This document shows, one piece after another, positions 1 to 34,989 of a stretch of DNA of 34,989 bases; the stretch's first letter is position 1; every line of letters begins with the position of its first letter. The notes under the pieces are model-generated. The model had not been told where the DNA came from, ran no database searches, and worked only from the letters and a program-made list of their open reading frames with translations. A program made the translations under genes and the position numbers. This DNA is from Candidatus Poribacteria bacterium. Lineage in GTDB: Bacteria; Poribacteria; WGA-4E; WGA-3G. The stretch is from contig VYCT01000071.1 in assembly GCA_009843785.1 (NCBI GenBank), positions 1 through 34,989 on the forward strand. Reading direction: 5' to 3'.

Positions 1-14
1 ACACTAAAAACCTT

Positions 15-173
15 TCACCACAAACCTTCAGAAAAAAATGGGGGTAAGTGACCGTAAATGGTGAAATAGGCGGAGACAATGGAGAGAGCGGAACCGTCTT
101 GGATTTTATCTCGCAGAAAATCGGCGACGGTATCGTACATGCTGTTATCTCGGATACGGGAGGTTTTTGACAT
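15..173 (-). pseudogene. Truncated N-terminus of a helicase/PLD-like protein
   Basis: A 52-codon frame reads MSKTSRIRDNSMYDTVADFL, then IQDGSALSIVSAYFTIY, and ends at TGA soon afterwards. The conserved-looking first 40 residues (an 'IVSAYFTIY' strand after 'DG.AL') resemble the start of large SNF2-helicase or phospholipase D-like proteins as I remember them. The following residues (GHLPPFFSEGLW) look like unrelated sequence read until a stop. I interpret it as a 5' gene fragment left after a deletion or rearrangement. The family assignment is from memory and weak; the abrupt end is visible directly. Confidence 0.4.
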
Positions 174-289
174 TGTGTTCTTTTTCCGAAAAGTCCTATA
201 AATATATTGTCATTTGAGGTCGCTCCTACAGTGATCCTTTTTATGATATCAATTCTGTTCATAATTTTCAAGCATAAAAATCCAAAATG

Positions 290-298
290 TGCTATACT
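290..298 (+). promoter_or_regulatory. Extended -10 promoter for the CotH gene
   Basis: TG-C-TATACT (TG at 290-291, hexamer 293-298) lies 36 bases before the ATG at 335. No good -35 hexamer is seen at the usual distance, which fits an extended -10 promoter. The 10-mer TGCTATACTA recurs exactly upstream of the DUF58 gene at 24458-24467. Confidence 0.5.
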
Positions 299-334
299 AA
301 CTACAAACTGGGATATGGAAAATAGGGGAAAAAA

Positions 335-2569
335 ATGACAAAATGGATAATAGGCTTGGCAACAGTCTTCTGTTTAGGGGTTGCTGCCCACGGCGATGCA
401 AAAGAACTTACATTAGACGATATTTTCCCAACCGACCGGGTTATAGATGTACAAATCACCGTTTCGCAACGCGATTGGGACACAATTCGGTATCAGTCAC
501 GAGATTTTGTGAGTGCACTGAACGAGAAGCGACAATTCGGTCCGCTGGATCATCCCTATACCTACGTCGAAGCGAGCGTGAGTATTGACGGCGTAGTCTT
601 TCCGAAAGTCGGCATTCGGAAAAAAGGGTTCATCGGTTCGCAAAGTCATACCCGCCCCTCTCTGAAAATCAGGCTAAATCACATTGACAAAGAGGGTGGA
701 ATTGAAGGACTGACGAACCTGACACTTAATAACAACAAGCAAGACCTAAGCCAAGTGAGTCAATTTATGGGGTATGCGTTGTTTAACGCGATCGGCTCTC
801 CGGCACCGCGAGGCGCGTATGCCAAGGTAACGGTGAACGGCAAAAGCTTAGGGATATATTCCCATGTGGAAACCTTTCGCAAACCACTTTTGAAACGTGC
901 TTTCGGAAATGACGACGGCCCACTCTATGAAGGCACTGTCGTCGATTTTAACGAGGAATGGGAGAACAGTTTTGAACATAAAAGAGGCGACGATACGCTC
1001 GGCAGAGAAAAAATCATCGCGTTAATTGATGTGCTTGCGGATAACCAAGTAACCGAAGAAACTATTGGTAAACTCGTTGACTTAGAGAGTTTTTATCGGT
1101 TTTGGGCAACGGAAAGTCTACTCGGTTTCTGGGATGGCTATTCTGGAAATAATAACAATTATTTCATTTACCTTAATCCTGATACAGATAAGTTTCACTT
1201 TTTACCGTGGGGCGCGGATTCGCTGTTTACAAATTTCAAGATGGACTTCCGGAGAAATACACAAGCACCGACCTCTGTCAAGACGCAAGGGTTGATTGCC
1301 TACAGATTGTATCAACTTGAGACGGGGCGCGAGCGGTACGCAAAAACGATGATGGAACTCCTTAAAAACTACTGGAACGAAGTAGAACTGCTTGCCGAGT
1401 TGGACAGGGTCGCTGCAATGATTCAGCCTTATCTCTTACCCGAACAACGTGAATTTCAACGAGAAGAATGGGGCGGTAGAGGCGAAAAACAGACCTTTGA
1501 GAACCAACTCGCGAACGTTCGTGGTTTCATCCGGACCCGTAAAAACGACATACTGCAGGAAATTGGCGATGGGATGCCTGTCTGGCGTAGAAAACCGCGC
1601 CCCCCCATTGTTATGGGACCTGAAGGGTTTGACATGAAAAAATTCATTCAATTGCCCGAGGAAGGACTGTGGCATGCCGCGCGCACCGGAGATCTCCCAG
1701 CGATGAAACGCTACATCGCTGAAGGTGCCGATGTCAACGCACCAGACGAGAGTATGAACATATCCCCTTTGGCATGGAGTGCGTCTCACGGACAAACCGA
1801 AGCGACTCGCATCCTTATCGAAAATGGTGCTGATGTTAATATAAAAGACGATGACGGCAGCACACCCTTGCATAGTGCCGCAGTTTTCGGTAGAGCGGAG
1901 GTCGCGAAACTTCTTGTTGAGAACGGGGCAAACCCACAGGTACGCAACGGCGATGGCGCAACACCGGCGGATGCCTTGCATCTCGATTGGAGAACTACCG
2001 GCTTTATTGGCGGTATGATAGGCGTGGAGGTTGAGAGGGAAAATATCGCCATCATGCAGAGCGGTAGGAACGAAATTGCGAAACTTTTTGGAGTCAAAGA
2101 ATTTGATAGCAAGGACATAGCCTCCGCCAATGATCTGCCGGGCGCAGTTTTTATCGGAGATCTCGCGGCGGTTAAACGGGCTTTAACAGATGGGGCGGAT
2201 CCCAATGTGCAGGACCCGCAATCTGGAAGCACAATACTGTCCATTGCTTCACTAATGGGACACACAGAAGTTGTGGCGCTCCTCCTTGAACGCGGCGCAG
2301 ATGTCAATGCGAAAAGCCGGGACGGTGGCACGGCACTGCATGCGGCAGCTTTCCTCGGACGTGCCGAGACAGTGAAACTCCTCCTTGAGAAAGGCGCAGA
2401 TACGACACTCCGAAATAATATGGGTAGCATAGCCATAGATGGCGCAAAGTTAGATTGGACATTTACCAAAGGTATTGTCGCTATGCTGCAAATTGAGGTA
2501 GACGAGGCAGAAGTCAAAGCAGGCAGAGCCGAAGTTATAAAACTGCTCTCTCGCCACAGTCGGAAATAG
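335..2569 (+). CDS. CotH-family kinase-like protein fused to ankyrin repeats
   Basis: This is a 744-residue exported protein. Residues 1-22 are a signal peptide (basic start, hydrophobic IIGLATVFCLGVAA, cleavage near HGDAK). Residues about 35-420 match the CotH fold: V.DVQITV..RDWD, VGIRKKGFIGS, the asparagine-rich LTLNNNKQD, GIYSHVETF.K.LLKR and the late FHFLPWGADSLF. CotH proteins are atypical kinases, best known from spore coats but widespread as secreted proteins in environmental bacteria. Residues about 443-744 carry two blocks of ankyrin repeats (ARTGDLPAMKRYI.EGADVN; STPLHSAA; GGTALHAAAFLGRAE). The start is supported by AGGGG at 324-328 and an extended -10 further upstream. The likely role is envelope or extracellular phosphorylation or protein binding; the substrate is unknown. 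Family calls are firm, function is inference. Confidence 0.88.
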   Translation: MTKWIIGLATVFCLGVAAHGDAKELTLDDIFPTDRVIDVQITVSQRDWDTIRYQSRDFVSALNEKRQFGPLDHPYTYVEASVSIDGVVFPKVGIRKKGFIGSQSHTRPSLKIRLNHIDKEGGIEGLTNLTLNNNKQDLSQVSQFMGYALFNAIGSPAPRGAYAKVTVNGKSLGIYSHVETFRKPLLKRAFGNDDGPLYEGTVVDFNEEWENSFEHKRGDDTLGREKIIALIDVLADNQVTEETIGKLVDLESFYRFWATESLLGFWDGYSGNNNNYFIYLNPDTDKFHFLPWGADSLFTNFKMDFRRNTQAPTSVKTQGLIAYRLYQLETGRERYAKTMMELLKNYWNEVELLAELDRVAAMIQPYLLPEQREFQREEWGGRGEKQTFENQLANVRGFIRTRKNDILQEIGDGMPVWRRKPRPPIVMGPEGFDMKKFIQLPEEGLWHAARTGDLPAMKRYIAEGADVNAPDESMNISPLAWSASHGQTEATRILIENGADVNIKDDDGSTPLHSAAVFGRAEVAKLLVENGANPQVRNGDGATPADALHLDWRTTGFIGGMIGVEVERENIAIMQSGRNEIAKLFGVKEFDSKDIASANDLPGAVFIGDLAAVKRALTDGADPNVQDPQSGSTILSIASLMGHTEVVALLLERGADVNAKSRDGGTALHAAAFLGRAETVKLLLEKGADTTLRNNMGSIAIDGAKLDWTFTKGIVAMLQIEVDEAEVKAGRAEVIKLLSRHSRK

Positions 2570-2578
2570 ACACGACAC

Positions 2579-2586
2579 GGAGGTGG
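2579..2586 (+). promoter_or_regulatory. Shine-Dalgarno that fixes the Uma2 start
   Basis: GGAGGTGG lies 7 bases before the ATG at 2592 (counted from GGAGGT). An in-frame GTG at 2583 falls inside this element, so ATG 2592 is the supported start. Confidence 0.7.
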
Positions 2587-2591
2587 AACAG

Positions 2592-3158
2592 ATGCATAAT
2601 TCGCAGATGAACCCTGAGTCGATTCAAGAGGTCCCAGCACCCGTCACGATGACACTACAGGAATTTCTTGAAAACGATTTCGAGGGTTATGAATATGTAA
2701 AAGGAAAATTGGTTCCTATGGCACCTCCATCCATGGAACATGGTGAAATAAGTATCAAGGTAATTCGGTATTTGGATTTACATGTTCATACACATCAGTT
2801 GGGACATCTGTATACTGCTGAAACAACGTTTCAATTGGGGGACCGCGTCGTGAAACCGGATGTTGCGTTTGTTTTAACAGACCGGCTGCCCGAGGACAGG
2901 CGTCAGGGGTCGCCTGTACCCCCGGATCTCGCCGTAGAAATAGTCTCACCGACAGATATGCACTACGATGTCACCGAAAAGGCGTTAGCCTATCTGAAAT
3001 CCGGAACACGTCTCGTCTGGGTTATCGAACCGGTTGCAAAGACAGTAATGGTCTATCGCTCTGAAACGGATTTCACGCTGCTGACTTGTGCAGACACACT
3101 GACAGGTGAGGCTGTTGTCGAAGGATTTACATGTCCAGTAGCACAGTTGTTTGAATAG
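2592..3158 (+). CDS. Uma2 family (DUF820) nuclease-like protein
   Basis: A 188-residue protein with the Uma2/DUF820 layout: an N-terminal T.QEFLE....GYEYVKGKLVPMAPPS segment, then VVKPDVAFV (PD at 89-90), PDLAVEIVSPTD (D112, E116) and K130 in YDVTEKALAYLKSGTRLVWVIEP. The acidic pair plus lysine match the PD-(D/E)XK-type nuclease active site of this family. Uma2 proteins occur in many copies in cyanobacteria and other environmental bacteria and their substrate is unsettled. It lies 22 bases after the CotH-ankyrin gene and could be co-transcribed with it. It lacks the coiled-coil tail that many relatives carry; such a tail-like sequence occurs alone at 27297-27482. Confidence 0.88.
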   Translation: MHNSQMNPESIQEVPAPVTMTLQEFLENDFEGYEYVKGKLVPMAPPSMEHGEISIKVIRYLDLHVHTHQLGHLYTAETTFQLGDRVVKPDVAFVLTDRLPEDRRQGSPVPPDLAVEIVSPTDMHYDVTEKALAYLKSGTRLVWVIEPVAKTVMVYRSETDFTLLTCADTLTGEAVVEGFTCPVAQLFE

Positions 3159-3167
3159 GAGGAATAG

Positions 3168-3299
3168 TTGTCAGTCTTCAGAGGAATAGTTGTCAGTGGT
3201 CAGTTAAAGAGGTTTGCTGTGGCAGGTACAACAAAAGCAACTGCCGCAAGGTGACTCTTAACTGATAACTGATAACTGATGACCGATAACTGAAAACGA
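3168..3299. repeat. Dispersed palindromic repeat, copy 1
   Basis: Arms GTCAGTGGTCAGTTAAAGAG and CTCTTAACTGATAACTGAT face each other. The core also pairs: TGTGGCAG facing CTGCCGCA. The right arm ends 3 bases before the start codon at 3303, so the following gene has no visible ribosome binding site. Confidence 0.75.
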
Positions 3300-3302
3300 A
3301 TA

Positions 3303-5276
3303 ATGGCAAAACAGATTAACTACACTGACATCTTAGAAACCGGCGATAGCGACATCTATGATATCCAAACACATGCCGCCGGTCCCGAAGGCAGTCTGCC
3401 GCTCACAGCGGAGATGCTCCTCAATCGACCGAGTGGGGACGTATTTGGCTTGACACACAACGCCGCCATGGGCTGGGCACCGACGGAGCTGCGCCGCGAG
3501 GAATTCCTGATCCTCAGCACACAAGGCGGTATCCGCGCCCCTGATGGCAGCCCTATTGCCCTTGGGTATCACACAGGACACTGGGAGGTCGGACTTCTCA
3601 TGCAGGCGGTCGCGCACGAATTGAAGAACCTCGCGGCGATCCCGTTTGCAGGCTACTGCTCCGATCCGTGTGACGGACGCACCCAAGGCACCGTCGGAAT
3701 GATGGATAGTCTCGCCTATCGCAACGATGCGGCACAGATTTTCCGCCGACTCATCCGTTCCCTACCCACACGGAAAGGCGTTGTCGGTGTTGCGACCTGC
3801 GATAAAGGGTTACCCGCGATGATGATGGCACTCGCCTCAATGCGCGAGCTCCCGGCTGTACTCGTTCCGGGGGGCGTGACATTGCCACCCACGACAGGCG
3901 AAGATGCTGGGAAAATCCAGACGATCGGTGCCCGTTTCGCACACGGTGAAATTAGCCTCCAAGACGCAGCCGATATGGGATGCCGTGCCTGCGCAACGCC
4001 TGGCGGCGGCTGTCAATTCCTTGGAACTGCCGCGACTTCACAGGTCGTCGGTGAAGCGTTAGGCATGAGTCTGACGCATACGGCGTTAGCACCCTCTGGT
4101 CAGAATATCTGGTCGGATATGGGGCTCCGATCTGCACGGGCTGTCGTGAATTTAGCCGCGAAAGGGTTGACGATGAAGGACATCGTTACACCGGCAGCGA
4201 TTCGGAACGCCATGGTCGTGCATGCAGCCTTTGGGGGTTCAACGAACCTCTTACTGCATATTCCCGCGATTGCACATGCCGCCGGACTCGACCGCCCGAC
4301 GATAGACGACTGGACGGAAGTCAATCAGAGCGTCCCGCGTCTTGTTGATGTCCTACCCAACGGACCCGTCGGGCATCCAACAGTCCGAGTCTTCCTGGCG
4401 GGCGGTGTCCCTGAGGTCATGCTCCATCTACGTGAATTGGGATGTCTTAACGAAGACGTGTTAACAGCAACAGGTGAAACCCTCGGTAGCAACCTCGATT
4501 GGTGGGCAACCTCTGAACGCCGCGCGCGCGTCCGTCAAACACTCGAGGACAAGGATAATATTGCCCCTGACACGGTCATCCTGAATCCAGATGCCGCGAA
4601 AACAGCGGGCTTGACGAGCACTGTCACATTCCCGCGTGGTAACCTCGCACCAGAGGGATCTGTCATTAAAAGCACTGCCATTGACCCGAGCGTTGTTGAC
4701 GCCGACGGTGTGTATCGAATGACGGGACCGGCACGCGTCTTTGTCCGGGAATCCGATGCAATCCAGACGCTCAAAGGTCAGGGAGAAGTTAATATCCAAC
4801 CGGGAGACATTATGGTGCTGTGTTGTCGCGGTCCGCAAGGGACAGGCATGGAGGAAGTTTATCAGATAACAGCAGCATTAAAACACCTTTCATTCGGTAA
4901 AGACATCGCCTTGATTACGGATGCTCGGTTCTCTGGGGTCTCAACGGGTGCATGTATCGGACACGTCGGGCCAGAGGCACTCGCTGATGGTCCCATCGGC
5001 AAAGTACTTGATGGCGACATAGTTCAGATTCAGATTGATACTCGGCGACTGGTAGGGAGCATTGATTTGGTCGGACACGGCGATGAGCACTTCGGTGCGG
5101 CAGCGGGTGAACGCGTCTTAGCGGAACGTCAAGCACGACCCGATCTCTCGCCGGATGAGGCGTTACCAGACGACACACGACTCTGGGCAGCACTGCAATC
5201 GGTCGGGGGTGGCACGTGGGGCGGCTGTGTCTACGATGTAGACGCGATCCTCAACGCTTTGAGCAATGGTCAATAG
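3303..5276 (+). CDS. yjhG: IlvD/Edd dehydratase, YjhG/YagF (D-xylonate dehydratase) type
   Basis: A 657-residue sugar-acid dehydratase. Its length and opening ([20 protein letters not shown], then [16 protein letters not shown]) match the YjhG/YagF branch rather than biosynthetic IlvD, which is about 560 residues. Members remove water from D-xylonate or related aldonates to give 2-keto-3-deoxy acids and carry an iron-sulfur cluster. Candidate ligand cysteines are C119/C123 ([14 protein letters not shown]), C166 (VATCDKG) and C227-C237 ([13 protein letters not shown]). The C-terminal domain has [22 protein letters not shown]. The start ATG directly follows a palindromic repeat and has no clear SD. 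No xylose or xylonate transport or aldolase genes adjoin it, so the exact substrate is uncertain. Confidence 0.9.
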
Positions 5277-5379
5277 TCATTCCTCCGATAACTGGTAACC
5301 ATCAAAATTTTAGATATGATGAACATACGTCGTTACCTTCTTTAATCGACTACTGATAACTGACTACTGATAACTACTA
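5277..5379. repeat. Dispersed repeat, degenerate copy 2
   Basis: Units such as CGATAACTGGTAACC, CTACTGATAACTGACTACTG and ATAACTACTA fill the gap between the dehydratase and VanZ. The last unit touches the VanZ ATG at 5380, leaving no SD. Confidence 0.6.
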
Positions 5380-5787
5380 ATGAAGTATTGGGTACCGCCG
5401 CTGCTGTATATGGCACTCATTTTTGCTGTCTCGTCCCTGAAGCAACCGCCACTTCCGATGCCAAAGTTCGAGTGGTTGACAATTGATAAACTTTACCATT
5501 TTATTGAATACGCAATACTCGGTATATTACTGGCGTGGGCGTTTGTGAAAGCGAAGCCTTCGGTTGTGCCATCAAAACTGATATGGATCATCGCAGCGGT
5601 GCTCTCAATTCTCTATGGTGCAAGCGATGAGTGGCATCAGACATTCGTCCCCGGTAGGGACGCTACCTTTGCAGATTGGATCGCAGACGTGCTTGGATCC
5701 ATCGCCGGAGTGCTGGCGGTCTATCTCTATTATAGGAGCCGTCAGCCGTCAGCCGTTAGCGGTCAGCAAAGAAAGAAACGTTCATGA
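5380..5787 (+). CDS. VanZ-like family membrane protein
   Basis: A 135-residue integral membrane protein with the VanZ pattern: an N-terminal membrane segment with FAVSSLKQP, DKLYHFIEYAILGILLAW, a third segment WIIAAVLSILYGASDEWHQTFVPGR, then DATFADWIADVLGSIAGVLAVYLY. The conserved E/D-W-HQ.F.PGR and D..AD..G motifs are intact. VanZ-family proteins are linked to teicoplanin resistance and cell-wall interactions in Gram-positives; elsewhere their role is unknown. The last 16 residues (beginning SRQPSAVS) are read from a palindromic repeat (5740-5829) and are unlikely to belong to the ancestral protein. The start overlaps the end of the preceding repeat and lacks an SD. Confidence 0.88.
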   Translation: MKYWVPPLLYMALIFAVSSLKQPPLPMPKFEWLTIDKLYHFIEYAILGILLAWAFVKAKPSVVPSKLIWIIAAVLSILYGASDEWHQTFVPGRDATFADWIADVLGSIAGVLAVYLYYRSRQPSAVSGQQRKKRS

Positions 5788-5829
5788 AACGCTTGCGTCT
5801 TTGCTGATGGCTGATAGCCGACAGCCAGT
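5740..5829. repeat. Dispersed palindromic repeat, copy 3, invading the VanZ 3' end
   Basis: GCCGTCAGCCGTCAGCCGTT...GTCAGCAAAG on the left faces CTTTGCTGATGGCTGATAGC on the right. It belongs to the same general family with a GCC-rich arm (CAGCCGTCAGCCGT). The left arm encodes the C-terminal residues of VanZ. Confidence 0.7.
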
Positions 5830-5847
5830 AGAAAAAAGGAATTCATA

Positions 5848-5871
5848 ATGCATCCACTTGTTAAATTGTAA
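5848..5871 (+). other. Seven-codon micro-ORF upstream of the MBL gene
   Basis: ATG...TAA encodes MHPLVKL. AAGGA (5836-5840) sits 7 bases before it, a normal SD spacing. It is the first part of a degenerate duplicate of the start of the following gene (MHPLVEL). It may be translated, but could simply be a decayed duplicate. Confidence 0.45.
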
Positions 5872-5890
5872 AGGACCAGAGGGTTCTATT
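5848..5890 (+). repeat. Partial direct duplication of the MBL gene 5' end
   Basis: Bases 5848-5890 align with 5932-5973 with a one-base gap and a few substitutions. The shared blocks are ATGCATCCACTTGTT, AATTG and GAGGGTTCTAT. The offset is 84 bases. The first copy is broken by TAA in the eighth codon. Confidence 0.85.
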
Positions 5891-5931
5891 AAGAATCTCG
5901 CCTAACCGAACCGCAAGGAAAGTTAAAAAAT

Positions 5932-6723
5932 ATGCATCCACTTGTTGAATTGAAAGTACCGGAGGGTTCTATCGCTGTTCACTGGTTTGAACAGAGCAGC
6001 TTTGCTTTGAAAGACCCGGCTGGTACTATCGTCCAAATCGACCCTTATTTTCCGCGGGAACGTCCCGCTGATCGTTTTATTCATACCGAACCGCCACTCG
6101 ATGAATCGGCACTTCCAACCGATTTTGTGCTCTTGACACACGCACATGGAGATCACACCTGTCCAGAATCTATACGTCGGATGTGGGACACTTCCAATGC
6201 GACACAGTTTGTCGGACCCGAAGAGAGTGTACGTCAAATCTCAGCAGAAACAGATGTTGCAGCTGCGAACATCTCGGAGATTCGTGCCGGAGAATCCACA
6301 ACACTCAACGGTCTCACCGTACATGCCGTCTATGCGAAACCGCCTGATGGCGATGCATCCGCTGACATAGCACCCCCGGATGTTACGCATTTGGGATACG
6401 TGGTCGTCAGCAATGGCGTAGTGCTTTACTTCAGCGGCGATCCAATTAACAATTTCGCAGAACACGACGCACTCATTTCAGCGGTGGCAGCACATAAGCC
6501 GGACATCGGTTTCCTGACGAATCATCCGAGCGAGGGTGAATTTCCGTTCTACGATGGGTGCGTCAAAATGGCGACGCGGATCGGACTGAAGCACGCTGTT
6601 CCGGTGCATCGCGCCTGTTTCGTCACCCGGGATTATGACCCGAACGAGTGGGCAGCACAATTTCCGTCAGGCGGTCCCGAACCGTTGATTATTGAGAGAA
6701 ATTCACATATTATTTATGAGTAG
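5932..6723 (+). CDS. MBL-fold metallo-hydrolase (UlaG-like)
   Basis: A 263-residue metallo-beta-lactamase-fold hydrolase. The zinc motif HAHGDH is at 70-75, following a beta-strand start (VHWFEQSSFALKDPAGTIVQIDPYF). GDPI, NHPSEGEF and AVPVHRACF downstream fit the later metal-ligand region. The substrate-free look (no extra domains, no signal peptide) and the W..QS.F.L opening resemble UlaG/L-ascorbate-6-phosphate lactonase-like proteins, but the substrate cannot be told. AAGGA at 5915-5919 is 12 bases upstream, rather far. A broken copy of its first 14 codons lies 84 bases upstream. It is followed by a palindromic repeat and purE. Confidence 0.88.
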   Translation: MHPLVELKVPEGSIAVHWFEQSSFALKDPAGTIVQIDPYFPRERPADRFIHTEPPLDESALPTDFVLLTHAHGDHTCPESIRRMWDTSNATQFVGPEESVRQISAETDVAAANISEIRAGESTTLNGLTVHAVYAKPPDGDASADIAPPDVTHLGYVVVSNGVVLYFSGDPINNFAEHDALISAVAAHKPDIGFLTNHPSEGEFPFYDGCVKMATRIGLKHAVPVHRACFVTRDYDPNEWAAQFPSGGPEPLIIERNSHIIYE

Positions 6724-6815
6724 TTATCGGTTGTCAGTTGTCAGTTGTCGGTTAAGAGGTCTCTTGTAACCGACAACCGATAACTGAAAGATTTTTCGCA
6801 GAAAAATCGTACTGG
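6722..6815. repeat. Dispersed palindromic repeat, copy 4
   Basis: The left arm (TAGTTATCGGTTGTCAGTTG, then GTCGGTTAAGAGG) faces TCTTGTAACCGACAACCGAT. A side hairpin GATTTTT-CGCAG-AAAAATC follows at 6790-6808. About 60 bases match the reverse complement of the copy at 15407-15493 almost exactly. Confidence 0.85.
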
Positions 6816-6858
6816 TAACCATCCCTATGACAACTCTAAAAGAGGTACAGATACAGAT

Positions 6859-7386
6859 ATGTCGCTTCAAGCACAAAAAACGCCATTGGTTGGGATCGTG
6901 ATGGGAAGTGATTCCGACTTGGAAAAGATGGCAGAAGCCGCAAAGGTTTTAGAGGAATTTGAGATCCCATTTGAGATAACGATCTCTTCCGCACACCGCT
7001 CACCTGAACGGACAACAGCGTGGACAGAGAAGATTAAAGCAGAAGGTGGACAGGTAATTATCGCGGGGGCTGGACGTGCCGCACATCTTGCCGGTGTCAT
7101 CGCAGCGCATACAACACTGCCAGTCATCGGTGTACCCGTTGACGGCGGACCCCTCGACGGTGTTGACGCGCTTTACGCAACGGTTCAGATGCCCCCCGGC
7201 ATCCCTGTCGGAACAATGGCAATTGGTTCTGGCGGTGCACGCAATGCTGGGCTATTTGCTGTCCAAATTCTGGCACTTCAATTCCCCGAATTGGACGCAA
7301 AACTGCTGGCGTATAAAGAGAAACTCAGTGATGGCGTTGCAGAGAAAGCGGCGCGTCTACAAGAAGTAGGCTATCAGAATTATTAG
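6859..7386 (+). CDS. purE: N5-carboxyaminoimidazole ribonucleotide mutase PurE
   Basis: This 175-residue enzyme of de novo purine synthesis interconverts N5-CAIR and CAIR. Signature motifs are MGSDSD (15-20), SSAHRSPERT (43-52, with the catalytic-loop histidine) and AGAGRAAHLAGV (69-80), followed by PVIGVPV and MPPGIPVGTMAIG....NAGL, as in class I PurE. Length is normal. AGAGGT lies about 13 bases before the start. No purK or other pur gene adjoins, so it is a stand-alone copy in this window. Only 12 bases separate it from the RraA-like gene, suggesting co-transcription, although the functions are not obviously linked. Confidence 0.95.
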   Translation: MSLQAQKTPLVGIVMGSDSDLEKMAEAAKVLEEFEIPFEITISSAHRSPERTTAWTEKIKAEGGQVIIAGAGRAAHLAGVIAAHTTLPVIGVPVDGGPLDGVDALYATVQMPPGIPVGTMAIGSGGARNAGLFAVQILALQFPELDAKLLAYKEKLSDGVAEKAARLQEVGYQNY

Positions 7387-7398
7387 AGGTCGTTAACT

Positions 7399-8082
7399 AT
7401 GGAAACCGAAATAACCAAACAGTGGGACAACGACACAGAACTGTTTGATATGATGGAAGAACAGTTATACGCCGCTGTGATTTCGGACGCACTTGACGCA
7501 GCGGGGTACCGCGAGCAGGCACTGCGACATACCATCCGTCCCCTTACTCCAACGACGGTTGTTGTCGGTCGCGCGATGCCTGTACTGTGCGTAGAGGTTT
7601 ACGAAATTCCAGATGAACCGTATCAGCAAGAGATTGCAGCCGTCGATAGCCTCAAACAGGATGACGTTCTCATCTGCTCAACAAACGGGAGTACCCGCAT
7701 CTGTTTCTGGGGAGAACTCCTCTCAACGGCGGCGCGTGCAAGAGGCGCGCGGGGCGCGGTCATTGAAGGGTTTATCCGGGATGCTCGCCAGATCCTCGCA
7801 ATGGGGTTCCCAATATTCACGACCGGATTGTCGCCTGTTGATTCAAATGGACGCGGCGATGTGGTGGCGTACAATGTTCCAATTGAATGTGGGGGTGTCA
7901 CCGTTAATCCCGGCGATATCGTGTTCGGCGATGCAGACGGGGTCGTTGTTATCCCACAAGCGGTGGAAACAACCGTGATTGAAGCCGCCTTGGCGAAGGT
8001 AAGCGGAGAGAATCGCACCCGCGACGAACTCCGCGCCGGCGCGACGCTGCGGGAAGTTTACGACAAATACGGGATTCTGTGA
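7399..8082 (+). CDS. RraA-like / HMG (CHA) aldolase family protein
   Basis: A 227-residue member of the RraA/MenG-like fold, which includes the RNase E inhibitor RraA and the 4-hydroxy-4-methyl-2-oxoglutarate aldolases. Visible signatures are AAVISDALDAAGYREQALRH near the start, WGELLSTAARARGARGAVIEGFIRD (R127-D128, the aldolase-type Arg-Asp pair) and PIECGGVTVNPGDIVFGDADGVVVIP (161-186). The extra N-terminal helix and the metal-site pattern favour an aldolase or decarboxylase role over RNase regulation, but this is inference. AGAGGT is 8 bases upstream. Such genes are abundant in sugar-acid-degrading environmental bacteria. Confidence 0.87.
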   Translation: METEITKQWDNDTELFDMMEEQLYAAVISDALDAAGYREQALRHTIRPLTPTTVVVGRAMPVLCVEVYEIPDEPYQQEIAAVDSLKQDDVLICSTNGSTRICFWGELLSTAARARGARGAVIEGFIRDARQILAMGFPIFTTGLSPVDSNGRGDVVAYNVPIECGGVTVNPGDIVFGDADGVVVIPQAVETTVIEAALAKVSGENRTRDELRAGATLREVYDKYGIL

Positions 8083-8270
8083 GGAATAGTCATCGGTTAT
8101 CGGTTTGCCTCGCAGTGAGAGTTATCGGAGAAATGGTTATCGGTTATCGGTACGCTTCGCTTTCGGTTATCAGTTAAAGAGGGCTCTGATTCATCAAATC
8201 TCTCTTTAACCGAGTACCGAAAGGTTTTTCGCAGAAAAACCGTACTGAAAACCGAAAACTATTACAAAGG
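8083..8270. repeat. Dispersed palindromic repeat, copy 5 (compound)
   Basis: Several arms are stacked: GTCATCGGTTATCGG, TTTGCCTCGCAGTGAGAG (8104-8121, shared with 21323-21340 and 22055-22072), AGTTAAAGAGGGCTC facing CTCTCTTTAACCGAG, and a side hairpin GGTTTTT-CGCAG-AAAAACC at 8223-8241. Confidence 0.8.
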
Positions 8271-8281
8271 AAAGGTAAAAA

Positions 8282-8611
8282 ATGATTTATGAATTGCGCA
8301 CATATCAGGTTGTGCCGGGGAAAATGAAAAACCTGAATGACCGGTTTGCGAATATCACGCTACCGTTGTTTGAGAAACACAACATGAAGGTTATCGGGTT
8401 TTGGGAAACCGCCATTGGTGAGGCGACGACGACGGAACTTGTCTATATACTCGCCTTTGAGGACCTCGGGCACTATCAACGGGCATGGGATGCATTCATC
8501 GCCGATCCAGAGTGGCAAGCGGCGAAACGACTCACCGAAGTCGGAGGACCGCTGGTGAATGTGGCGAGTTCGAAGATTCTTGAACCGACAGATTATTCAC
8601 CGCTGCAATAA
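8282..8611 (+). CDS. NIPSNAP family protein
   Basis: A 109-residue single-domain protein of the NIPSNAP/dimeric alpha-beta barrel class. MIYELRTYQVVPGKM opens the domain, P.FEKH.MKVIGFWE continues it, and FEDLGHYQRAWDAFIADPEWQ closes it. The full domain is present and nothing else. Ferredoxin-like proteins of this type act as small enzymes or ligand-binding dimers; the bacterial function is unknown. AAGGAAAGG lies just upstream of the ATG. It ends 64 bases before the convergent PorU-like gene with no hairpin terminator visible. Confidence 0.88.
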   Translation: MIYELRTYQVVPGKMKNLNDRFANITLPLFEKHNMKVIGFWETAIGEATTTELVYILAFEDLGHYQRAWDAFIADPEWQAAKRLTEVGGPLVNVASSKILEPTDYSPLQ

Positions 8612-8675
8612 ATGCTTCTTGCTGGTCGGGATGACAAATCCGCCCTACATGGCTGACGGTTTCCGATAGTTATTC

Positions 8676-11600
8676 TTATCGTAAAATCGCGAGTTTTCCG
8701 ACCTGCTCTATTTTTCCATTTTCGGTATCGGCAATGACGCGATAGAAATATACACCGTTGGCACACCGCACGCCTGCTTCATCTCTGCAATCCCAACCGG
8801 TTTCGTTGGTCCCACGGTTCGCACTCACATCGTCAAGCGTTTTGAGGAGTCTGCCGTTAACACTATAAATTTTGATGGTAACCGCGTCGGGGGACTGGGC
8901 AAGGTGATAGGTGAAAAAAGTCTTCCCCCCAAATGTCCGATCCACAGGATTCGGGACATTGAACACTTCACTGAGTGTGACTTTTTCATTTAAGGTAAAG
9001 GTCGTAACGAACTCTGCTATGTTCTCGCTGGTGTCCGCCGCAGTAATCTGGAGTTGATATTCCCCGTTAGCGAGGTCCGGCGCATAGGTAATCTCGGCGT
9101 TCGCGGGAGTAGCTGGATCAAAGGTTTGCGTGTAATTGCTCACATCTAACGGCTCAAGTGCCTCATACAGACTGCCAAAATTGAATCGAAAAGTGGTTTC
9201 GTCAAGGGCACTATCATCGGTGAGGGTAATCTTGAAGCGGGGTTGTTCTGTGAGCACTGCACCATCTGTCAAAGGTTCATCAAGCATTTCGTCTGTGCTC
9301 GCACGGACTTGAATGTCAATCGTCGGTGGCGCGATATCTGGGGCTTCAATCACAAAAAACCTGTAACTGATCATACCCTCATCACCGCCAATAGTGTTCC
9401 CGTTGAAATCTTGTGCGCGAATGTTGAAAGTATACTCGCCCGGGAAGAGGATCGGTCGATAATCAATCGGAACAGTTTGAATCCCCCCTTGTGTGCGGAG
9501 TTCGTAGTCGGTAATAGTTTCAAAGGGACCCCCATCTTTTTGCTTCTCAAAAGCAAAGAATTCTGTATCAATACCGTTGGGATCTTGCAGCAGAATAGAC
9601 ATAGCAGGGCGCGGCGCAATGACACTACCGGTCTGCGGTTGAAGACCATCTACCCAGAGGTTAAAAGTGGGGGGTTCGCTATCGGTGCTGCGCATGAGCG
9701 CAAACCGTGTGAGTTCAGTGACTTCCGTTGTGATGGTCGCGACGCGCGCCGTACTGAATTTAATCTTATCGCCAAACCCAAATTCTTCGGAACTTGCAGT
9801 AACAAGCACTTCAAAACCGAGATGGCTCAGGAAAATCGGTTCGTTGATCTTCCCGCGTATTTTGACACCATTCGGATGATAGGAAGGTTCGTTAGAGGTA
9901 TCACGGAGTTCGTAATAATTCGGATCGGTAAAGAAAAGAAACCAGTCGCCTGTCTCAAACTCCGCCTTGGGCCCAAGTCTACTCACTACCGTTGCATTGC
10001 CGTTACCGAGATTAGCGTTCCATGTGCGCGTAAGGACGACATCACCTTGCGGGTCACGGTCGGTTTCAAAAGCGAGTATATCGCCAAATTCAAAGGCGTA
10101 ATTAACATCAAGAGATGGATTCTCTTGCCGTGGAATCCGTAACTCTAAACCGTACGCCTCCTCTCTAAACGGATTGTCAAGTTGCCCTGTCTTATCAAGT
10201 TTTTGGTTCTGTGTTAACCCCTTCGGCTTCAGAAATACCTCGTATTCGTTGGCATCAAGAAAAATGATAACCCAAGTGCCTGGCGGCGTGAGGTTTGGGT
10301 TGATACTGATAGCATCCGTTTCTAATTTCTGTTGGCTCGCATTTTCCATCTGTACGGGCGTAACATAATTTTCGAGCAGAAAAGAATCGAGAACGCGTGT
10401 TTCTGATTTTTCTATCGGTGTCGCGTTCTCGGTTCTGCCTTCAGGGGTGTAGTTAATTTTCGATGGCAACCGTCGCCATGCTGACAAGCTAACATTCGCT
10501 TCCTGAGTAGCGGGCTCCGATTGTGAATCTGTGGAAGTCGCGCGATCTTCGTGAGTGCGCGGTTCCGTTCGCGCGACATTTGCCTGCCACGCATAAATTG
10601 CTAACTGGTTCGTGACCTCCGCGAATTCATGTTCAAATGTGGGATTGTCAGGTTGAATACTTTTTTCCTCGCGCACGATGTCTTCCAAAGCACTCACATC
10701 AAAACGGAGTTTGATCTCCGCAGGTTTCGCGAGTGCTGACGCGCCCGTGCGAAATGCAGCCTCGTAGGATTGCGCAACCGCCCTACCTTGCCGAATGAGA
10801 CCCCGCCGGAGCGCAGCGACACGCGGAATCGGCGCAAAGTGCAGGTCAGGTTGTGTCGGATCCATCGGTGATTGGGATGTAACGGCGAGGGGGATACCTG
10901 TCGTATTCTGTGTTTGGGTTTCAAGCGCATTTGGTGGGAAATGGATGTCAAACACCCTATCTAAACTAAAGGCGGGTAACGCCTCCTGTCTATAGATAAA
11001 ATCGTTGACGATAAAAGAGACGTGCAGCTTGTTGTCATGGTTACGCGCTTCATCGAGATTTCCATAGATTTTGTCTTCAATACTCGGGTCGTCCGGGTCG
11101 ACCATCGCATAAACTTTGTGGACACCTGTCTCAAGCGGGATCTTGAGGTCTAAGATAGCCGTCGCGCGTTGCCAGACGTACGTCCCCTCCACCCAATCCG
11201 TGGCTTTCACGACTACGGTCCCAAGAATGTCCGCATCTGCGTCAACGATATAATCCCCATCAGCATCAGGGTTTCCTGCAGCGAATACAACCTCAATATC
11301 CACCAACACTGGACGAAGCCCATTATTGATTAATTCGGCCACGAGTTGGTAAGCGTTTTTCTTCTCATCAAAAGCATATCGGATCGGTGCCCTATCTACT
11401 TCGTCAGTCCCAATTGCAAGGTTGGGGCCCTCAGGGACCCTAACGATGTTGCGTTCGTCTTTTGATGGAATAATGACCGCGTGTCCCGTACTATCGGTAA
11501 TGTGAATTTGGTAACGTATCTGCAGTCCACCTTTCGGGAGTGGAATAGGAGTTTGAAGCTCATACCATTGTCCACCCTGTGGCACATCACCAAGCGGTGC

Positions 11601-14600
11601 GTGTGCTGGTACCATAGGCGTGGTTACGTCGTCCATAAGAAGACCGGATCCGGAAGTATTATCCCATAAAACGCTTATACTTCGTATGCCGGCGGGGCCT
11701 TTGTCATCAAGGACAAGGACACTGATACTCAAGGTATCTGTGACCTTCGTATCAAGCGTTTCACGGATGTCCTGCACGACAGGCGTATCTACCCAGAATC
11801 GGGTTCCACCGACAGCAGCATAGGTGTCATCATAAGCAAAAATACGGGCGATACCACCGCCGGGGAGGGCGTTGTTGGGAACATCAATCCGAACAGTGCC
11901 ATATTCTCCTTGCCAGACGTTGCCACCGACGCGCTGTGTGATATCATTGCGAAGATTATCGTCAAAATTATTTGCAAAGACCGCGATGGCAGAAAATGTG
12001 TCTGTGCTAAAATCAGAGGCGCGCGTGAAACTGACGCCCCCAGTACCCTCAATGCCCGAATTTCGGAGCACGCCTATCTCGTTCGCCTTCATCACAATTT
12101 TATGTGTGTCATTGAGTGCAATGCGTTCCAATTCCACGTTTACATCAAGTTGCGGACGCGCAAGGCGAGATGCCGGATCACCAAAAAGTGTATAGGATTC
12201 GGTTCCAGGAATCCAATCTGTGCTCCGAATCCGGTTGAGAAAACTGATTTTGGCATCAGCCACAATATATCCTATCGTTGGCTGTAAAGGGATACTTTTA
12301 GTTCCCGCCAATTCAGGAGATTCGTGAACAACACGAAAAAGAGCTTCAAAGAGATCTATATCAAATTCAGCATTTGCTCGTCCGAAAGTGAGCCGTGTCG
12401 CCGAGAGTGCCGCAATAGCACCGGACTTTCCCAACAGAAACTGTTCACTGAGGCAGAAGTTTCCAGCCTGTTGTGGCTTATCAAACTGTCCATTGAGACA
12501 GGTCGTTGTGATAACAAAGGGGAGGTGTCGGTTCCGCAAACCGGCGGCATCCTCAATACGAAAAATAGACTCATCAGCCCAGGTCTGGCTGCCACCGTGG
12601 CCCGCGTATTCAATGGCGAGCGCGCCTTTATTGATAGCAGCGAGAATTTTTCGGCGTGTGTCGTTAGGGCTGCCAATTTTTCGGAGGTAGATTTCACGAG
12701 TGTCATATCCGGGCGGGATAACCTCTTGTATCAGCTCGTCGCGTGAGTCCTCAAAGATACCGTCGTTGGGTTTGTCTGTATGGTCGTCTGCTACCTGAAT
12801 TAATGTGCCTTGCCACACCCCGATCTTCGGATTTTTTTCATAGTCAATAATCTTTTCAACCATGGTTGTGAGGGCTTCAGACGTTTGCACCGAGAGCCTA
12901 CCAATTAGCATATCCGGCAACGGATCATCGCCACTGATGTTGACAAAACGCTGGTCCATAGAGGTTTCACCGCTCGCAGGTGCCCATCCATGGTACGTCG
13001 GTACGAAGTTTGGATAGATGCCCCGAAACGTCGGATCTCGGCGGTAGATTTCATCAGTGGCGCCCTTGTAATCGTAGTGTGCATCCCCAATAAGGAGCAC
13101 ATAGGTAGGTGCCGGTTGTTGATAGTTGTGATAAGCATACCGTAGGAATTTCTGGATCGCAAAAGGGTTGAAGAGACCATCGCTAAATTCATTGTAGATG
13201 TCGTCAATATCAACAACCATAGTTGTTAAACCTTGCGAACGCCGGAATTCGACGAGCGGAAGTATGCTCTCAGCAAAGGTCGAGTGTGTAATGACGATAT
13301 AGTCCACTCGATTAGCAGGGTTCCTTAACGGTGTCGGTGGTGTCGGGACGAGCGCGTTAATACTTTTATAGCTGCTACGACTTATTGCAAAATAGCGTTT
13401 ATGCTGGTTGACTGTATCCTCAAATAAAATCCGATGACTCGCCCCCCTTGGCGTGACTTTACCGCCAGTGAGTCTGCTTGTAATACCATTTTCATCCAAC
13501 GCATATACGTCTATTGTTTCGTTAAAGAAGTTTCCAACTCGGTACTGAACTTGACCGCGGTTGAGCGGTTCAGTATTGGTATTAAATTCAAGGCGATTGG
13601 ACTCCGCTTGAAAGTCCCGCCAATACTCGAGCTCATACCAGTCGAGGTAGAAATCGTAAGACCCTGGTGGCGTATCGTTATCATCAAATGCCTCAATGCG
13701 CATATAGTTCGTTGTATTGTGGAAGATGAGATTCTCGTCATCCTTTTCGATGTCGCGGGTTACGGTATGCGGAGCTTGACGTTTCCACTCCGCATCCCTT
13801 CCAAGTCTGTGGTTATTAAAAGTAATGCGTGCGACGTGACGCGCACTCCCCCTCCGAGAGACACCCTGGAATCTGATACGCAAAGTAGCCGTGCCATCAA
13901 CTTGAAGCCGCGGTAGTGCCCCCGGAATGTCTTCAGGGTATATAGGAAAATCTTTTCCTCGCGTTCCGATGTCCCCACCGCGGAAGGCAACGCCGAAATA
14001 GTGGTCTGCCAGTTCAGACTTAACATCAGTGCCATCTAAGGCGTCATGATGTCTATTCTCCTCAAAGCGAACACGCGTTAAAAAAGCTTTGGGCGATACT
14101 AAGTTCGGTGTTTTCGGTGTTCCATCCTGTTCTGTCACACGGGATGCCTCAAGACCCACAGCCTGTTCTCCGCGTAAACCAAAACGGAGCCAGTAGACGT
14201 TTTCATCGGTAAATTTGTTGTCTGCTAATGCCCGGCCATAAAAGACAATCTGCTCGCCAGGGTCAAACGTATTGTTCTCGTTTTCATCGAAAATATAGAC
14301 ACCTTGCTTCCTACCACTGCTCTCCAATCGAAGTGTATCAAGGTCTATCGTCTCCGGTTCTATACCGGTATGCGCCCTAATGTTGTTATAGGTAATACGA
14401 TACATATCTGTCTTAATGACAGGGATTTTAAAACGGCGCGTGCTCGCATTGATGAGCGACGGTGCCCCCGCCGCGTGATTTCCATCCGTAATACCATAAG
14501 GACCCCGGCGTTGTTTGCGCCACAGTTTTGACTGCTCGTAGTTTCGCAATGTACCTTGGAACAGGTCCTCAAAAACACGCGGGGATTCTCGAACAGAAAA

Positions 14601-15254
14601 GGATGCTGTAGGAGCAGCACTACCAATAACCGCCCCTGGAAAATGCACTCGGAACGTCACAGACGGAAATATTTTTAATTGCTGCGTCGCCTGATTGTAT
14701 TGCACCGGGTTAATCTGCAAACTGCCGATGCGCTGATCTCGCACAAAGCCACCAGGGATAACCTCTACAAGCTGCGTCGGATAGAACTTGGTGGAAGCCC
14801 GGGGGGTACCATCGGAAGCCAGCGTAGGAAAAACCGGATCGTCAGGCGTGATACCCACATTTTCGATTGTCTTTATCTCCGAACGCGCTTGAATGATCGT
14901 AACAACCGGCGTTCCCACGACAGGGATGCCAATGCGTTGTGTGTAAATGGGCAGACGCGGTTTGCCTATGTCAAGCGTCCGATCCGCGCCTGCAAAACGA
15001 ATATCCGTTTCCACACCTCCGGATTCACCGTCAGTAGCGGAAGTCCGTGTCGTTATCTTAAGTGCTGGCAGGGTGAAACGTGCTGTGAGGGTGTCCGCTG
15101 TAGTTGCAAGAATCTGAAGCGGTGGTGCCGCGTCTTCAGTAACAGGCAGAGAACCTGACTGTGTCTGACCTACAGCAACCAGCATCGGAACAGTTGAAAG
15201 TGTAAGGATTATGAGTAAAAAAATAAATGTCTTTTTCATAGGGTTATAGGTCAT
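8676..15254 (-). CDS. Giant C25 (gingipain/PorU-like) peptidase with C-terminal FlgD-like domain
   Basis: A 2192-residue exported protein. A signal peptide starts at M1 or, more convincingly, at M6 (MKKTFIFLLIILTLS, ATG at 15239); neither has a clear SD. After an N-terminal beta-rich region comes a C25 cysteine-peptidase domain at about 650-1020: VDYIVITHS, YVLLIGDAHYDYKG, the catalytic His886 in EYAGHGGSQTW and Cys919 in TTTCLNGQFD. A CARDB-like segment (about 1290-1420) and long beta-rich regions follow. The last 90 residues form a FlgD-like/type A sorting-like domain (FNVPNPV, IKIYSVNGRLLKTL, GVYFYRV, GKLAILR). PorU is the sortase of the type IX secretion system and is normally about 1100-1300 residues, so this copy is unusually long. 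No other T9SS gene is in view. Confidence 0.85.
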   Translation of the reverse strand: MTYNPMKKTFIFLLIILTLSTVPMLVAVGQTQSGSLPVTEDAAPPLQILATTADTLTARFTLPALKITTRTSATDGESGGVETDIRFAGADRTLDIGKPRLPIYTQRIGIPVVGTPVVTIIQARSEIKTIENVGITPDDPVFPTLASDGTPRASTKFYPTQLVEVIPGGFVRDQRIGSLQINPVQYNQATQQLKIFPSVTFRVHFPGAVIGSAAPTASFSVRESPRVFEDLFQGTLRNYEQSKLWRKQRRGPYGITDGNHAAGAPSLINASTRRFKIPVIKTDMYRITYNNIRAHTGIEPETIDLDTLRLESSGRKQGVYIFDENENNTFDPGEQIVFYGRALADNKFTDENVYWLRFGLRGEQAVGLEASRVTEQDGTPKTPNLVSPKAFLTRVRFEENRHHDALDGTDVKSELADHYFGVAFRGGDIGTRGKDFPIYPEDIPGALPRLQVDGTATLRIRFQGVSRRGSARHVARITFNNHRLGRDAEWKRQAPHTVTRDIEKDDENLIFHNTTNYMRIEAFDDNDTPPGSYDFYLDWYELEYWRDFQAESNRLEFNTNTEPLNRGQVQYRVGNFFNETIDVYALDENGITSRLTGGKVTPRGASHRILFEDTVNQHKRYFAISRSSYKSINALVPTPPTPLRNPANRVDYIVITHSTFAESILPLVEFRRSQGLTTMVVDIDDIYNEFSDGLFNPFAIQKFLRYAYHNYQQPAPTYVLLIGDAHYDYKGATDEIYRRDPTFRGIYPNFVPTYHGWAPASGETSMDQRFVNISGDDPLPDMLIGRLSVQTSEALTTMVEKIIDYEKNPKIGVWQGTLIQVADDHTDKPNDGIFEDSRDELIQEVIPPGYDTREIYLRKIGSPNDTRRKILAAINKGALAIEYAGHGGSQTWADESIFRIEDAAGLRNRHLPFVITTTCLNGQFDKPQQAGNFCLSEQFLLGKSGAIAALSATRLTFGRANAEFDIDLFEALFRVVHESPELAGTKSIPLQPTIGYIVADAKISFLNRIRSTDWIPGTESYTLFGDPASRLARPQLDVNVELERIALNDTHKIVMKANEIGVLRNSGIEGTGGVSFTRASDFSTDTFSAIAVFANNFDDNLRNDITQRVGGNVWQGEYGTVRIDVPNNALPGGGIARIFAYDDTYAAVGGTRFWVDTPVVQDIRETLDTKVTDTLSISVLVLDDKGPAGIRSISVLWDNTSGSGLLMDDVTTPMVPAHAPLGDVPQGGQWYELQTPIPLPKGGLQIRYQIHITDSTGHAVIIPSKDERNIVRVPEGPNLAIGTDEVDRAPIRYAFDEKKNAYQLVAELINNGLRPVLVDIEVVFAAGNPDADGDYIVDADADILGTVVVKATDWVEGTYVWQRATAILDLKIPLETGVHKVYAMVDPDDPSIEDKIYGNLDEARNHDNKLHVSFIVNDFIYRQEALPAFSLDRVFDIHFPPNALETQTQNTTGIPLAVTSQSPMDPTQPDLHFAPIPRVAALRRGLIRQGRAVAQSYEAAFRTGASALAKPAEIKLRFDVSALEDIVREEKSIQPDNPTFEHEFAEVTNQLAIYAWQANVARTEPRTHEDRATSTDSQSEPATQEANVSLSAWRRLPSKINYTPEGRTENATPIEKSETRVLDSFLLENYVTPVQMENASQQKLETDAISINPNLTPPGTWVIIFLDANEYEVFLKPKGLTQNQKLDKTGQLDNPFREEAYGLELRIPRQENPSLDVNYAFEFGDILAFETDRDPQGDVVLTRTWNANLGNGNATVVSRLGPKAEFETGDWFLFFTDPNYYELRDTSNEPSYHPNGVKIRGKINEPIFLSHLGFEVLVTASSEEFGFGDKIKFSTARVATITTEVTELTRFALMRSTDSEPPTFNLWVDGLQPQTGSVIAPRPAMSILLQDPNGIDTEFFAFEKQKDGGPFETITDYELRTQGGIQTVPIDYRPILFPGEYTFNIRAQDFNGNTIGGDEGMISYRFFVIEAPDIAPPTIDIQVRASTDEMLDEPLTDGAVLTEQPRFKITLTDDSALDETTFRFNFGSLYEALEPLDVSNYTQTFDPATPANAEITYAPDLANGEYQLQITAADTSENIAEFVTTFTLNEKVTLSEVFNVPNPVDRTFGGKTFFTYHLAQSPDAVTIKIYSVNGRLLKTLDDVSANRGTNETGWDCRDEAGVRCANGVYFYRVIADTENGKIEQVGKLAILR

Positions 15255-15268
15255 TGATTAAGAGATGT

Positions 15269-15302
15269 GTTGTGGCGGTTACCAATTCTGTTACTGCCAC
15301 AA
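15269..15302. repeat. Inverted repeat upstream of the PorU-like gene
   Basis: TTGTGGCGGTTAC and GTTACTGCCACAA are inverted copies (11 of 13 positions pair) around a 7-8 base loop. The same GTGGCAG...CTGCC core occurs within repeat copy 1 at 3216-3255. It would form a hairpin in the leader of the PorU-like mRNA. Confidence 0.6.
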
Positions 15303-15406
15303 ACTTATAGACCGCAGCAAAAACGGTCCGCCTCCGCTGGCAAGTTTTTTTAACTTTGTTGCTTTACACTGTCTTTTTAATTTTAAAATCTACCATAAAT
15401 AGTTAT

Positions 15407-15493
15407 CAGTACGATTTTTCTGCGAAAAATCTTTCAGTTATCGGTTGTCAGTTACAAGAGACCTCTTAACCGATAACCGACAACCGATAACCA
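15407..15493. repeat. Dispersed palindromic repeat, copy 6, supplying the PdxA 3' end
   Basis: This is the near-exact reverse complement of copy 4 (6722-6815), including the side hairpin GATTTTT-CTGCG-AAAAATC at 15413-15431. On the minus strand it encodes the last residues of PdxA, including its stop codon. Confidence 0.85.
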
Positions 15494-16679
15494 TTGCTGC
15501 AACAAGGCTACTCTCACTCGCGATACCTTTACCGGCTATGTCAAACGCTGTGCCGTGGTCTACACTGGTGCGGATGATCGGTAACCCTAAGGTGACATTT
15601 ACAAGTTTTCCAAAGCCGAGAAGTTTTATCGGAATATTACCTTGGTCGTGATACATAGCGATAACGGCGTGCCACTTCCCTTGATTTGCTTTGACAAAAA
15701 GCGCATCGGCCGGCAGAGGACCGTCTATCGTACCCTTTTGTGTCTCTACCTGTGCAATGGCCGGACGGATAAAATGTACCTCCTCTTCTCCGAACAGACC
15801 ATCTTCACCGGCGTGGGGGTTCAGCCCCGCAACGACCAATCGAGGCTCAGAAATGCCACAGCGGATTAACACCTCTTGCGTGATCCGAATAACATTTACG
15901 ATTCTTGGAATAGAGAGGTGTTTCGGAACGTCAGCCAACGCGATATGATTTGTCACGAAAGTGACTGCTGGGATGACTGATGGCGTCGGAAGCACGCCGT
16001 CACGATGAGCGTGATCGCGTGACTTCCGAGGATGGCTATCCAATGCTTCAGGTGTACAGAGCATCATCACAACATCAGGTGTGTGAGTGAATGCAGCAAG
16101 CATCTCTGTGTGTCCTGAATAAGGGAACCCCGCCCGGTTTATAGCTGCTTTGCATATTGGAGCAGTCGTGATTGCATCAAGTTCACCACGCATCGCCAGC
16201 TCTGTAGCGACCTCAATCGCTTTAACAGCAGCAGCACCAGCACGCACATCTATAGTACCACGGCAAATCTCCTCAGGCGATATTGAAGAGCTATCAAGCA
16301 CGTCAATTGTCCCGTGCGTCGCGCTTGCTTGCATCGGTGTCTTGATGATATTAAATTTTAACGGAGGGGCACCGGGAGATATGAATTGACAAGCATCCTC
16401 AAGGATAGCAGGACTCCCGATAACAATCGGTTGGCACATTGAATATACGCTTTTGTGTGCAAGTGCCTTAATAATGATCTCAGGACCGATGCCAGCTGCA
16501 TCCCCCATCGTTAGTCCAATCTTGGGTCTATTTGTGGTATGCTGCGCTTTGGCACTCGGTTCTCGGTTATCGGAAACCATCAGCGGCTCATCTGTGGCGG
16601 GAGTAAACGTTTTATCGGTTTCCACAAGGGAACCCTGACAGCTGACAGCTGACGGCTGACGGCTAATATCGCGAGTCAT
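15438..16679 (-). CDS. pdxA: 4-hydroxythreonine-4-phosphate dehydrogenase PdxA, repeat-extended at both ends
   Basis: PdxA oxidises 4-phosphohydroxy-L-threonine in the DXP-dependent vitamin B6 pathway. The conserved core starts at about residue 50 with RPKIGLTMGDAAGIGPEI and includes SGHTEMLAAFTHT (metal histidine), NPHAGEDGLFGEEE, MYHDQGNIPIKLLGF and GLPIIRTSVDHGTAFDIAGKG. This copy is 413 residues against about 330 normally. The extra N-terminus (MTRDISRQPSAVSCQ..., then VSDNREPSAK) and the end (GCRLSVKRSLVTDNR) are read from palindromic repeats. The upstream start is supported by AAGGGAG at 16691-16697, 11 bases before the ATG, so the extension may really be translated. M34 is an alternative start. 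GDAAGIG replaces the usual GDPAGIG. Confidence 0.93.
   Translation of the reverse strand: MTRDISRQPSAVSCQGSLVETDKTFTPATDEPLMVSDNREPSAKAQHTTNRPKIGLTMGDAAGIGPEIIIKALAHKSVYSMCQPIVIGSPAILEDACQFISPGAPPLKFNIIKTPMQASATHGTIDVLDSSSISPEEICRGTIDVRAGAAAVKAIEVATELAMRGELDAITTAPICKAAINRAGFPYSGHTEMLAAFTHTPDVVMMLCTPEALDSHPRKSRDHAHRDGVLPTPSVIPAVTFVTNHIALADVPKHLSIPRIVNVIRITQEVLIRCGISEPRLVVAGLNPHAGEDGLFGEEEVHFIRPAIAQVETQKGTIDGPLPADALFVKANQGKWHAVIAMYHDQGNIPIKLLGFGKLVNVTLGLPIIRTSVDHGTAFDIAGKGIASESSLVAAMVIGCRLSVKRSLVTDNR
16553..16673. repeat. Repeat units inside the 5' part of pdxA
   Basis: GGTTCTCGGTTATCGG (near 16559) and CTGACAGCTGACAGCTGACG (near 16637) are units of the dispersed repeat family. They lie in frame between the SD-supported PdxA start and its conserved core. 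Confidence 0.65.
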
Positions 16680-16690
16680 TGCAATTTTTT

Positions 16691-16697
16691 CTCCCTT
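16691..16697 (-). promoter_or_regulatory. Shine-Dalgarno for the extended PdxA start
   Basis: AAGGGAG on the minus strand, 11 bases upstream of ATG 16679. It favours initiation before the repeat-derived extension rather than at an internal methionine. Confidence 0.5.
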
Positions 16698-16734
16698 AAT
16701 CGAAGCGGACGGTGCCTCGATCAGGAGATGGAGG

Positions 16735-17025
16735 CTACAGGTTTACTTGGCGGTAGAGTGTTGTAGCACGCGCGCGTGAGACGTTTCCAGACGGGAGTTC
16801 AACAACCTCGTATTCAGACTCAGGCACGTCTTCAATGCTGATCGGATGCCTTTCTCCAGTAGCGGGCAGGGGCCCCGGCATACGAATTATATCACCGACA
16901 GAAAGCGCCTTTCCGGCTTTCGCAACGTGCCCGTTGACGCTCACTGCGCCTTTGCTACAGAGCGTATTAGCAATTGTCCGCCGTTTTACAAGACGGCTGA
17001 TCTGCAGAAACTTATCTAACCGCAT
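16735..17025 (-). CDS. S4-domain RNA-binding protein (RqcP/YabO-like)
   Basis: A 96-residue protein with the S4 fold at the N-terminus: MRLDKFLQISRLVKRRTIAN, then GAVSVNGHVAKAGKALSVGD. This closely fits the RqcP/YabO family, which stabilises peptidyl-tRNA on obstructed 50S subunits during ribosome-associated quality control; Hsp15 is a related alternative. The roughly 45 residues after the S4 motif (PESEYEVVELPSGN) are not recognised. It lies between lon and pdxA on the same strand, close to ClpXP/Lon, a sensible place for a quality-control factor. No SD is visible, and a palindromic repeat lies just upstream. Confidence 0.82.
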   Translation of the reverse strand: MRLDKFLQISRLVKRRTIANTLCSKGAVSVNGHVAKAGKALSVGDIIRMPGPLPATGERHPISIEDVPESEYEVVELPSGNVSRARATTLYRQVNL

Positions 17026-17032
17026 TTTTTAT

Positions 17033-17110
17033 TTGTTGTCAGTTATCGGTTATCAGTTTTCGGTTCTCGGTTAAAGATGTCCATTGTGGCAGCACCGGGC
17101 ATCTTCAGAT
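17033..17110. repeat. Dispersed repeat, copy 7
   Basis: GTTGTCAGTTATCGGTTATC, GTTTTCGGTTCTCGGTTAAAG and a GTGGCAGCACC core fill the space between the S4 gene and the lon stop. A clear right arm is not seen apart from ATCTTCAGATGACAAC. Confidence 0.6.
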
Positions 17111-17120
17111 GACAACTATC

Positions 17121-19568
17121 CTACACAGAGGGTTGGGAGACGACTGGCATTTCTACAGGCACTTCGGGGTCCACGACAGGTTCTGTCAGTGCCAATTCCA
17201 GGACCTCCATCATATCATTGACTTTATGAAAACGAATCCGTTCCCGAATTTCTGTAGGTATGTCAACTTCATCTTTCGCGTTGTCCACGGGAATGATGAT
17301 ATCAAAGATGCCGTTTCGATAGGCAGCGAGTGCTTTCTCTTTTAAACCACCAATCGGCAGCACTCTACCGCGGAGCGTAATTTCGCCAGTCATAGCAATA
17401 TCTTTTCGGATAGACTTACCTGTGAACGCCGAAAGGATCGCCGTAGCGACGGTAATCCCAGCGGAGGGACCGTCTTTCGGAACTGCGCCCTCTGGAATGT
17501 GGATATGAATATCCTGCTGCTCCAACTGCTTGTTAAGCAATCCGAAAAATTCAGCGCGGGAACGGATATAGGCGACAGCGGTCTGGACAGACTCACGCAT
17601 CACTTCCTGAAGCTGCCCGGTCATACTCAGTTTGCCTTCTCCCTGCATCGTCGTTGCTTCAACGGAGACGATATCGCCGCCAATCTGGGTCCATACCATT
17701 CCTGTAGCGACACCGACTTCGTCGCGTTCTTCGGCTTTTGTACGCGTCCACTTAGCAGGTCCAAGATAATCGCTCAAATTGGCAGGTGTTATTTCAAGGT
17801 TAAGATCCGGTGTATCTTCAGTGACGATCTCTCTGGCGACCTTTCGCATGACAGTCGTGAGAGTGCGTTCGAGGTTCCGTACCCCGGCTTCGCGGGTATA
17901 CTTATGTATCATCTCATAGATGGCTTCGTCTGTAAAGGTGATATTATCATCTGAAAGCCCGTGACGTTCCAGCTGCTTCGGGATAAGTCCATTCGGTGTA
18001 AAAGTCGCGATGTTGTGCTTCTCGAAATCGGTATAACCCGGTAATTCAATGATCTCCATCCGGTCCTGGAGTGCTGGCGGAATCGTGACACGGGTGTTTG
18101 CCGTCGTAATGAACATTACATCGGAGAGATCAAAAGCAATATCCATGTAATGGTCACGGAAGGTGGAATTCTGTTCTGGATCCAGAACCTCAAGAAGCGC
18201 GGAGGCTGGATCGCCTCGGAAATCCGAACTCAGTTTATCTATCTCATCGAGTAAGAAGAGTGGATTTTTCGATTTCACATCACGGAGCCCTTGAATGATA
18301 CGTCCCGGAATAGCACCGATATAGGTACGTCTGTGTCCACGGATCTCTGCTTCATCGCGAACACCGCCGAGCGACATCCTGACAAACTTCCTACCCGTCG
18401 CGCGGGCAATCGATTTACCGAGCGAGGTTTTGCCAACCCCCGGCGGACCGACAAGGCAGACAATAGGCCCTTTAAGGTGTTTCACGAGTTGTAAGACAGC
18501 AAGGTATTCAAGCACATTCTCTTTCGGTTTCTCCAACCCGTAGTGATCTTCATCAAGGATGCGTTGCGCTTCGGGAAGTTGAAGCTGGTGTTCAGTCTGC
18601 TCTTTCCAAGGTAAAGCAAGTATACAGTCAACATAAGTACGGATAACGCCAGATTCGGCGGATTGCGGCGGTATCTGAGCGAGTCGATCAAGTTCCTTAA
18701 GGGCTTTCTCCTCTGCTTCTTCGGACATGCCAGCGTTTTTGACCTGTTCCCGAAGTTCATCAACTTCAGCGATGTCATCCCTGCCGAGCTCCTTCTGAAT
18801 GACCTTCATCTGTTCCTGAAGGTAGAATTCTCGATGGGTCTTCTGGACGGATTCCCGGACCTGATTGTGAATATCATCTCGAAGTTCATTCCGTTCAAGT
18901 GCCTCGTTCAAAAACTGTCTGACGAGTTGTAAACGTTTAATGGGGTTGAATTCTTCAATAACATTTTGGCGTTCTGGGGCTGTGAGGTCGAGAAATCCAG
19001 CGATCGTGTCTGCAAGAGGACCCGGTTCTTCTTGCTCTTTAATAAGCGGCTTAACCTCTTCCAAGGTCAAAACATGCGGTTGTGAGCTGCGCGACTGCTC
19101 TTTCTGCCTCGTTTTCGCGTAGTCATTGAAAAACTTCTTAGTCTCTTTGACAAGAGATTCAGCGGCGTTTGCTAACCCGATCTCCTCATGGACAATTTGC
19201 ACCTCTGCTTGCAAGAAATCACCCGTTTTCGTATAGCCGAGAACAATCGCCCGCTGTTCTGCAGCAACAGCGATACGGATAGTGCCGTCACCAGGTTCGT
19301 AAGATTCAATGATATTTGCGACAGCACCGATACTGTGGAGATGTTCAGGAGCAACATCTTCTCCTTCTTCCAGCTCCACTTTTTGGTGGAGAAGGAGTAT
19401 CCGCCTATTCGCGCAGAGGGCAGCACGCGTTGCCTTGATCCCCATCTTACGCGCGGCAATTAAGAAAGATCTCGTCTTCGGAAAAGGAGAATACCTATCG
19501 AAATCCGAGGGTAAATCAATAACCGGCAAACTTACGGTTCCATGTTCTTTCGCTGCTGTCGGATCCAT
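17121..19568 (-). CDS. lon: ATP-dependent Lon protease
   Basis: An 815-residue LonA-type protease that degrades misfolded and regulatory proteins in the cytoplasm. The N-terminal substrate domain begins [17 protein letters not shown] and continues through a long helical region. The AAA+ module has Walker [10 protein letters not shown] (about 370-378) and LFLLDEIDK. The C-terminal protease domain carries the catalytic dyad Ser702 (KDGPSAGI) and Lys745 ([10 protein letters not shown]), 43 residues apart as in E. coli Lon. Length is normal. It is downstream of clpX on the same strand, with a repeat between them, so it may belong to the same transcription unit. No strong SD precedes the ATG. Confidence 0.97.
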
Positions 19569-19575
19569 ATTTTTT

Positions 19576-19685
19576 TTAAGGTTATAGGTTGTAGGTTAAG
19601 AGATGATAAATTAAGAGGGTTCTTGGAACAGTTCCGTAAACCTCATTGTCACTTATAACTTAACTTATAACTTATAACTATTCCT
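19576..19685. repeat. Variant repeat between clpX and lon
   Basis: GGTTATAGGTTGTAGGTTAAG on the left and ACTTATAACTTAACTTATAA on the right form opposed arms. The unit is TTATAACT rather than CGATAACC, so this is a sequence variant of the same layout. Confidence 0.6.
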
Positions 19686-19719
19686 CATAGTAGCAAACGG
19701 CTCATCCACAAAACTGTGC

Positions 19720-21258
19720 CTAAGCAGTTTTAAGTTCTTCGGATTTTGTGTAAGTGAGTTGTGGTGGTTCACTGTTGCGCACAGAATCTTCGGTGATATG
19801 ACATGCTTCAACATCCTCAAGTGATGGGAGACGATAGAGGGTATCAAGCATAATCTTTTCAAAAACGGCTCTTAACCCCCGCGCACCCGTTTCACGTTCA
19901 ATGACTTCATCCGCAATAGCGGTTAATGCCCCATCAGTTACATGGAATTGCACACCTTCATACGCCAAAAGATGCTGATACTGTTTGACAAGCGCGTTCT
20001 TCGGTTCTGTGAGGATACGAATCAACGCCGGCGCGTCCAATTCATGGAGCGTGGTAACAACCGGAAGGCGCCCAATCAATTCTGGTATAAATCCGTATTT
20101 AATAAGATCTTTTGGTGTCGCCTGTGCAAGAATTTCATGAATCTTGGTCTCGCCTTTCGGTTGGATAGGCGAACCGAAGCCGATACTCTGCTTGCCGAGT
20201 CTATCCTTAATGGCTTTATCTAATCCGATAAAGGTACCACCGCAAATAAACAATACCTTTTTCGTATTTACCGCTATCATCTCTTGATGCGGATGCTTCC
20301 TACCGCCACGGGGGGGGACATTCGCGGTCGTCCCTTCCAGAATCTTGAGTAATGCTTGCTGAACGCCCTCGCCGGATACATCGCGGGTAATCGATGGGTT
20401 TTCGGATTTTCGCGTAATCTTATCAATTTCGTCAATATAAATGATACCCGTTTCAGCGCGGGCGACATCACCATCCGCCGCTTGAACCAGTTTCAATATG
20501 ATATTCTCAACATCCTCACCCACGTAACCCGCTTCGGTCAAAGTCGTCGCATCGGTGATAGCAAAAGGCACATCTAACACCCTCGCAAGCGTTTGCGCGA
20601 GAAGCGTTTTCCCAGTACCTGTTGGGCCGATGAGCAAGATGTTGCTCTTGTCTAATTCAACGTCATCAGTTGTATCGCCGTGGTGCAAGCGTTTATAGTG
20701 CGTGTAAACTGCAACGGATAATGTCTTTTTAGCATGTTCTTGATCGATTACGTATTCATCAAGTTTTGCTTTAATTTCTTCAGGTGACGGAGGTTCTCTG
20801 AGCGCGTCCTGTTCATTGTTTGTTTCGGCCTTCGTTGGGTTTGTAGGATCGGTTTCGGCACGTTGGCGAGCACTACCTCCGCGCGCCTCTATCGGTGCGC
20901 CTTGTTCCTCTCCAAGCTTGTCTTGTGCCTGTGGGCCCTCCGCTGCGTTGGAATCCTCCACCGATAAATCAAAACTACCATCCGGCTTGCGAGCGAGAAT
21001 ATCGTTACACAGATCAATACACTCGGCAAGACATCTTTCACAGATATTCGCCTCAAGTCCATTAAAGAGTCTTTCGACGTGGGTATTCTCGCGCCTACAA
21101 AACGCACATGAAGCGTTATCCGATGTAGACGCTGATAAGCGGACGATACAGTCAACACAAATATTGGCGTCCCTGCCCTGAAGGAGTCGGAGGCGGACTT
21201 GTGTACTGTCCTGTTGACAGAAAGAACAAGACACTTCACGATGGGCAGATTGTGACAT
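19720..21258 (-). CDS. clpX: ClpX unfoldase with two tandem zinc-binding domains
   Basis: ClpX is the AAA+ hexamer that unfolds substrates and feeds ClpP. This 512-residue copy (usual length about 420) has two four-cysteine zinc-binding domains: C11/C14/C34/C37 and C51/C54/C73/C76 (CSFC..CVDC and CAFC..CERC). A charged linker of about 65 residues (91-155) follows. The AAA+ core is complete: Walker A GPTGTGKT (211-218), pore loop GYVGED (244-249), Walker B IIYIDEID (272-279), RKH loop (320-322) and the ClpP-docking IGF loop (359-361). AGGAGAA lies just upstream of the ATG. It sits directly downstream of clpP. The doubled N-terminal domain is the unusual feature; it may broaden adaptor or substrate binding. 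Confidence 0.96.
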
Positions 21259-21281
21259 TGAGGTTCTCCTTTTTTAGGGGT

Positions 21282-21405
21282 CATCAGTGGTCGGTTCGGT
21301 TTTTCTGCGAAGAACCTTTCAGTTTGCCTCGCAGTGAGAGTTAAGAGCGGAACTTGATATATAAAGTCTTTCTCTTAACCAACAACCGACAACCGATAAC
21401 TATTC
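21282..21405. repeat. Dispersed palindromic repeat, copy 8
   Basis: It contains the side hairpin GGTTTTT-CTGCG-AAGAACC (21298-21316), the TTTGCCTCGCAGTGAGAG block (21323-21340), a core with GGAACTTGATATATAAAG, and right arms CTCTTAACCAACAACC and GACAACCGATAACTA. The core is the inverse of that in the next copy. Confidence 0.8.
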
Positions 21406-22002
21406 TCTCTCTGTAGCGCGCTGGGCAACAACATGATCAACGAGACCGTATTCCAGTGCCTGATCAGCCGTCATATAAAAATCGCGGTCCGCATCGACAG
21501 CGATCTTGTCAACGTCTTGACCGGTATGTTCGGCTAAAATTGCGTAAAGCCGATCCCGCTCTTGTAGGATTTCTTTGGCATGAATGCTAATATCAGAGGC
21601 TTGACCACCGATCCCGCGTGCCATCGGTTGGTGAATCAGGGCTTTTGCGTGTGGCAACGCGTAGCGTTTGCCGGGGGCACCTGCAGCGAGCAATATAGCA
21701 CCCATACTATACGCCCTACCTAAACACCAAGTCTGCACGTCCGCTTTGATATACTGCATTGTATCGTAAATTGCCAAACCCGCCGAAACAGAGCCACCGG
21801 GCGTATTAATATAGAGAACAATATCTGCATCTGGGTCTTTCCCTTCAAGGAAAAGCATCTGTGCAGTTACGATGTTCGCGAGGACATCATCATCAATCGG
21901 TGTGCCGATCATGATAATCCGGTCTTCAAGCAAGCGAGAATAAATATCGTATGAGCGTTCGCCTCGGCTGGTTTGTTCAACGACGATAGGTACAAGATTC
22001 AT
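21400..22002 (-). CDS. clpP: ClpP protease subunit
   Basis: A 200-residue proteolytic subunit of ClpXP. The catalytic triad is Ser99 (GRAYSMGA), His124 (ALIHQPMA) and Asp174 (DRDFYM). [20 protein letters not shown] and the C-terminal EYGLVDHV are typical. The residues before the nucleophile (GRAYSMG) differ from the common GQAASMG, a mild oddity next to the active site. Length and N-terminus ([24 protein letters not shown]) are normal, so processing near the N-terminus is likely. No SD is evident. It lies between tig and clpX, the usual order. Confidence 0.96.
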
Positions 22003-22011
22003 AGTTTTTCA

Positions 22012-22203
22012 TAGCTGTCGGCTGTCAGTACAATTTTTTTCAAAAATCTTTCAGTTTGCCTCGCAGTGAGAGTCTTAACCATCGACTCGTACCTTAACAT
22101 TTATAACGGAGTCGAGTTGATGGTTAAAGTTAGGAGAAAGGCTTTATATATCAAGTTCCCCTCTTAACCGACAGCCGACAGCCGACAGCCGATGGCTATT
22201 CTT
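22012..22203. repeat. Dispersed palindromic repeat, copy 9, with an extra long hairpin
   Basis: It carries the TTTGCCTCGCAGTGAGAG block (22055-22072), then a 15-bp stem TTAACCATCGACTCG (22075-22089) facing CGAGTTGATGGTTAA (22113-22127) with one G-T pair and a 23-base loop, then a core GGCTTTATATATCAAGTTCC inverted relative to copy 8, then arms CCGACAGCCGACAGCC. It lies between tig and clpP and may affect processing of the transcript. Confidence 0.8.
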
Positions 22204-23531
22204 CAGGTGATTATGAGCGACTGTTTAGCAGATGCCTCGTGAATGAGAAACTGATAGATTTTTTCGTGTTGTAGTTGCCCGCGGAGTTCTTCCAATCGAT
22301 TGCTTGATTTCAAGAGTGCGGCATATTTTTGAGCGTCCCGATTTTGTTGTTCAGCGGCACGACGGACTTCGTATTCCAATTCATCATCAGATACGTAAAT
22401 GCCCTCTGCTTCAGCGATAGTATCGAAGATCCAGGACTGCTTTGTTTGCTGAATGACATCTCGCCGCAGTTCATCAGGCAGGGTATCCATATTAATACCG
22501 GCATCTTCGGCAGTTCTCTGTTCGGTCGCCAATTGCTGTTTGACATTTTGAAGCGTCTGCTGCACATATTGATCCACTAACGGCTCCGGAATCGCAATAT
22601 CCGTTTTTTCTATCAGTTGCGCCAACAATTCCGCCTTTTGTTTATCAACATGTAAGCTCGTTTCCTCTTCCACCAGATTGTTCCATATCAGTCCATAAAG
22701 TTGTGAATAGTTTTCATACCCGAGGTCTTTTGCAAACTCGTCATCTAACGCAGGGAGATGCTTCTGTGTGATGGCGTGCAATGTAATATTATATTCCGCC
22801 GATTGCCCCGCCAGATCAGGCGTAGGATGTTCTTGTGGAAAATCGATGGCAACGGATTTTGTCTCCCCAATCTGCATCCCGATCAGTGTCTGTTCCAGCT
22901 TTTCATTTAACGCCTCGATACCGAGTTCTATATCAACATCTTGCCTCGATTCAGCCTCAACCCGTTCTTGGTTAATCAAGCATTCCCAATCTACGCGGAC
23001 ACAATCTTTCTCCGCGACCGGACGCTCCGTGTCAAGCGGCTCATAAGTTGCCGACTGCGCCTGGAGTCGTGTAATATAGGCATCAACATCTTCACGAGGC
23101 ACATCGACTGGATTTTTATCCGTTACCAGTTCCTCATAACGCGGGATATCTATATTGGGGCGAATATCAACTGTGGCTGAGAACGTGAGCGGTTGGTTTT
23201 CCTTGACTCGCAATTCATCGAGGGGTGGTGTGAAAATCGGTTGGGAGAGAGGGTTGAGTTTTTCCCGATAAATAGCGTCTTCGTAAGCAGGGGCGACAAG
23301 ATACCGGACAGCCTCGCTATTCACGTAATCAGGAAATCTCGACTTGAGGATTGCAACAGGCACACGCCCTTTTCGGAAACCAGGAATCGAGACTTGCGTA
23401 CGTAAGCTCTCATAAGTTTCCTTTAATGCTGCGTTAACATCTTCAGAAGGCACCTCAATGTCCAAACGGACCTGCGTGGTGTCTAACCTTTCAATTTGAA
23501 CTCTCAAGTTTATGTCCTCACGCTTAGGCAT
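22203..23531 (-). CDS. tig: Trigger factor
   Basis: A 442-residue ribosome-associated chaperone and peptidyl-prolyl isomerase. The ribosome-docking signature GFRKGRVP is at 51-58 in the N-terminal domain. The FKBP-like domain covers about 160-255 (VAEKDCVRVDWECLIN...FPQEHPTPDLAGQSAEYNITLHAI). The rest is the helical chaperone domain, with LPALDDEFAKDLGYENY at its start. An alternative start is TTG 23507 (MRVQIERLDTTQ), which has GAGGA 7 bases upstream and matches the usual trigger-factor N-terminus better; the ATG at 23531 has no SD. The gene lies 34 bases after tRNA-Leu and heads the tig-clpP-clpX-lon block. Confidence 0.95.
   Translation of the reverse strand: MPKREDINLRVQIERLDTTQVRLDIEVPSEDVNAALKETYESLRTQVSIPGFRKGRVPVAILKSRFPDYVNSEAVRYLVAPAYEDAIYREKLNPLSQPIFTPPLDELRVKENQPLTFSATVDIRPNIDIPRYEELVTDKNPVDVPREDVDAYITRLQAQSATYEPLDTERPVAEKDCVRVDWECLINQERVEAESRQDVDIELGIEALNEKLEQTLIGMQIGETKSVAIDFPQEHPTPDLAGQSAEYNITLHAITQKHLPALDDEFAKDLGYENYSQLYGLIWNNLVEEETSLHVDKQKAELLAQLIEKTDIAIPEPLVDQYVQQTLQNVKQQLATEQRTAEDAGINMDTLPDELRRDVIQQTKQSWIFDTIAEAEGIYVSDDELEYEVRRAAEQQNRDAQKYAALLKSSNRLEELRGQLQHEKIYQFLIHEASAKQSLIIT
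23515..23519 (-). promoter_or_regulatory. Shine-Dalgarno suggesting a TTG start for tig
   Basis: GAGGA on the minus strand is 7 bases before TTG 23507, in frame with tig. No SD precedes ATG 23531, which is only 34 bases from the end of tRNA-Leu. Confidence 0.5.
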
Positions 23532-23565
23532 TCAAAGCCCGGGTACTTTACATCTCATACGAGCA

Positions 23566-23650
23566 TGGGCGAGGAGGGACTTGAACCCTCACGAGGCGTA
23601 ACCCCAATAGATCCTAAGTCTATCCTGTCTACCAATTCCAGCACCCGCCC
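23566..23650 (-). tRNA. tRNA-Leu (anticodon TAG)
   Basis: Acceptor GGGCGGG pairs with CTCGCCC (one G-U), discriminator A. The anticodon stem ATAGA/TCTAT holds loop CTTAGGA, giving anticodon TAG. The long variable arm and GGTTCAAGTCC T-loop are as expected for class II Leu. No CCA is encoded. It is the last tRNA of the cluster, just before tig. Confidence 0.95.
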
Positions 23651-23745
23651 GAATTCCAGTGAAAGCACACCACACATTCTCCGGAGAGCCCACACGGGAC
23701 GCTCGTACTGTGTCGTATGACTTTCGCAGTGTATTCCATTCACAA

Positions 23746-23818
23746 TGCGCCGTGAAGGAATCGAACCTTCAACCGCCTGATTAAGAGTCAGATGCTCTGC
23801 CAATTGAGCTAACGGCGC
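23746..23818 (-). tRNA. tRNA-Lys (anticodon CTT)
   Basis: Acceptor GCGCCGT pairs with ACGGCGC, discriminator A. The anticodon stem TCTGA/TCAGG holds loop CTCTTAA, giving CTT. The T-loop GGTTCGATTCC is normal. No CCA is encoded. Confidence 0.95.
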
Positions 23819-23916
23819 GCTTGTTCTTTACCCTGATCGTCGGTACATTATCAGCTGTACCTACCCGCTCATTGCTATCGCACACCCAAAGCGCGGACTT
23901 GGCATCCAAAAGTATA

Positions 23917-23989
23917 CGCGTCCGGAGGGATTCGAACCCCCAACTTATAGTTCCGAAGACTATTGCTCTATCCATTGAACTACGGACGC
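23917..23989 (-). tRNA. tRNA-Arg (anticodon TCG)
   Basis: Acceptor GCGTCCG pairs with CGGACGC, discriminator G. The anticodon stem ATAGT/ACTAT holds loop CTTCGGA, giving TCG. The presence of TCG means CGA/CGN codons can be read without the usual A34-edited ACG tRNA, at least in part. No CCA is encoded. Confidence 0.94.
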
Positions 23990-23996
23990 TCATGAG

Positions 23997-24070
23997 GGTG
24001 GATGATGGGATTTGAACCCACGCCCTCTTGATCCACAGTCAAGCGCTCTACCCCCTGAGCTACATCCACC
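23997..24070 (-). tRNA. tRNA-His (anticodon GTG)
   Basis: The gene encodes the extra G at position -1 facing C73 (GGTGGATG with CATCCACC), the identity element of tRNA-His. The anticodon stem CTTGA/TCAAG holds loop CTGTGGA, giving GTG. No CCA is encoded. Confidence 0.95.
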
Positions 24071-24106
24071 ATATTTTAACCTGGCCTCTGTGAGCAGTAT
24101 GAAAAG

Positions 24107-24180
<74 letters not shown>

Positions 24181-24202
24181 TTGTGGAATCCACCAATTTT
24201 GA

Positions 24203-24278
<76 letters not shown>

Positions 24279-24389
24279 AAAGGTATACACACTCTCAATT
24301 TACAAGCGATAACGGCACTATCAGAGACTTCACCGAGAGACGAAATGCACGCTTGTCTGTTGCGTTCTACATCCGATTCGGTCGTTAAA

Positions 24390-24418
24390 ATTATACATCA
24401 TCTTTTAGCGGATGTCAA
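24390..24418 (-). promoter_or_regulatory. Consensus sigma-70 promoter of the tRNA-tig cluster
   Basis: On the minus strand TTGACA (24413-24418) and TATAAT (24390-24395) are separated by exactly 17 bases: a perfect housekeeping promoter. Transcription should start near 24383 and run into tRNA-Pro. Confidence 0.88.
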
Positions 24419-24436
24419 ATTAAATATGAAAAATTA

Positions 24437-24466
24437 TTGTGTTTTTTTTACAAATTATGCTATACT
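24437..24466 (+). promoter_or_regulatory. Promoter of the DUF58 gene
   Basis: TTGTGT (24437-24442), 18 bases, then TATACT (24461-24466) with an extended TG one base before it. It is divergent from, and next to, the tRNA promoter. The TGCTATACTA 10-mer is identical to that before the CotH gene. Confidence 0.65.
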
Positions 24467-24539
24467 ATCGACATAATTCTAAGGCGAGATTTCCGTGCAT
24501 TGCATACCCGTTTCTCTGCTATTCCAAAGACTGATCGTC

Positions 24540-25442
24540 ATGCTCCTTACACCACAATTCCTGAAACAACTTGACCCCTTCTATATTCGCGCGAAGCATG
24601 CGTTCCGCGGCAAATTCAGAGGCGAACGCCGAAGTCTCAACCGCGGCACAGGTATGGAATTTGCTGACTATCGCGTCTATGAACCCGGCGATGATTTGCG
24701 ACATGTTGACTGGAATATTTACGCACGGTTAGACAGACTCTTTATCAAACTCTTCCACACGGATGAAGACCTACCACTTCTGCTACTCATTGACAAGAGT
24801 CGTTCCATGGAATTTGGATCGCCTACCAAATTGACGTGTGCTAAACAGATCGCAGCAGCGTTAGGTTATATCGCTTTAGCACACGCCGACAGTGTAACAA
24901 TCTACACGTCTGCTGAACGACTCTCGCCAATACTACCACCAACGACGGGCAAATCGCAATTTCCGCGTTTGACAAAGGCACTCAACGCAATTGCAGCATC
25001 CGGACAAACACGACTCACGGAATGCCTTAAGCAACTCCAGATGTACCAGCGACACCCGGGTCTGGTCGTCATACTTTCAGATTTTTTGGATCCCAATGGC
25101 TACGTGGATGGATTCAAATTACTCTCAGGCCGCGGGTTCTCCCTTACAGCAATCCATTTGATAAGCCCAGAAGAGATCGACCCGCAAACACATTTGGAAA
25201 ACATACCTACCGGCGGGGACTGGTTGGTGGAGGATGCCGAAACAGGTGAGACGAAAGCCATCACAATTAACACAGAAACCCTCGCACAGTACAAAGATCA
25301 ACAGCAGGCATTTTGTGACAATTTGCAACGTTTTTGCACCAATCAAGGTGTGGACTATGCGCAATTAAAGAGCGATACCTCCGTAGAATCTTTCGTTTTA
25401 CAGGCACTGCACAGGATAGGTTTCATTCAACGAAGCCGGTGA
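24540..25442 (+). CDS. DUF58 domain protein
   Basis: A 300-residue cytosolic protein. The DUF58 core (about 30-115) is unmistakable: RGERRS....[41 protein letters not shown], then a von Willebrand-like strand with [10 protein letters not shown] (DxSxS metal site at 85-89). The rest completes a VWA-like fold ([23 protein letters not shown]). DUF58 proteins usually sit with MoxR AAA+ ATPases and VWA/transglutaminase genes and are thought to help assemble complexes; no MoxR gene is in this window. The ATG at 24540 matches the family start ([12 protein letters not shown]). An in-frame GTG at 24495 with AAGG upstream is an alternative, adding 15 residues. Confidence 0.88.
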
Positions 25443-25462
25443 GACATAAGGAGAGCACTTAC

Positions 25463-26008
25463 ATGAATACGCGGATTAAACAAACAGATTTGGAACTGAT
25501 TCAAGGCGATATAACGAAAGCCGAAGTTGATGCTATCGTGAATGCAGCGAACAGCGAACTCATCGGCGGTGGTGGTGTTGACGGGGCAATACGACGGGCT
25601 GGCGGTGCCGTAATTGAGAACGTTTGTGCGGAAATCCGCAAACGCGAAGGTGGCTGTCCTACGGGCAAAGCAGTCATCACCCCGGGAGGCGACCTTTACG
25701 CGAAATATGTAATTCACACAGTTGGACCGGTGTGGGAAGGCGGCAATTCAGATGAAGCAGAACTACTCGCAAGTTGTTATCAGGAGAGCCTTCGACTGGC
25801 TGTAGAGAATAGTATTCAGAGCATCGCTTTTCCTTCTATTAGCACCGGTATCTATGGATACCCAACGGAGAAAGCAGCAGTCGTTGCGCTGACTTCAGTG
25901 AAAGATTTTGTGATGCAAAACAACACTGCTCCAGCAATTATTCAGTTTATTCTATTTGATGCGGCCACCAATAACTGTTATGTGGACGCTTTGTGGTCCG
26001 TCTTTTGA
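25463..26008 (+). CDS. Macrodomain protein (O-acetyl-ADP-ribose deacetylase-like)
   Basis: A 181-residue stand-alone macrodomain. Motifs follow the MacroD/YmdB type: [19 protein letters not shown] (12-30), GGGGVDGAI (35-43), [21 protein letters not shown] and [12 protein letters not shown] (123-134). Members hydrolyse O-acetyl-ADP-ribose or remove ADP-ribose from proteins. The start ATG is set by AAGGAGAG (25448-25455), 7 bases upstream; an upstream frame extending into the DUF58 gene is not a real start. It lies 20 bases after DUF58, so the two are very probably co-transcribed. Confidence 0.92.
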
Positions 26009-26054
26009 AAATAAAATGCGCTAAAAAACTATCCATGTTGAAAGTCATCCAAAA

Positions 26055-27233
26055 TTGAACAAACGCGAATTTAGCCGAGTCTCGCTGATCCTTCCCATCT
26101 ATATTCCAGCGTTTTTGCTGGCGACAGGCGGCGGCATTGTTTCACCAACACTCTCGATTTATGTCAAATCGTTTGAGTTATCCTATACGTTGACAACGCT
26201 TGTCCTTGCTGTCGGTGTGCTTGGAAATATCCCTGCAGGGATTTTGGTAGAACGACTCGGGCGCAAACCGTCAATGTTGTGCGGTTTGGTGATGATAGGC
26301 TTATCAACTGTTGGTATGGGTGCGGCGACAAATTTCTGGCAACTCATCGGGGCGCAGCTGGTTGGTGGGATCGGGAATGCATTGTGGATGCTCGCCCGGC
26401 ACGCTTATATGACAGATGTAATTCCGATAGCGAATCGCGGGAGAGCGATTGCCTTGTTCGGGGGTGTAAACCGGATGGGCACCTTCGCAGGACAGTTCTT
26501 CTCTATCTTCCTCGGCGTAAATCTACGCCTGCCCTTCTTTATCTACGCAGGCATTGTGATGCTGAACCTTTGCCTCTGTTTCTTTTTCATTCCAAAGACG
26601 CACCGCATCCAAAGTGAAACAACTGAGAAAAAAGTTCCCTATCTGAAACAGCTTCTCCAGATTTCGCGCCAGCATGCAAAACTTCTCGCTACAGCAGGCG
26701 TAGGACAGGTATGTGTCCAGACGCTGCGCCGTGGGTGTCATATTATCATCCCACTCTATGCCGACGAGGTCGCCGGGTTAACGACGCAGCAGGTACGCTC
26801 AGTTGTTATGGTATCCTCGGCAGTAGATATGTCAATGTTTCCGATTGCTGGTTTTATGATGGACCGGTTCGGTCGAAGATATGCGACAATCCCTGGAATT
26901 AGCATCTTTGCGACAGGAATGGTGTTGATGCCGTTTACAGGCGCATTTACGACGTTGCTGCTTGCAGCGATTTTGATGCGCCTCGGTAACGGAGTCGCTT
27001 CGGGGACCATGATGACCCTCGGCGCGGACTTGGCACCCCACGAAGGGACGGGTGAATTCTTAGGGTTGTGGCGGCTTACAGGAGATTTCGGCGGTTCAGC
27101 GGGACCCGTTATCGTCGGCAATCTCGCAGATCTGTTCGGGTTGAGTTATTCGGGCTTCGCGTTAGGCGGCATCGGTTATCTTGCAGTGAGCATTTTTCTC
27201 TGGTTGGTCCCAGAAACGTTGCAAAGAGAATGA
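26055..27233 (+). CDS. MFS transporter
   Basis: A 392-residue polytopic protein with 12 likely membrane segments. The loop 2-3 signature of the major facilitator superfamily is present (GNIPAGILVERLGRKP) and a second copy, FMMDRFGRRY, occurs in the C-terminal half. GLWRLTGDFGGSAGPVIVGNLAD resembles the drug/sugar efflux-type MFS helix 11 region. The substrate cannot be inferred. TTG 26055 is the first possible start after an in-frame TAA; no SD is visible and there is no better internal codon that keeps helix 1. It lies 46 bases after the macrodomain gene and ends the operon. Confidence 0.87.
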   Translation: MNKREFSRVSLILPIYIPAFLLATGGGIVSPTLSIYVKSFELSYTLTTLVLAVGVLGNIPAGILVERLGRKPSMLCGLVMIGLSTVGMGAATNFWQLIGAQLVGGIGNALWMLARHAYMTDVIPIANRGRAIALFGGVNRMGTFAGQFFSIFLGVNLRLPFFIYAGIVMLNLCLCFFFIPKTHRIQSETTEKKVPYLKQLLQISRQHAKLLATAGVGQVCVQTLRRGCHIIIPLYADEVAGLTTQQVRSVVMVSSAVDMSMFPIAGFMMDRFGRRYATIPGISIFATGMVLMPFTGAFTTLLLAAILMRLGNGVASGTMMTLGADLAPHEGTGEFLGLWRLTGDFGGSAGPVIVGNLADLFGLSYSGFALGGIGYLAVSIFLWLVPETLQRE

Positions 27234-27296
27234 TAATCTCTATCTTCTATCTATAGGGAAAAATGCCTCACACCAACGAAAGTGAACACCTTTTGG

Positions 27297-27482
27297 TTAA
27301 GGCTTGTTCTTTTTCGCCTGTTCTAAAAGCCGTTCCGCCTGTTCGGCGCGCTGTCTTTCTTGTTCGGCGCGCTGTTCTGCTTGTTCGACGCGCTGTCTTA
27401 GTTGGTCTGCGATTCGTTTGGCATCTAAGTAATACATAACACGCTCCAATCCTTTAGAAAAGATGACGATAATTAGCGTCAA
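27297..27482 (-). CDS. Small membrane-anchored coiled-coil protein
   Basis: Up to 61 residues from TTG 27482: a hydrophobic start (LIIVIFSKGLERVMYYL), then a strongly heptadic Gln/Glu/Arg/Ala coiled coil (QLRQRVEQAEQRAEQERQRA and on) ending AKKNKP. ATG 27437 with GGAG 6 bases upstream gives a 46-residue cytosolic version and has the better start signals. The frame stays open further upstream with a hydrophobic stretch (FTVLLTLIIVIF), so a membrane anchor from a non-ATG start is possible. The coil resembles C-terminal tails of some Uma2 proteins. It contains three 21-bp DNA repeats. Function unknown. Confidence 0.5.
   Translation of the reverse strand: MTLIIVIFSKGLERVMYYLDAKRIADQLRQRVEQAEQRAEQERQRAEQAERLLEQAKKNKP
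27341..27403. repeat. Three tandem 21-bp repeats
   Basis: Copies at 27341-27361, 27362-27382 and 27383-27403 share GTTCGGCGCGCTGT (third copy GTTCGACGCGCTGT). Each encodes one heptad of the coiled coil on the minus strand. Confidence 0.85.
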
Positions 27483-28013
27483 TAAGACGGTGAAAGCGGA
27501 GAGATGTGTTACGATGGATTCCGCCGTTTTCAGTGGCGGCGTTTGCTATGGGCTAACAGAGACCTTTGGTGTATCGAGTTGAGTGTGCGTGGGTAGTGAT
27601 GGACAATCAATGCAGTGATGATCCGCTGACGCTGTGTTTGATACTTTTTTTGGGTAGACACAGTGTTTCTGTTGTTGGTATGGGAGTTGAAAAACGCAGC
27701 ACCACGCGGGTGACGCTGCGGTGTAAACGGAAGTTTCATCCGATGTTAAGAGATAGATGGCTGCTGGAAACCTTTAACGACATCTGAACGCATAGCCGGC
27801 CGTATGGGGGGTAAGATACTCAATTCTTTCTGATACGGGGACTACACACCAATCCTCAATATCATGTGCTATGTGCTCTCTTCTCAAAGTCCCGTTACCG
27901 CGTGGGACATAACGGTAGGGCGGGTGGTCAACCGTTCTGAATTCATATAGACATCTGTAGGAGAGACAGCAACATCCTCCATCAAGTTATTAAAAATAGG
28001 TGACGTTTGAAAC
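27483..28013. other. 531-base stretch with no confident gene
   Basis: I see no recognisable protein here. Short open frames on both strands (27566-27787 plus, 27530-27739 minus) have no SD and no family resemblance. A minus-strand frame of about 71 codons (27774-27986) is open but has no start codon near its beginning. It reads with ordinary composition (VDHPPYRYVPRGNG, EHIAHDIEDWCVVPV), so it could be a gene remnant. No repeats of the dispersed family are present. Confidence 0.6.
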
Positions 28014-28862
28014 TTACTCATCATTGTCCTCATTGTTGTCCTTAGGTGGTATGATATCGTCAATATTCACATCCTTGAATGGAATGCCATCGGCTTTTGC
28101 CTTTTGGTGCCTTTTGAGGAGACGCTTTCCTATCTCATCTTCGGGATCAAGATGGACAACTGCTTCAAGATAGTTGAGGTATTCATCGTCTGTTATAGGT
28201 TGGCCGAGAAGCCATTTTAGATCATAATCGACAATAATATGAACTTGTGGGATATCACCATGTTCTTGGATGAGTCGTTCACGTTCACGTTCTGCCCACA
28301 ACTGCGGATTTTCCGTTTGGAGTTGATCATTTTTTGATTGAGGAGAGAGTTCTGGCGTATTTTTTTGCCGGTTTCGAGCATTTTCAAGGGTGCGCCGCGT
28401 GACATTGCTGGGCCAAAGGTGGAGTTGTGCCTCAAGAAAGGCAATGTATTCATCTATAGGGACTCGAGTTATTCCCATGGGAACTTTCAGATGCCACTCT
28501 GCGACGGTGTGAACCTGCGGGATATCGCCAAACTGTTTAACGAGTTGGGCGCGTAAGTATTCGGCGCGTAAAATAGGGTCTTCTGTGGTATACCAGTCTG
28601 GTGGAATTTTTCTTTTCCCGGTGCTGAGTTCGTCTCGGAAAATTTTGGCACGCAGCCGGACAGCTTCCATCTCTTGGGTACTTAGATTCGTTTCATAGGT
28701 AGTGGGCGTAGGATCCCAACTCGGGTAGCTTTCCGTCTCTCCTGCGATAAAATCCAACGGTGTTACTGTTTCAGGTGAGTCCTCCGTGCTTCCGCAGCCG
28801 GTCAAGAGGAAAAAACTGAGAAGGCATAGAAAATAAAAAAAGGAAATCAAAGTCTTTTTCAT
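28014..28862 (-). CDS. Lipoprotein with two copies of an unrecognised domain
   Basis: A 282-residue predicted lipoprotein: signal peptide MKKTLISFFYFLCLLSFFLL with lipobox LTGC (Cys23), so it should be membrane-anchored outside the cytoplasm. It contains two copies of a motif of about 65-75 residues, at roughly 88-162 and 188-255: (R/E)..L...(F/H)GDIPQVH....(E/D)(W/Y)(H/D)LK, then (D)EY(I/L)..LEA..HL.P. The tail is acidic. The start overlaps the stop of the upstream gene by ATGA, with GAGGTG 8 bases before the ATG, so translation is coupled. The upstream gene carries the same domain, nearly identical at DNA level. I do not recognise the family; function unknown. Confidence 0.75.
   Translation of the reverse strand: MKKTLISFFYFLCLLSFFLLTGCGSTEDSPETVTPLDFIAGETESYPSWDPTPTTYETNLSTQEMEAVRLRAKIFRDELSTGKRKIPPDWYTTEDPILRAEYLRAQLVKQFGDIPQVHTVAEWHLKVPMGITRVPIDEYIAFLEAQLHLWPSNVTRRTLENARNRQKNTPELSPQSKNDQLQTENPQLWAERERERLIQEHGDIPQVHIIVDYDLKWLLGQPITDDEYLNYLEAVVHLDPEDEIGKRLLKRHQKAKADGIPFKDVNIDDIIPPKDNNEDNDE
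28485..28605. repeat. 121-bp direct repeat, copy A (lipoprotein gene)
   Basis: It matches 29024-29144 at offset 539 with 5 mismatches by my count. It encodes the first part of the shared domain, ending (on the minus strand) at the tryptophan-histidine-leucine-lysine motif. Confidence 0.88.
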
Positions 28863-29544
28863 TTTAAATTCACCTCAGACACCATTTTGACGTGCACACC
28901 GGCCGCTTTGAGTTTTTGGTTACGCTCAAGTGTGCTGCGTGTTGCTGCGCTCGGCCAAAGATGGAGTTGTGCTTGGAGAAATTCGATGTATTCCTCATGT
29001 GTGGGAGGAGTTTCTTGTCTCATTTTCAGATGCCACTCTGCGACGGTGTGAACCTGCGGGATATCGCCAAACTGTTTGACGAGTTGGGCGCGTAGGTATT
29101 CGGCGCGTAAAATCGGGTCTTCTGTGGTATGCCAGTTTGGTGGAGGGTATGTCTGATTCGTATTTTCGATAGTGTCTTTGGTCACTTCACGCTCTGGATG
29201 AGGTTGTTCCCATGGATCGGTCTTAGAACGGGTGGAATCAAACGTAGCATTGTCTCGCCAGTCTTGTCTGTCATCTGTTGTAGTCGATTCTGCTTTCTGG
29301 GAACGCAGTTCGACACTATGTGGATCATCACCTCTATGGCTGTGGTCATGTTGCACAGAGGCACTATTTTTTTCGGGATTAGCTTCTATCGTAGCACGAG
29401 CTTGGGGTTTGGTATCGCTACCTTATAGATTTTCACGTTTTGTGGGTTTTCTGCTTTTAGTCTTAGGAATAGGAGGCTCCCACCAAGCCCAAAAACAACA
29501 AGCATTGTGAGTACCCAGTGCCATTTTCGTTTTAGGAATTCCAT
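28859..29544 (-). pseudogene. Membrane protein gene with the shared domain, split by a -1 frameshift
   Basis: The N-terminal part starts at ATG 29544 (AAGGTG 8 bases upstream): MEFLKRKWHW, one membrane helix (VLTMLVVFGLGGSLLFLRL), then KIYKVAIPNPK, and stops at TAG 29386. The coherent continuation lies in the -1 frame from about 29403 (ARATIEANPEK..) through a Ser/Thr/Asp/His-rich linker to the domain shared with the next lipoprotein, ending at 28859. A GTG at 29356 could restart it but would lose the membrane anchor and has no SD. The switch is at a CCCC-AAG stretch (29401-29407). It may be a mutation, a sequencing error or real frameshifting. Joined product about 228 residues. Function unknown. 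Confidence 0.7.
29024..29144. repeat. 121-bp direct repeat, copy B (membrane protein gene)
   Basis: Partner of 28485-28605. The near identity over a limited patch, with diverged flanks, points to recent duplication or gene conversion. Confidence 0.88.
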
Positions 29545-29644
29545 TTTTTTCACCTTCCATAGTATAGAATCGCAATCGCGATTCCGCCTGTAATAGTGAT
29601 GTGTTGAAGTGTTTGGTAGATTAAGATGCTTCTTATATCATTCT

Positions 29645-29673
29645 ATCGTACACGCGGATGCGATTTTTGTCAA
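29645..29673 (-). promoter_or_regulatory. Promoter for the membrane protein/lipoprotein pair
   Basis: On the minus strand TTGACA (29668-29673), 17 bases, TACGAT (29645-29650). It lies about 100 bases before ATG 29544. Confidence 0.65.
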
Positions 29674-29757
29674 TCTTTTTTCGCGAGAAAAATGAAAAAG
29701 TGTTACCGGATACCTCTCCAATTAAATCATTATGAACGTCTTATATTCTTTTGTAGA

Positions 29758-29842
29758 TGCCGGGAAAGGGGCTCGAACCCTTACGCGCATAATGCACACT
29801 AGACCCTGAACCTAGCCTGTCTACCAATTCCAGCATCCCGGC
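29758..29842 (-). tRNA. tRNA-Leu (anticodon CAG)
   Basis: Acceptor GCCGGGA pairs with TCCCGGC, discriminator A. The anticodon stem CTAGG/TCTAG holds loop TTCAGGG, giving CAG. The long variable arm is typical of Leu. The D-arm region TGCTGGAATTGGTAGACAGG is shared with tRNA-Leu(TAG) at 23566. No CCA is encoded. Confidence 0.95.
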
Positions 29843-29852
29843 GAGCAATTAT

Positions 29853-29881
29853 AGTATATCCTAATTCCGGCGCGTTGTCAA
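29853..29881 (-). promoter_or_regulatory. Promoter of tRNA-Leu(CAG)
   Basis: TTGACA (29876-29881), 17 bases, TATACT (29853-29858) on the minus strand. Transcription would start within a few bases of the mature tRNA 5' end. Confidence 0.8.
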
Positions 29882-30035
29882 ATTAAAACCTAAAGAAACG
29901 AACGCTGAAAAAATCAGATTAAACTTGCAACACACTCAATATGTCTAATATCCTTAATATACCGATCACATTTTTTCGTAGTAGTGTCAAACTATGGTCG
30001 CGATTCTCCGCACAACCAAAAAGGAGTGCAAACTC

Positions 30036-30782
30036 ATGAGAACAAAAATATTGATCTGCGCGATACTCGCGCTAAGTCTCACAGTTAGTTATAGCCAAGC
30101 CGAGATCGATCCGGATAGGATTGTCGGTATCTGGTTATTAGACGAAGGCAAGGGGGATGTCGCTGAAGACGCATCCGAAAATGGACGTGAAGGTACGATC
30201 ACCAACGGGAAATGGGCGGACGGCAAGTTCGATGGTGCCCTTGAAATCAAGAAAGGTGGAACTGTTACGATTCCACTCGGCAAAGGCATCATCATTGATA
30301 AGGTGACTTTCATCCTTTGGCTGCAGTTTACGGACATCGCAGGTCAGCAAAACTACTTCTCTATCTGGGACCAGAGCAACAACCGATACGTCCCATATAA
30401 AGAAGGTGCAAACGTTCTGCGAAGTTGGACGAACACTTGGAATGTTACCAGTGGTGTGACCGTCAAAGCAGGGACATGGTATCATGTCGCCAATGTCTAC
30501 GACGGGGACACCTGTAAAATCTACGTCAATGGCAAAGAGGAAGTCTCGCAAAAAGTGCCGAAGTTCCAACTCCAGGATCAGGATCAGACGGCATGGCTCG
30601 CTACAGACAGAGGAACAGGTTTTTTGTCTGCCGTTATTATGGATGAGGTGGGCATTTTCAATGATGGACTCACCGAAGACGAAGTTCAGGGTATTATGAA
30701 CGACGGCATCGATTTCACCGCTTTCGCTGTGGAACCGTCGGATAAACTCTCTGTACTATGGGGTAAACTGAAGGCACAATAG
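30036..30782 (+). CDS. Secreted LamG (concanavalin A-like) domain protein
   Basis: A 248-residue exported protein: signal peptide MRTKILICAILALSLTVSYSQA, then one LamG/laminin-G-like domain (DPDRIVGIWLLDEGKGDVAEDASENGREGTI...GKFDGALE, FILWLQF, GTWYHVANVYDGDTCKIYVNGKEE, MDEVGIFNDGLTEDEV). The order of these motifs is that of the LamG_3 jellyroll type that binds sugars or proteins. The tail VEPSDKLSVLWGKLK resembles the ends of similar proteins I associate with Poribacteria. AAGGAG (30021-30026), 9 bases before ATG 30036, selects this start over an earlier in-frame GTG/ATG region at 29994. A terminator hairpin follows. Confidence 0.9.
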   Translation: MRTKILICAILALSLTVSYSQAEIDPDRIVGIWLLDEGKGDVAEDASENGREGTITNGKWADGKFDGALEIKKGGTVTIPLGKGIIIDKVTFILWLQFTDIAGQQNYFSIWDQSNNRYVPYKEGANVLRSWTNTWNVTSGVTVKAGTWYHVANVYDGDTCKIYVNGKEEVSQKVPKFQLQDQDQTAWLATDRGTGFLSAVIMDEVGIFNDGLTEDEVQGIMNDGIDFTAFAVEPSDKLSVLWGKLKAQ

Positions 30783-30793
30783 CAATAATTTTG

Positions 30794-30823
30794 CGGTCCC
30801 CTTGCTGTGTTTGGGGACCGTTT
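30794..30823 (+). terminator. Rho-independent-like terminator after the LamG gene
   Basis: CGGTCCCC (30794-30801) pairs with GGGGACCG (30813-30820) around an 11-base loop, followed by TTT. The U-tract is short, so termination may be partial; the next gene starts 17 bases later. Confidence 0.65.
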
Positions 30824-30840
30824 CACAGAAGGAGGCACCG

Positions 30841-31329
30841 ATGCGATACTTTGCGTACGGATCCAACATGAACGTTTCTCAGACGCAGCAACGGTGCCCC
30901 GGTATCACGCGTATAGGGCGGGCCCAACTCAAGGGGTTTCGCCTTGTTTTTAACTACCACGCTGATATTATCCCGGCGGAGGGATGTAGCGTTCACGGTG
31001 GGCTCTGGAAAATTACATCAGACCATGAAGTCGCACTTGATACGTACGAAGGTTACCCCACATACTACGGCAAATATTACCAAGACGATGTCATGTTCTA
31101 CAGGATGAAAGAAGCGTCTGACAATTCGGAACCTCCGTCAAAGTGGTATCTCGAAATCATCATCCAAGGATACAAAGACTTCGGGTTAACGCAAGACGAC
31201 TTTCAAGAGAGCCTCGGTGTCCAACAACTTGGGTTAACGCCTACAGACCTTGAGATGATTCTCGGTGTCTCAATGGATGAATTAGAACGTTTATTCTCCC
31301 GCGTGGCAACCGCTCCTGTCTACCGGTGA
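30841..31329 (+). CDS. Gamma-glutamylcyclotransferase-like (GGCT/AIG2) protein
   Basis: A 162-residue protein of the GGCT fold. MRYFAYGSNMN (YGSN at 6-9) forms the substrate-binding loop, and the catalytic glutamate is Glu70 in ALDTYEGYPTYY. Enzymes of this group cyclise gamma-glutamyl amines to 5-oxoproline, in glutathione or related peptide turnover; the exact substrate is open. AAGGAGG lies 5 bases before the ATG and decides the start. The C-terminal 40 residues (LGLTPTDLEMILGVSMDELERL) look like an added helical piece. It is separated from the LamG gene by a hairpin and ends 10 bases before the convergent sulfatase. Confidence 0.87.
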   Translation: MRYFAYGSNMNVSQTQQRCPGITRIGRAQLKGFRLVFNYHADIIPAEGCSVHGGLWKITSDHEVALDTYEGYPTYYGKYYQDDVMFYRMKEASDNSEPPSKWYLEIIIQGYKDFGLTQDDFQESLGVQQLGLTPTDLEMILGVSMDELERLFSRVATAPVYR

Positions 31330-31339
31330 ACCTTGTCCT

Positions 31340-33082
31340 TCAGATCACCCGTTTCACATACACATAATACGCCCCAATCGCTAACTCACCCGTTTCATCG
31401 GTAAATTCAGTATGCATGCGCGTCTGTCCAGCGGTGAGATTGAGCGTAAACGTCACGCCCTTTGCATCCGGGGCAATCGCTTGTGTAGCCGTCTGATTGC
31501 CAACGCGAATTTGTGCTGTTATTAACGCCAATGCCTTTCCACCGTTGTAAAGATCAATCTGATCACCAGGGATACCGTCTGTTATCGCCCTGTCTTCAGC
31601 GTAGGGCCACCGACGTAGCTCAAAACTGTACTGTCCATCTTCTGGAACCTCAATCGCCCAATACCCGTTACATTCCATGCCGCGACGGATCATTCCTTGA
31701 TTCCAGGCGTGTGCTTCCCCGTGCCAATCGTGCGTTGTAATACACGTGACAGGTTCGCTTTGGGTGCCGACCACAATCGGACAGTCCTCATCAAACCGTT
31801 CAGAAACCAGTTTCCACCACGCTTCATAGTGTTCACGGAGTTCAGCGACAACTTCTGGATGTGCATCCGCAATATCGTGCCGCTGCCCAGGATCTGCTTG
31901 AATATCGTAGAGCTCTTTGCCGTTAATAAGTCGCCACCGTTGCGACATCGTCGCGCTGTCCTTCCATTTAATCGGATTTTCAACGCGCTGCGAATCGGTG
32001 ACAATCACCCGTTCCTCCCACGTTTCCGGCTCATCTCTCAACAGTGGAACGATGCTTGTACCGTGGAAACTTGCACTCGAAGAGACTTCAAGATCGCAGA
32101 GATCTATCAACGTCGGCAATAAATCGATGTTCGCGGTGAGCTCATGTACCTCTTGCTTTTCCGTGAAACCGCCGCCGGGCCAATGCATGAACAGCGGGAC
32201 GCGATGTCCACCTTCATAAGGCGATCCTTTTTTACCGCGCATCCCAGCGTTGTAGCCCGACGTAACGAACTGCCCCGCACCCAGGGCACACCCAGCCGCA
32301 GAACCGTTATCGGTCATGAAGATTAGGATGGTGTTCTCCTCAAGCCCCAAGACTCGGAGGTGATGCCGTAACCGCGCCATATTGTCATCAATATTGGTGA
32401 TCATGCCATAGAAATTCGCACGATCCCCTGGGACATCCTTCCTTCGGTAGACTTCGCTGTAAGCATCCGGAACGCGGAACGGACCGTGAGGCGCGTTGGT
32501 AGAGAGATAACAGAAAAACGGACTGTTCTGACTGCCTTCAGCCTGACTGTTAGCTTGCCTGGCAATAAACGCCATCGCCTCTTGGAACCAGACATCGGTG
32601 CAGTAACCGTCGAACGGTTGTTCAGAACCGTTGCGGAAATAGGTGTCGTCAAAATAGTCGTTGCCCCAATAGTCAGGGGTTTGACTGATACCACCACCGC
32701 CGTGATAGAGTGCCTCATCAAAGCCTCTATCGTGCGGACGGAACGGGTAGTTGTCGCCGAGATGCCACTTGCCGAACATAGCGGTCTTATAGCCGTTGCG
32801 CCGGAAGATATCCGCCATCGTGACTTCGTCGCTACGGAGGAGCGAGCGTCCACCGATGGTATGCCACACGCCTGTGGAGTTGCAGTAGTGTCCCGTCATA
32901 ATCCCCGCACGTGTCGGGGAACAGGTGGGACCGACGTGCAGGTTCTGCAGTTGCACGCTCTCATTAGCGAGCGCATCAAGATTCGGCGTATTGATTACCG
33001 GATTTCCGGTGCACCCCAAATCGCCGTAGCCTTGATCATCCGTGATAACAAAGACGAGATTTGGTGTATTCTGTTCTGCCAC
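31340..33082 (-). CDS. Sulfatase (arylsulfatase A type) without a signal peptide
   Basis: A 580-residue type I sulfatase. Metal ligands start in VITDDQGYGD (13-21). The formylglycine signature CSPTRAGIMTG has Cys54-Pro56-Arg58, so activation by a formylglycine-generating enzyme is expected. GKWHLG (104-109) and FMTDNGS follow. A C-terminal beta-rich domain (about 430-580) is extra. The start is GTG 33082 with AAGGAG 8 bases upstream. There is no signal peptide, so it should act in the cytosol. The substrate is unknown; sulfated polysaccharides or sulfated small molecules are typical. A TATAAT at 33129-33134 is a possible -10 with no good -35. Confidence 0.93.
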   Translation of the reverse strand: MAEQNTPNLVFVITDDQGYGDLGCTGNPVINTPNLDALANESVQLQNLHVGPTCSPTRAGIMTGHYCNSTGVWHTIGGRSLLRSDEVTMADIFRRNGYKTAMFGKWHLGDNYPFRPHDRGFDEALYHGGGGISQTPDYWGNDYFDDTYFRNGSEQPFDGYCTDVWFQEAMAFIARQANSQAEGSQNSPFFCYLSTNAPHGPFRVPDAYSEVYRRKDVPGDRANFYGMITNIDDNMARLRHHLRVLGLEENTILIFMTDNGSAAGCALGAGQFVTSGYNAGMRGKKGSPYEGGHRVPLFMHWPGGGFTEKQEVHELTANIDLLPTLIDLCDLEVSSSASFHGTSIVPLLRDEPETWEERVIVTDSQRVENPIKWKDSATMSQRWRLINGKELYDIQADPGQRHDIADAHPEVVAELREHYEAWWKLVSERFDEDCPIVVGTQSEPVTCITTHDWHGEAHAWNQGMIRRGMECNGYWAIEVPEDGQYSFELRRWPYAEDRAITDGIPGDQIDLYNGGKALALITAQIRVGNQTATQAIAPDAKGVTFTLNLTAGQTRMHTEFTDETGELAIGAYYVYVKRVI

Positions 33083-33204
33083 GATAATATCTCCTTCATT
33101 TTCTATTTCATAAGTGCATTTTGATAAAATTATAGTAAAATCTAAAGACTTTATACATTCTTCTTTCGATTCGCAACGTTTGTATTCTTCTATCCAGTTT
33201 CAAA

Positions 33205-33254
33205 TTGGAGGCGATTCTGTTCGTAGTAGTTGGAGATGATCCTGTTCGTAGTAG
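33205..33254. repeat. Two tandem 25-bp repeats
   Basis: Copies at 33205-33229 and 33230-33254 share TTGGAG, GAT and CTGTTCGTAGTAG. They lie inside the decayed end of the methyltransferase fragment. Confidence 0.8.
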
Positions 33255-33269
33255 GGCAATTTATTGCCC
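33254..33269. repeat. Short hairpin GGGCAAT-TT-ATTGCCC
   Basis: A 7-bp perfect stem with a 2-base loop, directly after the tandem repeats and at the breakpoint of the methyltransferase homology. It may mark a small inserted element. Confidence 0.7.
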
Positions 33270-33419
33270 GTTCCTCGCCGATGGGTGCTGCGTAGTTGCG
33301 ATTGGAATTAAACGGCGGGTCAAGATAGATCAAATCAATGGATTCTGTGTCTATGCCTCGCAGGACGGGTAGGTTGTCGTTTGAGAAGATGGTTCGGTTT
33401 TGGACGTTCATGGGTTTTG

Positions 33420-34214
33420 TTATATATGCTTCTTAATTTTGGTTATAAGTTCCGCGTCTCCAGTTTTCTCAGCTAAACTTAATGCTTTCTGAAAATCTTG
33501 ATTTGCCTCTACAGCACGCCCTAATTTCTTTTTGGAAAACCCATGGTTGAAATACATATCTGCCGCTTCGGAATTTATGCGAATAGCCGCGTCGTAGTCA
33601 AGTATAGCGGCTTCATAGTGTCCAAGACGTGCTTTCTCGATTCCTCTGCCCTTGTATGCGGCATCATTTTCAGGCTCTAAACGGAGGACCATGTCCAAAT
33701 CGGATATGGCTTCAAAATATTGCCCTATCCCGCTTCTCGCAAGGGAACGGTTATCATAGGCTGTTACAAATTTCGGATCAAGTCTAATAGCCTCGTCATA
33801 GTCACGGATAGCATCTTTAGGGTGTCCTAATTTGTATTTGGCATTACCTCTGTTATAGTAGGCGAGCGCATAGTTAGGGTCTAAACGGATAGCCTCGTCA
33901 AAGTCAGAAATCGCATCAAAGTATTGTTCTAATCTGTATTTTGCGAGGCCTCTGTTATAATATGCCTTTGTATTGTTAGGGTCTAAACGGATAGCTTCAT
34001 CATAGTCAGAAATCGCTTCTATGTGTTGTCCTGTATCGCTTTTTGCTGCCCCTCTGTTATTATACGCTTTTGTATTGTTAGGGTCTAAACGGATAGCCTC
34101 GTCAAAACTGGATATGGCATTACTATAGTCTTCTTGTTTGAAGAACTTCTTGCCTATATCTAAGTAGTCTTCGGCAGATTTAGCAATGTTCTTAAAAGTA
34201 TTATCTTTTTTCAT
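33420..34214 (-). CDS. Seven-repeat TPR protein
   Basis: A 264-residue protein consisting of seven tetratricopeptide repeats of exactly 34 residues, covering 14-251. Typical units begin .KAYYNRG.AKY and end DEAIRLDPN. The repeats are regular enough to show as DNA repeats (GTTAGGGTCTAAACGGATAG occurs several times). There is no signal peptide or membrane segment, so it is a cytosolic adaptor. AGGGA lies 8 bases before the ATG. It follows the coiled-coil membrane protein by 10 bases and is probably co-transcribed; it could bind that protein's cytosolic tail. Family clear, partner inferred. Confidence 0.9.
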   Translation of the reverse strand: MKKDNTFKNIAKSAEDYLDIGKKFFKQEDYSNAISSFDEAIRLDPNNTKAYNNRGAAKSDTGQHIEAISDYDEAIRLDPNNTKAYYNRGLAKYRLEQYFDAISDFDEAIRLDPNYALAYYNRGNAKYKLGHPKDAIRDYDEAIRLDPKFVTAYDNRSLARSGIGQYFEAISDLDMVLRLEPENDAAYKGRGIEKARLGHYEAAILDYDAAIRINSEAADMYFNHGFSKKKLGRAVEANQDFQKALSLAEKTGDAELITKIKKHI

Positions 34215-34224
34215 CTAACTATCC

Positions 34225-34680
34225 CTATGCGATTTCGGCTCCGGGTGGTCTATTATCGGTTAAATTTCCTCGTCCGGTGTTTTCATCTGATTCATCTCTG
34301 CTTTCCTTGGCAACTTCTGGGGTTCTCCCGGCACTGTTTTGCTGGTTAAGACGGATCTGCACAAAAAGCACTATAATAGAAATAAGAAAAGGCGCGCCTA
34401 TTATTGCAATCATCCATTGTAAAAGATTTACTCTGGCATTTAGCACCGCAACATCTGTCTGAATTTCATCGACTTTCTCGTCAAGTTCATTAAATTTTTG
34501 GTCAACATGAGTACGCATTTCATCTTCGGATTCATCTATTTTCTCAAGAATCTTTTCAAATTGTGATTGTGACAGAGCAGCAGACTGTTGTTCCTGTTGC
34601 GCATAAGCAGTAAAAGTGATCAAAAGGATAAAGAGTATTCCGAAAATGCTCCGAAGCGTTGCCTGTATGTTCGACATCAT
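34225..34680 (-). CDS. Exported coiled-coil protein with one C-terminal membrane helix
   Basis: A 151-residue protein of unrecognised family. Residues 1-27 are a signal peptide (ending TAYA before QQEQQ). Residues about 38-85 form a coiled coil (FEKILEKIDESEDEMRTHVD, LDEKVDEIQTDVAVLNARV). A membrane helix follows at about 88-109 (WMIAIIGAPFLISIIVLFV), with a charged cytosolic tail. The last residues (NLTDNRPPGAEIA) include TDNR, as in the repeat-derived end of PdxA, and the DNA there (CTATTATCGGTTAA) resembles a repeat unit. A promoter lies at 34747-34776. M2 is an alternative start. It probably forms an operon with the TPR gene. Confidence 0.75.
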   Translation of the reverse strand: MMSNIQATLRSIFGILFILLITFTAYAQQEQQSAALSQSQFEKILEKIDESEDEMRTHVDQKFNELDEKVDEIQTDVAVLNARVNLLQWMIAIIGAPFLISIIVLFVQIRLNQQNSAGRTPEVAKESRDESDENTGRGNLTDNRPPGAEIA

Positions 34681-34746
34681 CGTTTCTCTTGACTGAATAA
34701 AATGGACCCTAAAAATCGTATGTTTTGGTGGGTAAGCGGTGATTTT

Positions 34747-34776
34747 ATTTTACCATATTCAGAAAAGAGTTGTCAA
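34747..34776 (-). promoter_or_regulatory. Promoter for the coiled-coil membrane protein/TPR pair
   Basis: TTGACA (34771-34776), 18 bases, TAAAAT (34747-34752) on the minus strand, about 65 bases before the start codon. Confidence 0.7.
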
Positions 34777-34899
34777 AATATCGGTTAATTTACGTGTTGT
34801 GTTTCACATATTTAACGAGTTGTGCTAAATAACTATTTGTAACATATTGTTTCACATTTACATGACGTTTGTTAGTTTTTAACCTGAGTTGATTCCTTT
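34777..34899. other. AT-rich gap with no gene
   Basis: Between the promoter and the 29-bp repeats I see no coding frame of note. The sequence is AT-rich and has no member of the main palindromic family apart from a lone ATATCGGTTAAT. Confidence 0.6.
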
Positions 34900-34979
34900 T
34901 TTAGTCCCGTAGGGACGATATGTTTATAGAAAAACGTTGAATACCGTATCTTTAGTCCCGTAGGGACGATATGTTTATA
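34900..34979. repeat. Two direct copies of a 29-bp repeat at the window edge
   Basis: Identical copies at 34900-34928 and 34951-34979, separated by a 22-base unrelated spacer. Each contains the palindrome GTCCCGTAGGGAC followed by GATATGTTTATA. More copies may lie beyond the window. The regular layout resembles a repeat-spacer array, but two copies and a 22-base spacer are too little to call CRISPR. Confidence 0.85.
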
Positions 34980-34989
34980 ACATAAAATT

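Follow-up and report, generated by a model that had tools for sequence, protein, structure and literature searches.

The window analysed here, a 34,989-nucleotide contig, comes from a sponge-associated Candidatus Poribacteria bacterium whose genome (G000) is a 6.17-Mb MAG of 391 contigs. It carries a pdxA gene whose 413-codon frame reads MTRDISRQPSAVSCQ...VSDNREPSAK...SVKRSLVTDNR up to the stop codon. The conserved core, placed from about residue 50 in the initial annotation, was recovered by the TIGR00557 match, and fold comparison showed that the predicted fold matches PdxA structures. As listed in Table 1, three stretches of this protein are repeat-derived: the leader (residues ~4-46), an internal loop within the core (residues ~213-238), which had been missed earlier, and residues 396-413 together with the stop codon. 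The junctions read DISRQPSAVSCQ at the leader, residues 209-240 around the loop, and ..SLVTDNR at the C-terminus. In the AlphaFold model, pLDDT fell below 50 at residues 1-48, 219-230 (half of the loop) and 407-413; the model, built from 24 sequences, is of modest quality (mean pLDDT 72.7), and parts of the core scored low too. Next to pdxA, at 8676-15254, lies a gene for a PorU-like protein of 2192 aa that carries a C-terminal T9SS sorting domain.

Table 1. Features of the window discussed in the text, with related positions on other contigs
Feature	Position	Strand	Remarks
pdxA CDS	15438..16679	-	413 aa; TIGR00557 346 bits, aa 53-399; PF04166; PDB relatives 4jqp, 1ps6 (sequence and fold)
Shine-Dalgarno AAGGGAG	16691..16697	-	11 nt before ATG; same region before same ATG in repeat-free G015/G021 and in G006/G011
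Repeat-derived leader middle, aa ~4-46	16542..16670	-	five-congener leader alignment; weak hairpin, z -1.2
Heptamer array encoding SRQPSAVS	16640..16664	-	
Internal repeat-derived PdxA loop, aa 213-238	15966..16043	-	absent from 4jqp and outgroups L070, L072, L076; other element versions in congeners
Hairpin CGGAAGCACGCCGTCACG / CGTGATCGCGTGACTTCCG in PdxA loop	15987..16028	.	fold z -4.1; other copies L267, L128
Complete heptamer-armed element at pdxA 3' end	15398..15495	.	gives aa 396-413 (18 codons) and stop; z -8.6, 0/200 shuffles as stable
Element at 3' end of VanZ-like gene	5732..5830	.	encodes last residues RSRQPSAVSGQQRKKRS; same element in G014
Intergenic element	6718..6822	.	first bases form TAG stop of upstream gene
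Intergenic element before ilvD	3159..3300	.	element-free 39-nt spacer in G011, G006
Intergenic elements between RraA-like and NIPSNAP genes	8081..8268	.	26-nt spacer in G032
Element between clpX and clpP	21271..21405	.	end forms clpP TAG stop; 22-nt spacer in G011
TAG-stop coincidences	6722, 21400; L084, L102, L120, L121, L122, L126, L137		

The elements share a common layout, in which a left end, AAT-AGTTATC-RGTTRTC-RGTTRTC-RGTTAAGAGG, is followed by a variable core and then by the inverse of that end. They span roughly 50-170 bp (median ~109 bp), and their inverted arms are made of variant heptamers (RGTTRTC, TAACTGA family). A 940-kb sample was surveyed, partly picked from repeat-bearing contigs and with genes called by a home-made finder; here the arrays typically held 3-4 heptamers between an outer end AAT-AGTTATC and an inner end AGTTAAGAGG. 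The tandem heptamers of the TAACTGA family are present as RGTTRTC arrays. Their units are not identical direct repeats of one heptamer: several positions vary from unit to unit, and inverted pairs are formed. An 18-mer heptamer pattern matched 299 times in the 6.17-Mb genome and never in the reversed control; the 940-kb sample gave 122 arrays versus 7 in its reversed control, and complete inverted pairs (terminal inverted repeats) numbered 37 as against none in the reversed sequence. The repeats are not a product of chance. Four elements gave hairpin z values of -8.6, -5.8, -4.5 and -6.3, compared with -1.2 for the copy in the PdxA leader. A further palindrome (AACCATCAACTCG...GAGTTGATGGTT or similar) is nested in heptamer elements, for instance at ~22075-22130 of the window and in the TlyA insert of G011, the one case within a coding copy.

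Matches at E up to 1e-6 were obtained in 33 of the 38 genomes of the genus. Single weak matches were found in 2 of 21 genomes of sister genera and in 1 of 14 other members of the order. To judge from these matches, the elements are nearly confined to one genus of Poribacteria. A heptamer array was found near none of the seven Y1 transposase genes checked, and RAYT-driven REP mobilisation was therefore rejected. No autonomous transposon flanked by the arms was recognised either: 11 genes in the 940-kb sample have inward-facing arms, and none of them looked transposase-like by eye. No clean target-site duplication was readable in the carA, nadB, tlyA and intergenic comparisons, because one end of an element is often retained at the short sites (GATAGTCA in G032; AATAGCCAT in the TlyA gene of G013); such sites may be deletions instead of empty sites. 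A different, TTTAGTCCYGTARGGACGRTATGTTTATA-like repeat flanks one Y1 gene. Repeats resembling TTTAGTCC(C/T)GTA(G/A)GGACG(A/G)TATGTTTATA lie at 34900-34979 of the window and at L128 4310-5110; these also flank a Y1 transposase gene and are probably that transposase's own REP.

Most arrays lie between genes. In the sample, 96 of 122 (79%) were intergenic, compared with 11.6% under random placement, while 18 touched 3' ends, 4 touched 5' ends and 4 were internal. A stricter scan found 10 in-gene overlaps, versus none in the reversed control. Stops in all six frames were present in 27 of the 34 complete non-coding or edge elements, and of the matches to a 37-position profile of the element-encoded peptide, many that lie outside long ORFs contain stops as well. 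Since no frame is free of stops in most copies (the GATAAC arm contributes TAA), they would be tolerated mainly between genes or at gene ends. Nine genes owe their TAG stop to the outer end of an element, which coincides with it exactly (GAA-TAG-TTATC; Table 1); this could reflect either a target preference or an effect of tolerance. Such a location, with the majority of copies intergenic and many adjoining start or stop codons, is what would be expected if the arrays were regulatory sites, for example for an S1- or CsrA-like protein, selected at gene boundaries and only accidentally coding; a regulatory role has been proposed for TAACTGA (MacGregor 2015, PMC4679880). In seven relatives, however, the corresponding spacers carry other elements or lack them, which is unlike conserved regulation, and the boundary position may just mark where insertion is harmless. 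Regulation is thus an unlikely, though not negligible, explanation. The same comparison suggests that elements turn over quickly in intergenic spacers, because equivalent spacers differ so freely between relatives. Elsewhere in the window, neighbouring small genes contain two copies of one 121-bp stretch that agree at 96% (28485-28605 and 29024-29144).

The element peptide, with the consensus NSxQxSVISxQL...SLTDNRKxKTDNY, was found in frame in unrelated enzymes. Complete in-frame elements occupy the interdomain linker of CarA and a linker of NadB, and a further copy occupies a loop of TlyA. On solved structures, these copies map to the interdomain region of CarA, to a part of NadB that follows the FAD-binding portion and to a loop of TlyA. 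The CarA linker is short and element-free in G022, G025 and G016, and that of NadB is element-free in G005, G011 and G014 among others. The TlyA loop was studied across 25 congeners, and the order-level outgroups G056, G058 and G060 have only a short turn. With NadB as the query, the CarA inserts of G018, G021 and G001 were recovered, with the element peptide as the sole link. Several sites matched the profile on both strands, as expected of a near-palindrome. Long stop-free ORFs with profile matches included TlyA-like, PBP1C-like, PorU-like protease and beta-propeller proteins, among others; except for CarA, NadB and TlyA, these protein names are our reading of the sequence. In the carA linkers of G006, G011, G021 and G000, the heptamer 'dialect' varies by species with both arms changing together, as would happen if one arm had been copied from the other or whole elements had been replaced.

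Repeats also encode protein ends, such as the HisC-like ..NRQPTTEN and the VanZ-like tail. The octapeptide SRQPSAVS had been described as the end of the VanZ-like protein; in fact eight more residues (GQQRKKRS) come after it. This tail starts element-free and lysine-rich in G005, G021, G015, G011 and G006. In PdxA, heptamer arrays at 16640-16664 and 15468-15492 underlie SRQPSAVS and the C-terminus, which bears out the earlier view that both are repeat-encoded. The element at the pdxA 3' end is 93% complementary to the intergenic element at 6718-6822 (15399-15492 versus 6729-6822). The C-terminus SLVAAMVIGCRLSVKRSLVTDNR occurred in G000 only, and close relatives instead end in SLVAALNCASRLAN or similar. 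Hence the C-terminal replacement is private to G000 among the genomes compared. G013 PdxA has a separate repeat-like tail, RNSSQQSAGSSQ.

As for the internal loop, congeners fill the same position with differing versions of the element, for example DSNQPSAISSQQKDLFTEGFREPRVIPA in G010. The repeat search found no ungapped inverted repeat in the loop, and folding gave a hairpin with an offset. This hairpin belongs to a second short family (GGAAGTCACGCGATCACG...), of which copies were seen in PdxA (15987-16028) and, at L267 ~1863 and L128 4118-4160, in the PBP1C-like ORF and in an intergenic position. Weaker likenesses were noted at position 10533 of the window, within the PorU-like gene, and at L102 7379, within a 1213-aa gene.

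The history of the leader was reconstructed by comparing pdxA across ~37 congeners. A good Shine-Dalgarno sequence had been reported at the far-upstream ATG, and AAGGGAG was indeed found there; both it and the ATG are ancestral, since congeners without the repeat have them: in G015 and G021 the ATG and Shine-Dalgarno region are the same, followed by a 32-codon leader (MTRTETQIQSEVTAFRNPRPLMRGET..QHT). Related leaders (M[TI]R.E.QIQ.E or similar) are widespread in the genus; in the family's other genera, PdxA begins directly at MLPRIGITMG. The start codon is ancestral, as are the MTR residues at the very beginning of the leader. The middle of the leader has been replaced by in-frame repeat sequence in G006 (153 nt), G011 (156 nt) and G000 (147 nt). 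G005, nested in the clade of these three, has no leader, and its Shine-Dalgarno region now precedes TTG-CAT-AGC-CCC-AAG; the grouping of G006 with the other three clade members had moderate support in the pdxA tree (93/73). At this deletion (L003, pdxA 5' end), AAGGGAG stands six bases ahead of the in-frame TTG, which suggests a TTG start for the G005 gene. Because repeat-free congeners have the leader and G005 has lost it, the repeat entered a leader that was already present and dispensable, and did not create it. The copy itself is probably old and decayed, as its weak hairpin (z -1.2) implies, and its identity is based on heptamer remnants.

The initial annotation had suggested that repeats are recruited as protein ends. 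The observation behind this idea was confirmed, and proved more extensive than first seen: both ends of PdxA are indeed repeat-encoded. The N-terminal extension, however, is not a creation of the repeat, as the leader of G015 and G021 indicates. In favour of ends that are functional and under selection stand the repeat-encoded ends themselves: in PdxA the C-terminus and a portion of the N-terminus, in VanZ the tail, and a few more cases, among them the HisC-like protein. No sign of selection for the tails was found: G005 lacks the leader with its gene intact, and the G000 tail is private to one genome. Between G000 and G011, leader substitutions by codon position numbered 15, 16 and 15, versus 19, 5 and 44 in the core; the leader therefore has no third-position excess, as expected under weak constraint. 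Nor are ends special: in PdxA, CarA, NadB and TlyA, repeats also occupy loops or linkers inside the protein. We thus consider functional recruitment improbable.

A mis-called start, with translation beginning beside the core and the leader left untranslated, is judged very improbable. An in-frame ATG at codon 34 of the window gene and the outgroup start at MLPRIGITMG would suit it. This ATG is, however, missing from G011 and G006, in which the stretch from the far-upstream start to the core TMGD contains no ATG at all, and a start at codon 34 was therefore rejected. Besides, the Shine-Dalgarno sequence and ATG are conserved without repeats, and the leaders of five species (147, 156, 153, 96 and 96 nt) are all open multiples of three with the other two frames closed. 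An assembly or binning artefact, conceivable for a MAG in so many contigs, can be practically dismissed, because in-frame copies, traversed by open frames, are present in independent assemblies, among which G005 and G010 are single contigs.

Taken together, these are very probably short palindromic elements, abundant in one genus, that have been inserted in frame in tolerant sites and are read as similar low-complexity peptides, with PdxA having taken three. Copies with a stop-free frame that land in frame in a leader, a C-terminus, an interdomain linker or a surface loop would persist, and those retained would be read as a similar low-complexity peptide irrespective of the host protein. For PdxA, the gene tree shows the order of events: an ancestral leader, replacement of most of it by the repeat in the clade of G006, G011 and G000, and then loss of the whole leader in the sister species G005. 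Translation of the element segments is suggested by the conserved start site, the frame and the absence of stops, mobility by presence and absence between congeners, and we infer that the peptides are nearly neutral. We think that they are mostly tolerated passengers. It is also conceivable, if rather unlikely, that the element is adapted to translation: since the element is nearly palindromic, its stop-free frame would give much the same flexible, polar peptide whichever strand is read, so that insertion into linkers and loops would do little harm. Elements replacing one another at the same sites, as at the CarA linker, TlyA loop, PdxA loop and PdxA leader, would then continually supply new protein segments genus-wide.

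No description of such repeats in Poribacteria was found in the literature searched. In behaviour, the closest functional parallel is the Rickettsia palindromic elements (Ogata 2000, 2002, as reviewed in PMC10969869), which are short, palindromic, inserted in frame in many unrelated genes with a similar peptide, and also intergenic; the title of Ogata 2002, as cited in that review, calls protein-coding palindromes unique to Rickettsia. Both kinds are hairpin-capable, sit in frame in unrelated genes that have element-free orthologues, encode a similar peptide and have intergenic copies too. The Poribacteria element differs in its heptamer-array arms, its phylum, the dominance of non-coding copies and the lack of any autonomous partner found; the likeness is one of behaviour alone, and membership is not claimed. 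The closest sequence parallel is the TAACTGA repeats of Beggiatoaceae, Cyanobacteria and Bacteroidetes, which are mainly direct with one inverted case and for which S1- or CsrA-like binding was proposed in Beggiatoaceae (MacGregor 2015, PMC4679880). Shared features are the heptamer family (reverse translation LSVISYQ versus SYQSSVISGQL), the mostly intergenic location, the all-frame stops in one orientation and the rare ORF copies mostly at protein ends. In contrast, the heptamers here come in several dialects, RGTTRTC among them, and are arranged as pairs of inverted arms that enclose a core; complete elements of this kind sit within housekeeping enzymes. The element is not filed under TAACTGA, because its arrays are not direct repeats of a single heptamer. 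REP/REPIN sequences moved by RAYT (Y1) transposases are likewise short intergenic palindromes in many copies, but no heptamer array lay near any Y1 gene. MITEs with coding potential (ERIC, Coxiella QMITE1; review PMC10969869) are also short with inverted-repeat ends and may fuse with host ORFs, whereas neither a parental IS nor a target-site duplication was identified for the Poribacteria element.

Rickettsia-like behaviour is thus seen in Poribacteria with a different, TAACTGA-related element, and repeatedly so at identical sites in different species. TAACTGA heptamers are widespread and unexplained. With dozens of genomes open to comparison, it becomes testable how selfish DNA becomes protein, which peptides enzymes tolerate and what moves the heptamer repeats. 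Meanwhile, annotators of this genus are warned that such tails and loops are repeat-derived.
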